NCBI GenBank assembly: GCA_033297075.1
Contig: MU858096.1
Span: 124,001-188,000 of the forward strand
DNA length: 64,000 nt
Origin: Rhypophila decipiens
Lineage: Eukaryota; Ascomycota; Sordariomycetes; Sordariales; Naviculisporaceae
Direction of reading: 5' to 3'
Part shown: piece after piece, positions 1 to 64,000 of the stretch
Layout: every line of letters begins with the position of its first letter
Position numbering within the stretch: the stretch's first letter is position 1
The notes under the pieces: generated by a model
Seen by the model: the letters and a program-made list of their open reading frames with translations, nothing else
Told to the model about the DNA's origin: nothing
Database searches by the model: none
Made by a program: the position numbers and the translations under genes

Positions 1-546
1 GACATGCACCTCGATGTGCGACCCGACACATATGAACCATATCTGGCCCCCGGGAACCGCCCGGGCCAGCGTTGGACCTTGTGGTCTTCGACAGCACCAG
101 GAACCAAGACCCCCAGGGCAGCTTCTGGCGGCCGAGCACTCTCGTGTCGTGTTGTTGCAGGAATATTTGGTGGTGCTCTCTCGGCGCTGGAGCTCGCTGT
201 CGCGACTGCATGGCGGAGGCTGGAGACCCTCAAAAGACGAAGGCGCCCCAAATCGGGACCCTTGGGGCCAAAACTACCAACGCCCCTTGCAGAAACAAGC
301 TCCCCTGGGACAGAGCCAAGTCCGGCTCCGGAATCAGCCATTTCTGGCTTCACTTGGACCACGTCAGGAAGCCATCCTCAAGAGTTAGCCGGTGATCCTG
401 ACGCTGTGTCTCCCCTGTCCCCACATTCAGCCTCCGCCACGGAAAGGGGTTGGAGAAACGATGAGATAGTAAAGCAGGTCTACGAACTGCCTTCTCCTTT
501 AGCAGAGCTGCCAGATCAGCCTGTTACGAGGAGACATGTCAAATAA
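1..546 (+). other. Possible 3' coding segment running in from outside the window
   Basis: One frame is open from the first base to a stop at 544-546, with an ATG at 4. The translation has a short hydrophobic stretch followed by a basic run and a Pro/Ser/Thr-rich tail. I do not recognise a family, and two other frames are also open for much of the interval, which weakens the case. It could be the last exon of a gene that starts before the window or simply GC-rich non-coding DNA. It is listed only because nothing else explains the stretch. Confidence 0.2.
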
Positions 547-666
547 TCGCGAGAAAAGACTTGAGCCTGGTCTTCCATCTTTAATTAACAGCGGGAGACT
601 TGCCCACATTTGATCGGCGGCGTTTCCCGTCCAGTGACTGAACCTGACTTGCAGTGATGGGAGAGA

Positions 667-1170
667 TCATGCTGTGCGCTTGACCTTCCTGCCTTTGACG
701 CCCAGCCCAATATTGAACAAGAAGGCCAGGCGCATCGACGCCCCCAAATAGACGATGAAGACATTGCCCCAGTCCATGGCGTTCCAACTGGCCACATTCC
801 AGTAAACCTGTGGCCCCAGGTTTCGGATGCTGTACAAGTGCCCGAAATCAGCGACGAGCATGCAGAATATCAGCCGCTTCCAGACGCGCAAGTCGTTTGT
901 CGCGCGGAGGATCAATGCCTCGTTCATGGCGAAGAAAAGATATAGGTTGGCGAGTTGTGATAGAACAATGTCAGTCCCAAGAGGAATAACGTCCGGCGAA
1001 GAAGCGGCATGGGTAAGTCGGAGATAGTCTGATTTCCGGAGGTGCGCAAGGTAGGCACCAGCAAGCGCCGAGATGGGCTCGAGCAGGAGGAAGAACATGC
1101 GGTAGAGGAATGGGACGCCGAAGCTGGTCGTGGCCACTCCGGGCACAGGCTTGGTATTTTCATCGGCCAT
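667..1170 (-). CDS. DUF7704-type fungal membrane protein
   Basis: A single-exon gene of 167 residues. The start at 1170 (MADENTKPV...) is preferred over an in-frame ATG at 1359, because the upstream 63 residues look like translated leader while the family signature begins soon after 1170. The pattern Pro-x-x-Tyr-Arg-x-Phe-Phe-x-x-x-Glu-Pro near the N-terminus, the Leu-Arg-x-Thr segment, the Trp-Lys and Asp-x-Gly-His motif in the middle and an Asp-Trp-x-Asn segment near the end are what I remember of the DUF7704 family. About four hydrophobic segments are visible, so it is probably an integral membrane protein; its function is unknown. The C-terminus is basic (GRKVKR). It diverges from the eS7 gene, with a 417-bp shared upstream region. 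Confidence 0.72.
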   Translation of the reverse strand: MADENTKPVPGVATTSFGVPFLYRMFFLLLEPISALAGAYLAHLRKSDYLRLTHAASSPDVIPLGTDIVLSQLANLYLFFAMNEALILRATNDLRVWKRLIFCMLVADFGHLYSIRNLGPQVYWNVASWNAMDWGNVFIVYLGASMRLAFLFNIGLGVKGRKVKRTA

Positions 1171-1462
1171 TTCGAGAGGATGGTATCGAAAGAATTTTGT
1201 AACGGGAGAGAATTCGAGGTTTGGGCTTGTCGCAAGGGCAGCTGTTAATTCCGATGGCGATTGATGGTCTCGACAACAGATGGAAGCAAGCTGCTGCAAG
1301 CACGCTGCACCTCGGACAAGGGCGAGCTTGGACCACTCAGGCTCACCGGGACTTGGCAACGCTGGACGGTTTCCCGAGAGAGTGGGGCCAATTGTGCTTA
1401 CGTTATTTAGCGTCCACCCGCCAAGCTTTGCTTCAAGTTTTTGGCTGGTTCATCAGGGCTGC

Positions 1463-1470
1463 AAACCCTA
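1463..1470 (+). promoter_or_regulatory. Telobox-like AAACCCTA motif upstream of eS7
   Basis: AAACCCTA lies about 118 bp before the eS7 start codon. Telomere-repeat-like boxes are known in ribosomal-protein promoters of plants and several fungi, where Myb/TRF-type factors such as Tbf1 bind. It is placed in the 417-bp gap between DUF7704 (-) and eS7 (+), so either gene could use it. Only the motif is seen; its function is inferred. Confidence 0.35.
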
Positions 1471-1587
1471 GCACCGAGAGCTGCCCCAATTCGAGTTTAT
1501 CCCCCAAAAATTGACCGCCGCATTTCGCAACCTCCTTCTTGCATCTCGACGAACGACCGACCCGATTAATCGACGACAACCGCCAAC

Positions 1588-2632
1588 ATGAGTGCCCCCC
1601 AGCTCAACAAGATCGCGGCTAACAGCCCGTCCCGCCAGAACCCTTCTGAGCTGGAGACCAGCATCGCTGGCGCTCTCTACGACCTCGAGACCAACACTGC
1701 CGATCTCAAGGTCGCTCTCCGACCTCTGCAGTTTGTCTCTGCCCGTGAGGTGAGAACTAGCCGCTGAACACACACCACTGCGCAATTCCACGAGACCGCG
1801 AATCCCGAAAAAGCAAAAATCCTGTTCCACCGGCTACGACGGAGCGTACAATGCTGCAAATCATTCATTGCTCTCGCCGTCGGCCGAGCGATTCACAATT
1901 GGGGAAATTGATCGCAATATTGGAAGGCGGGCGGGCCAGGGTCGGCACCCCGTCATTGACGGCGGTGTCGTGCGTGTGGCCTGTCTGACCCGACATGAAG
2001 ACAATCAAGAGATCCATTCGAGATCGTGGAATAGGACGGGAGCGGTCCATGGAATGCATTGTCATCCAGGAGCTCGCATGCTGACTTTGGGTCTGTAATA
2101 GATCGAGGTTGGCCACGGCAAGAAGGCTATTGTCATCTTTGTCCCCGTCCCTTCCCTGCAGGGCTTCCACCGTGTCCAGCAGCGGTAAGTTTTGATCTTT
2201 GGTCCCTCTCCTCGGTTCTTGACCTACCATGTTCACTTGGAATGCTGACCGCCGCCTTACTCCAGCCTCACCCGTGAGCTCGAGAAGAAGTTCTCTGACC
2301 GCCACGTCCTGATCCTCGCTGCTCGCCGCATTCTCCCCAAGCCCAAGCGCTCCACCCGCTCGCGCAACACCCAGAAGCAGAAGCGCCCCCGTTCGCGCAC
2401 TCTCACCGCTGTGCACGATGCCATCTTGACCGATCTCGTCTACCCCGTCGAGATTGTCGGCAAGCGCCTCCGCACCAAGGAGGACGGCTCCAAGACCCTC
2501 AAGGTCATCCTTGACGAGAAGGAGCGTGGCGGTGTTGACTACAGACTCGACACCTACTCCGAGGTCTACCGCCGCCTCACTGGCCGTGGTGTTCTCTTCG
2601 AGTTCCCCCAGACCGGTGCCGCCGACTTTTAA
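1588..2632 (+). CDS. rps7: 40S ribosomal protein eS7 (S7)
   Basis: Three exons at 1588-1749, 2102-2184 and 2266-2632 give 203 residues, the normal length for fungal eS7. The joined protein runs from [10 protein letters not shown] through the conserved central [10 protein letters not shown] segment and a basic [14 protein letters not shown] stretch to the C-terminal [20 protein letters not shown] signature. eS7 is a structural component of the small ribosomal subunit. Intron 1 is long (352 nt, GTGAGA...AG) and sits early in the coding sequence, as is common in fungal ribosomal-protein genes. Intron 2 is 81 nt (GTAAGT...CAG). I looked for C/D-box snoRNA motifs in intron 1 and saw none. A telobox-like motif lies upstream. 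The gene is convergent with the dynactin p62 gene. Confidence 0.97.
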
Positions 2633-3053
2633 ATTTAAAAAGATCCTCAACAAAAATTGAGCTGGGCAGGGTTTGTTTTGTGTTTGGCTGGAGCATAAAG
2701 GGTACAGGTTGGCATGGGTTGTTATTTCTTCGGTTCTTGGGGTCTCTTTTTGCCATGATATCATGCATCAGGTAGCAGACCAGAAAAAGGCACGGCGTCT
2801 AGACTAGCTTGTAACCCCCACACAAAACAAGCTTGGTTCTCTCGGGTATTCTATTTCATGAATCATGACATTTCCTTCTGCCGGGTTCTCCATGTGATGT
2901 GAATCCAAGGAGTGCTAAAACTAGCTTATCGTGTCTTTGTTTCCATTACATGTTCCCGCGCAGAGATGGCCATCGTAGACGATAATGCCGTTTGTCTGCG
3001 CCTGTCATGTATCTCACAGAACATCATGTCGTTGAGTTCGTATCAAGTTCTAA

Positions 3054-4937
3054 TTAGTTGCCCTGGGCGACTCTGCCCAATCCCAAAACACACCAGTACG
3101 CCAGTTCCCGTTTTTCCTTGGCCTCCTTGTCCCTGGAGGAGCCGAGCTCTTCACCAACGGCATCCACCTCCCACTCAACGCGCACAAACATGGGTATCTC
3201 CAACAGGTCCTCATCCTCCCTGAGCGGACCCCTGTCCACCTCTCGCTTGACCTTGGGTTTCTCGCTTGCTTCTCCTTCCTCGTCCCCTTCCTCATCAGGG
3301 GCGGCCTCAAGCAGGTCAACTCTTAACGAAGCGGGGACGACCTCGACGATGACACTAACCCAGTTCCGGCCCCGTTCCCAGATCTTGCCGACTTCAGGTT
3401 GCTGGTGCGGGTTCCCCGACTCTTCGCCTTTGCGTTTCCGTCGGTTGTCGTCCTTGAGCGCCTCGTCCCAGACGTCCGTGTTGGCGTCGATCTCGAACTG
3501 AGGGCAGAGCACCGTAACTTTGCTGGCGAACCTGCCTGGCGTTCGGGACGGGGTCGCGAGAGATATCTTGACTGTCTCGAAAATGGGGTTTTTGAACGTC
3601 AGCATGTACTGGATTGGCCGCAACGGTTGGAGCAGAGCGTCGGGGTGCTGTATGAAGCCACTGCTTCCTGGCAGCACCAGAGGCCGGATCGTAATGCTGG
3701 GCACGTAGTTGCCAGCTATCAAGCGGATACGGAATCGGGTGGTTTGAATCTTGGCCTCGGGTTTGCTTATGATGTGGCGGCACACGGGACATCGCTTGGA
3801 GCGCTTGGTTCGCAGTAGGTAAGGGATGGGTCGGAGTTCGGATGTGAAGCGTGTCCGGCCGTGGAGATGGGGTTCTCCGAGGTTCGGGGGTTGGTTCTGC
3901 AGCTGCTCCGTGTCGATGGTGCCCTCCAGACCTTCTGACCGTAACTTTTCAATGGCTGCCGACTCGTCCAAGTTGGCGACTATGAGCCCCTCGTCCTCCT
4001 CTAGTGCCTCGCGCATGTTGCCTAACCGTGATTTGGACTTTTTGTCATGTAAACTGCCGCCACCTGTGTAGATACTCATGATACGCGAGAGCGAGGTTGG
4101 TGAAGAGAAGCCTAGTTCGCCCAGTCCCGAGAATCCACTCCCCCCCGAGGTCGAGCTGGAGAGCTGGGTTTGGTAGAAGTGCTTCAGATTCGCAAACTGT
4201 GTCTCCATGTCTATTCCATGTTCGTCAGCAATATGATCACTGCCTTGTGCTGACCCGCCACTCTGCACCAGCTCCTTGCGACGTTCCTTGCGTTCCTTGG
4301 CCGTGAGTCTAGTCGTCCCGCCATTTCTTTGTTTCGCGAGCTGCCCGTGTATTCCATTCGACTTGTCAAACTTGACGCCAGTCTCGGTGGAGCTCCAGTT
4401 GCAGTAGGAGCAGTTGAGGACGTAGGGGCCGCCGTGGTGTGCCGCGGAGTGATCTTGGGCACCGAGCAAATTTGGATCTGGTTGTGTCTCGAAGGAGGTG
4501 ACGGAAAGGGGCGCAATGCACACGGGGCATTGGAAACAGCTTCGGGTGCACCTGTATCGAAAACAGAGGAGGACTTGGTCAGTGTCTCGAGGGGCGAAAA
4601 GGGAGGGTGGGGTCAAGAGAGCGGTATCAACTCACCTATTGCCTTCACTCTTAATGTTGCTGCTGGGCACCTCGAACAAGCAGCTGGGACAGTAGAAAGT
4701 AGCTATTTCCTCGGCTATACATCTCGGACAGCGGATCTGATGACAGTCTTCGCAGTACAGCAGATACTCGAGCGGATAGAGGCTGTAATTGGCGCGGGGG
4801 GCTCGGGGATCAAATGCGCCATCCTCGTCCCCGAAATCTCGGTTCTTGGGACTTGATGGCGACCCATCACCGGGACGAAAGAGGGCGGAATCGGAGCAAG
4901 GGCATTGAAAGTACGTATAGGGAGTAATTGGCGACAT
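3054..4937 (-). CDS. DCTN4: Dynactin subunit p62 (DCTN4-type)
   Basis: Two exons, 4937-4636 and 4551-3054, are joined across an 84-nt intron (GTGAGT...TACAG) to give 599 residues. The N-terminal third carries the family's cysteine-rich zinc-binding region: CPCSDSALF, then a CEDC...CPRC...CPSC series, CFQCPVC just after the splice and NCSYCNW. A further CPVCRHII pair follows in the middle and a beta-rich C-terminal part ends the protein. p62 is part of the pointed-end complex of dynactin, the activator that lets cytoplasmic dynein carry nuclei and vesicles along microtubules. In Neurospora, loss of the orthologue (ro-2) gives curled 'ropy' hyphae. The start is fixed by MSPITPYTYFQCPC, typical of the family. 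The splice falls inside an Arg codon between two Cys motifs, and the zinc pattern stays continuous across it. Confidence 0.93.
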
Positions 4938-7346
4938 GGCGCATAGCAGTACAGCGTGGTATTGTGCGGTTAGTCCATAATACTGAATTGGTTTATTCTT
5001 TTATTTGGTTCTCGACTGGAGTGTTGAGGGGCAGTGACGGGAACCTAGAAACTTTCCTGGACGTTGCGATGCGGCGGGCAGCAGGGCAACGACGCGCCGA
5101 AACAGTCGCCCGCGCGGCAGGCAGCTGCGGCGGACGGGACTCTTACACACAGAACCCTAACCCTAAAATGCACCCCACCTCATACTTTAAGCTCGTTTGA
5201 GAACTGAAGGAGGTGTCTTGCACACCGCATCATTCACGCTGGAAAGTCTTCAACAGTGTCCGGCATCCAACTCCCTTGCAATCAAGGAGCCGATCCCAAT
5301 AACACAAAACATTCTCATCTTGGTCGGAAATAATGCAGTCAACAGAAATTTCCAACATTCGCCAGGCTGAGGAGCTTTGAGAGCTTACACAATGCAGATT
5401 TATGGACCACGGTAACAAACCATCCCGATGCCATATATTTGGAACCGAAGGACAGCATTTACGGAAGTTTGTTGTGACTCGTCACTCTGGTCAATCCCCC
5501 ATATACAATGAGATGCTTGAATGATTGTTAGTTCAGTTCTTTTAACAGGGGGTTGTACAACACTTCAAATGATCACTATAACTTACTTGAAAATACTATC
5601 AAAAAGCCGACAATTTGAGTATTTAATTAGTGTCTTCTCGGTTTTAGATACTTAACCTCTTTTCAGCGTAAAAATCTGTTATTTGGCTATAAAGCTGCAT
5701 CAAGTTCGGGGGAATGTATCCGTACTACGCTAACAATTAAACCAGGGGAGGAGTGTACATCTTCACATCGACCCGATGCACCCTACCTCGCTAAATTCCA
5801 CGGAGAGCCGCATTGATTTGCCGTCGACATGTCGTCCGGGCGTCGCACCGGAGCTTGCAAGGTCTCAGCGAACGGACCCTTGTCGATCGTCACATCCAGG
5901 CCACACGCCGAACGGTGGTGATCTCCGACTGTCTCAATGGGCGCCTCTCAATGGCTTCCTCACTTGTAAGAAGTTGCTCTTCTCTTCCGACAATCTTCAC
6001 CGGCCGGCTAGTCGCCTGCATCCCTCATATCTGCAGTGGAACGTGCCTACCATCTTTGACCGTTCTTCTTTGCTTTAGCTTCACAGCCATCATTTCACCT
6101 TTTTATTTCTTCCAATTTGGCCCTGCTGCTTGACAGCAAGCCGCCTGGAGTAAGCCAGAGATGAATCTCGAACATGGCGCCCATTCAGTAGTCATGTGGC
6201 ATGTGAGCAGTCCACCCAATAGCGAACTGACGATACATCCCATCATCCAGCCTGATGGTTGCAGACAAAGACCGAGAGCTGCAGCAATGAGCAATCCTCC
6301 GGTGCTCCGACCAGGGCTCAAGGAGTCAGCCTTTCACTCTATAGTCCTTCCTTGACGTGTTTGCTCTTCTCGTTTCCCAGCTGTTGGGTCCTACTTTGTG
6401 CTTTGCCTAGCACGTAAACTCTACCATCTTGTTTTCTTTATTTGTACTGAAAGAAATACACAACATGCTGGCCAGAGCCTCGCCCTGGAGCGCTGGAGCT
6501 CCAGCTGGATGTCACAAAAGCACATGCACACCAACAAAGCTTGACCCGGCCTCCCAAGCTAGTGCTGTAGCTGGGAACAGAACGCGGCTCTGGTTGGTTG
6601 CCAGGCCGATTTATGCAAGGATGGCCCCTCCATGAAGCGGGAACACCCCTGACAAACAGGGGATCCCCACTGTTTCCGGTTTATCATCATCAGCTTGCCT
6701 TACAGAGGCATGCAGGTGTGATAAGCCGTCGTGCCACAGCATCTCGACAGCACGACAATGAAGAAGAGAAATGCATTTCGGAATCACAGAGTTGTGGACA
6801 AAGATGAGAAATCGGTATTACCCTACTAGGGCTTCTGGCAATGGAGCAGAGATGCTTGCCATTGCTCCCAGTCATATAGCGGGCTCTAGGCCCTTTGACA
6901 GTCGAGCTGCTTTTTTCTACGTTTTTCCTAATCTCCTTAGACCACGGGTGGTTCTCTCCTCAGGTTCCAGCTTTGCACAACCAGTCACTGCAGTCCACTT
7001 CGACCATCCATAACCTCACCAACATGCCATCTGTGCACTACCTCTGTTGAGGTGGCTTCACGTGAAGATTCCAAGTCCAACGCTCTTGCTGAATCGTTTG
7101 CTTGAACGGCTCGATTGGAGTGTCTTCGGACTGGTCAGGGACGTACTTTTTTGATCTCTAACACTCTAACGGTCTGCGGCTTCTGCTTCTTTTCTACGTT
7201 GGGCCGCGGCCAGTGTCCCGAGCTAACCAGTCGGCACATTTGGTGTTATCCCGATCATCTGGACGTAACGTGCGCCGTCAAACCTTTTTTCTTGTATTGG
7301 ACACTTGACGACTTCGGCAACAGACTGGACGACCATATATCCCCTC
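4938..7346. other. 2.4-kb intergenic region
   Basis: This holds the dynactin promoter, including the double telobox, and the promoter and leader of the DUF8004-like gene. The part around 5.45-5.75 kb is visibly AT-richer. Open frames here are short, overlap on both strands and resemble no family I know. I see no RNA gene or repeat. Confidence 0.6.
5153..5167. promoter_or_regulatory. Double telomere-repeat (telobox) motif upstream of dynactin p62
   Basis: AACCCTAACCCTAAA, two consecutive copies of the fungal telomere hexamer, occurs about 216 bp upstream of the dynactin start. It may be a binding site for a TRF/Myb-type factor or a tiny interstitial telomeric trace. A two-copy run is short enough to arise by chance, but a single-copy relative also lies before eS7 in this window. 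Confidence 0.35.
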
Positions 7347-10212
7347 ATGGCAAACTGGAAGAGATCGAGTTGGTCTGGGCCTCACATGCTGCAGCCAAGT
7401 CTTTTCCCGGAAGCAACCTCGTCCACATTCGAAATGTCGAGCGCAATGAAAGCATGGAGAACACCAAGGATGGGAGGGACGGCAGACGCAAGTGCATCTG
7501 AGGCATCGAATATCAAAAGATGGGACGGTGCAGCGAGGGCATGTTCGTCATGGAACTACTTGAAAAGGGTTGGTCACTGCCTATCCCCAACACAAGCTTG
7601 CATTTCCTGACCTCTTCACAGGACCCGGAACTCTGGTACCGGAATGGGAACTGCCTCGTGCACCTCTACAAAAGAGGCCAGTCGACCCAAGGCCCATCCT
7701 TCAAGGTACCTTTCGATGCTCTCCTCGAGGCAAGATGCCACCCCCTGGTATCCAAATTCATTGTGCACGACATTGTAGACGAACCCCACGAACTCAACCT
7801 CGTACCTAGCGCGAATCCCAACGCCAGAGTTGAGCTGTATATTCCTCCGCCCGCCATGGGGAACTGGGAATCCTCTCAGATGTACTACCTGGCCATACGC
7901 AACCTCTTTGCCTGGGTGTTCCGGAGATCCATGGTCGGGCAGCACCTCGGAGTGGCCCTCGTCTGGCTTCTAAACACAATGTCCCAGCTACGATGTCCAG
8001 GAGAAGACAACATGGCCGACCTCCTCAGTTATATCGACGAGGAGGGTTATCTTGACATGCGGAACCAGCCTATCCACGCTCTGGCTGTTCTTCACTTTGC
8101 CGAGTATTACCAGTGCAAGTCGCTGTACATAAATGCCTTCACTCATTGCGTCGGCATGTCAGATCGGCTCTTTGTTGTCCCAGAATACCAGGTAGTTCAT
8201 CAGCCCTGAAATTGCACAATCAGAGTGCGAGCCACCAGAGTCCACTAACATCAGACCAGACTCTCACGACCGTCACGCGTAAGCTCATCCGGCAGGCCAA
8301 ATCTGAGATGGATTCAAAGCTCAGCCAGGCCGGTCTCATGTTGCGAAACTTCCTCGAAGACGATTTGGCCGAAGCCAATACGGGCTTCTCTTCCCACGCA
8401 AGAGCTCATCTTGGCCGTTTTCGATCTTTTCTCGTTTCCTACTTCACAACCAGGCTCGGGGCTTACCCGCCGGCTTCTTCGGATCCCCGTACCTTCATAT
8501 TCGAACCCGAGGTCTTTCGTATAATGAGAGCTGATCTGGACGGGCTCTACGAGTTTCTTGTAGACAAGAGCTTTCCGTCTCCTGATACTGCTCCGTCACA
8601 GGCTCGTTGCGGGCCGTCCACGCTTCAGACGGTTCAAGCCTTCGACCAACGGAACAAACTTGCGCCGCTCCATCATCCTCTTCCGTTACTTCCACAGATT
8701 GCACCAAGCATGCCGTCTCGAAGGATCTTGTGGCTCAACAAAACCGACAAGCTCAAACCGGATCAGCGACTCGTTGCGCACTCGGCTCTGATGAAGGCAA
8801 CAAACAAGACCAATTGCAAGACACGGAAGAGTCCGCTTGTTGCCGCATACCGCAAATTCGAAGAGGATACCATTTTCTGGCCCCTGAAAGCGGATCGGAC
8901 CGAGAAGCTCTCGCAGGCCGACGCCCGCCAGATTCGATGGACTTTGATCTACGCCGTCTACCAGGTAGTACGCAGCTGCACACAGGCCCCCCCTGAATGT
9001 CGGGAGACGGACGGCGTTGATTATCACGTCTCGGTCAACACTGTAAATCTGCCCCCACGAAGGGATGTGCCGTCCATGTCCATGGTCCGTAGGCAGAGTG
9101 AACGTCCAAAGTCAACATTCATATCCATGAATCGGCCAACTCGGCGACCGCCATCCCCGGCACAGCAGACACCACACGAACCCAAGCCCGTCGTTGCCGA
9201 CTATTTCGCCCATAAGCTCAGGAAAAAGAGCATCCCGTCGGCGATGGGTTCCAACACCAAAACCACCAGCAGTAGCTCTAGACCAGTAATTCCACCACGA
9301 TTCCACAGTCTAAACGCCAACTTTCGACATTCACTCCAAATATTCCACTCCTTATCCATGCCTTCTGCTGTCTCTACATCGGAGCCATCAACTAGACATA
9401 CCATACCCCGTGCAGCCCCGAACCGCAGATCATACCACGAGATTGTAATCGAGGGGTACGGAAACGGCACCAAAAACGTCTTAATCGGCGATCTGGAGCC
9501 AATGCCAGTGGTAGCTGCCCAGACTCCCCTGGCAGTCGGCACGGTGCCATTTCCACTTGTCACGCCAGGGGAAGTTGATTCCCACCGGGCATGTGCTTCC
9601 AACGTCCAACACCCGACCCTGCGGTCTCCGTCCGCATCATCAACCTCGTCGGGTCTCAGCGCGACTAGCACAGCAACCGGTGCCTCAGAGGCTTCGCGGG
9701 TCTCGACAGTCTCAACTGCGCCGAGCTCAGCTACTTTCCACAGCCCGTCGGCATCTTGGCTATTTCAGCCCCCCATGGCCCCTTCTCCGTCTGCGCAAGA
9801 CATTCCCCCGAATCCGTACAGTGAAAAGACGGCGCCGCCTCTTGACGTGAATGATGCTCTCGGACCCTCTGCCGAGCCCCTCCAGCGGCCACCAAGTGCA
9901 AGTAGCAGCGTCTACTCTGTACCATCAGCACCGGATGAAGCAGAGAAGCAAGAGGACGACGACGATGAAGACGATGACGACAAAAAGCGCGTCATTACAC
10001 CACCCCCGCCAGCCCTCCCGCGCAAGAACAGTCGAAGAAAAACATGCGAGCTACATCCCTGTCCCTTGAGGATCAAAAAGAGCCCGGCGACGACGCAGCT
10101 CCATTTGCAAGCCTTCAGTCCGGGATCTCCCCCCGTAGAGGATTGGCAGAATCTTGATATCTTGCCGTTGTGTTTGCCCCGGTCTTTGTCTCTGTCCAGC
10201 GCGAACTTTTAG
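7347..10212 (+). CDS. DUF8004-like conserved fungal protein
   Basis: Three exons at 7347-7568, 7622-8191 and 8260-10212, with introns of 53 and 68 nt (GTTGGT...CAG and GTAGTT...CAG), encode about 914 residues. The opening RWDGAARACSSW, the DPELWYRNGNCLVHLY segment straight after splice 1, the FAEYYQCKSLYINAF helix region and a later WTLIYAVYQVVRS...VSVNTVNLP block match what I remember of fungal DUF8004 proteins. The C-terminal 350 residues are Ser/Pro-rich and probably disordered, with an acidic run (EDDDDEDDDDKK) near the end. No function is known. The chosen ATG at 7347 is uncertain, since further in-frame ATGs lie at 7389 and 7431. Both splices keep conserved segments in register, which supports the structure. 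Confidence 0.72.
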
Positions 10213-11107
10213 TCTCGCATTGCCCCTGCGCCCTCTGGTTGATGTCGGTTTCTGTCATGATTAATGTTTTGTTTCTGTTTGGCCTACATGGCAATACTTG
10301 CTTGTAATATCACCTCGTCTCGCTCTGCCAGGTCGCCTGTCTGCCTGAGTCCTTTTGATACCCTGCTAATTAGTGCCAGTTTTTGTTCGGTTGTGTTTTT
10401 CCATCTTTCTGGTTGGGTTCATTTCTTTGTCTGGCTGGCAAAAGACTCGTGGCTGCCACAGCAACGGTGGTTCTAGAATGCAAGGTGTTTATTGTTGGTA
10501 GTTGACCCGTTTTCAGGGGCTTTCGAAGTGTCGGTCGGTTATCGAGTGATTGCATAACAGCGTAATATTATTATTTTGCCGTTCAACTCGATCACGATCA
10601 TGTGAGACGAGCTCGGGTGACCAGCACTGTGCGGCATCAGACCCAAACTGAAGCCTGATGGACACTAATATATCGTGAATATTAGACATGACGTACTGCT
10701 CTCCAATGCCTTGGCCTACTGGTATTAATAACAGGTAATACTTGCACATCTTGTAAGTGACTTGATCGGCTATGGACGGTGGAATACTGTAACGGTAGAT
10801 ACAAAGAAAATAAGAAAAGCCAAAAAGGGGTATCGCAGCAACACCCGGGCGGTTAATTCCAGCCGCGTCTGGTGTTGCCCTTGTTTTGAAAGAAACTTCC
10901 AGGTTGTATCAAATACTGTAATTGTGTATATTCAAGCCGCTGGCTAAGAAAGAAGGAAATGAACTGCCAGCAACTACCTTTTGGGTAGGTGTGGGAAGAA
11001 ATATTATTCACAACGTCGTAGAAACATTGCAGTGTGTGTGCCGTTGATATTTGTCGGATAACATGGATACCAGGTCGCCTAGATTCGCATGGTTGGGTAC
11101 CGTACGT
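10213..11107. other. Convergent intergenic region (0.9 kb)
   Basis: Contains the 3' ends of the DUF8004-like gene (+) and the EXPERA-like gene (-). It is partly AT-rich around 10.55-10.85 kb. No gene, RNA or repeat could be supported. Confidence 0.6.
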
Positions 11108-12001
11108 TTATTCGGACTTGATCGAGACGGAGGAACCAGAGGCCTGGTCAAGACCGCGGACGATGTCGGCACCGAATTCGTAGATCATGTAGGAGGGAAA
11201 GACGAGCCAGAGGCCGCTGCAAGTAGAGATATTTGTCAGATGTCTGCGGTGACGCGATATGGCCGCGATAGCCGGTTGCTTACTTGGGGATAATCCACAG
11301 GAATATCAAGTTCGAAAGCGTGTTGTGGCCAATGTTGTCAAAGCCGGAGAAGCCTTCGTTGAGCCCTAATATTGCAAAGGTCCCAGTTAGCAATTTGCGA
11401 CCAGAAAATCAGAGCAGCCAACACAGATGCAGGACCTACAATAAAGCACCGTCTTGCTAACTGTCATGACGGCCGCGCTGAATCCAATCAGTGCCGCAAG
11501 GGCTCCCAGACGGCCCGAGACGACCCTCTCGGCCAGCTTCTGGCCCGTGGGCTGCGCATTCCGATACCATAATCCCAGGTAGGCGATATAGAGCAACGAC
11601 TCGATCAGGTTCATGGTGCCCTGGGCCGCCGTGAAGCCGTTATTCAGATTCCACTGCTTGAAGCCGTACATGCCGTCGACGCGGCCGTAGAGCTCATACA
11701 GGTGCCAGACGGGCCAGTGCAGAGACCCTCCCGGCATGCTGTGCGGCCGGAGCAGGATATAGCCCGTGTCCCAGGCGACGAGGGGCAGCGAGACGGTAAG
11801 CCACAAGAGCGTGAGCGGGGATGGGGTGTGCGACCATGATCCCCCAGCCGCCGCTGAGGATCGGCCCGTCTTTGCGCCAGCCGCTGTCTTGCGCGATCGT
11901 AATTTGCCCGCCGCCGTGGTCGCGGGTGTGGGAGTCTCGTATGGCGGCGGCGACTCGGAGGTGAACCTGGCCGCAGCGGACGCTGAGCGTGTCGACACCA
12001 T
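11108..12001 (-). CDS. EXPERA/emopamil-binding-like membrane protein
   Basis: Exons 12001-11440, 11365-11284 and 11216-11108 encode 250 residues; the introns are 74 nt (GTAGGT...TAG) and 67 nt (GTAAGC...CAG). After a hydrophilic Ser/Pro/Thr-rich N-terminus come segments resembling fungal EXPERA-like proteins: a first helix LLWLTVSLPLVAWDTGYIL, then RPHSMPGG, a YGFKQWNLNNGFTAAQ block and the block SGFDNIGHN, with the last helix around GLWLVFPSYMIYEFG. EXPERA domains form four-helix bundles in sterol isomerases (EBP), TMEM97 and TM6SF2. Many fungal members carry misleading 'C6 transcription factor' labels, but nothing here resembles a zinc cluster. The start at 12001 (MVSTRSASAAA) is preferred over upstream in-frame ATGs because the family begins with a short polar tail. 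The Trp and Asn codons rebuilt by the two splices match the family, so the structure is well supported. Substrate and role are unknown. Confidence 0.7.
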
Positions 12002-12748
12002 TGTGTGAGAGGCAGGGCCTGTCGGCGGGTTTCGTTTGGTATGCAAGTACTCGTGCACGTGGAAGAAAGGAATGGCGGTGCCTGAGAGTTGATAGGCGAT
12101 AAGGAACAACAAGCCAATTGATAAGGAGCAGGTGGGATCTTGCGAGAGACTGCAAACACCAGTTGGACGGCGATGTACGAGAGGAGGATGGAAATGCAAA
12201 ACAAAACATGCAGATGTCACCGGGGCTACTGTAGGTATTTACAGGTTTGCGACGGGGGCATTGTTGTTTACTTGGACAGTTGGGGTAGGTAGTATACGGG
12301 TGAGCAGTATTGTTGATGTACTGTACTGTAGCCGTACGGTACAGTAACTCCTGGGCTAATGAACAATAAATAATACATACTTCCAAAGGGCAAATCAACG
12401 ACATGGAGGACAAACCTCGTGATGGTCGCCCCTCACTTGCCGGCCCGCCTCGTTACGTTGTTGCGGCGCATTGCAGCTACCTATTCCCGCAGCAGGGTTA
12501 CCAATAAATATCACGCTGGGACAGGAGCAGCCAATTACCACCCCGCATGGCCGATGAACGCCCGGCGGGGAAAGCGCCAGAGACCCAATTGAAATTACGA
12601 GTACCACATCCGTAACGGCGTAACATGAACCCTATGCCCGGCCGCGAGTCCAAACCATACCATACCAATGTATCCAGTCCAAGGAGTTCTTCGCCAAGAT
12701 GAGAGAAGACTTTCCGTTCCATGTCTTGTAAATCTTGCTGGCTTGGGC
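12002..12748. other. Upstream region of the EXPERA-like gene
   Basis: About 0.75 kb between the EXPERA-like start and the 3' end of the next gene on the same strand. It includes a short GTAC-rich, partly palindromic stretch near 12.31-12.35 kb (GTACTGTACTG...CCGTACGGTAC). Nothing else is recognised. Confidence 0.55.
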
Positions 12749-13684
12749 TCAGACAGAAGAGCGTCCTTGAAAGTGCATGAAATCAGCGCGGGACCAGCAG
12801 AAAAAGGGCAGATACCTTAGAGCATGCAGAGACTTACGGGTCAGCTCAGGGCTGCCAGAGAAGGCGGCATACTGCTCCTTGATGGTCGCCGCCTCGGATT
12901 TTAGATGAGACGTGATCTGTGGATATGGATGGCGACCCGGTGGTGGGCGCCGAAGCCACTCTTGAAAATCGACATAGCGCGGAATCCGGATGAAGGTCCA
13001 ATTCACCCCATCCGTCACTCCCTTCAGCTTGACTGGCTGGTGATCGCTTTCTCGGTACCTGTCCCGCCTCAGGAGCAGCTTGACGATGGGGGGCCGACCC
13101 CAAGGGTGGTCGAGGGACAAAAGGCTGACAGAGTCGACCAGCAAACAGGCAAAGTATCGCGCAGCTCGAGAGTCGCGTTCTGGAACTTGGTGGACTTGGC
13201 CCTTCACCCACTCGCTGAAATGGGCGTGGACCTGCGCCATTGTCATGCCCTCGAACTTGTCTCGGTCGTCCATTAATACCATCTGGTGCCTCGCGAACAA
13301 CTCTGACCGTCGCCTCTGCCTGAGCCCCCCCCGGACTGCATCCAGCATCTTCTGCAGCATTGCTTTCCACCTTGCCTCATCGCCGTAGTCGAGACGATAG
13401 ACGACGAACCCCCATTTCTCTCCGAGATAGCTCCTGAGGGAGAAGTCAATGTTCTTTGTAAGAATTGCCCGTTCGGTCAGTTTGAATATCTGCTTTGGTG
13501 GCGAGCTCAAATTTTGTGCCTTTTCACTCCATGGTTGTTCTTGTTTGTTGGGTTTTGTTGGCTTTGTTGGTTGTTCCAGCGACAACCTGTAGAATCTGGA
13601 ACCCTTCGTCTTGCCGGCGCGAGAAATCGGTGATGGCGAAAATGCTAACCGAACCGGGCCTCTCAAACAGGCCGTTGCTTTCAT
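12749..13684 (-). CDS. Uncharacterised fungal protein with a WGFVVYR motif
   Basis: One continuous frame of 311 residues. The central part (WGFVVYRLDYGDEARWKAML, then FSEWVKG, then RYFACLLVDSVSLLSLD and VNWTFIRIPRYVDFQEW) resembles a large family of fungal proteins of unknown function that open with a Trp-Gly-Phe-x-x-Tyr-Arg block. No catalytic motif is visible. The N-terminus is doubtful. The ATG at 13684 gives a Lys/Pro/Gln-rich leader, while an ATG at 13703 in another frame opens an acidic MLDLDLDESNG segment that stays open to about 13524. An unrecognised first intron could join that frame to the main one, but I found no consensus donor. The gene's upstream region contains the inverted-repeat element at 13822-14005. 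Confidence 0.55.
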   Translation of the reverse strand: MKATACLRGPVRLAFSPSPISRAGKTKGSRFYRLSLEQPTKPTKPNKQEQPWSEKAQNLSSPPKQIFKLTERAILTKNIDFSLRSYLGEKWGFVVYRLDYGDEARWKAMLQKMLDAVRGGLRQRRRSELFARHQMVLMDDRDKFEGMTMAQVHAHFSEWVKGQVHQVPERDSRAARYFACLLVDSVSLLSLDHPWGRPPIVKLLLRRDRYRESDHQPVKLKGVTDGVNWTFIRIPRYVDFQEWLRRPPPGRHPYPQITSHLKSEAATIKEQYAAFSGSPELTRKSLHALRYLPFFCWSRADFMHFQGRSSV

Positions 13685-13821
13685 CGAGATCGAGATCGAG
13701 CATCAATAAAGGTTGAGGCGTACGGATATGTACGGGTGTACCCCGTACTGCACATTTGATGTTCGGTGCAGGAATCACGGCCAAAACAGCTTGGCATTCG
13801 CCGGTTCCCCGTTCCATGTCG

Positions 13822-14005
13822 CCGCCGCTAAAACCACCGTCTGGCCTTCAATCTACCAGGTAGGCATTTATTCGAGCCTCTTAAGGCATTTATCCACGCC
13901 ATTCAAGGTATTTATTCAAGCCCGTCAAGGCATTTATTCGAATTAGGTACCCGTACTAACCTTACGATACTAGATTGAAGGCCAAGACGGTGATTTTAGC
14001 GGCGG
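13822..14005. mobile_element. Miniature inverted-repeat element (MITE-like), 184 bp
   Basis: The left terminal inverted repeat is at 13822-13855 and the right at 13971-14005. They match over 34/35 positions with one substitution and one single-base gap, and start and end with CCGCCGCTAAAA/TTTTAGCGGCGG. The element is flanked on both sides by the identical 12-mer CGTTCCATGTCG (13810-13821 and 14006-14017), which reads as a target-site duplication. The interior has no coding capacity and consists largely of four 22-bp tandem units. The size, TIRs and duplication indicate a non-autonomous DNA transposon moved by an unseen transposase. A 12-bp duplication is longer than the 9-11 bp typical of Mutator-like elements, so I do not assign a superfamily. 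The near-perfect TIRs and intact duplication suggest a recent insertion. It sits about 140 bp upstream of the gene ending at 12749. Confidence 0.85.
13862..13949. repeat. Four 22-bp tandem units inside the MITE-like element
   Basis: Units begin at 13862, 13884, 13906 and 13928, each opening with AGG(C/T)ATTTAT(T/C)C and varying in the second half. They fill most of the space between the terminal inverted repeats. Confidence 0.85.
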
Positions 14006-14017
14006 CGTTCCATGTCG

Positions 14018-14618
14018 ACTGTCCGGGCCGTCCCACTTTAACCCCGGTCACCCGTCAACTCTGACCAATCCGAGCAATGACCCCTGACGGGAATCTTCAC
14101 TGAACCTCAGCGTCGCTGCCAACTGAATCATGACCACGACATCAAACTACCAACCTTACGGAGTAATAATGGAACCTTTCGACCGGGCGGCCCAAAAGAA
14201 GCATATCGGAACAGTATTTTAACAACCATTCGGATTCCAGTTGGGTGGATCAGTGCACACCCTTTTCGGTGGACGTGTTTGTCCTTGGCCTCCGGATTGA
14301 GTTGACATACATTATAAGTAAAAGTCGAAAAAGAAAGAAAAAAGAGTGAATTAACTACACCGCCCAAGCAGGCGAAAGATAAACTGATAATTACAGACAT
14401 ATTATTCGTACTATTGACAAAAAACATAGGGCAAATATGCGGGCAACATCTTGAAATCCTCCTTCCATTCTCGGCCTCCCCAGCTCCTGTCCGCTGCACA
14501 CCAGACATATCAACTAGTCCATAAGCAGTTACAATATTTCATGCAACTTGACTTCTCAAACTCGTCCTCCTCACGACATACCATTGCTGCTTCCCTGAAG
14601 ATTCCAGTTTCTTTCAGC
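14018..14618. other. Intergenic region, no gene seen
   Basis: 0.6 kb between the transposon insertion and the 3' end of the secreted-protein gene. It is AT-rich around 14.3-14.45 kb. Reading frames are short and not convincing. Confidence 0.55.
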
Positions 14619-15610
14619 TCAAGCGGCATGCTTGAAGACGGGGGCCAGGACGGGGTTGACGAGCAGGCCAGTGATGCTAGCCACCAGGGCGGTGACGTGG
14701 GAGACCGTGACAGTGATCTTGCCCACTACGGCAAGGCTGCTCTCGACGTTGCCGACCAGGCCGAGGATGGCTCCCGTGAGCTTGGGAACAAGGCCAATGA
14801 CGGCCTTGAGCTCGGCAGCGATAATGACAAGGACCTCTGCATGGCGAGTTAGTACCTGATGTTGCATCATGGAAGTCATGAGCACGACAGTGAGGGATGC
14901 AACATACTAGCGCTGACTGAGGCGAGCAACTTCTTGAGCACAAGTTCAATCTTGGCAACAATGGCCTCGACCTTGGCAACCAAGCCCATGACGACCTTCA
15001 GATCGGCCTCGAGAAGAGCACCGACTTCATCTTTGGCTCCCTCGATGAGCGGGACGATCTCGGTGACGATGTGGCCAAGGTGGAGCTTGAGGCTGGCGAT
15101 GGCATTCTTCAGCCCCTCCGGGTCGGGGTTGGGCTTGCCGATGAGCTTTTCTGTGTGTACGGCCCATGTATCAGTAAAGTTCAGGCCTGCAAATGGTGAT
15201 AGCCCAAGTAACTTACGGATGAGCTCGATGTCAACGTCGACCAGCTCCTCAATCTTGATTAGTTCAAGGTCGATCTCCTTGATGATGACAATCACGCTCG
15301 GTACGCCTTCACTGCCCTTGTCGGGCAGTCCCACGGCAGGGGCTGAAGGAGGCTCGGTCGGCAGCGCAAAAACAGGTGCAAGCGTGACCGAGGACGTCGA
15401 AGAGACTGCCGGAAGGCTGGTGGGAAAGCCGGAAATGGAGTGGGGAGGGTGAGAGACAGAGTGGCTCGGGAAGGGCAGGAACTTGGTCACGGTGACGGTT
15501 GGCGCGCCGGAGCACACAGGAAGCTGGGGAAGGCCGTGGTCAAGGTTCAGGGGCAAGGCTATGGCAGAGCCAACTACAACGGCGGCGGCAATCGCAGAGT
15601 TGAAGATCAT
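14619..15610 (-). CDS. Secreted, cysteine-free helical protein (galactomannoprotein/HsbA-like)
   Basis: Exons 15610-15217, 15150-14908 and 14836-14619 encode 284 residues. Both introns have standard borders (GTAAGT...CAG, 66 nt; GTATGT...CAG, 71 nt) and the splices keep the frame exactly. Residues 1 to about 18 (MIFNSAIAAAVVVGSAIA) form a signal peptide. A Ser/Pro/Thr-rich stretch of about 80 residues follows, and the remaining 180 residues are amphipathic helix with regular Leu/Ile/Val spacing and no Cys outside the first 35 residues. The overall plan resembles fungal cell-wall galactomannoproteins and hydrophobic-surface-binding proteins (HsbA), but I could not match motif by motif. It is likely secreted, wall-associated or surface-active. 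A TATATATA box lies about 210 bp upstream. Confidence 0.65.
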
Positions 15611-15818
15611 TTTGGCTGTGTGGGTAGTGGATCTGAAAAGGAGGACCGAGATGTGTCAAAGGAGTGAATACCTAGCTGGTATCCGAAACTGAGGGGGTCA
15701 AATGAGTGGCTGAACAAGAAGCTGTTCCAAAGTGTTGCTTGTGTGACGAAGAAGAGGATGATGATGAGAGAGGCAGAGTGGCAGACTGACAGGTAGTATC
15801 TGATCAGTCAGGTACTAG

Positions 15819-15826
15819 TATATATA
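15819..15826 (-). promoter_or_regulatory. TATA box of the secreted-protein gene
   Basis: TATATATA within a short palindromic context (AGTATATATACT) about 210 bp upstream of the ATG at 15610. The placement allows a leader of roughly 150-180 nt. It suggests a strongly regulated promoter, as often seen for fungal secreted proteins. Confidence 0.4.
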
Positions 15827-16806
15827 CTCAGTCATCTTCCCAGGGGTCCAGTGTGGGATGACAAGGACCCCCAATATTGGCACGACTCTTTCTTGTTGAC
15901 TGAGAAATTGACTGCCCATCTCGCCATTGTTTATCCTCTTGATTCTCACAGTCGGGGCTTGTCATGGTGTTGATCACAATCGAGGACTGCCAAGGACGGC
16001 AGTGAAGCTCCACCAGATCTGCAGATCGGCGCCGCCCCGCCGGTCTTGACGCAGCACTTGGCATCAGCCCAATCTGTGGAGCCAACTGCAAGCCGGCTGT
16101 CAAATAGCCAATGTCTCAAAGAAGAAAGCAGTCTTTATCACTCCCACGCTCATGAGTTCTTAATACGCAGTATCCGTGATATGCAACAGTTCTTTATCGT
16201 GCTGCATCAAATCCCCCAACATCGAGACGCAGCTAGAGAACATATCATCAGCCAAGCTCGTAGCTCTGGCAAGAAAACACCAAGAATGAAATAGCGATAA
16301 AACGCGGGTCAGTAGTGTAAAGTACATGCCGCTTGGTAAGGTATAGTATCCGTACGTTCACACTATAACTGGAAGCTATCTTCGCTTCTACAGTTTACAG
16401 TTGCCAAGCGTTAGTGAAAGGTCGTGTCCCTTAATCGACTTCAGACACAGCCAAAGAGATGGACAAGACATTGCAAGGGTGATTGCAAGGGCGGTAATGT
16501 ACATACCAGAGCCTGGATGGGTCGATTGGCTGGCACAGGGGGAACAGGGGGGCCTGGCCTAACCTCCTGCAAGTCGCGTGTTGCGAATAACGGAGAAAAT
16601 TTCAAGGTTTGACTCAGGCCCTCAGGTTCATCAACGAGGCGGTAGACTTCAAGTTCGTCAACCTTCTCAGAGCACATGGTCAATCTCGTAGACTCGTTCT
16701 TCACAAACTACATGCGGACCGGCGCTAACCCCTTCTTTGCTTGACTTTGACAAAGCCCTTTCAACCAAAACAAACCCCTTGCATTTTCCATCACACGCGT
16801 CATAAG
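15827..16806. other. Intergenic region between divergent genes
   Basis: About 1 kb holding the upstream regions of the secreted-protein gene (-) and the DUF6604 gene remnant (+). No further gene or repeat could be supported. Confidence 0.55.
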
Positions 16807-19694
16807 ATGTCTTCCAAGAACGATGGTCGCGACTCTACTCGGGCCAAGGACACAGCGGACAGGATTGGGGGCCGCTATCAGATCTAGAAACAGGGCACCC
16901 AGAAGGTGCTCGAATGGCTCGTGGATACTGCCAATCAGATATGTGACATCGTCTCTTTGATTAAATCTATGCGGCCTGGATACACAGGGACCAAAGACAA
17001 GATCAACAACAAGACCATTGTGACCATCACGACGCGAGAAATGATCACCTTGGCCCAGGCAATCGCGTCATCATCGTCCACGACAGGCTTCGAGATGCCA
17101 ATGGAAATCCTAGATATCCTCCAAGACGTTATCAAAAGACGCAAGGATTTTGCAGACGGGTATAAACAACTTGAAGTCGATTCTGAACATGTCGAGGTCG
17201 ATAACCTCTCTCATCAGTACTTCATTGGTATTCTCCAGCAGGTTCACGCCATCCTGTCAACCATGCCGATCAAGGCCGACATGAATCCAGGCGGAAAGCC
17301 CCGAGGCACCAAGCATGCACATCTCGAGCCCAGTGTGAAGCCTGAAAGTGACACCACTGGCATATCCAATCTATACGCCAACCTGCAGCTTGAGGAACCA
17401 TCGCTCGCATTCGAAGCCGACATGCCTGTCACGGATCCTTTCACGGTGCCGCCTTCAGAAAAGATAGACTTCCGGATCGAGAAACAAGACCGGGATCTCG
17501 CCTTTGCCACCTGGTGTTTCCTGAAGGATATGCACGACGTCAAGACTTTCGTACATCAGACTTGGAGAGAATATTGCGCGGGTCAGGTCAGCTTCCTGGT
17601 GGCAAGCCAAGTTACCAGTACAGCGTTCTCACTCCTGGCGTGCTCTGGCCATGAGTTCGCTGCTCTCCATGGCTCCACCAGATTCCTCGATATAGCAGAC
17701 AACCTCGGCTTCGAAGTCGGGGACACTGTGGACGAACCGTTGGCTCCTATCAGCCCAATGCATGCAGCTCAGACTGCGCACCTCGACTCCGTATCGGACA
17801 TCAAAGTGAAGCAGCTCCTCTGCATGTCAGCCTACGTTTCGGCTTATCAAGTCTCGTATTTTGTGCGCTACGATATGGTGCGACGACAGCACGAGAAATA
17901 CAGCCTTGAACGGCGGAGAGCAGAGAGGAACGAAGACTTGAAAGATGAGTTGGAATATTTGGGGAAATGGATCCAGCGAAACAAAAAGCTGTTTGCCGAT
18001 TTGCTGATGCTGACAAGAATATTGTCACCCAACATGTTCCCTCCTCATTTTCCATCGACTTTGCGCTGACCACAACAAGGGCTTCTCTGCTAGTCAATGA
18101 TTGCTCACTTCACGAGGGAGTGACCGAATGGGACGGTTTCTTCAAAGAGCTCTTTCACTGCCTCAACCACGACAAAGGACATCCACGCATGTCATTCGTG
18201 TATGCCACCGATATATATCAGGACCTGTACGATCTGGTTGGCTATGAGAATCTCGGATTCGGGGTGGATGAACTGAGAAAGACTCACCGGATTGTCATCG
18301 ACCTCATTACCGACCCCGAACTGCAGTTTCTTGTGAAGAAAGATACGAAGGCAGCTGCGAAACGCCGGAAAGAGAAAACAAGCCCGTTGGAGTTTACCGA
18401 CCTTCTTCCCACGGCAAGCTATCTCGATGATGATAGAGAAGCTTTCGGGGGCGACAGCAATCAGTATTGGGTACCAACCGAGAACCAACGAAAATCATGG
18501 AAAGCTCACGGCTGTTCAGCATCTCCCCTGGAGCAAAAGTTCCCCGTCTTCCCAGGTAACTTCATGTATCGGCTCCATCATCGTCTGCACTTTGCAACGA
18601 CCATCAACATAAACTATGACTTCGCCGTCGGCGCCGCAGCTTACCTCTACCGACTCCTGACCAGCTTGGGTCTTTTTGAGCGAGAGTGGCAAGATATGGA
18701 CTTTTTGATCGCCAAACTAAGCCAGCCCGGCGATCCTTTCGTACCAAAGGGCCGACAGGGCCATCTGCCGACTAAGCTGCTTGATGCATTCCTGAAGGCC
18801 GTGGGATTTGTCAACAGTTCAAGGCGACGTGAAAGACTCGTCGCCTGTTATGGCCGTCATGGCTATTTGGACGTGCGGCGAGCTCGGAAGGTCATGAACA
18901 CACCTAACTTCGAGTATAGCCTGGGCAACATGGGGGTCGGAAAGAAAGGAATATATACGGGTGACAAGGTGCTTGAGGATGACAAGATGCTTGAGATAGC
19001 CCTCCACATCATTACCAACTACAATCAAAAGGGAAACCACGAGACGCAGAAACGAAGCGGGAAGCACAAGTGTGACGAGCGCAAGTCCTTCACGCCCCTA
19101 CAGCTGCTCTCGACTTTCAAGCAGTGTATTATTACGGACGAGCCACTTAAAAACTTTGATTACACCCGCTTTACCGCTGATTGCCTGAAGCTTCTCAGAG
19201 CAATATCCAATACACCAGCCTTTGAGAGAAGCTTCCTCAGCATCCACGGCGATAAGCTGGATCCCCTTCCAGAGCAGGGGACATATTCTTCTGTGACTAT
19301 CGTCCTGACTATTCTACGCGAATGCGAGATGATGGAAAATACTGGGACTGGAAGCCCGCTTGGATCCTCTCCATGTGCCCAGGTCGCTGCTGAAATGCTA
19401 CACGACTATGTCTCACATCATGGATCCAAGTACCGAAAGCAGGCACATGACAGATCCAGTGGGCATATACCCAAGCATCTGCGGCCATCCTTTGGGGCAG
19501 AGGCACTCAGGAAGTATGACAACAACGAAATCGGCAAAATGCGAGACTTTTTCCCCGGCGGCAGGCGGGCTGATGAGTTGAAAACGATTCAAGATTTGCC
19601 TGCAAACGTCAGATTCGTGCTGGGAGAACTGCCTGAATGGCTTGAATTAGACCAGCTCTACTTGGAAGACGTAGCGAGAATTGGGGAAACTTGA
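16807..19694 (+). pseudogene. DUF6604-domain protein gene, disrupted by a stop codon and a frameshift
   Basis: The ATG at 16807 opens a typical DUF6604 N-terminus, including a GRYQ...KQGTQKVLEWLVDTA block. An in-frame TAG at 16885-16887 replaces a position that in the family is usually aromatic (Arg-Tyr-Lys context). The frame then stays open to 18069. From about 18045-18055 the conserved sequence (...SIDFALTTTRASLLVND...IVIDLITDPELQFL) continues in a different frame to the stop at 19692-19694. The parts add up to about 960 codons, a normal length for these fungal proteins. A 56-nt GTCACC...AAG intron could formally bridge the frames, but it has poor borders and would delete conserved residues, so a one-base loss is the better reading. 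DUF6604 proteins have no established function. The stop is not a C-to-T change of the RIP type. Sequencing error or a downstream start remain possible. Confidence 0.7.
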
Positions 19695-22600
19695 GACAGA
19701 GACTAGGTGGTCGGGGTCTAATGCAGCCTTTAGTCTACTTGAGCATTCCTTTATCATTACTAGTAGCTTAATATCCAATTAAGTATTCAAATATTCCTCT
19801 CCCCATTCATAATAACGTAGAGGCTGAACTCGTGTATATGGTGTATCCGATATCCAGCAGTTGGCAAGCGTATTCCACTGTCCCTCAGAAAAGAAGCAAA
19901 CCTATCTCGGAACTTACAGCTATCTGCACCTCCTATAATTCTCCTACACCTGGTACGCACTCGGCATGCGGGTCTATCTTGATCATGCAGACTGGGGCCA
20001 AAAGCTGTTGCCTGAATGCTCGTTCATACCGAGCATGTCCAGCAGCTTGGCCTCACGATAGGGACACCATGTGTCCGAGATACATCCATGGTATGAACTG
20101 TCGGTGATTAGATTCTGTCCGACCCAGAAGTGTACTTTCACATCCGTTTAACTGAATCTAGGGACCAGCAGCATCTTGGTAAGATATTTAGATGATCCGT
20201 CTTACTATAACGGTGTGTCGTCTCATCAATAATGGTGGAATCAGTGCCATTATGCCTCTAGTGTGTCTGACTCGACGATCCGAAAAGATATACTACTGTT
20301 GGACCACTCTCCGACGAGGGGGAGCCTGGGTGACAAGATGTCGCCATCTGGCACCAAACCCATGATGATATTGCGGCTGACTCTGCAATTAACATGAAGG
20401 GCAACTATCGGTACGAGGCAAAACACTTGAGTGGTGAGATGAGGTCTCGCAAGAACAGGGGTCCGTAGGCAGGCCATCTTCCTGAAGGTCGGTTTTTCTC
20501 CCGAGCAAGAGAGTACTCCTCGTCCCCACGGAGAGCAGGTGGCAGTGGAAGGACACCGACTAGACCTCCAAATGCCTTGATACATACTTTATGTGAAGGT
20601 TTGTATGCTACACAGCATGCGATGTGCGTACCCCGAGATTGGAAATACCTGGATCTCGATAGAGGAGCAAGAGGTCAGCTTGGATCGAGTTTTGCTGATG
20701 GCCAGTAGCGTAAATGTGCCAATGGTCTCGCGAATGTAGGCAGCACACTCAGTTTAACAACTTGGAGTATTGACCTACAGCCACCAATGCAGCCTCTTTC
20801 TAAGAATCTCATGATGTCTCTATAGAGATATATCAAGCACATATGAAGGAGAAGGATGTGGAATCAATGACGAGCCAAGCGAACAGCCACCCGGTCCTCG
20901 GTATCGTTACATGTACCCATCAGTGCTTATCGCCGAACCGCCATTGAAAAGTTGAGGCGTACTGGGCACTGGAAACAAGAGAATGACTAATTTGTACAAG
21001 TACCACCGTGACACCTTGTGGGTGCTTGCTCCGTGCAGCTGGTTTACTCGGTGCCTAATATCTCTGGTCACCCTCGCATATGACCAGCCAGCCGCATGGA
21101 CCTTTATCATGAGGAGACAAGATTGAGAAGTCATGCCGACTCATGCTGGCCATTCAAGTTTGGGTCGCGTACAGTGGCAAGCTCGGCGGCCCCGATGAAA
21201 GACGACAACTACAGGTATTATGTGGTAAAAGGTGGTTTTTGGTATGGTAAGTGTACCGCGAGTTGGAAGCGGAGCCATGGACCACGCTCCCCCCTGGGCC
21301 ATGCGGGAAGCAACTAGGACCGGGTTCTTGTCACTGATTCATTCGTATCTACGTACTCCTTGACAGTATATTGTTGCTACATGCCATCATTGAAAGCCCC
21401 TGGCCAGACTCCCGAATCCCGATATATGACAACGACTCCCTCATCAAGAGCAAGATGCTGTTGGCCTGCAACGGTTCACCAATGCTTTGCTCAATGTTTC
21501 TTTTTTTCAAGGAGCCCACGGTGGTCGGCAACCCTGCTCTGCTTGGTGAGAGGATGACTTGTGCTTGTTACCTAAATCACTGCAGTCCAACTTATGCCGC
21601 AGAGGAAGAAGGAGCAGGTCTTCCGGGTGCTGGTTTCGAAATGTGATGTCTAAAAGCTGTTCATGGTACTAACTTGCCATGTCTCATCGCCATTGTCTAG
21701 TTGCATATTCGGACCCAATCATGGGCCAAGGCATCTAATAAAGGCGACGGGGCAATATGACGGAAGACGGGAGAGGGGTGATATCAAGGGCATGTACCAT
21801 GCAAGTTCCTCAAAACCGTCCCTCGAGATGGCGGGTGTAAATAACAATCATGGAAGACGGGACCAGATTATACCGGTAGATGCTCGGGAATGGGATCAGC
21901 ACCAGGGATGAGCAGAGCCCCCAGCCGAGTCGATGGGCAATGTCAAGGACAGGGCATGGAAATCTGGCGTTATGGAGCAGGCTAGCAGCTGGGATCTGTG
22001 CTAGATATCCAGACCGTCAACAACTGAGAGTCTGAGAGATTTGGAGATTTTTCCCGAACTGACAGGGCAATATCATGACAAAGCAATGCTAACGATGCCA
22101 ATGCGGACACAGCCAGGCACCTACTTAGCAATACTACCAGGCAGGCAAATTCAAGACTAAGATGCTGGTACGGAAGCGTAGGTGCCCAATCAACGGAATC
22201 AATGGTCATGCTGGGGACAGAATCTTGGATCATTTGGAACGGGGTGTGTTTGTACACTCCAAGTTATCCAAAACCGACATGGACACACTGCGGATATCTC
22301 GATCGAGACCATTACCCAAAAGTAGGAAAAAAAGCCTACCTGGTTTGCCTGGGTACCTGGTACCTACTGCATCTTTCTCGACTCATGTATTCCGTCTCAC
22401 AAACCAGAAGATGAGTCGTAGCCTGAGGATGCGCTAATTAAGTGGACAGTGAGATGAGCTCGAGGAGACTCAACAGAGTCAACACCAGAAGAAGAAAGGG
22501 GGTGAAATATTGTTCTAGACTTGGTTCACATGAAGTGTGCATGATTGCATCCGTCCCCGACAGGCATCCATAGCACATACCGATAGTAGTTACTTATTGC

Positions 22601-23988
22601 CGGGAAACAACAAGACCGAACCCAAGTCGATTCCGAGGGCGGTTGTGGTGGTCGTGGTGCTTGGAGTGGCACGCGTAAATTACAATCTCATGTTTATAGT
22701 GGGAGCCTGGGAGCCTCTGTGCTCGAAAGTATGGCTGCAGGCCAGGTTGCCGGCTGGTATACGAGGGGCAGCTGTGTGCAGCTGTGCACCAGCCACCGCA
22801 CCCTTTCGTTTGGGTGGCTTTAGTGGAGCCCGAGGTTGTCGGGCCCGTTCCCGTGCGTCCATGCAAGCGGTCGATCACGTGGATCTGCTCCACACTTTCA
22901 AGGCACCGAGATTCAGAATTTCGAGATTCGCGCAGTGGGTCCGTTGCTGTCCATTGTGTCCAATCGCTGGCAAGCCCGCCCAACATCCAGGCAGCAGCAT
23001 TTGCACCCACCCCACCTGCAGGCCAATGCATGTGCTCCGCCAGCAGCCGCCTGAGTTTCCATCTTCCTTGTCTGTGTCGTGGGACAGTCCTTCGATACTC
23101 CGTAGGCACCGAGATAACCAACAGCGATGCCCAAGCCCGAGACCACTTTTTTTGTGAAGCGTCGATTACAGTGGCGTTGTATCTGCTTCCCATGTCATCG
23201 TGATGGCTTCTTGGATTTCTCATCCATCGACCAGCAGCATCCGTACTTTGTACTTATCGAGTGCCGAGAACAGCGTGCATCCCGTCCCGTTTCCCTGACC
23301 AGCTCGAGTCGTCCCATGTCTATTTCTGGCGCCGGAGAGGTACCGGTAGCTTGTTCGATCTGAGCCCATCTTGGTACCACTTGCGAATATCGACCTCGAC
23401 AGACACCTGCAACATATGCTCTCTTTTGGCCCGATGTCGACAGACAGTCAGACACTCCGTCCACCCACCAAGTGAGCGGGCAACAAGCAGCTCGACCGCC
23501 ACCAGATCAAGAGCCCATTATCTCCGAGGTCTAGCTGGGGCTTATTGTACCAGCACCAGCACGACACGCCGACACCTCAGCCATATCAACCAGAAACAGA
23601 GGTGACAGCGCCAGTGGCAGCGCCATTATCTCCTCTCCCAGTTGCTTCTGCAGTTGCCTCTGTTTGGTGTGAACCGCCTCATTCTTTGCGTGGGCATTGC
23701 AACCCATTTTCGTGGGCGCGCATACTCCATAGCTTGGGCCATCCATTCTGGTCTTGGCCATTGCTGGACATGTATTGATCTTCTGCCTATCCCCTTCGCA
23801 GTTGTCAGGGCGTTTGCTTCTATGTTCCGGAGTGGCATCTTGTCCTTAGCGGTCCTCCCAGTCTTAGAGGATACCAACAACAGTCCTCATACTAGACTGG
23901 CAAGAGTCTTGCACGAGTCTTCAAAGACACTGTCAACATCAACACCCCTTATCCAGGTGCTCTTTCCCAGGCACCTCAAGTCTCCAGG
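19695..23988. other. 4.3-kb gene-poor region
   Basis: Both strands were read. The longest frames (22537-23157 on + and 22594-23223 on -) overlap each other, lack recognisable motifs and have no credible splice neighbours. The last 400 bases before 23989 are pyrimidine-rich and likely form the promoter and leader of the HeLo-like gene. No tRNA, transposase remnant or obvious repeat was found. It could contain decayed mobile DNA too diverged to see by eye. Confidence 0.5.
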
Positions 23989-26900
23989 ATGGAGTCCTAT
24001 CTTCCCATGGGCGCCATTGGTGTCCAGAGACGGCTGAGCCGTCTCTACAACGACACCAAAAAGTCGTCCGACTTTGTCAAAGAACCCGTTGTCCAGCACT
24101 CGGAAGCCGACCCTGAGATCAAATCTCTCCACCGCAAACTCCGGATCCAGAAAGACCGCTTGACCAGTTGGGGTCTCGAATGGTCAGACCCTAACCAGTC
24201 GGCCGAGGTCCTCATCGATTCCTCCCTCTCCAAGGCTGGCCTCAGTGAGCTGGTCGGCAGTATCATGTCGACCATTAAGGATATCCTGGCTGAGGCCGAG
24301 CCGTTATGGAACAGCTCTCGGAGGCTGGCTGGCGAGCGGGTGGATCCCGAACCTACGCCGAAAAGGGGGGAGAAAATACAGCTGGTTGTTTGGGACAAGA
24401 ATCGCTTCGAAGACCTCGTGCGTGATCTCACAACCTCCATCGACACGCTCTACGACCTGTCCCGGACCAGATCCTCTTATGCGCAACCTTCGCCGCTGGC
24501 TCTCCGAGAGAGGCTCACCAAGACCACCTCCTCGACCGAAGACCTCCGCCCTTTTGAGTCTTCGAGAATACAGACTCCCCAGCACATCGACCCGACGACC
24601 CTGACGAATCTGCGGACGATGCAAGCGGAACCGATGACCGAGACGACCGGGCAGGACACGCGGCGGGAGATCGTCTTCATGAACAAGCAGGCGTACGCCG
24701 ACCTGATGCAACGCTCCGGGGCGGGGGCACAGAAGCAGCCTTATGCCCCCCTGCTGCTGGAGTATGCAACGTTCGACTCGATCTACTCCTTGACAGGAAT
24801 ATCACCGCCCATGGCTCGCTTCGAGAAGCTCTCTGCCGGCCTTCAGAGCGAGCCTCAACGATCCCCAGGCTCATGGACTGGTCTGCCGCGACTGTTGGGC
24901 TATTTCGAGGATATGGAGAACTCTAGGTTCGGCTTGGTCTATCGGTTTCCTCGCACCTTCAACCCTGTCTCGTTTGAGCATCTCACGCAGAACCCACTCT
25001 ACAACCTCTGCTCTCTTGCAGACTTGCTGGCTCGCCCCGACTTTGAGCCAAAGCTGGAGGCCAAGTTCAGGTTGGCAGCAAACCTGGCCAACACTGTCTT
25101 TGACATGCATGCAAGGGGCATCACACACAGCAATCTCGTATCTGATAATGTCTCTTTTTGCAACGCAGTGGGCACTGATCCGGAGGTCAGTGGTGTGACA
25201 ATGGGCGAAGTCGACATCCGAAGACCCCTTATCTCGGCTTTTGATCTCTTTTGGGACCCGCAAACACAGGATGCTGCAACTCCCTTTTCCCTCTATCGAC
25301 ATCCCCTCGACCCTAGAAATAGCCTCCAGTCTCCACTGGCCGCAAAAGCCGATTCCAAGACATTCGACCTGTACTCTCTCGCCATGATTCTCCTTTCGGT
25401 GGGTCTTTGGAACAAGCTCGAGAATATTGTTACCAATCCATCACAGCCCGTCATATCCGAGGCCGTGCTCGACCAGCTTGCTATCAGGTGTGGCACTCTT
25501 TACATGAAGGCGGTACAAACGTGCTGGAACGCTGTGGATCAGGAGCTAGCTGGCGTGCACACGGCGGAACGGATAGTGTCACACGTGCACCTGAAAGCAA
25601 GCCGCTATCTGGAGGCGTGTTGTATCATTGACGGAGTGAGCAATCTGGAGGAGAGATTAGGAGACGATCTGGGCGAAACACGGCCTGAAGCAGCGAGCAT
25701 CTCGTCGCTTGCCGGTCCTTCGGGGGCTGGGAAATCCGAAAAGGCTCGAGCCGCCACACCGCCAGCTGCAAGGAACGAAAGTGACATTCCTTCAACGACT
25801 CCAGCTCCAGCAGTGCAACAGGTGGAGCCACAGGTCGAGACTCCAGGTAAGAAAGCTCCATCCAAAGTTGGGACGAAAGCTGTGGCGAAGATGGGATGGA
25901 TTCAAGGGAGCGAAATAAAGACAGGATGAAGAAGTCGCTAACTTTCAGCAGTAACTATTCCGGAAGATGCGAAACAACGCTCAGCCAAAATGCGACTTTA
26001 CCCCCAAGTCAAGTTATCGCCAGACATTGTTGACCAATGGAACCTGGTCGTGATGCCCCAAATAAATTCGGCATTGCGTCCTTTTTATCGAAAAAACCCC
26101 GAGTCGGTCGAAATCTCGCTCGAGTCGATCGGCGAGTCTGCACAAAAGACAAAGCCAACTGTTCTGGTAGTTTGCACGTCAGTTGGAAAGGTTAGGGCAA
26201 TACTGAAGAAACGACTGGGTGCCCTTTTCGAGGGTGCTACCGGGTTTGGCCTCAAGGTCTGCAGTGGCCAGGTGCTGCGTTCGAGGAACCAGCAACCGAG
26301 CCGAAGCATGGCAGGCGGCGAGAGTGATGGTGATGACGACACAGCCGCCAACCCTGGGTATCAAGAACGACCGGGAAACGGGGCTAGTATCGGTGCCTGG
26401 GTTAATGATCGGCACCTGCCTCCCGTGAGCTTGGGAGGTATAATCATGGTGGATGATAAGCTATATGGAATGACGGTCCACCACATGCTGGACGATCCCG
26501 ATCAAAAGGAGACCACGCTGGAGCTGACCGAAGGAGCGACGCGCAGTATGGCGGGCATGGCGGGCGTCCAGGATCTCGCGGCGTGGTATGCCCAGCAATA
26601 CCAGACTCCGGAATCTGACATGGACCCCGACAGCAGTGGGACCGAAGACTTTGCTTGCGAGTTTTCAGATTCGGAATCGGACGCCTTTTCTGAATCTGCC
26701 ATTACGAGCGACGATTCCGACGACGAAAGCGAGAGGGACGATGAATCGGAGATCGGGGACATCCCTGGGATTGAGCCTGGCTGCGGAGAGGGTTATGTTA
26801 TTACGCAGCCTGCTTTGGATGATGTTCCCGAGGAATTTTATCCTTCCCCGGAGACACAGGACGAAGACCATTTGGATTCGTACAGTCTTGGTGAGATGTA

Positions 26901-27753
26901 TGCTTCGAGCGGTATCCGCAGGCGTAACGAGTACGGCCTTGTCCATGAGATCGACTGGGCGCTTTTCGAGTTCCGGGATGATCGACAGCCGTGCGAGAAC
27001 CTCATTCCACGGGCGCAAACACAACCCGACCAGTCAGCGTCAGGATCAGGGGCAGGCGCAACTGTAATCCATCCTGCTTCAGTTGCTCCATGGAAAACTC
27101 TGCCAGGTCTTGAGGTTCAATGCATGGCACGGACCAGTGGACTGCAAACCGGGCTGATCCTTCCTGCTCTCAACTCGGTGAAGTTATATGGCCGAGTTTC
27201 ACCCAGCCATACATATCAGGTGACGGGGGCACCGGCAGCAAGCTCGGGAGTGAATGCTGATGGAAGCAGGGGACGCCGTCTTCCAATGGGCGTTCCGGGA
27301 GACAGCGGGGCGTGGATCGTCGATCGTGACCATGGTCAAGTTTGTGGTCATGTCCTAGCATGGAGCGCACGAAAGCGTGTGGCCTATATATGCCCAATGG
27401 ACGTGTTGCTCATTGATATCGCAGAAACTCTCGAAGCAAGCGAAATTCGCTTGCCAGGAGGCGAAGTTGTCGTGAGCACCTTGACCCGAACGAAAAGAGC
27501 AAGTCGGGCGATAGCGTTCGGCCATGGAGGCGAATCACCAATCCTACCGCAGGTCGGCCGCCGGCAGAGCAGGCGCTCACAGCTTCACGGCCAGAGAGAC
27601 TCCTTTCTGGCTGGTTCAGAGACTGCAGTTGATGATGACGATGGTGATGATTCTTATGACGAGGCAGTTGAGGTGGTGGAACTGGCGAGGAAGTTGAAGC
27701 AGGCTGAAATAGAGAGTAAGATACCCGTGGAAATGGACAAGTGGGTGGCATGA
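23989..27753 (+). CDS. HeLo-like / pseudokinase / trypsin-like protease fusion protein
   Basis: Exon 1 is 23989-25846 and exon 2 is 25949-27753, giving about 1220 residues. The 102-nt intron has a GTAAGA donor, a GCTAAC branch point and a TTTCAG acceptor, and the join is in phase, so two long frames become one. Residues about 5-115 resemble HeLo-type helical domains (a helical segment, then [19 protein letters not shown]). Residues about 235-560 are kinase-like but degenerate: the HRD region reads [14 protein letters not shown] (374-387) and the DFG position reads AFD (417-419), so catalysis is unlikely. After a Pro/Ala-rich linker and a conserved [15 protein letters not shown] block, a chymotrypsin-fold protease follows with a plausible triad of His797/798 (MTVHH), Asp955 (EIDWALFEF) and Ser1072 (GDSGAW). 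HeLo domains are membrane-targeting death effectors in fungal incompatibility; the arrangement recalls MLKL plus a protease. Two separate genes or an alternatively spliced one remain possible. Confidence 0.72.
25847..25948 (+). other. Intron joining the pseudokinase and protease halves, with NAGNAG acceptor
   Basis: Donor GTAAGA at 25847, branch point GCTAAC at 25937-25942 and acceptor TTTCAG ending at 25948, with a second CAG directly after it ending at 25951. Either acceptor keeps the frame, differing by one residue. If the intron is retained, translation stops at 25927-25929 after about 27 extra codons, leaving only the HeLo-like and pseudokinase modules. The sequence motifs are seen; isoform use is inferred. 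Confidence 0.7.
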
Positions 27754-29006
27754 CTACACTCGGGGCCCCACGAGACATTGGTCAGAGCCTTTTAATTATT
27801 TATTCAGGGTGTATCCGTATCGTACAAGCTTCTTCGGTATACGTATGGATGTTAGTCCTCCTCGCGCAATTGAAAATCATTACATGCATATCCTAGGGGT
27901 ATGTTGTGAAATGTATACATGAGCCATACCATGTGGTAGTCAAGGCCTTTATTCGGATGAGAGCGTGAGGATGCAGTTGTTAATGTTGACAAAGGCGTTT
28001 AGCTGTTATTGTTGACGCCCCTTTTGTTTGTTTCCTTCCCAACATGGTTCCCCTTTCCCCCTCACGCCCCCTGGACCCACTTCACAATGTACAGGCACGG
28101 CAGGGGCGGGGACGCAGAAGCTGCCCTTGTACTGTACATGTACTGTACGGATACTGGTAGAGCCCTCGCCTACATGTATCTGTACATGCTTATCGATTGG
28201 TATTCCTTTTGCAGTGACTTTCGTTTGCGCCCTGATTGAAAACTCCTGTAGCGACCTGCTTGAAGAAGTCATAGAATCCTAGGACTTGAGCTCGTTATTA
28301 GAACAACATGTAATGGTAGAGTATGGAAATGAAGGTTGAACCCCAATACTCCGTATAAGCAACCCGATACAAATTACCCCTGGAATCGATTCCGTAATTA
28401 CAAAGATCTTGGATGGTCGGAAAGAGCTGTCCAATGGGCGATTTTCAACACGCCCACATTTTAAGATTGAAGAAGAAAAGTCTCCTGATGATGCCGGGGA
28501 TCCATGACCGTCACGGCGCCAGACAGACGCTTGGTGCATCCTTCTCCATATTGTTCTAGAGCCAGTCTGGACCTTGCGAACGAGATGGCCTCGCAGAATT
28601 GAAAGCACAGAGCAATTTGCTCAATTCGGCGACCCGTCTGCTTTTTTTTGAAGTGGGCCCAAGCTCCTTGTGCTTGAAAGCAGTTACGGAGCATCGTTAT
28701 TTCCCTCCTTGGAATCTTTGGGCCCAGGCACCAACTCTACATTCAATTGTCTTTTCTTCGAAACAGCTCGGTTTCCAACGTTGTGAATGGTGATGGAATA
28801 GATATCTGCCGGTCCAGATTAACCACAAGCAACACGTCGTTCATTGATCAGCAGTCCGACCCTTCCTCTCTTTTACCTTGGCTACGTACAGCGAATCCGA
28901 AAACTCCGAACCTCGTATAACGAATCGAGGGCAGGAAAAGAGGAAAATGGGAGGAAGCGAACTACCTCTAGAGAGAAAGAGCAGGAGAAATACACAGTCG
29001 CAAACC
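27754..29006. other. Intergenic region
   Basis: 1.25 kb with the 3' end of the fusion gene and the desaturase promoter. Near 28.12-28.19 kb there are several TGTAC/GTACTGTAC repeats. No gene or RNA could be supported. Confidence 0.55.
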
Positions 29007-30448
29007 ATGAAGCTGCAACATGGAGAAATCGTCTTTGACGCAGGCCTTACACGACCCGACAGACTCGTTCTCGAGCAGCTCTGCCGCGATGCCTCCTCCC
29101 CGACGGCGATAGATACGGCCTCCACCAAGGCGACGATCGACACCCTGAAAGCGCTCAATAACCCAAATGACGCCCAGTTTGATCCCACGATCTTTACAAC
29201 CTGGGACCTCGATGATGTCCGCTCCTCGTCGCGCGTCCCCGGCTTTGTCCTCCGCCTCCTGGAAGAGTACATATCGTGGGCGCGGCGAGTGGTGCGGGTT
29301 GAGACAGACGTGGTCATGGTGACGCATCTTCTGCTCTACTTTTGCACCTCGATCCCATCGGCCATCCTCTTGTTCACCCGCTTCAGCTACCTCCATGCCG
29401 TCGGCCATCTCGCCATGCAGGGCTACTACATGGGCCCCTACACGCTGCTCAAGCACCAACACATCCACATGCGCGGCGTCCTGGCCAAACGGTTCAGCCT
29501 CGTCGATAACCTGTTCCCTTACGCCATGGACCTCCTCATGGGCCATACCTGGAACTCATACTACTACCACCACGTCAAGCACCATCACGTCGAGGGGAAT
29601 GGTCCGTTTGACCTTAGCAGTACCATCCGGTACCAGCGCGACAGTGCTGCGGATTTCGCCATGTATGTCGGTCGGTTCTTGGCCATGGTGTGGTTTGACC
29701 TCCCACGGTATTTCTTCCAGAAAAAGCAGCTTGCGCTCGGCTTGAAGACGCTTGGGTGGGAGTTGAGTAGCTATGTTGCCATTTATCTCGCCTTCCAGAT
29801 CAATGCCCGCGCCGCGACCTTTGTTTTCCTTCTTCCGCTGTGCTGCATGCGGGTTGCCTTGATGGTGGGAAATTGGGGTCAGCATGCTTTTGTAGACGAG
29901 GACGAGCCCGACTCGGATTTTAGATCAAGCATTACCTTGATTGACGTTGCGGTAAGCTTTCTTCTCCAGTTCTTAACTGTGCTCCTTTCCTCGGCTTTTT
30001 ATGGGGGGCCATTCCCCGTCTCGGCCTGTAACCCCATTTTTGTCTTGTTGGGGTGCCCGACAGTTATGCTCCGTCGGAGAATTATGTCCCAAGCCACTGC
30101 TAACAGACCATGAACTTTTAGAGCAACCGGTTTTGCTACAACGATGGTTACCACACCTCGCATCATCTCAACCCCCTTCGGCACTGGCGGGACCATCCGT
30201 CCGCCTTTCTCCAGGCGAAACCCGAATACGCAAGACAACAAGCCCTCGTCTTCCACGACATCGACTACATCTTCATCACCATATATCTGCTCAAAAAGGA
30301 CTATGAGCATCTGGCCCGCTGCTTGGTCCCAATTGGCGAGAAGCAGCTGGCCATGACCCTGGAGGACCGTGTAGCTATGCTCAAGCGGCATACGCGGAAA
30401 TTTACCGAAGAAGAGATTCGAAAGAAGTTTAAGTTGCCCTCACAATAA
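29007..30448 (+). CDS. Membrane fatty-acid desaturase/hydroxylase-like protein
   Basis: Exons 29007-29951 and 30122-30448 flank a 170-nt intron (GTAAGC...TTTTAG) and encode 423 residues. Three histidine clusters typical of membrane di-iron enzymes are visible: HQHIH (150-154), HHVKHHH (188-194) and, straight after the splice, HTSHH (326-330). Hydrophobic segments flank these clusters (for example around THLLLYFCTSIPSAILLF and ATFVFLLPLCCMRVALMV). The enzyme probably sits in the ER membrane and oxidises a lipid acyl chain, but the histidine spacing does not let me name the position or substrate. There is no cytochrome b5 domain. The ATG at 29007 (MKLQHGEIVF, A at -3) is preferred; an in-frame ATG at 28947 would add 20 basic residues. 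The third histidine box is rebuilt only by splicing, which confirms the intron. Confidence 0.83.
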
Positions 30449-31599
30449 ACTCGACTGGTTTTTCTTTCTTTTTGTTCCCTTTTGGTTTCCCACCGGTTTT
30501 CGTTTTCTTCTTCCCAGCTTGCATTGCATTGGCTTTGGGCGTGTTTTCTTTGTTGCATGTTCATCTTTGGACCAGGTGTACGGTGTACCAGCAACCCCTT
30601 GCCCTTTTAGATGTCAATATCGTTTGTGCTTCATTGAAAGATGATACCCATTTATTTCATGGTTGGGCTGGAGACAATACTCATTCTGATGCAAGAAAAC
30701 AAGACCTTGATAGACTAGCGCAAGCAACATTAGGATATGAAGACGACAAGCCGCACCGGTGAGGAGATACTGAGCCTCTGATGCCTTTTATAGGTATAAT
30801 GCATGGATAGACACTGAATGGTAATATAATAATACATAACCTACCTGATTACATAAAGGCTCAGAGCGGAACCCAGGTTGAAACTTACTTTGGGTTGTCA
30901 TGCCATTTACCTAGGGGACCAGATAAGCATGCACCACTCCTCTCATTCAGAGGCAGCGGCCTTCTCATATATAGGCACCACTCTTGTAGAATAGATGCCC
31001 CAACTGGCTGGAATCAATGTTCTGACTGGGTTGGAAAGTCAAATCTGACTGGTGCAGGTGGCTTTATGGAAAATGAGATTTATTAACGATAGTCAGGGGT
31101 ATACTAGTACTGGAGCAAATAGGAGAAACACAAACAATTGTACAAACTTTGGTAATCTCCTCCCATTCCTAGGACCTCATCCTCTTCGATGTTACTTACG
31201 ACTGTTGCTTTCTAAGTATTCTCGCTGATGACACATAAGACAGAGGCCAAAGACAAAGTAAGAACTTGGGCCGCCACCAAAAAAACCCGACAAGGAGAAA
31301 ATTGAGAAAAGTGACAGAGCCGGCAGCCACGCAGCTGCAGCCACAAACTAGCCAAGGAGACCATAAATAACTGACAAACTAATTGACAAACGAGAAAGTT
31401 GAGATTAAGAAAATTGCAACCAGTCGTGCTTGGGATTATCATTACACCGCATCGTGTTTTCTGTTTTCCCCCTTCCCCAAGAAAACCTCATAACCATCAC
31501 CTCAAGTAGCCCCAACCCTCTCTTCATATTCACCGTCATATGATTCGTATTGATGCAATTCAAGGGCCGGCCTCTGTAGAATATGGAGTGTCGATTGAA
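30449..31599. other. Convergent intergenic region
   Basis: 1.15 kb between the desaturase (+) and the KDEL-tailed protein (-), partly AT-rich near 30.78-30.86 kb. No gene or repeat was identified. Confidence 0.55.
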
Positions 31600-34500
31600 T
31601 CACAACTCATCCTTGATATGCTCCGCCTTCTCCTTGACCACCTCCGTGGCCTCGCTGGCGGCGCTGACAATCTTGTTCCCGACACTCTTGGCCGTGTCAC
31701 CTACATCGCCTACTGCCGAAGCAGCGGTGGCCTGTGCAGCACTTGCAAGGCTTGACGCCGACGACGCTCCAGTCTCGTAGGCAGCCTTCAAACGAGAGAA
31801 GACGCTCTCAGAAAAGGTAGGCTCTTTTCCGACAATGAGTTCAGACAAAATGCTACTGACCGCCGAATACTGCTCGGCAGCGCCGGCAGTCGCCGAAGAG
31901 GCGCTATCGGTAACAGCACTGGCAGCTGAGGCGGCATAATCACCAGCAGCGCCGTACGCGCTCGCATACCATGGAGTAGGAGTCGGCGCACCATACACCT
32001 GGACACTGATTCTGTTGACGATAACCTCCCAGCTCTCTGCAACCTGCCCAGCCGCAGAGGCGGCACTCCCGTAGCCAGCAGCAGCAGCAGACGCCACGTT
32101 CTCATAGCCAGCAGCAGCAACCGATGACGCATTATCGACCACAGCTGATGCTGCCGATGCCGCGTTGTCATATCCAGCTGCGGCGGCAGAAGAGGCATTA
32201 TCTGCTACCACTGAGGCTGCCGATGCTGCGTTGCCATATCCAGCTGCGGCGGCGGAAGACGCGTTATCTGCCACGACTGATGCTGCAGAAGAGGCCGACT
32301 CGCTGGCGACGGACGCGAGCGAAGATACCGTGCCAGCGAGATCCGTGGGTGTCGGGGTCGCGGTCATCGAGCTGACGGCCGACGAGGCAGCTGCCATGAA
32401 CTCGGAATACCTATCGTGGGCTACACCGAGACCAGCATAGTAGTTGTGCCTTGCATTCTCCAACAGCTTGTTGACATGCTCCGATGGTGTCGATGGCGTC
32501 GGGGTTGCGAGTCCAATCGCGATCTTGGCGCTCTGATACTGTTCTTCAGCCCAAGCGCGTCCCTCCTGTAGCCTCTGAGCAGCGATGGACTCGATCTGAG
32601 CCCATTCGACGCTGGGGACAGAGGGAAGGGGCAGGCTGGTGGGCAGAATATTCTTTGTGGGAGTTGCAGCACTCCCGACACCTAAATGGCTTGAGGCGGC
32701 CTTCAAGGCTTCATCAAGACGCGAACTTGCCGACTCCATTGCATTGCTGTATGCCGATGTGACCGAAGCGAGGAGTTGCTCGTGCGTTGGCTTGGGCGTG
32801 CCGTGAATCTGGACAGAGACTGCGGAAAGCGCTTGTGAATACTGATTATTTGCTTGCGAGAAAGCAGCAGAGTAAGCCGACTTGAGATCATCCCTGATTG
32901 CGTCCAAGGGGCTCGGCGTGTCATCCTCGTCATCATCCAGGACAGGCTGACGACTCGGGACAGACTGAGCGGCGGCACCAAACAGAGCAGGCTTGACATT
33001 GGTAACCGAGGGCGCCGCTGCTTCGGGCGAGACTATGACATCTTGACTCGCAAGGTCCTCGGCAGGCAGCTCAACGGGCGCGGGGCCATCTTCTTCTAGC
33101 TCCGTAGTGTTTCCGGCGAAGACTGGGGTTTCCTCCAGAATGACAGCAGAGGCGAGATCAGGCGTGTCCTCAACCGATGTCGCATCGGACACAGGTTCTA
33201 CTACGCTGGACAATTCTTCGGAAACAGTGCTGATAGATTCCGAAGCCTTCTCCACGGCGATGCTTGCTGTTTCGTGGAGGGCCGATGTGACACTTTGAAC
33301 GTCGCCGTCGGGCTTCACCAGTGACGTAGCATCGCCCAGGGCCTCCTCGACCTTCTCCACGACAGTATCCTTGACTCCTTGGGCGGCTTCCTGGGCTTTG
33401 GCAGCAAGGCTGGCCGCTGCTTCCTTGGCAGCACTGGCAGTCTCGGCGGCTTGTTGCATAAGCGTGCTATCAAACTCGGGAGTCTCGTCCGTCGCGATGA
33501 GCTTCCAGTTGGCCACTTGTTTGAGACGGGCGAGCTCCTTGGCGGCAGTTGCTGCAGTGCTCATGGCCTCGTCCTCAATATCGGCTGCTTCAGACTGGGC
33601 TGCTTCGATGCCCGGGTGGGCGACAATCAGCCGTTCCAGATCACCCTTCCACTCCTCGAGCCGATTCTTGAGTTCGTGGTATTTGGCCCAATCCTTGTAC
33701 GTAACACCATCCATCCAAGCCCATTTCATACCAATCTTCTGGAGCGCCAGGTCTCTTATCTCGTCCAAGATGGTGAAATGGGTCTGGGCCACGGTGGTGA
33801 TGGAATTCTGCATCTCGGCTTCGTAGTCTTCCCGCCATGCCCGTACCTCCTGAGCCTTTTCCTTGATCGCCACCCCGGCACGGCGAACAGCGGCAATAAC
33901 ATCTTGCTGACCTTTCTCTGCCGTCGACTCCTCCTTGGCAACGGCCCCAACGGCTTGCAGAATATCGGCACGCAGGGTGACCAGTTCCGACACGACCGCC
34001 GATTTGAGCGCTTCCAACCGCGACTTGCCCGTGACTCTTGCATTGCCCGTAATCATCTTCTTGGATATCTCCTGGACGCGCTCCTTGATCTCGGCTTCGG
34101 CCTCGTCGGCTGCCTTGGTGTATCTTTCTTGCCATTTTCTCAGGTCCTCAGCCACCTCCTTGCGGGCCTCACGGATTGTGTCACTCGCACCGTCAGCGCC
34201 ACTATCAGTTGGAGGAGGAGCAACAGGCTCGACGCTGGACCTAGCACGGACCGGCTCGCTGCTGCTCTCGGTCACTTTGGTGGCAGCGGAGCTTCCAGTG
34301 GTGGTGGTCGTTGTTGATGCAGATGCAGAAGCGCTCGGGATGGCAGCGGTCGAGGGACTGGAGACAGCCGGTTTGACAAATGACGATGACGTCTTGCTCG
34401 ACAAGCTGAGAACGGTTAGCTGTCTAGGCTAGAGTAAGACAATGCTGACGGAGAGCAATTACCTTGTTGACGCATCTTCAAGTGGTTTTGGGACCGTCTT

Positions 34501-35422
34501 CTTGCCATTGCTGTGTCGGCCCAAGCGCTCGCCAATCTTAACCAGCTGGGGCTCCACGTTCTTGATGTAAATGACCCGGAGATGCGGCCAGACGGTGCCG
34601 TCGAGGAACACATAGGTCTTGTTACAAACCCACAGAACTGTTGGCGCCGCTGTTTCGGTCGTGAAGGTGGACGTGGCGTGGTACGCCTGCTGAGCATACG
34701 GCTGAATGTACTGATACGAGGGCAACAAGAGCTCGTGGTACGTCTGGAGAGCGTTGGTGCGCGCGATGTCATAGTAGGGACCGACTGCTGTAGCAAACCG
34801 GTCAACATGGGGAGCAAGCTTTTCCTCATATTTGGCCTTGCTCAGATGTTGGTATTTGGTAAGCTGCGGTTGGACAGTCTTTTCCCACTGCGTCCGACCA
34901 AACGCTTGGACTTGTTGGACCTGTGGAGCACCGTATTTCTTCGCATACTCCCAGCCGGGAGAGAAGACCTTCTGATCGACGGCATTGTAGTACGGCTTCA
35001 CCACGTCCACATACGGTGCCGCGTAAAAGTTGTAGTATGGTTCGATGTGAGGGGTGACGGCCTGCTTGACTTGGAAGTAGGGCTTGCATATCCGCGGCGA
35101 GGATTCGTCGCAGGCGTCTAAAGTCGCGGGGCATTGGAAGAGGATGGCGACGATCAAGTACCACGTAAGGAGCCTACAAGGAGGTAGAAAATGTTAGAGA
35201 TACACGCATCTCTAGGTCATGTAGCCGCATGCAGGAACAGAAGAAAACGCACCTAGCCACGAGGTTGAAGATCCTGGCAATCATACCAGGTCCGCTCGAT
35301 GCTCTCATCGTTCTGGTTCCGACTCCGACTGTTTGTCCTTTGAGGGACGACTTGATTGCCCCGTTCAGGCCAGTGGCAGCAGGCTTACTGTGTCCATTGG
35401 CAACACCGTTTGTGCCGTTCAT
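31600..35422 (-). CDS. Large helical protein with N-terminal signal/anchor and C-terminal KDEL ('hoxa13'-labelled fungal family)
   Basis: Exons 35422-35253, 35173-34463 and 34405-31600 give 1228 residues; the introns are 79 nt (GTGCGT...TAG) and 57 nt (GTAATT...CAG). Residues about 48-72 form one hydrophobic segment assembled across the first splice (MIARIFNLVAR then LLTWYLIVAILFQ). Tyr/Pro-rich repeats follow (PYYNFYAAPYVDVVKPYY...KYGAPQVQQVQAFG), as in fungal proteins widely but misleadingly labelled 'transcription factor hoxa13'. No homeodomain is present. Then come a Ser/Thr-rich linker, charged helical regions around 90-320 and an Ala/Ser-rich region with three 22-residue repeats. The last residues are IKDEL, a match to the ER retrieval signal. 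Signal plus KDEL points to the ER lumen, which is an inference. The start at 35422 leaves 46 residues before the hydrophobic segment; in-frame Met39 or Met47 would give a classical signal peptide. Confidence 0.75.
32083..32280 (-). repeat. Three 66-bp in-frame coding repeats
   Basis: Three head-to-tail 66-bp units begin (minus strand) at 32280, 32214 and 32148, each encoding 22 residues of the form S(V/A)V(A/V)DNASS(A/V)AAAGY(G/D/E)N(A/V)ASAA. A partial fourth copy follows. Because they are whole-codon repeats, copy-number changes would leave the frame intact. Confidence 0.85.
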
Positions 35423-37379
35423 TGCTTCTCGCTTCAGCGCCAGGCTGACAGGAACCGGGGAAGGACGAACCAGCTCTGGGACGAGCTCGGAATCTTTCTG
35501 AGAGCTTGTTCTGTTCGTCGTCTCGAACGCTGCTGATAAGGCCGTCGTTGAGTCTATTTCCACTTTGGGGGATTCTGATGCGTGTGCTAAGATGTCATAA
35601 CGTCGTTATACACGTATGCTTTCGTCGAAAATAGCGTTGCTGGTGATGCTGGCGGTCTGGAGAACAAGAGAAACAAAACGTCAGAAAAAGATGGAAGCTC
35701 AGACGATGTCACAGGCCGCCGCGGAATCCTGCACAAGCTTCCAAGGTTCCTGCCGTCCTGGGATCTTGGCCTTGTTTGGCAGGGAAAAACAGGACCAACT
35801 GCAGGGGCTTCTGGGCCGTTCTCTGTGCCGGGGGTGCCACTGGGCAGGATCCCGGGGACTTTTCTGGGGGCCCAAGTTCCTTCCCACTTTTGATCCCACA
35901 GCACATGCGACAGAAGGTGGTAACGGTCAATTCAGTTGAAACAACGATGGAAACTCACTGTCCAATGTTTTAGGGTCGATATTTTGTTCGAGATGTTTCT
36001 TCGAGAATATCCTTTGAATGAGAATTTTTGTTATCTTCTCTCCAGAGGACTCTCGGCAAGGTTGTCATCACTCATATTTTGTCAGCGGTTTGGACGACAC
36101 TGTTATTCTTGACTTTAGCGTGATGCAAAGAGGTGGCCATGGACGTCATCAAGCCTGTGATCCCTCCCGATTGCTGCACACCACCGTAACTGCATTTCCG
36201 TCGGTAAGCACTAGAGGTACTGAATACAGCTGGCCCTCAAACTCCCACCAGCCATTACATGCCCGTACGGTATCACGGCACGCAGTCCATCACATCACCA
36301 AACAATCGGGACTTGTTTCGATATCGTCATATCAAGCAGAAAGAAAAGCATCAAAGAAACATTCATTCCCCTTGTCTACTTGAGGAGCCAGGTGAGTTGT
36401 ATATTTACATTTCCCCACATAAGATCAGCAGCGGAGGCGGCTCAGGCAAACTGCGTCTCAGATTTTTATGGTCGTTTTCGGCAACCATGAGGGGCTATTA
36501 AGCATGTTGGAAGGGATAGTACACGTGTACATGGGATAGCTCAGTGCTCTCACCTTGTATAACACTCATGGAGACAAGATGCACCAAGAGATGCGATTTT
36601 TATGTTCTAGCTTTCAATTTATTCATGAACTGTCTGCACTGCAAGTCTGCACATCTCGGCATGGTGGCTGACCCCGCAAGAGATGACCTCACACGGGCAT
36701 AAAATGGGGTTCTGAACTTCTGAAAGCCACCATTGCCCGAGTTGTGGCACGTGCACTTTGTTTCCAAGAGTTGACGGGACCCACCTTTTGTTGCTTGCAG
36801 ACTCGCGCAGTTGCACGATCCTGAAAGGTGAATAAAAGTGGAACCCGAGCGGTCTCGACTTTCCTCACAGGCTCATCACAGCACCTTGGTAAACGGACAC
36901 TCCAACTGGCAATCTCTTGCCTTTCATCAAGAACTACGGATAACAAAAGGTTAGGTATACTTCCGTAGCACCTTACGGAAACCTTGCAACAGCACCAGAC
37001 CTCCCACATTCGCTCCTTTCTGTCCAATACCCAGGTGCCCGCGGATTTCATCTCGAAAGGGCGGCGTTAGGAGTGCGCCCGCCATCCAAAGTGTCGTTCA
37101 GCGCAACGCCTGGAAACGAAGAACCTCAAACCTGCCCCTCGGCCCCTCGGCTCCCATTCAGTGCGATCCGAACAAGTTCCACCAGTCGACTTTGTTCGAT
37201 TTCGATACCGACGCAGACTGTCCAACATCTCAGGTTCCTGTCCCAGCCAACGCTCGGGGCTCTCCTCATGAGCAGGTGAAGCACCGCTCCGGGCTACCCT
37301 GGAGGGCGCGTCCCGCAAGCGACGATTTAGTTGTCATCATTTAATACCTACCTATCGAATCGATACACCTACAAACAAC
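35423..37379. other. Divergent promoter region (2 kb)
   Basis: Lies between the KDEL-tailed protein (-) and the Doa10 homologue (+), both ER-related by prediction. It holds a G/C-run-rich stretch near 35.85-35.88 kb and AT-richer DNA after 36.3 kb. Overlapping short frames on both strands look non-coding. No RNA gene was seen. Confidence 0.55.
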
Positions 37380-40300
37380 ATGGGCGATGCGCGAATCGAC
37401 CCCTTTGTGGACCCCGACCACGTTCGGTTTCCCAACACGCGCCGGCGACAGTCTTACTCGATACAAAACGGTCCCTCGTCTTCATCTCAGCCCTTGTTCG
37501 GCCCAGACCCGACACCATCCGCAGAACCAGATACATGCAGAATATGTAGAGGGGAAGGTTCGGCCGAGGAGCCTCTGTTCTATCCCTGCAAATGCAGTGG
37601 GAGCATCAAGTACGTCCACCAGGACTGTTTGATGGAGTGGCTCTCGCATTCGCAAAAGAAACACTGCGAGCTCTGCAAAACCTCGTTTCGGTTTACCAAG
37701 CTCTACTCGCACGACATGCCGAAAGCCCTCCCAGTCTACGTCTTTCTGAGCCACATGACCAAGTACATATTCAAGAACCTTCTGTTTTGGCTGAGGGTAG
37801 GGCTGGTTCTTAGTGTGTGGTTCGGCTGGCTGCCTTATCTGATGCGCTCAATATGGTCGTTTCTGTTCTGGATCAGCGACGAAGGCTTCGGCGGTGGCCT
37901 GTTCGGCAGACACGGTGCCGTCCCCAGTGGGGCCTTGGAGATCTTTCCACCCAACAGCACCGGCGTCTGTCCGTCCAGCCCCTTATTCTCTGCAGCAGCT
38001 TCGGTTTCGACAGTTGCTGGGCTCGCCGACCAGCTCGCGGTGCACTCGCCCAGGCTTCTCAACGCCACCTCCAACAGCTCCATCGGAGCCGTGGACCCTC
38101 TTCTGTCATCCATCCTGCGTCTTCTATTCGGAACCGGCGTAACCGAGAAACACCCCGCCTCCTTACACGCTGTCGATAGAGCGGCCTCGCAAAGCCACCC
38201 ATCCCTGCTCAGCGAGGTAGGGTTTCTGAGCAGCTTGACGCGCAATCCAGCTGTCAACAGAATTGTGATTGCTGTCTTGGAAGGCCTAATTATCACTGTC
38301 CTCGTGATTGTGTGCTTTATCCTCATCATCCTTGTCCGCGATTATGTCGTTCAACAGCAGCCCGAAATCAACATGCGTGCTGCATTTGCTGCTGAAAATC
38401 TTGCACCACAACCACTCCAAGAGGACCTTCCAGTCGAGTTGCCCCAGCTGGTGCCCCAGCCTGACAACGAAGTCGAGGAGAGCGACGACGACGACGACGA
38501 GGATGGGGAGGAGCAGGAAGAAGAGGAGGAGGAGGAGCAAGACGATCGTGAGCAACGAGATACCCCGCCTCGAGCAGCGGTAAGTTTCATGGATTTGAGC
38601 CAGCCAGTCGACGTCGCTCCGCCACCACCTTATTTTCAGGAGGCCTATCCCTCCAACAACGCCGTTGCTGGCCCATCTACTGTTGCTCCGGTAACACCTC
38701 CTGGCAGGTCCAGGGCCGAAGAGGGCCCCGGACCCGCCCTTATAGAGCTTGGGGGGACGGCTGTGCACGAGTATATGCAGATATACCGCGAAGCAGGGGG
38801 AAATCCCGAGAAGATACTCGAAATCGTGCAGGATCGTCAGTTAGAAGGCCGGCTCGACTATTGGGTGAAGCTCACCAGGTCCATGATGGATAGGGGGACG
38901 CGGAACGATGATGAGCAGAACTCGGAGCCTGACTGGCCGCCTGTCTCGGCTTCCGAATCTCGTCTTAGCGGCGTGGCCCAAAGGGGGTCTTCTGACACCA
39001 CGGATCGGTCCGATGGATCAGACTGGATTTGGGCCGACGATCGACAGTCCGGGAGTGGCAGTGATTCAAGGGACAAGGGTAAAAGCTCGGCTCGTGAGGA
39101 AGAGATTGACTCGGCAGTTCTCTTGGGAAGCGTGTCACGTCCGCGAGCCAACACTGATGGCCCCACGATCAGCGATGGCATTCACCCACTGGCAAACAAC
39201 AACTGGTCTTTTGGTGATCTACCACAGGAACCAACTTCAGATTTCGAGCCCCAAGCTTTCGACCCTTTGGTTGAGCCATTCCCGCCGGCACCCCCTTCAG
39301 AAGATCTAGACTCAAATGCAGTACCGGGGTCTCTGCTGCATGGGCATACACACCCCCAAGTCCCACCTTTGGGTGCTGAGTCTACCAACCAGTCTGATGC
39401 AGTTGTTGAAGAGGCTTCGGCCAGTACCCAACCCGCTCGCCCCGCGTCCCCTCTGGTTGAACAAGGCGTCGTGCCGCAAGTTCGGGAGGAGCCAAGCACG
39501 AACCAGCAACGACAGATGGTCGATGCGAATGCGGTGCCGCCCCGCCCCGCTGGATTGGTGGGCAGAGTCGCCGAGTTCATGTGGCGTGACCTGGATGCAA
39601 TAGATCCAGCCGAGTTTGCCGCACTGGATGCCCTCGATGCCTTCGACAACGATGATGGAGACATCGGCGACGAGAACCAGGGCGATGGCCTTGGAGAAGT
39701 GGGTTTAGAGCGAGACCGCGAGGTGGTTGAGGCAGCTGTGGCAGCCGGACTCGACCCCGAGGCGCTCGATGATGCTGAGGACTTGGAAGGCATACTAGAA
39801 CTGGTGGGTATGCGAGGACCCGTCGTGGGACTTTTTCAGAACGCCATCTTTTGCACATTCCTGGTCTCCATCACCATCTTCCTCGGCATCTTTGTTCCCT
39901 ATAATATTGGCCGTTTTACGGTATGGATACTCGCAAACCCGGTGCGGATCGCTCGCATTGTTTTCAGTCTTTCCAAGTTTGTACAAGACTGTGCGTTGGT
40001 GGTCATTGGGTTTGTTTCTTGCCTTGTATCCTACTCGCTGCGCTTCCTGACAAGCATTCTGGACTCTCGTCTTCTCAACGACTATCTTTGGGCCACCGTC
40101 CTGAGTTCCTGGTCCATGACAGTCAGTGCCTCCAACAGGATTGGCGCCAGTTTCTCAACAGAGTTCCCCATCCTGTCGGCGTCCGAGATGCGCAACTTCT
40201 CGGCTGTCAGCCACCAGGCTTTGCTTGTCGTCAAGGAGAACATCGGTCTGGGATTCTCACTTGTGGGCCAGGCCGTCATGTTCATTGTCGGAGGCGATTA

Positions 40301-42614
40301 TGCTTCAAAAAGAACTGAAGCTGTTGCCATTGCTTCCAATGTAACGGCGCTGGCCTTGGGCGGGCTACAGCGGGTCCCCGAGGTGATTACAAACCCCAGC
40401 TCATGGGTCATCAACTTCAGTTTGCCGGAATCTAGCACACCTATCAATCCCGAACTCGCGTATTGGAACGGGATGGATCGGTTCTGGGCCATCATTGGCG
40501 GCTACATTGCCTTATTCGGGATCGCCGGTCTCTACCTCCGTCGTGGATCTCCCTTCTCGTCGAGCCAGACAGGTCAAGAGTGGGAGGCCTCGGTTATCGA
40601 CGCGCTCAACCAGGCGAGCGGTGTGATGAAAGTCATTCTGATCATTGGCATCGAGATGCTAGCCTTTCCGCTTTACTGCGGCATGCTGCTCGACATCGCC
40701 CTGCTCCCGCTCTTTGAGGCGACGTCGCTGAAATCGCGACTTCTGTTCACGGTTAACTATCCCTTCACGTCAATCTTCGTGCACTGGTTCGTGGGCACGG
40801 GTTACATGTTCCACTTTGCCCTGTTTGTGTCCATGTGTCGCAAGATCATGCGCAAGGGTGTCCTCTACTTTATCCGCGATCCCGATGACCCCGAGTTTCA
40901 CCCGGTCCGAGATGTTTTGGAGCGCAACGTGACGACACAGCTGAGAAAGATTCTGTTCTCCGCTTTCGTGTACGGCGCCCTTGTCATGCTTTGTCTTGGT
41001 GGCGTGGTATGGGGTTTGGCACTCAGTTTGCCCACCGTTCTGCCCATTCACTACTCTTCCAACGAACCGGTCCTCGAGTTTCCTATCGATTTGCTCTTCT
41101 ACAACTTCCTGATGCCGCTGGCTGTGAAATTCCTCAAGCCCGCCGAAGGGCTCCATGCCATGTACACTTGGTGGTTTCGAAAGTGCGCTCGCTCTCTCAG
41201 GATTACATGGTTCCTCTTCGGCGAGCGTCGTGTGGACGAGGAAGGGCATCTGGTCCTCAAGGAGGACTCTCCGCATCGTGAGCTTCCATGGTGGAGAAAA
41301 CTGTTCTTGGAGCTGTCAGGAGATGAGGCCATCCCCAAAACCTGGAGCGACATATTTGAAGGAGGCACAGCCAAGCCGGTGGCAACTATCTCTGCTGGAG
41401 ACATGGCCACTATGAACACCATCAAAGCCAGTCTGGTCAATTCCGGGCAGTTGATCCCTGACGGCCGTTTTGTCCGCACCCCAGGCTCCGACCAGGTGAA
41501 AATTCCCAAGGGAAAGAAGGTCTTCCTGGACGTGACGGAGAGCAACGTGAGAACGGATGGCAGACTGGATCAACCCGAGACGGATCTCTACTCGTCCCCC
41601 CAGTATCAGTTTGTCTACGTTCCGCCGCACTTCCGGGCCCGCGTCTCACTCTTCATATGCCTCATCTGGATATTTGCTGCCGTCACCGGTGTCGGCATCA
41701 CGATTGTTCCCCTGGTGTTTGGTCGGCGGTTGTTCAGGCTGGTGATTCCTGAAAACATCCCTACGAATGACATTTACGCCTTCAGCATTGGTATCTATGT
41801 CCTGGGCTCCATGGCCTATGCACTCTTCCATTTGTCTTCCATCTACTCGGCTACCAAGACGTGGGTCACGTCGGCCGTCGGCTCGGCTTACAATGGCGCG
41901 GCCCTCCGGCGAGCATTTGGCCTTGTCCTCCGTGTGGCCAGAGTTTTGTACGCCTATTTCTTCATCCTGGTGGTATTCCCCCTCATGGTTGCGTCACTGA
42001 TGGAACTGTACGCCATGATCCCGTTGCGCGAGTTCATGTACGGTGGCGCAGCCGGAGGAGACGCGCAAGGTGCCTCGGCATCCAAGCATACCGTTCGGGT
42101 TATTCAGTCATGGACTGTGGGCCTGCTGTATTTGAAACTCGGAGCGCGGGCTGTCACGGGCTTCTTCCGTAGGACCCGTCTTGCAGGCGCTGTAAGGGCT
42201 GTTCTGCGTCGCGGTTGGTTGGACCCCGACCTTGCCGTCCTCACCCGGGCCTTTGTCGTTCCCGGACTAGCTCTTTGGCTTGCCGCGGTCTCAGCTCCGT
42301 TGGTGATGGCGAGAATGATCATAACCCATGATCTTGCGGGCCCTGCCTTGCAACACTTTGGGGTTCATCTCACCGAGGGTCAAGCTGCCAATGAGGCCTA
42401 TCTGATTTTGATACATCGGTTGAGCTTCCCCATGATGGCCATCACCGTGTTATTGGGCGCTGTTCTGTGGAGCACGGTTGGCGTTTTCCGCAGCTGGAAG
42501 GTCAGAATCCGCGACGAGGCGTACCTTATCGGAGAGAGGCTGCATAATTTTGGCGTGGTTAATGGCCCTGCCAGAGCGAGAGGCTCTTGGAGGGGTCCCG
42601 GTGCTGGGGCCTGA
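37380..42614 (+). CDS. doa10: Doa10/SSM4/MARCH6-type RING-CH E3 ubiquitin ligase
   Basis: A single exon encodes 1744 residues. An N-terminal RING-CH finger of the C4HC3 type uses Cys53, Cys56, Cys70, Cys72, His80, Cys83, Cys96 and Cys99. The first membrane spans follow at about 115-160 and 290-325. A long polar loop, with an acidic run near 364-391, extends to about residue 800. From there to the end, many further hydrophobic segments make up the multi-pass core, including the region corresponding to the conserved TEB4-Doa10 domain. Doa10 sits in the ER and inner nuclear membrane and, with Ubc6 and Ubc7, ubiquitinates cytosolic and membrane degradation substrates (ERAD-C). The size is between yeast Doa10 (about 1300) and the longest fungal forms. 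The absence of introns over 5.2 kb is notable for a gene this long. The ATG lies in a good context (CAACATG). Confidence 0.95.
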   Translation: MGDARIDPFVDPDHVRFPNTRRRQSYSIQNGPSSSSQPLFGPDPTPSAEPDTCRICRGEGSAEEPLFYPCKCSGSIKYVHQDCLMEWLSHSQKKHCELCKTSFRFTKLYSHDMPKALPVYVFLSHMTKYIFKNLLFWLRVGLVLSVWFGWLPYLMRSIWSFLFWISDEGFGGGLFGRHGAVPSGALEIFPPNSTGVCPSSPLFSAAASVSTVAGLADQLAVHSPRLLNATSNSSIGAVDPLLSSILRLLFGTGVTEKHPASLHAVDRAASQSHPSLLSEVGFLSSLTRNPAVNRIVIAVLEGLIITVLVIVCFILIILVRDYVVQQQPEINMRAAFAAENLAPQPLQEDLPVELPQLVPQPDNEVEESDDDDDEDGEEQEEEEEEEQDDREQRDTPPRAAVSFMDLSQPVDVAPPPPYFQEAYPSNNAVAGPSTVAPVTPPGRSRAEEGPGPALIELGGTAVHEYMQIYREAGGNPEKILEIVQDRQLEGRLDYWVKLTRSMMDRGTRNDDEQNSEPDWPPVSASESRLSGVAQRGSSDTTDRSDGSDWIWADDRQSGSGSDSRDKGKSSAREEEIDSAVLLGSVSRPRANTDGPTISDGIHPLANNNWSFGDLPQEPTSDFEPQAFDPLVEPFPPAPPSEDLDSNAVPGSLLHGHTHPQVPPLGAESTNQSDAVVEEASASTQPARPASPLVEQGVVPQVREEPSTNQQRQMVDANAVPPRPAGLVGRVAEFMWRDLDAIDPAEFAALDALDAFDNDDGDIGDENQGDGLGEVGLERDREVVEAAVAAGLDPEALDDAEDLEGILELVGMRGPVVGLFQNAIFCTFLVSITIFLGIFVPYNIGRFTVWILANPVRIARIVFSLSKFVQDCALVVIGFVSCLVSYSLRFLTSILDSRLLNDYLWATVLSSWSMTVSASNRIGASFSTEFPILSASEMRNFSAVSHQALLVVKENIGLGFSLVGQAVMFIVGGDYASKRTEAVAIASNVTALALGGLQRVPEVITNPSSWVINFSLPESSTPINPELAYWNGMDRFWAIIGGYIALFGIAGLYLRRGSPFSSSQTGQEWEASVIDALNQASGVMKVILIIGIEMLAFPLYCGMLLDIALLPLFEATSLKSRLLFTVNYPFTSIFVHWFVGTGYMFHFALFVSMCRKIMRKGVLYFIRDPDDPEFHPVRDVLERNVTTQLRKILFSAFVYGALVMLCLGGVVWGLALSLPTVLPIHYSSNEPVLEFPIDLLFYNFLMPLAVKFLKPAEGLHAMYTWWFRKCARSLRITWFLFGERRVDEEGHLVLKEDSPHRELPWWRKLFLELSGDEAIPKTWSDIFEGGTAKPVATISAGDMATMNTIKASLVNSGQLIPDGRFVRTPGSDQVKIPKGKKVFLDVTESNVRTDGRLDQPETDLYSSPQYQFVYVPPHFRARVSLFICLIWIFAAVTGVGITIVPLVFGRRLFRLVIPENIPTNDIYAFSIGIYVLGSMAYALFHLSSIYSATKTWVTSAVGSAYNGAALRRAFGLVLRVARVLYAYFFILVVFPLMVASLMELYAMIPLREFMYGGAAGGDAQGASASKHTVRVIQSWTVGLLYLKLGARAVTGFFRRTRLAGAVRAVLRRGWLDPDLAVLTRAFVVPGLALWLAAVSAPLVMARMIITHDLAGPALQHFGVHLTEGQAANEAYLILIHRLSFPMMAITVLLGAVLWSTVGVFRSWKVRIRDEAYLIGERLHNFGVVNGPARARGSWRGPGAGA

Positions 42615-44036
42615 GTTGTGACCATTATGCGTTGCCTCATTCTTCTCCCTTGAAGCAGGCACACTGCCACCGGACACTACAGCTGGGGGCTCCGGGAATT
42701 TTATCTTTCTTGCATTTCTGTCAGCTCTATTTATTCCGAATCAGGCGTGGGTAACAGGTAGTTCAAATTTTCTTTAGCGTATAAAGCCTCTCGCAGCTCA
42801 ATGAATACATAATCATTATTTAGCCAAGAAATCCATTCACATTGCGTGCCTGTTTGGTAGCAAATCCGTTATTTACGCACCCGTCCATCCGGAAGTCGGC
42901 AACTTCCGTTATTTGCTTGCGTTTGTCTTCGGCCGTCGCCATCGAGTCAACGATTGAGATACTGCGCATATCGATTATGAATGTTGACAAAGCCGGGAAT
43001 GGACCTTAGCATGGCAGAAAGGGAGGGTCCTGGATGCGAGGGCTAGTGTCGAGTTGTATCTCCATGCTTTCCGGACTAATATTACGGGCTGATTTACGTA
43101 GTCGTTAGTTAATCAGTCTGGCTCTTTGCAAGTCAAGATGGCATCGCCAACGGTGAAACCCCTTCCCACATACAAACCAAGCTTACTGAACTTGACTCGA
43201 ACTACCTACCTTGACAGTTGTCAACTTGTCATGCTGGTTGCCAAGATTTAAGCAGTCAGCAAAGGATGAATCAATGTCAGGATAATTCATGCCATGGCAC
43301 TGGTACTATAACAGTTGTTGTTAGTACTTGTCGCACTCTTTGTCAAATTCAACGAAGGGGCTGTTACCAAGAACGGTGATGACTGCGGCGAGGTTCGTGT
43401 GAGGAAAGGACATCGACCGATCAAGGGCAAGTACACACAGTTGGGGAAAACATAGCCAAGAATGTAACCCATGGGTAGGAACAAATTACCAAGAAAATAA
43501 TGGCTGAGTGAGTTTGGTCGGGCTTCATTGTCCGAAAGGTCATTGATCATCAACAGGGTAGAAGTTCCTTGTGGCACCATGGAGAGTCAGTCTCGAGACA
43601 TGGTATTGGTTGTTGAGCCGACGGGCTGACGGTACCGACAACAAACCCCCGAATAGGAACCGACGTTTGAAGGAAAGAAAGGGGAAGCGCCGGTAACAGA
43701 CGAGCGGGTGATAACAATCCGCCGTTGCAATATGTCCACCTGGCCATGGAGGTTACCACGTTGAGTATGGATTGCTGTCCCTTACTACGGCGGTGCTGAC
43801 CCAAGAGTCGGAGTTCTCATTCCTCCGTTGTCATTCCAGTCAAGTGAGGGACACCTATAAAGACCCCTTTATCCATTCACATTTACCGACAAGTCAAGCA
43901 GAGACCGCCATCCTTGATTCCTTGCCATCTTCAGCAACTCCAATCCTAAATATCGAGAAAGTCCTTCCAGACGCAACATATCGCACGCTTGGCTGCATCT
44001 CAGTACCTTCAAAGGTCTTCGTTTTCAATTTCCATC
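42615..44036. other. Intergenic region
   Basis: 1.4 kb between the Doa10 gene and the cysteine-rich protein gene; the last 200 bases hold the TATA box and leader of the latter. No other gene was supported. Confidence 0.55.
43857..43862 (+). promoter_or_regulatory. TATA box of the cysteine-rich secreted protein gene
   Basis: TATAAA (in CCTATAAAGACC) about 175-180 bp before the ATG at 44037. A clear TATA box is common in front of highly induced small secreted protein genes in fungi. Confidence 0.45.
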
Positions 44037-44345
44037 ATGAAGCTCGCCATCCTCGTCTCCACCTTTTTCGCCGCCGTTGCGTACTCTTCGCCCGTCGAAG
44101 CTATCCCCAAGAAGTGCTCCTGCACCACAATATGTCTCGGCCTGGGCCAAGTGTGCGTTTCTTTCCCAACCAAGAAAGGATGCACAGACGTCTGCATTCT
44201 CCCAGCCTTCTGTGGTGGAATCGCCGCTTTTCGATGCGAGGGAGAGGACGAGATCTGCATTGATGACCCGAGGGACGACTGTGACCTCAAGCACGGAGGG
44301 GCCGATTGCGGCGGAATCTGTGTCCCCAAGGAACTGTTGGGCTGA
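44037..44345 (+). CDS. Small secreted 12-cysteine protein (effector-like)
   Basis: A single exon of 102 residues. Residues 1 to about 18 form a signal peptide (MKLAILVSTFFAAVAYSS), and the mature part holds 12 Cys in about 80 residues, opening with KKCSCTTIC. An even number of cysteines suggests six disulphides. It has no tandem CC pairs, so it does not follow the hydrophobin pattern, and I could not match it to CFEM, LysM or Alt a 1-type folds. It may be a host- or microbe-directed effector, an antimicrobial protein or a wall protein. The start is fixed by the signal peptide; the frame is open 48 nt upstream but without another ATG. It is convergent with the membrane-protein gene ending at 44577. 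No toxic activity can be read from the sequence. Confidence 0.75.
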   Translation: MKLAILVSTFFAAVAYSSPVEAIPKKCSCTTICLGLGQVCVSFPTKKGCTDVCILPAFCGGIAAFRCEGEDEICIDDPRDDCDLKHGGADCGGICVPKELLG

Positions 44346-44576
44346 ATGGGGTGTGGAGGGATGGGCAAGATAGCTTGAGAGATGAGAACGTGGCTTTCAG
44401 GTTGGCAGATCAACAATTTCCAGCCAGTATGTATTTCTGCCTGATAAATTGAAATGAATCAGTTGTGACGACGGGAACCTCGTTCCAGTGTTTTCTTAAG
44501 CAGATAAATTGAACTCGAGTGTATTTCTGGTGTATAATATGCATTTGCTCAGCCCGATAACTTGGCGGATGGACAC

Positions 44577-46546
44577 TCAGGGTTGCTTCTGCAAAGGACG
44601 TCCGCCTGGAAAAGAAACCAGCCTCACGTTGAACACACCTGGACCCTTTTCTCTCGTTCCATATCCTACTTCCGGACATCTCTTCACTGCTGCTAGCAGC
44701 TGCTTCTCCGTGTGCCAGCCCCTGTTTTCCCCGAGCTCTTCGTTGAGAATCTCGGAAATATCCAAGATGTTTCTCACAGTTCCCCGGCTTGACCTGCCGT
44801 ACTTGACCAGCTCACTTCCCTTTTCAGAATAAATGCAAAGATACAAGCAAATCAGACACCAAAAAAGCTCAAGACCGAGACCAACAGTCGTAATGAAGAA
44901 TGAGAATCCCCATATATATTCACTCTTACCTGTACAGGCTTGGTTCCCTTCAACCCTGAAATCCTCGGTCAATGGTCTGCCTTTATAGCAAAGGCATTCG
45001 CCTAACGGTGTGGCCCACCAAAGACAACTTTTAAAGCCCAGGAACGGTGCTGTGAGATTTATTGTTGCTCCATTATACCATATAGTTGAGTTGTAGGGTA
45101 TGGCCCCAGGTTTATACTGCACTGATTGGTCGAGATGGAAGTCTGAGCGGGCAACTCTCACTGGAGCGTACAGTGATCTGAGTCCTCCCCCTGCATCCCA
45201 TATTGATGCATAGGTGTAGACTGTAAAATCTAGAAGTTGGCTTTGGCGGTCCATTTGGTCTTGTTGGAAACCCAAACGTTGCCATCCTTTGATGACTGTC
45301 GGTAGACCGGCATTTTGTGTTTTGTAGGCCACCTCTTCTGAGCTCTGGTTCACCGTGTAGCTTGTTTCTGGCTCGGTTCTGTCTTTGTCAGGGTTGTTCC
45401 ACCAGATAGCAGTTGTTGTGTTATCTGGGTCTCGTTGGAAAGAACCAGGTATAGCAAAACGGAAACGTTCTAGGAAGTCCTCAACATCAAACTTTGAACG
45501 AGCATCTGGCCGCACTAATCGTCAGTTCTCTCATTTGTGCTTTTTGTGCTTTTTCCACCAATTCCAAGAAAGAAAGGTCATTCCTTACAGGCAAATAAAT
45601 CTTGATACTCCTCAGGCGTTGTTTGACCGTTTGTCTGATAGATATGGTTGTAGTCTATGTTAACCAACGATGTAAAGACATCACCAAAACTCGGTCCCAG
45701 TATCACGCTGTCCATGACACCAAAGAGCTCAGGTCGGTGAGCGTCAGGCAGCCAGCAGAGTCTCAAGTCTGCACTGTCTTTCGTAGCCCATGACTGATCC
45801 GGCATCGGAAAGCTAAGCTCTTGGGAATTTTGATAGCCAGTTGCGGCACTCCAGATAGTTGTAAACAAGAGGATATGTGCAACGGCCATCACCAGTAGGA
45901 GTGTTTTGAGGATTGCTCTCGCGCCTTGGATAACTCGAACCGAGCTGAACAAAGACCATAATGATCCTAGCGAATCAGGCTGGAATAAAAAGGAGAGTAG
46001 GACCGAATAAGGCAGAGCTGAGTGCTCTAGGACCCAGGTGATGGTGCTTGCAGCGACGTGATAAAAGACCCATCCATGGAGCAGACGACCCCCGTGACTG
46101 ACCCCGATATCCCAGCCGAGATCAATAAGCTTGGCCTGGGTGAAAGAAAGGCTCTCGGCCACATGGACATTTATATGAAACCGCGTTTCCGTCGTGGATT
46201 CCAGGTCGGACCTGTCGCAGTCCATCCCATAAGCTGGGGCCGGTCTGTACCACGAATGAAGTACCAACAAGGCGCTAAGAACCAGGCCGGTGTATAGCAA
46301 AGCTACCAGATAGGTCCAGTTGTTTCTACAGAAGGCTTGTAGACCTCTCCTGCCTGAACTGAATGGCTCTTTTGAAGCGGCAAACAGACCGAGTGATGTT
46401 TCGCTGTTGGATGTAAAATCGGGAGAAAGTCGGGATAGTTGTGGTTTAGTTGTTATAGACTCTGAAGTTGTGCTCCAACCGCTCTCGTATTCTAACCAGT
46501 CGCGGTGGCCCAGCGGCGATATCATTGGCGAAGGTGGCCTAGCCAT
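44577..46546 (-). CDS. Multi-pass fungal membrane protein of unknown function
   Basis: Exons 46546-45589 and 45514-44577 flank a 74-nt intron (GTAAGG...TTAG) and encode 631 residues. Four clear hydrophobic segments are seen: one after NNWTYLVALLYTGLVL, one near STITWVLEHSALPYSVLL, one at ILKTLLLVMAVAHILLF and one near the C-terminus, around IWGFSFFITTVGLGLELFW. Long polar loops, probably extracellular, contain several N-x-S/T sites (for example NTTT, NSTIW, NLTAP) and conserved-looking Trp-rich patches. The layout matches a large, lineage-expanded family of fungal membrane proteins with no known role. The start MARPPSPMISP at 46546 is chosen because it gives a short cytosolic tail; in-frame ATGs about 80-90 nt upstream are possible. 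Confidence 0.68.
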
Positions 46547-48390
46547 AATATGGTTTAGGCCAGAATTCGTTGTTCCGTGGGAGAGGTAGTGGAGACGGAA
46601 TGTAAAAAGATTGACAGAGAATACCATTGGTACCATACCATAGTCCAGGTCAGGAAGCTCACCTAGAACAGTCAAGATGGAGCGTGGTTGTATCCCGTAC
46701 CAAGGTAAAGATTCCAGAAGAGAGACCGCGTTCCATTTAACCCAAACTCTCAACAAGGCAAAATAGGCAAACCAAACCGGTGCGGCACAGAGCAGCCTAT
46801 CCAGTACGGAAGAATATGACCGGTGTACCTAAAACTCGTAATACGAACTGAATGGGTTACATTCAGTATATACCCAAGCTGGGTAGAATGCGACAGGGGC
46901 TTTTCTGCAGATTAAGAAGATATGAAAAATCTAGAATTTCCCCAGGTAATATAAAAGCTAATCATGCATATGCAGTTATCTTTCCGGTGCAGTAATTCTT
47001 GTATTATCAGCATAATTAAATCTAGCTGAGGCAGAATTCGTTATTGCTATCAGGCCTTCAAGTTGGTGTCTCATTCCGCCGCACAGATTCAAATCTGGAA
47101 GCTAGGCAGGGCCTTCGCCCACCCATCAACCAAAGATAGCGAAGACAAGGGACACGCATTGCCCCTAAAGACAGTGAGTCGGACCCGATATTTCTGGTGA
47201 TCAGAATTGGAAGAGGTTATGAGACAGAAGTCTATGATGTTCATCTCTTATATACGTACTGAGAGGGTTGCCCATGGAGCAATGCGTTGTGAAACTTGAA
47301 AGTGATCCTAACCCAAAACGAATTTAATTCGTTAAAAGTTCCAAAGTTCAACTTGTCAAGAGACGGAGCGAGATGCCTCTTAAATAGACAGCCGCACGTA
47401 AATTACATTCCGCCAAGGTCAGCTGATCTAACTCAGGTATCTGAAATGCAGCAACCCATTGGCTTGGAGGTGAAGTGAAGCTCTCGCAAGAGTGTCCTCC
47501 AATATCACAGGATCTTGAAAGACTCGGGACCAGTATAAGCAAATATAGAATGCCAAAGGTTCGTGCGTGCTCTGGGTGTATCCTTGGCTGATCCTCCCAA
47601 CAGCCTCATGGGGACTTGGGAAGGTATTAGCTTCATACCAGGTGGCAAGAACTGGACTATGGACTCGGAGAGTTTATTGATGTGCTTAGATGACAAGTGC
47701 AAGCATGAATTCATCAGAACCATCTTGGCTTGGTGTTTCATACATCTTGACTTGTCATGACTCTGTCGTCTCCACTCACACGGTCTTTGGTCCTTTCCGG
47801 TTGAAGGCTGGGAATGATATATGGTGGCAAGAAACATCATGACTCGGAGGAGGAACAAAAATCCCAGATTTCCACTCAACCTGAAACTATCCAAAGGTTA
47901 TGGTTCCGCTGGCATGGAGAGACAGTTCCAAGCATAGGCGGCTAGAGCTTTAACTGTCCCCCAAGTACTGACTTGAGGTAGCTGCTTGAGACTTGGTGTA
48001 AACAAATCTCGTTTTCAGTCAGTGGGCCGCTCGACACAAGGGTTCGTACTCGGATACTGCCGAGGATAATAGCTCCTCGTTTTCGACTGAGTCCTTCTGC
48101 GTTGTTTCTGAGCCCACCCTCACTTCAACTGGCTTGAGTGACACAATAACTACATGTAGTTGGGTGCAGGCCAACCTATCGTTCCAGTCTTTCAGGACAC
48201 CTTATCTTCGTTTCTTCTACCCTCCCTAGTTCCTGGTTTTGTTCTTACTGTCTTTGGCTGGTCCAAATACCTCATAGCAGGTTCACATTCATTGGCCACG
48301 GCAGTTTCAAGCCCTTTCCCTCATCTTTATTCAAGAGCACACTGTCACTCTCTTTCAAGATCCCCCGAGACCTTTTCGTGGTCTCGTGCC
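46547..48390. other. Divergent upstream region (1.8 kb)
   Basis: AT-rich between 46.85 and 47.1 kb, then mixed. It contains the promoters of the membrane-protein gene (-) and the SLAC1-family gene (+). The frame of the latter is open for about 230 nt upstream of its ATG but has no earlier ATG. Nothing else was supported. Confidence 0.55.
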
Positions 48391-49983
48391 ATGTCACTAC
48401 CGCCGAGAGGAACGTCAGCTTATGACTTTAGCGAAGAGTCCCTTCCGTCCAGACTTAGCAATCCCCACCACCGCCGTCAACGATCAGATGTCGCGCCGCC
48501 GCCACCGCCTCCTAGGCGCCGTGCGAGTCACACGCCTAGGCAAACATTTTCTCATTACCAATCCAACTCAGTCGGCTCTGATAGCAGCGAAACTGTGGTG
48601 AGCCCTTCGGTGCGGAACTCGTTTGAGTTTGGCAACCCATCCCCCAACGAACAGAGGAAAAAGTCCATCGCAGACATTACCATTTCGTCTCAGGACAGGC
48701 AACCGAAGCTCGCTCAGCCAACGGACAATGCAGATCTGGATGATCAAGAAAGTCGGTACACGGTTGATCAGGAAGCCCAGCCTTCACAACATGACGGGCA
48801 GATAGCACAGGGCGACAAGACTGAAGATGGCGGTGACCACTCTCACTCGAGGCCCAAGCTGCCTCTCCGGGCACGGCTAGCTCATTTCACCTGGGCTTGG
48901 TACACTCTCGTCATGTCTACTGGGGGACTATCTCTTCTCATCTTTGTCCAACCTCATCAGTTCCCAGGCCTCCGCCAGATTGGCCTCGTCGTCTACATCA
49001 TCAACATCATCCTGTTTGTCCTCGTCAGCTCCGCCATGGTCACCCGATTCTTTCTGCATCCGGGCACGTTCAAGAAGTCTCTCACCCATCAGCGCGAGGG
49101 CTTCTTCTTCCCCACCTTCTTTCTTTCCATCGCGACCATCATCACCTCCACTCAGCGCTACACTATCCGAGCCATGTCGCCCGACGATCCCACGCCGCCT
49201 GGACCGCCGGGCCTTCTGTGGCTCATTCAAGCCGCCTTTTGGGTGTACCTGATCCTGACCATCATCGTGGCCGTCGGACAATACAGCTTCCTTTTCGCCT
49301 CGCACACCTTTTTGCTCACCAACATGATGCCCACTTGGATCTTGCCCATCTTCCCCATCATGCTCTCGGGCACCATCGCCTCTGTCATAGCCGGAACTCA
49401 GCCTCTCTCCCAGTCTCTGCCCATCATCACGGCGGGATTGACATGTCAGGGACTAGGCGTGGCCGTGGCTTTCATGATGTACTCACACATGGTCGGCCGT
49501 CTTATGCAAGCTGGTCTCCCCGATCGCGAGCACCGACCAGGCCTCTTCATGTGCGTGGGTCCACCGGCCTTTACTGCACTGGCATTCATTGGGCTGGCAA
49601 ACTCGTTGCCCAACAACTTTGATCATGACATGGACGGCCTGATGGAGACCAACATGATTCGAACCATGGCCATCATCGGAGCTGGATTCCTGTGGGCGCT
49701 TAGTTTCTGGTGGTTTGGCATTGCCGTCGTGGCGGTTGCGCAGAAGCCTCCCAAGTTCTTTCATCTTGGCTGGTGGGCCTCTGTCTTTCCCAACACGGGT
49801 TTCATCCTGGCCACCATCTCGCTCGGCAAGGAGTTCCAAAATGAGCCCGTCTTGTGGTTTGCCAGCGTCGTCTCCATATTCTTGCTGGGCGCTTATGGTT
49901 TTGTCTTGTACCATCATGTAAGGGCAGTCATTTTCCAGGACATCATGTACCCCGGGAGGGACGAGGATGTCGAAGATCATTGA
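48391..49983 (+). CDS. SLAC1/TDT-family transporter (malate or sulfite efflux type)
   Basis: A single exon of 530 residues. A polar N-terminal tail of about 160 residues, rich in Ser, Pro and charged residues, precedes a membrane domain with about ten hydrophobic segments. The domain opens with the family's ARLAHFTWAWYTLVMSTGG block, in which the Phe-Thr-Trp and Ser-Thr-Gly-Gly signature is typical. A PPAFTALAFIGLAN segment and LGWWASVFPNTGF toward the end also fit. Members include S. pombe Mae1 (malate uptake), yeast Ssu1 (sulfite efflux) and plant SLAC1 anion channels. I cannot tell malate from sulfite by eye, though the WAWYTLVMSTGG form leans to the Mae1-like branch. It acts at the plasma membrane. 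The ATG at 48391 gives MSLPPRGTSAYDF, a plausible cytosolic start. Confidence 0.88.
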   Translation: MSLPPRGTSAYDFSEESLPSRLSNPHHRRQRSDVAPPPPPPRRRASHTPRQTFSHYQSNSVGSDSSETVVSPSVRNSFEFGNPSPNEQRKKSIADITISSQDRQPKLAQPTDNADLDDQESRYTVDQEAQPSQHDGQIAQGDKTEDGGDHSHSRPKLPLRARLAHFTWAWYTLVMSTGGLSLLIFVQPHQFPGLRQIGLVVYIINIILFVLVSSAMVTRFFLHPGTFKKSLTHQREGFFFPTFFLSIATIITSTQRYTIRAMSPDDPTPPGPPGLLWLIQAAFWVYLILTIIVAVGQYSFLFASHTFLLTNMMPTWILPIFPIMLSGTIASVIAGTQPLSQSLPIITAGLTCQGLGVAVAFMMYSHMVGRLMQAGLPDREHRPGLFMCVGPPAFTALAFIGLANSLPNNFDHDMDGLMETNMIRTMAIIGAGFLWALSFWWFGIAVVAVAQKPPKFFHLGWWASVFPNTGFILATISLGKEFQNEPVLWFASVVSIFLLGAYGFVLYHHVRAVIFQDIMYPGRDEDVEDH

Positions 49984-52900
49984 GAAGGGCCTTGTTTGTT
50001 TCTCAATTCTGTACCTAGTCTAGTGCTTCAAGTCACGAGACAGCAAACCGTGCAGTGCCTCGGTTGTTCAAATAGGACCCTGGTGATTGGTCATTGTTCT
50101 TTCTTGCATTCTCTGCCCTTGATGGGCAATCAACTAGACTTTTCTTTTGTTTTCAAGCTCTTCAAACATCCAAGTGCTGGATGAGCGTGTGGACTTCAGT
50201 TACATTTTAGGCAGACAGGCATTCACTACATGTACTGTACGAGTTCAGCTTCAGAGGCGCTCATACTCAGTTACTCATATAATCGCTCTTGATAATTTCA
50301 AGACTGTGATGGCTACATACGTATTATTGGTCTGGATACAAGCATTCGTCTTCCCTATTCAAGTATAACGCCCTATTAATTGCCGATTGTAGGATTAATA
50401 TGCGTGTATCTTGTAATGATTCCAAAGGCTTCCACCGTGGCACCGTGGGGGTGTGTCTCTCGGCCCGCCGCATCCAACTCGCAGCACATAGTTCATTCGG
50501 GTACCATTTTGAGCCAATGTAGATCCGAGACAACTATGAACCAGAACCTCGGTAAACCGGTAGACCTGCATGGAATTTCGCCAAAAGAGTGTTAACGTGA
50601 GTGGCTCAGGGGCACAAGCTTGGATGACAGATCCTTTATAGTCAATTCAGGTAGTAATCTATACCTTTTCCCTTCACTGCTTAGCCTGCTCTGGACTTTT
50701 GATTCCAAACCATTACCGTCTGCCCCGGTGACAACCAATGGGAAGTGCTGAAATATGCGGACGGGACGGACGGGAGCAAGCCAAAACGGCATGCACAGAT
50801 AGGCGTAAAAATTCCATCACAATAGCCATCTCGCATCTGGCGTGACCATGATTACACAGAGGCTATCCGGTTTACGTACGGATACATGCCCGGTCAAGCC
50901 TTCATATATGAACTAGTACAGCTGTCCATCCATGGTAGCTTCCGAGGTGCCTCCGGCCGCCCTGGATATTTTTCCAGTACCATCAGTGATTCTAGGCCAA
51001 GTATCTGCCAGAGGAGCCATATCAACTCTTGGAATGGGACTACATGACTCGCGGTGTTGTACGGATACACTACTGGTATAAGGAACCAAGCTCGGTTACT
51101 AGTCTGGCGATCAGTTAGTCCTTGGCATCCCAGGAGTCGAACTAGGAAGCCGTGAGCGGCAATCTACGGCTGTGCCGCTGTGATGGAACTATGGGCGGGG
51201 TGGGCACTTAATAAGCTTCTGAAAGCATCATCTCCGGGTCAGATCTCGACAAAGGTTCAAACTTCGCACTTTAGAAAAGGAATACAAAATTTGGGTACTC
51301 CGTAGGAGGTTTCTTATCTGTTTAGAGGTGATGAGAAACTGAAAAACTGTGACCACCAGCCTGAATGCCAAGGCTTGCTATGTACGGATGTCATTGATGC
51401 CCGGCCGCAGCTGACAGGGATTCTTGATATCGAGATATAGTCTGTGTAGTATGTACGATGTTGTCGCACAAATGACCTCTCATCGGACCTGGCGGGAGGC
51501 ATATCATCTGTATCATCAATGCAGCTCACGTTTATGAAGGTTGCCAGTGACGCATGCAGTTCCAACCCGCTCTTATCAAATCGTGCAAAATGTCCCCTGT
51601 CTGGTGGGCTAGCACATGGCCTCGACGTCGTTAGCTGCGAGGTTTCCTGTTATTAGTACGTACTACGGGGGCTTTCTATGTTACTCCTCGCTCCTTCAAA
51701 ACGACGTTCGATGCGATCATGTCTACCGAGTGCAACCCTTACTTATATGTAAACAATAGTTCCTCTACGCTATTGCCAAAGAGGGCGCTAGATAGCTGTC
51801 GAGGAGGAACAATGCCACCTTACTAGGGGTGTCTGTCCCGACATCCGGTCTTGGTACGGATCTGGATTTTCTCGACCCTGTAGGTGCTCATCGTTAAGCC
51901 GTCCATATAGCGTGTAAAACTTTCTCCATGGCCCCATTCTAAGGTTATATCATTCGCCTAGATCTCTTCTCTCGCCACTAGGCCCTCGTATTAAACAGCG
52001 GCTAGCGTAATCTAAGCCCACCCGTCTTATTACTGGCTAACTCCGTACAACCGACTTCTAAAGATTGCTGTCACTCCGTACTCGGTCCAGTCCCCTATCC
52101 AAATTCCAAGACACTACCAGGTGCTTACCGAGTGTTCTCGTGGAGACTTTCTTGCCATGCAGCGGTAAGAATGCGGCACATGGCAAGTCCTGCAGCATGC
52201 GAATAGCAAGAAAATATCCATCGAATCGCACCATGTGAGGCATGAGGTTCCTTATCTTGCCTGCCTCTTGGCGAAAATGTAACGAGAAGGCGCAATCGCC
52301 AGGACCCTGGTTCTCATACCTTGCTCTCCGTAGTACTGGACCCCACCCGTTGACTGACATTCTCGAGGAAAGTTTGGAACACAGCATCCCGGGGCTTGAC
52401 ATGATATCGTCTGCGGCGGTGGTTCAAGGATCGGAGTCAAGGCTTTGCGATGCCGCTCCTAACCTGAAGCACAAAGGATGCCATCGACTGAAGACTGCAG
52501 GGGCTTCAAGTCTTGGGCACGCTCGGCAGTCTCTAAAGTGCTCTACATGGACTGGAATCAACCTCATTTTGACCGGGTGGGCCTCGGCGAGAGATTCCAC
52601 CATCCACAAGATACCAATGCTCATAAAGGGAAAGTGGCATGGACGGCATTGAGTCCTCAGGGGTGTGATGTACGTGACTAAGAGACCCACGGCTGTTCTG
52701 CGAATCTTGGAACAAACGAGTATCACTTGTCCATCCTTCGGACCTTCGGTTTCTTGGGCGGTCATGGGGCCCAGGGGTCCGTATCAAGTATCATCCGTAG
52801 CGTAAACCTGCATTGTGGTCTTTGATAAATCCTTCAAGGTGTTCTCCAAGATAGGATAGCCGATTGTGCTAGCTCAGGCCCTTGGGCGATGGGATCATGG

Positions 52901-53156
52901 CCATATAATGTCTGCTCTGCCCTTCATGACCCTGCCCACAACGAAGATACGAACCGCTCATCTCTCCTCTGTGGCCCATCCTATATCTCCTATCTGTCGT
53001 GGCCTTGACCAGCCCCGAAAGTCCACTACCCCCTGCTCCGCGTGGTCCGCTCCCTTTTGCTAAGCCCGCCTGGTTTAAAACTAGCACATCTTCCACCTCT
53101 CGAGTATCATCCCCAGTCGCCTTTCTTCCATTCCGCAGCAAACAACGCAAACGAAC
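49984..53156. other. 3.2-kb gene-poor region
   Basis: No frame longer than about 136 codons looks coding. A tRNA-like stretch near 51.12-51.19 kb fails the cloverleaf test. The final 300 bases hold the terpene-cyclase promoter. No terminal repeats were recognised. Confidence 0.5.
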
Positions 53157-54973
53157 ATGGTTCTCCTAGAATCGAAGCTGGCCGTGGTGGGCTACCCAGA
53201 CGCCCCGTTATTCAACAAGCAGACCCACGCTTCCAGTAACAAGATTGCCCCGTCTCGCCCATGCAACACCTATTCCAGCTCACCGCCGACTGTCAAGAAG
53301 CCACCCAGGGCCATCATATTTGACCTCGGCGACGTTCTCTTCCAGTGGTCAGCCAGAACAACCACCACGATCCCTGCTCGCAAGCTGAGGGACATTCTCT
53401 CAACATCCATCTGGCATAGCTACGAGCGCGGCGAGATCAGCCGGGACGAGTGCTTTGAACAAAGCGCCCAAAGGTTCTCCCTGGAGGCGCACGAGATAGC
53501 TGAGGCATTCACCCAAGCGCGTGCCTCGGTCCAGCCCGACCATGACATTGTTGCCTTCCTCAAGGAGCTCAAGGCGGACCCGGCAGTCGAGGTCTATGCC
53601 ATGTCCAACATTGGACAAGAAGACTATGAGGACGTCTTGGAAGGCAGGCCAGAGGGAGACCCCATGTGGTTGCCCGGACTCTTTGACAACGTCTTCAGCT
53701 CAGCCGGTGCTGGCCATCGCAAGCCAGAGCGCGCCTTTTACCAGCAGGTACTGGACCAAATTGGCCATGTTGGCCAAGATGTCATGTTCATTGACGACAA
53801 GGAAGAGAACATACGTGCTGCGCGGGGGCTTGGCATCCATGGGGTCGTCTTCAAGAACGGCCAAGCCACGGTGGACATGTTGAAGGCCATCCTCTATAGT
53901 CCTGTCGGCCAGGGCTGGAGGTATGTCTACCAAAACGCCAACACGTGCAACTCAAAGACGGAGACTGGAGTTGCCTTTGCCGATACCTTTGCAAAGCTGC
54001 TTACAGCCGACACGTTGCAAGACCAGTGAGTCGTGTGTATGGGACCAACGATGTGGGCGGTTTCTAACCAAGCCCGCTTCTTAGGACTCTTATCAACCTT
54101 AGTTGGGGGACAGGAGAAACCTGGAACTTCTTTGCAGGTAAATACAACCATGAAAGATTCAAAAACAGGAGAGAGGCAAGACTGACAACACGCTGGAACC
54201 AGATGGAGACGTGCCGGCCCTTGTTCCCGGCGGTGTTTTCCCCGATGACCTCGACACCACATCTCTTGCTTTGCAAGTCCTGCCGCCGTCGAGAGATGGT
54301 CTTGTTACGTCCGTTCTCGACAGGATGGCTGCATGTGCCAATGCTGATGGCACTTTCATGGTAAGCAGGCTCCTGGTTGTGTTAGCACAATTGTGTCAAG
54401 ATCAGGGCTGAGAAAAATCAGACGTACTTTGACCCCGAAAGAATCCGCATCGACCCCATTGTCAGCGCCAACATCTTGGGCTGCTTCTACTCCTTCTCAC
54501 GGGGTCATCTCTTTCCCAAGACATTGGATATGGTGCACGAATTTATCCGGGGCCGATCATATCTTCCTAACGGAACCAAGTACTATCCCTCCCCTGACGT
54601 CTGCTTGTTCTTCCTCAGCCGTCTCCTCGACGCACCACCCGAGAATGATAGCACTGGCCTGCGACAGAGATTGGCCCCGCTGCTGGCCACCCAAGTCCGG
54701 GAGCGGATCCAGGCGAGCTTGATGGGAGGGGACCAGAGCCGAGGAACTGCGTTGGATATCGCATGTCGAATTCTCTCATCTGCTCAGGTTGGGATTCCGA
54801 CAAGGGACTATGAGCATGAGCGACGGGCGTTGCTTGAACTGCAGGCGGGAGATGGGTCCTGGGAGACGGGCTGGATATATCAGTACGGATCTACTGGCAT
54901 CAAGATTGGGAACACAGCGGTGACCACGGCCATAGCGGTCAAGGCACTTCAAGTCATGTCTGAGACTGATTAG
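53157..54973 (+). CDS. HAD-type terpene cyclase (drimane-synthase-like)
   Basis: Four exons, 53157-54025, 54085-54137, 54203-54360 and 54422-54973, encode 543 residues; the introns are 60, 65 and 61 nt. The N-terminal half is a haloacid-dehalogenase domain: motif I is FDLGDV (Asp56), motif II is MSN (Ser150), Lys189 lies in GHRKPE and motif IV is FIDDKEEN (Asp213/214). The second motif-I Asp is Gly, as in some active HAD phosphatases. The C-terminal half resembles a class II terpene-cyclase beta domain with DDLDTTS (322-328), whose DxDTT acid starts protonation-driven cyclisation. Fusions of this kind cyclise farnesyl diphosphate to drimane-type sesquiterpenes and remove the phosphates with the HAD half; the exact product cannot be read. 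The DxDTT motif lies in exon 3 and is in frame only with the splices given. The BBE-like oxidase gene ends 128 bp away, convergent. Confidence 0.85.
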
Positions 54974-55101
54974 ATTCTATAACTTCTGCTACAAAGCACA
55001 TTAAAAATGCAACGTATAATATATATGAATGAGAAAATGCATTGGGTATCAAACCGAGAGAAGCCACCTGTTTGAATTCCTTGATCCTTCCTGTTGATGT
55101 C

Positions 55102-56769
55102 CTAAACAACCCGGACACTCTGAGGATTATGGAACAGGTCCGCCGGATCAAAGCGCTTCTTGAGAGACTGAAGCTTGGGCAGATTTGGCCCCCAGTATTG
55201 CTGTTGTCCGTCTGTGAGGGCCGGGTCGACGTAACCAGCATATGCGCCATATGCGCCCGGGACGGCGGCCTGAAGCTGACTGTGGAAGCCGGTAAGGAAG
55301 TCTCTTGTCTTTCCCTGCAGTGGTAGGCCGACAGCATACGACTGGTAGAAGAGGATCTTGTCGCGGTGTGAGTAGGAAGTCGCATCCATGGGCACGTCCA
55401 TCATGGCGCCGCCGGTAGCGTCAAAGATGATAAACCAGATCAGTGTTCCCTTGTCCTGCTTGTCTGTCCACTCGAAAATCTCCTTGACCTTGTTGGCGGG
55501 GATCATTTGGTCGGGCTTGAAGGCTAGACTCTTGGAGTAGAATGGTGTCGCCAGTTTGGAGAGATACAGCGCCTCATTCTGGCCATCCACTGCAAGCGCG
55601 GTAAGCCAGTCGTTGGTCACAATGCTGAGCTTTCCACCGCTGGGGAACCTGGTGGCAATGCCCGTGGCTTTGAATTCGGCCTCGGAGCCGTAAAAGGTGC
55701 CCGTGATGATGGCGCCAAAAGGATACATGATGAACTCGGTCCCGAATCTGCGGTCCAGCTTCGGGTCTGAAATCAAGTCTTGCCATTTCGAGTAGACAGG
55801 GGCGATGTCGGCCTGGCTGCCAAAGTTCAACGAATACGAGTATTGGACGATCTCGCCTGGTTCTGCATGTGTCCTGAACTTGAACTCGGTAATCACACCG
55901 AATCCAGCTGCTGAACCCCTGAGAGCCTGTAGAGAACATGTTAGCACCTGTTGTCATATCCTGTTGTGCGGAGCCGAAAGTCATACCCAGAAGAGATCCG
56001 GGTTCTCATTCTGACTTGCTCGTTGGATCTTGCCATCTGCCGTGACAACTTCAACCTCAAGGACATGATCCAAACAAGACCCCCACATCCTGGACATTGG
56101 CCCCAACCCGCCCTAGACTGACGTTAGACTCGGGGTTCCAGAGGAAATTGCGACTTTTTTTAGGGCTCACAATAGTTGCATGACCACCCGTTCCAACATC
56201 AGGGCAGACTCCATGTGCCATGGCGCGTTTCCCAGCATCGTGCATCTTGGTCGTCACCTCGCCCAGCCGTGTCCCTGCCCCGACAGTTGCTTCCCATGTC
56301 GCGTTGTCCATGTGGAAGTGTTGAAAGTTGACCATGTCGATGGCAACGGCACCATCGGTACCACCGAGGCCTGAATTAAGAAAACAGTCCAGTCAGAATC
56401 AAGATCGTTCTAGTCATTAGCAGTCCAATGGAATATCGTACCATAGTTTCTGTCAGAACGAAATGTTAGTCATACGTGCGGCACACGAAAGGCAAGAAAA
56501 CAAATGGGACAGAGTGCTTACGCGTAGGAGTGCCCTCCAGACTTGGCCTGGACCTTGACGTTATTGGCCGAGGCGCATTTAACAATACCCGAGATATCTT
56601 GGGCATTATCAGGGCGAACGACGGCGGCGGGTGTAACCTGGACATCGAGGTTGTATGGTTTGACCCATTGGATCTGGTACAGTGGATTATTGGGGAATCC
56701 TGCAAAGTTGGGCCTGCCGTTGCCAACAGCGCTGATACACTGCTCGAGTGCGCTTGGATTGTTGCCCAT
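55102..56769 (-). CDS. Berberine-bridge-enzyme-like FAD oxidase
   Basis: Five exons, 56769-56522, 56449-56442 (8 nt), 56370-56171, 56112-55987 and 55926-55102, encode 468 residues; the introns are 72, 71, 58 and 60 nt. The FAD-binding PP-loop domain holds VKVQAKSGGHSYA with His80, and AHGVCPDVGTGGH with Cys141. These are the two residues that attach FAD in bicovalent oxidases such as glucooligosaccharide oxidase. GGLGPMSRMWGSCLDHVLEVEVV and the C-terminal FHNPQSV BBE segment follow. No signal peptide is seen, so the enzyme is probably intracellular; such forms often oxidise secondary metabolites. Its position next to a terpene cyclase suggests a tailoring role, which is inference. The 8-nt micro-exon supplies three conserved residues (Asn-Tyr-Gly region) between SYA and LGGTDG, and without it the frame breaks. 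Confidence 0.9.
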
Positions 56770-58828
56770 GTTGATTGCTCTGGGTTGCTGGTTGTCGGTT
56801 GCTGGCGAATCTGAAGTGTTGAATCCAAGACGAAATACCAGCCAAGAAATCTGCGTGGTGCGGGATAACGATGTAAAGAACGGCAGGAGAGAGCTGTTGT
56901 TGATAAAGGAAGGAAAGGGCGAGACAAGGGAGGTCGTGACCGGGTTAGCTCAACAATGATGCGCACTCGCCAAGGGCTAGACTCTAGAGATGGCGACGAT
57001 CAAGACATCAAGTGCATGTGATGGCAGCAGATGGCTGTTGAGGTCAAAGTGAAGGCTGACACCTTCGGTTGAGGTTGTGCAGGTGGTGTGTGTATGGGAT
57101 CAAGGACGGTACCCTTCCTACCTATATACGTACATCAAACACCTGTAAAAGCAAAGGTCTGGTCGTAGCTGTAACCACCGTTGTTGTTTGTTTGAGGACT
57201 GTGCACATAACCTTTGTCTCCCTCCCATATTAGCTCTAGGGATACATACACGTCATGACCAATCCCAGGTCGAATTGCCATGTTGGAAAGTTGGCGCGAG
57301 AGCAATGGTGTTGCACTGGAAAATTCCATTGGACGTCTTTGGGCCAACGGCCTCAAAAGCATAACGGCAGTCAGGGGCCCGTAGTTGGACATGATTGGCT
57401 GAGCAGCAATAACGCCACGCCCGCCGAGAACTCACAGTCGAATTGGTCGGGCTATTCGTATAAACTTGCTTCGCAGTTGGAATCCATGAAAAGGAGACGA
57501 AGCAGCTCGGTATCCAAATTGTTCAGAGCCCAAGAGCCTCTCCTGGTTGGCGTTGCATCCATAAGCATATTTGCGGCACATTGACTGCGGAGTGAAATGA
57601 CAATTCGACCACCTGCCTTGATGGATAATACCGAGGATTTAAAAGTTTGTAGGTAGCTTTTGTCACCGGAAATGACTTGATGTTTTGCGGAGTGGTTGCG
57701 CCTGTCAGACTGAGACGGAAAACAACCGTCGTCATCAGAGCATGATCGGTGGGAGAAAGGAGATACCCCGTACGGACAGGGGAATGGTGGGGTCGGACGG
57801 TGCGCCACAGCACCTGAGCACATGGCCTGTGGCCATACAGATGCCGTCCCGGGGTCGCCCCTTCCTGGAGGCCTTTGGAGGTCATCAGCCCAGCTGGTCC
57901 GTTGGACGTGAGAAGTCGGCAGTAACTTCGGTTGGGGCGGGACAGCCCACCGGGTTTCACACTAGCCGCAGGTCATTCGTCAATGTCAAATACTGAACTC
58001 CTGTTGGTCGGCCGTGTATTTTGGTTGTAAGTTGCAACTTCTTCACCCTTTGAGTTTTGATCCAAGCAAAGAAATTGTGCGCCTGGGCTCTCGGTCATGT
58101 CATTCGCCGCAAGGAATATCACTAAGGAGGGCCGGCTGAGCCCGCTATATTAGTGGCCTGCCGGAGTTAAAGGAGACGCCATCTATTGGGCGCTGGTCAA
58201 TAACTACTGGAATGACTTCATTTGTTGCTGGACACCTAGAGCACAAAGGACGATGGTGAGAGAAAATTGCCGAAAATTAAGGGTCCACGGTGTCTCACAC
58301 CTAAGGTCGATCGAAGAAGTCATGCCCGCACGAGACATTCTAGAACTTTAGAGAGCGACCGGCATTGTCTTACCTTTGTCCCGCACGACCGTTAGGAATG
58401 GAACGAGATAACAATTGCCGAGACAGATATGATAGGGGGCTGACAAATATGAAAAGGAAAAAGCCAAAGGTCCCAGGCAATTCAGACTTTTGATCTAGCA
58501 GGCTGGACGATGCACAAACGCACCAAAGCCAACTGTGGGCCTTAGATGTCCAGATGTCAACTGGTCGATATAGGGCTTGAATTGCTGGTGACACTCTGTC
58601 GTGGACGCGATGATTGGTGTCGCGATGCAAATGACAGTATAATAGTGTTGATATAACGCATTGCTTGTTGCACCTGGACGCGTATTGTCGTGCCGGATTG
58701 ATGGATACAAGTATATATGCGGCTAAAACTCCTTCCTTCCTTGGGTATCGATTCAACGCCGCTTCCTCTCATTCTGCTCTGCTCGGATTGCGGTACCAGT
58801 GCAACGCCGAGGCGTCACAACAATGGGT
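56770..58828. other. Intergenic region (2 kb)
   Basis: Upstream region of the BBE-like gene and 3' flank of the BolA gene. Several frames of 100-145 codons overlap on both strands without motifs. No RNA or repeat was recognised. Confidence 0.5.
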
Positions 58829-59320
58829 TCATGGCGTCCTTGTCTTGAGCTGAAGACCATGCCATTCTTTGACCAAGTCTCCAAGCGCGGCGTTGACCAG
58901 ACGTTGTTGTTTCAACATGTTGAGCCCGCGGAACTTTTCCGAGACGATATCAATGCCGTACATTGACCCACAACCCCCCGATATGTCCTTCACGACAAGC
59001 TCTGTTGGGAAGAGTTCGGCTACTAGAATGTCCCAAATTTGCGATTCGCCCTCACTCAACAGCTCGGGCTTTTCTGGGATGACGGATTTCGTCGACTCGA
59101 GCGGAGAAGGAGCCCCGGCCGAAGCGGAATAGAATCTTTGTGACCAGCCAACTATTTGCGGTTGGGTTCGGGATATTTGCGCTGGAGGGGCGCGGGCCGG
59201 TGTGGTTACTGATGAGAACGGCCGTCCTGGTATGCGCATGAATGGCCGTCGTGACGGGGTGGAGGAGAGGAGAGAAGCTTCGGCGCGAGCCCCGGTACGT
59301 AAACAAGACCTGCAAATCAT
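58829..59320 (-). CDS. Mitochondrial BolA-like protein
   Basis: A single exon of 163 residues. The N-terminal 60-80 residues are rich in Arg, Ser and Ala with almost no acids (MICRSCLRTGARAEAS...), a typical mitochondrial targeting sequence. The BolA domain occupies about 90-160: IWDILVAELFPTELVVKDIS, then GGCGSMYGIDIVSEKFRG and the closing LNMLKQQRLVNAALGD helix. The Cys in GGCGSMYG and the Phe-Arg-Gly turn match BolA3/Aim1-type proteins, which work with mitochondrial monothiol glutaredoxin and Nfu1 in loading [4Fe-4S] clusters onto targets such as lipoate synthase and succinate dehydrogenase. An in-frame ATG at 59347 would add nine residues. It is the last gene I can identify in the window. 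Confidence 0.87.
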   Translation of the reverse strand: MICRSCLRTGARAEASLLSSTPSRRPFMRIPGRPFSSVTTPARAPPAQISRTQPQIVGWSQRFYSASAGAPSPLESTKSVIPEKPELLSEGESQIWDILVAELFPTELVVKDISGGCGSMYGIDIVSEKFRGLNMLKQQRLVNAALGDLVKEWHGLQLKTRTP

Positions 59321-62300
59321 CGTGTCGGCGTAACTATGTCCTTTCATTAGCAATCCATATTGAACGAGCTCCTTTCAAAGTGTTTGTTACATACGCGATA
59401 GTGAAATAAACCGGTCGTTAAAGCTCAAGACAGGAACAATCGACAACGTCTGGAATTGCGACTCGGAGTCTGTTGACTGTCATCAATTCTTCTAGAACAA
59501 ACCTCCATTCCACAAGAAAGCGAAAGCACGGACCCTTACCGGAGGCCCCTGGCTGCGTCATTGAAGGCGGCCCGTCCCAATTGGTCCAATCGATCCGTGC
59601 CCCACTTATTGTCGCCCGCCTTGACGGGAACTACCGATGAACTCCGAAAGCCCCGGACATCGAAGAAAGATGTTCGGCGGATCCATTTCCCACTGCCAGA
59701 GCCGATGATGGCCCCCGATCTCCAAGCTTTCCACGTCCCTTTTCTCCAAGATAACCTGGTATCGCGCCCGCCATATCTTCATCGCGAGCATTTTTAGGTG
59801 TCAGCGGTCTGTTCCTCTCCGTTCTCGTTGTCTTCGCGTATCCGGCTAATGATGTTCACCTTCCCAGCCTGGCTGCCGATTCGAGTATCAATATGCGACG
59901 AGGCCGATGCCAATTCCCTCATATCTCTCGCTGATCGCCCGTTGATTATCTGGCTCTACCCCTCCCAGTTGCGCGATATGGATTATGGGGAGGCTCGACA
60001 TAGCCGCTCACGGTCTCGTTATTTCCCTCCAATTGTCGTCGCATCCTCGAAACGTCGTCGCATCCTCCAAACGGCGTCGCATTCGCAATTTATGAGCCAA
60101 GAAGGCGGCCGAGGGCCATTGAGAAGGGCAATGATGGCTCACAAGCGTGTGCAAGTATCATGCTATCCCTCTGTCTGGACGGCCAGCTACATCTCACGGT
60201 CACGGTGACAGATTATTATCTCGGTGCCGTCTTGTTTACAACAGCCTATACGTGCAATGGAACATACCAAGAGCCCTGTGCTATCTTTCCAAGTGGGATC
60301 ATCATCTCTTCGTTGCGGCGCAACTCGAACCTCGTACAAGCGACAGTTGAATGGATTAGCATCACTATCTGTGCGCCGATCTTGTTTAACCATATGTCTT
60401 GCGTAGAGTGTCGGATCAAATGACTAGCCGCTCAGTATTTGGTGTACACCAGCGATGCTCTTCCGAGTTCGGCCACTGAGCCGGTGTTGCAATTTGGAAC
60501 CATCCCCGAGCAGATGTGACCCATGCAGAGAGCACTAGGTCCTCATGGCAATATAACTGCACGTGTCCGTCCGCCTTGTCGAGATGGCAAGGCCTTCCAG
60601 ACACTACAACTTTGGTACGGATGGTCGCGGGCGGGATGCACCTTACCATCGTCTAGGTATACGACACCTCCCGCGACGGACCTCCTCTCGGGCGAGATAT
60701 GTTCAGCACCTTAGTCCTCCCGCCGACGTCTTTGCTGTTGCCAAGTTGCTTATGGCTGCTGTCGGCTGCAACATGCCTTACTTGGAGTCACACACCCAAC
60801 CCAGCTCTTCGGGACTGGAAAACGCAATCACCCAGTGCCGATATCTCCTTATTGGCGAGAACCAAGTGGGAGACTGAGGTTCAGCCGTTTGGGCCAAGCT
60901 GATGCCGGCAGTCTGTTATGGACGGTCACTTCGACACAGACTAGAGCGTGGGACCCTTGGTTTGGTCAGTTAAATGGGACGGGGATAACGGATTGCACCC
61001 GCTGGAGCCCGATGTCGACTTTCTCTCGGGGAGTCACTTCCACCTTTCGCCGGTCAGTCGTGTCTGGACGAGACGAGTGATCAGGTGGGCTGAGGCTGGG
61101 TACTGGTCCTCCACCGTTTGTCCAAGTTCCTCCGAAATGGATGCTGGACCGGGAGAAGGCCTCCACTGGCCCATTCTGTGTTGAACAAGTTTGAGCATTG
61201 CATTGCCAACTCGCATCAACATCGGCACCGGTCTGGTCGATGCTGGCAGGTTACCAGTCAACGCATGTATCGAACGACTTGGACCTGGGAAGAGGCGCAG
61301 TCAGCCCTTGGAACCGGATCCTCTGGCAGCACCCTAGAAGGTTGGCGAACACTGGGGGGGGGTTGAAGTCGCATTTGCCGATATGAACCCACGGCTTGCA
61401 TGCTAGCTAGCGTGGTGAAGCAATTTCTACAAATAGATCAGGAAGCCCGAAGAGGTATGGACAATCTACTCAAGGCAGACTCCTGACTAACTCTAGTTGG
61501 CATGAATCCAAAAGGGTTGGTCTGCTTCCGGTCAGCTGTCCACAGCAGTGTTGAATCCATGTGTCAGTCTTGACTCTTGGGCAACCAGAACCGGGCCGTG
61601 GCGACGCTGAGAATGGTTCAGCTCGTGGTTTTATTGCAGACCAGATCGCAGAGATCTGCTAGCCGTCCTCGAACCGACTGTTTATATCTCCGTGGTGACA
61701 TTTATGCTACAGTGGGAGGCAGACGTCGTTTGCTGTATGCTAAATAAGGCTCAAGGCTGAGGACACCATGTTCGAACCAAGAGGTAGAATGGAACGCTCC
61801 CAGCATTTAGGCTCAAAAGGGGAATCCCAAGACCAGATGCAGCGTTGGGTCCAAGGTCGAGTGCTCGCTTGTCGGCCCTGGGACCCCGTGTCGGCCTGCA
61901 TCTGCGCTTTCGTAAAAGTTGTTTCTCAGCAAAAGAGTACTTGTGTGCTCTGCAAGATGTACGGATAGACATATCAGACCCCCGACTGCCGTGAAGCATG
62001 GGGCCTGAGAGGGTAAAGTCCAACCGCCTTATCCTATCTATCTTATCTTATCTCAACCTTGTCCGGTCTCAATTACACTCGGTTGTCACTCCCCGCATTG
62101 ACGCCGCTCTTGTGCTCCAACGTCGCCGCCGAGTTTATGCTCACCAGCCGACACATGACGGACGTGGTATGGAATTGACTCATTGGTCCAAGCAGCTTTG
62201 CAACTTGATGCTGTACCATGATCTGCATCCGCTGGAAACGAAGTGGACATGTGTGCTTGGGAGCCGTGGCGCGCACACGTCTTTGGTCTGGTTCAATGGC

Positions 62301-64000
62301 ACAGTTGTGTCACGGAGGAGCAACCCGTTGTGAAGTCGTGATTTGTGAAGAACAAGACTGCGGGGTATTGGGGCCCATGCCCATGTGACTCCAATTGACA
62401 TGCAGGAACCAAAGAGCGGCATGGCAGGGGAGCTGCACCCTCTGCTCCAAACGTGGAGCCATCTTCTCCCGCCGTCCTTTCAGACTTTCAGCACTTTCTT
62501 CTCCGCCATCCTCGTCCCCGCCAACCTTGGTAGTTTCTGTACGGGTTCGTCCACAAGCTATTTTTGAATGCTCTCGCCCTGGATGAAGATTTTGCTTTTC
62601 GCAGTGCAGGGCAGGGCAGGTAGGAAAAAGACGCTCTTCAGTCTTCACCACATGCTCTCTCGGATCTTATGGGTGATGCTGTGATGGGCTGGAATCTCGT
62701 GGTCGCGGAACCGTTTTGTCCGAGCATCGGTCTATCTCCGACGAACCCCCTAGCTCCCGTGCTAACCCCTATCGGCCTAACCAGATCGGGCGGGTCAACG
62801 GTCAAGCTTGGCTCGACTTGGCAGCTCAGAACGACAAGTGTCGATGGCGTCCAGTGCCGAAGCAACCTCCCCAAAAGAGAACGTCGCCATTTGCTGGGAA
62901 AGGGAGGTCTTGGAAGACGCGGTCGACTGACAACTCGCGTCGGGAGATGAGCTCCTGAACTTTATACGTCCATCAAGCTTTTCGGTACCAGGATATCCCG
63001 CCGAGGGGTGGTCTCTCCTGCCCACCACAAGGAGGTCCCAGACATCCAAATTGTTCGATTTACAAGCAGACGATACCACCGTTCACATCGACCGACTGGA
63101 GCCTCCGACGGCGAATGCCAAAAGTGCCCAGAAGGGTTCACAGGAATACAACCAAATATTACCTATGTCACCATAAGGTATTGAATGGAGCAGTGACAGC
63201 ATCCGCGCTGATCCTCCTCCTTTTCGTTTCTTTCCGCCCCGCCTCGTGATGAGTTATAGCACCCAAATCCTGCACGCATCCTTAGGTGCAACATCTCTAT
63301 AGTACATCCCCTCTCGTCATATAATACTCCGTATTGGGCTGCGCATGTCGCCAGCCAGGTACTAGGTGCCCATCCGTGGTGTATTGTGTAATAAATCCCC
63401 CGCAGCAAGACACACAGTGGCACAGCATCCCCGATGCCATTGCCCCCCATGCAGCTGGAGAGCAGCCATGGAGGCAAATGCTTGTTCTCCAGTTTCTCAC
63501 AGAAAAACTCCCGCGATCTTAGCTGGCCATAAATTAATTTGTCTTGGCAACCAAGCCAGGGCCTCGGCGGGTGGTTGCATTCCTCGGTTGGCAACTGGCC
63601 GACCTGCCTCGTCGAGCAGGACAGCTATATCACACCATCCATATAGGTGCCTAGACCCGCAAGAACCTCGTCGGCGGGTTGGTGCATGGGCAAGCATGGG
63701 CGAACAGGGCCCAAGGTGGCCACCCAATGGGGTTAATCAATTGCACTCTCAGATAAGAATATGGGTAAATTCAACCGTCGCTTCGTCCCTGTATGCTCGC
63801 TCTCGCTCCATCAGGGTGTCCAGGGGGCCATGCTTATATATATCATGGGCCCAGCTCACTCTCCCCCCCAGGTGGCGTCGTGCCATGTCTTGTGCTTCGT
63901 CGCCGTTGTGAGGACATCGCAGTCGTCGTCAAAGTCTCCGGGGCCCGTTGCGTAGCCGATCCCAGACGCTCCTTCCTTTCCTTTGACCATCCCAGGACTT
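59321..64000. other. 4.7-kb gene-poor region at the right end
   Basis: Apart from the BolA promoter, the 19-bp repeat and a short TATC-rich run near 62.04-62.05 kb, I find no gene. All open frames are below about 180 codons, overlap antisense frames and carry no family motif. Decayed transposon DNA or a lineage-specific gene with many small exons could be hidden here. Confidence 0.45.
60035..60072. repeat. 19-bp tandem repeat, two full copies
   Basis: GTCGTCGCATCCTC(G/C)AAAC occurs at 60035-60053 and 60054-60072, followed by a decayed third copy starting GGCGTCGCATTCG. It lies in apparently non-coding DNA. Confidence 0.6.

What the first reader, a model, noticed from the sequence alone, without database searches (positions are those of the whole stretch)
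23989..27753. MLKL-like layout (HeLo-like helical domain plus pseudokinase) fused in one chain to a trypsin-like protease
Two adjacent long frames join through a textbook intron into one predicted protein of about 1220 residues. Its modules are a HeLo-like N-terminus, a kinase fold with degenerate catalytic loop (374-387) and AFD in place of DFG, and a chymotrypsin-fold protease with His797/798, Asp955 and Ser1072 in proper order. HeLo domains of fungal incompatibility systems and the four-helix bundle of the necroptosis effector MLKL are related membrane-disrupting modules, and MLKL pairs its bundle with a pseudokinase. Adding a protease in cis suggests self-cleavage or proteolytic licensing of the death effector. 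This would be analogous in logic to the Podospora HET-Q1/HET-Q2 gasdermin and protease pair, but in a single polypeptide. I know of no described system with exactly this three-part order.
Basis: partly seen in the sequence, partly recalled or inferred. Interest (0 to 1): 0.88.

Follow-up and report, generated by a model that had tools for sequence, protein, structure and literature searches.

The report
Fungal helical-bundle, pseudokinase, protease fusion protein
This fungal gene encodes one long protein that joins a relative of cell-death helical bundles, a dead kinase and a protease resembling rice NAL1; the same protein recurs in many related fungi, but its cell-death part lacks the usual membrane-piercing end, so it may be a signalling protease rather than a killer.

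Summary

The death-effector reading is only partly supported. The hydrophobic N-terminal helix that 10 of 10 other HeLo proteins examined in this genome have is absent in all 113 relatives whose start could be judged. The gene is single copy and well conserved, with no recognised death-pathway gene among the neighbouring frames scanned. The linker before the protease is not conserved. I favour a pseudokinase-gated signalling protease whose HeLo-derived bundle docks or oligomerises it. HeLo-pseudokinase proteins are known; their fusion to a NAL1-type protease was not described in the papers searched. Function is untested.

The parts
23989..25846 (+). Exon 1: HeLo-like bundle plus pseudokinase, residues 1-619 and the first base of the next codon
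   Evidence: database protein P0240
23989..24483 (+). HeLo domain, about residues 1-165; predicted helices 8-26, 42-65, 86-113, 137-164; no hydrophobic N-terminal helix
   Evidence: PF14479 E 2.1e-7; genome scan matches profile positions 32-93 and 147-182 only; hhalign to own-genome HeLo E 7e-7
24571..25668 (+). Pseudokinase domain, about residues 195-560: Glu258 at the beta3 Lys place, Asn382 at the HRD Asp place, Ala417 (mostly Ser in relatives) at the DFG Asp place
   Evidence: DUF7580 weak, E 0.01, below cut-off
25847..25948 (+). Intron, 102 bases, GTAAGA...CTAAC...CAG; tandem CAGCAG acceptor, the second ends at 25951
   Evidence: the database protein uses the second acceptor
25949..27753 (+). 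Exon 2: NAL1-like protease region with its N-terminal alpha/beta domain, then a low-confidence tail; stop at 27751-27753
25984..26280 (+). Alpha/beta domain before the protease barrels (about exon-2 residues 12-110), part of the NAL1 match
26365..27462 (+). Chymotrypsin-fold protease core (exon-2 residues 139-504)
26479..26484 (+). His-His, the second one the likely catalytic His (His798 in 1220-aa numbering)
26497..26760 (+). Acidic, mostly low-confidence insertion between His and Asp
26953..26955 (+). Catalytic Asp (Asp955)
27304..27306 (+). Catalytic Ser in GDSG (Ser1072)

Best explanation
A conserved intracellular signalling protease. The HeLo-derived four-helix bundle serves to dock or oligomerise the protein (perhaps on anionic membrane through its basic first helix), the pseudokinase is an allosteric switch that senses phosphorylation or a ligand, and the output is the NAL1-type serine protease, which cuts other proteins. 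The necroptosis-type parts would have been re-used to control proteolysis instead of making pores. Shown: architecture, predicted folds, loss of kinase motifs, complete protease triad in sequence, lack of the hydrophobic helix, wide conservation. Inferred: docking, switching, protease as output. The substrate is unknown; by analogy with plant NAL1, which degrades TOPLESS-type corepressors, a transcriptional regulator is one guess.
Against: No activity, localisation or phenotype data. The NAL1 match is by fold only: a profile of the exon found no NAL1 chain by sequence. Basic residues can also take a bundle to the membrane (MLKL binds phosphatidylinositol phosphates; a title in the reference list shown), so lack of the hydrophobic helix does not rule out membrane damage. 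The stretch between HeLo and pseudokinase around residues 187-208 is fairly conserved, so a cut there is not excluded. The HeLo domain was not folded or searched alone. Cell death is the only HeLo function that the passages of the cell-death reviews I saw describe.
Confidence: 0.45

Rival explanations
1. Self-licensed death effector: activation of the pseudokinase lets the protease cut the chain in cis, freeing the HeLo bundle to attack the membrane.
For: HeLo plus pseudokinase layout is MLKL-like; active-site-complete protease in the same chain; fungal gasdermin systems use proteolysis (PMC10197012); a conserved stretch lies between HeLo and pseudokinase (about 187-208).
Against: No hydrophobic N-terminal helix in 113 of 113 relatives with a judgeable start; pseudokinase-protease linker 12-25% identical in six species; strong conservation and no recognised death gene among the neighbouring frames scanned.
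Confidence: 0.17
2. The protease acts in trans on a separate death effector (a gasdermin or another HeLo protein); the fused HeLo domain is only an adaptor.
For: Twelve other loci in the genome score over the HeLo cut-off (my count); fungal proteases that control gasdermins can be fused to kinase-like domains (PMC12881547).
Against: No gasdermin or other HeLo gene recognised among the 10 neighbouring frames scanned, whereas the known pathways are often clustered; the protease type differs (S8 or CHAT there).
Confidence: 0.15
3. Developmental or nutrient regulator acting on transcription factors or corepressors, as NAL1 does in plants and (recalled) the chymotrypsin-like Ssy5 does in yeast; a special case of the favoured view with a transcriptional target.
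For: NAL1 fold match; NAL1 degrades TOPLESS-related corepressors; a related own-genome protease weakly matches Peptidase_S64 (E 7e-4, below cut-off), which I recall as the Ssy5 family.
Against: No target known; similarity to NAL1 is structural only.
Confidence: 0.2
4. Two neighbouring genes wrongly joined.
For: An intron has to be removed to join the frames in the window.
Against: Identical 1219-aa database protein, though itself perhaps only predicted; single database proteins spanning both parts; 117 relatives of 1082-1381 aa.
Confidence: 0.02

Closest known systems
Rice NAL1 (NARROW LEAF 1) trypsin-like serine protease
   Different: Plant protein without the fused HeLo and pseudokinase parts (recalled); 17% identity over the aligned residues; no sequence-profile match; a large acidic insertion here
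Fungal HeLo/HELL-pseudokinase proteins
   Same: HeLo plus degenerate kinase domain; six other genes of this genome pair a HeLo match with a PKL match in one frame, one of them with HeLo below cut-off; pseudokinase profile match E 5.5e-30; the layout is mentioned in PMC12881547
   Different: Five of those six have the hydrophobic N-terminal helix; the start of the sixth (C209) was not found in the frame. For C87 and C139, whose surroundings were scanned with the protease profile, no protease match appeared; the other four were not scanned that way, but one search listed no protease match on their contigs
MLKL
   Same: Helical bundle followed by pseudokinase
   Different: No protease (recalled); membrane-damaging bundle shown by experiment there, not here; homology to MLKL itself not tested
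Podospora HET-Q1/HET-Q2 gasdermin and protease pair
   Same: Only the idea of a protease tied to cell death
   Different: A gasdermin and a separate serine protease (subtilisin type recalled); a different layout and protease type from this one

Membership tests
HeLo domain (PF14479) | Profile score above the curated cut-off | tested here: met
   31.4 bits against 23.2
HeLo domain (PF14479) | Hydrophobic N-terminal helix with transmembrane propensity, needed for killing | tested here: not met
   0 of 115 relatives reach the lowest of 10 own-genome HeLo proteins; 113 of the 115 have a judgeable start; profile positions 1-31 unmatched
HET-S/MLKL-type pore-forming effector | Membrane damage by the bundle | not testable with these tools
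   needs expression or liposome assay
HET-S-type amyloid-signalling effector | Amyloid signalling motif and partner NLR gene nearby | tested here: inconclusive
   no NLR family matched in 10 of 22 long frames; amyloid motif not searched
Pseudokinase of the fungal HeLo-PKL type | Kinase fold | tested here: met
Pseudokinase of the fungal HeLo-PKL type | Loss of beta3 Lys, HRD Asp, DFG Asp | tested here: met
   Glu258 115/115; position 382 Asp in only 3/115; position 417 Asp in 0/115; positions assigned by eye
MLKL ortholog | Specific relation to MLKL over other kinases | tested here: inconclusive
   many kinases tie in the fold lists; MLKL not among the rows shown
NAL1-type serine protease | Chymotrypsin fold plus NAL1 N-terminal domain | tested here: met
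NAL1-type serine protease | His-Asp-Ser triad | tested here: met
   115/115, 50/50 in sequence; spatial closeness not measured
NAL1-type serine protease | Recognisable sequence similarity to NAL1 | tested here: not met
   no NAL1 chain in the single-sequence search at E up to 5 or the profile search at E up to 10; so it is filed as NAL1-like by fold, not as a member of the NAL1 family
NAL1-type serine protease | Proteolysis of TOPLESS-type corepressors | not testable with these tools
   none

The most novel reading that the evidence does not exclude
A conserved fungal switch in which a necroptosis-type sensor (helical bundle plus pseudokinase) drives a built-in NAL1-type protease instead of, or before, a membrane pore: a pseudokinase-controlled protease in one chain, joining necroptosis-like parts to the proteolytic logic of pyroptosis.
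Probability: 0.35. Interest if true: 0.8.

Novelty: new variant of a known kind. Interest (0 to 1): 0.6.

Why it matters
It is a widely conserved fungal gene, with a close relative in Neurospora crassa, in which parts known from necroptosis-like death are tied to a protease with a complete triad, yet the killing helix is missing. That allows a direct test of whether HeLo-pseudokinase modules can control something other than pores, and would give fungal NAL1-like proteases a context.

Tried and rejected
Gene-prediction artefact: rejected on the one-chain database record and single-protein spans. Protease family by sequence: no Pfam family, one adhesin hit in NCBIfam taken as chance (E 0.42), no convincing PDB sequence match; the fold search settled it. 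TGF-beta matches of exon 1 (E 0.02 to 1.3) taken as chance. Profile match to CLK1 (E 0.24) is only a weak trace of a kinase. MLKL and HET-S did not appear among the fold rows shown, but the kinase fills those lists, so this excludes nothing. Trypsin-type (Lys/Arg) cleavage is doubtful because the residue six before the catalytic Ser is Met or Leu in 113 of 115; the numbering rule is recalled. Papers seen as passages: PMC12881547, PMC10197012, PMC9815663, PMC12258605, PMC12915138, PMC11106486 (80: rice corepressor work cited, no fungal NAL1), PMC4859500 (81: pseudokinase only in a reference title), PMC8778642 (82: HeLo on a transporter homolog and MLKL homologs in Glomeromycotina, not this architecture); all others as search listings. 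'No description found' rests.

Full report
What is there. The window lies in a 45.7-Mb genome. The spliced protein is identical, letter for letter, to a 1219-aa record of Rhypophila decipiens (P0240), a Sordariales fungus. Two frames, 23896-25929 and 25942-27753, join through a 102- or 105-base intron with a donor GTAAGA, a branch-point-like CTAAC and a tandem CAGCAG acceptor. The result is 1220 aa, or 1219 with the second acceptor, which the record uses. Fusion is further shown by single database proteins that run from pseudokinase to protease (P0210, P0230, P0222, P0211).

Module 1. Pfam HeLo scores 31.4 bits, cut-off 23.2. The family profile aligns to eight HeLo proteins of the same genome (hhalign E 7e-7 over 139 columns, one comparison). 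The model has four long helices in residues 8-164. But the profile's first 31 positions are unmatched, and the hydrophobic N-terminal helix is lacking. Of 117 newly listed relatives, 115 of at least 1100 aa were used; their highest window hydropathy is 0.51 at most. Two of the 115 do not bear on this: P0280 starts after the HeLo domain and P0327 has a shortened start, perhaps gene-model faults. In ten HeLo proteins of this genome the value is 1.18-1.97 (eight, chosen because their start Met could be placed by eye, and C87 and C139); the other HeLo loci were not examined. The family starts with a basic stretch instead (median +3 in 30 residues). A review makes an N-terminal helix with transmembrane propensity the key to HeLo/HELL activity (PMC10197012 passage).

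Distribution. 1175 proteins match the protease region; 120 were shown, including Neurospora, Podospora, Cryphonectria, Diaporthe, Cytospora, Colletotrichum, Fusarium, Trichoderma, Metarhizium, Hypoxylon and Biscogniauxia; by my count by eye 101 of the 120 carry a precomputed HeLo annotation. The HeLo start motif, HHML and GDSG occur together in 111 of the 115; of the other four, P0320 and P0350 have a variant of the start motif, P0327 a shortened start, P0280 none. A Helotiales relative of the protease exon exists (P0237); whether it bears HeLo was not seen. In six species of other genera the HeLo part is 66-83% identical, the pseudokinase 59-77%, the protease 64-67%, the linker 12-25%. In this genome each exon has one full match and only weak others. 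Six other genes pair HeLo with a PKL match in one frame (C2, C87, C117, C139, C167, C209; C139's HeLo is below cut-off). Three other loci match the protease profile; no PKL-family match was found in a protease frame there, though one kinase frame near the C77 protease matched the PKL profile weakly (E 5e-4).

Interpretation. Conservation, one copy, no recognised death gene in the scanned neighbourhood (five of 10 scanned frames had a family match; 12 of 22 long frames, two of them the exons of this gene, were not scanned in that call), an intact triad and a missing killing helix together favour a signalling protease with a re-used HeLo-pseudokinase control part (0.45). A death effector freed by self-cleavage remains possible (0.17): basic bundles can bind membrane, a conserved stretch lies between HeLo and pseudokinase, and nothing was tested in the cell. 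NAL1 in maize degrades a TOPLESS-like corepressor (PMC12915138 passages), so a transcriptional target is a reasonable first guess.

Novelty. HeLo/HELL plus kinase or pseudokinase is known (PMC12881547), as are S8 and CHAT proteases in fungal death pathways, some fused to kinase-like domains. 'Trypsin' does not occur in the main texts of PMC12881547, PMC10197012, PMC9815663 or PMC12258605, and no paper listed or read in part showed this architecture. The library lacks most subscription papers, and a key gasdermin-protease paper was not held. I rate it a new variant of a known kind.

Noticed in passing
L041 (own genome C87): 3157-5061 minus and 5633-7066 plus; L043 (C139): 2824-3966 minus and 4287-6089 plus: Two HeLo-pseudokinase genes (the C139 HeLo match is below cut-off) stand head to head with a kinase gene that keeps Lys, HGD and DFG motifs: possible RIPK3-MLKL-like gene pairs. 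A rough hand estimate gives 0.2 such neighbours expected by chance among six HeLo-PKL genes.
   Followed up: partly
L015, L018, L019 (own genome C6, C62, C128): Single frames with a more canonical kinase domain followed by a PKL domain in tandem; no HeLo match on these contigs.
   Followed up: no
L040:4162-6153 plus (own genome C65): A relative of the protease has GDCG where GDSG is expected, suggesting a cysteine nucleophile on a chymotrypsin-type fold.
   Followed up: no
L038:960-2938 minus (own genome C284) and L039:3840-5978 minus (C77): Further relatives of the protease without an attached pseudokinase match; the first weakly matches Peptidase_S64 (below cut-off), the second has GHSG and lies about 1 kb from a kinase frame.
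   Followed up: partly
window 25946-25951: Tandem CAGCAG acceptor could give two isoforms differing by one residue.
   Followed up: no
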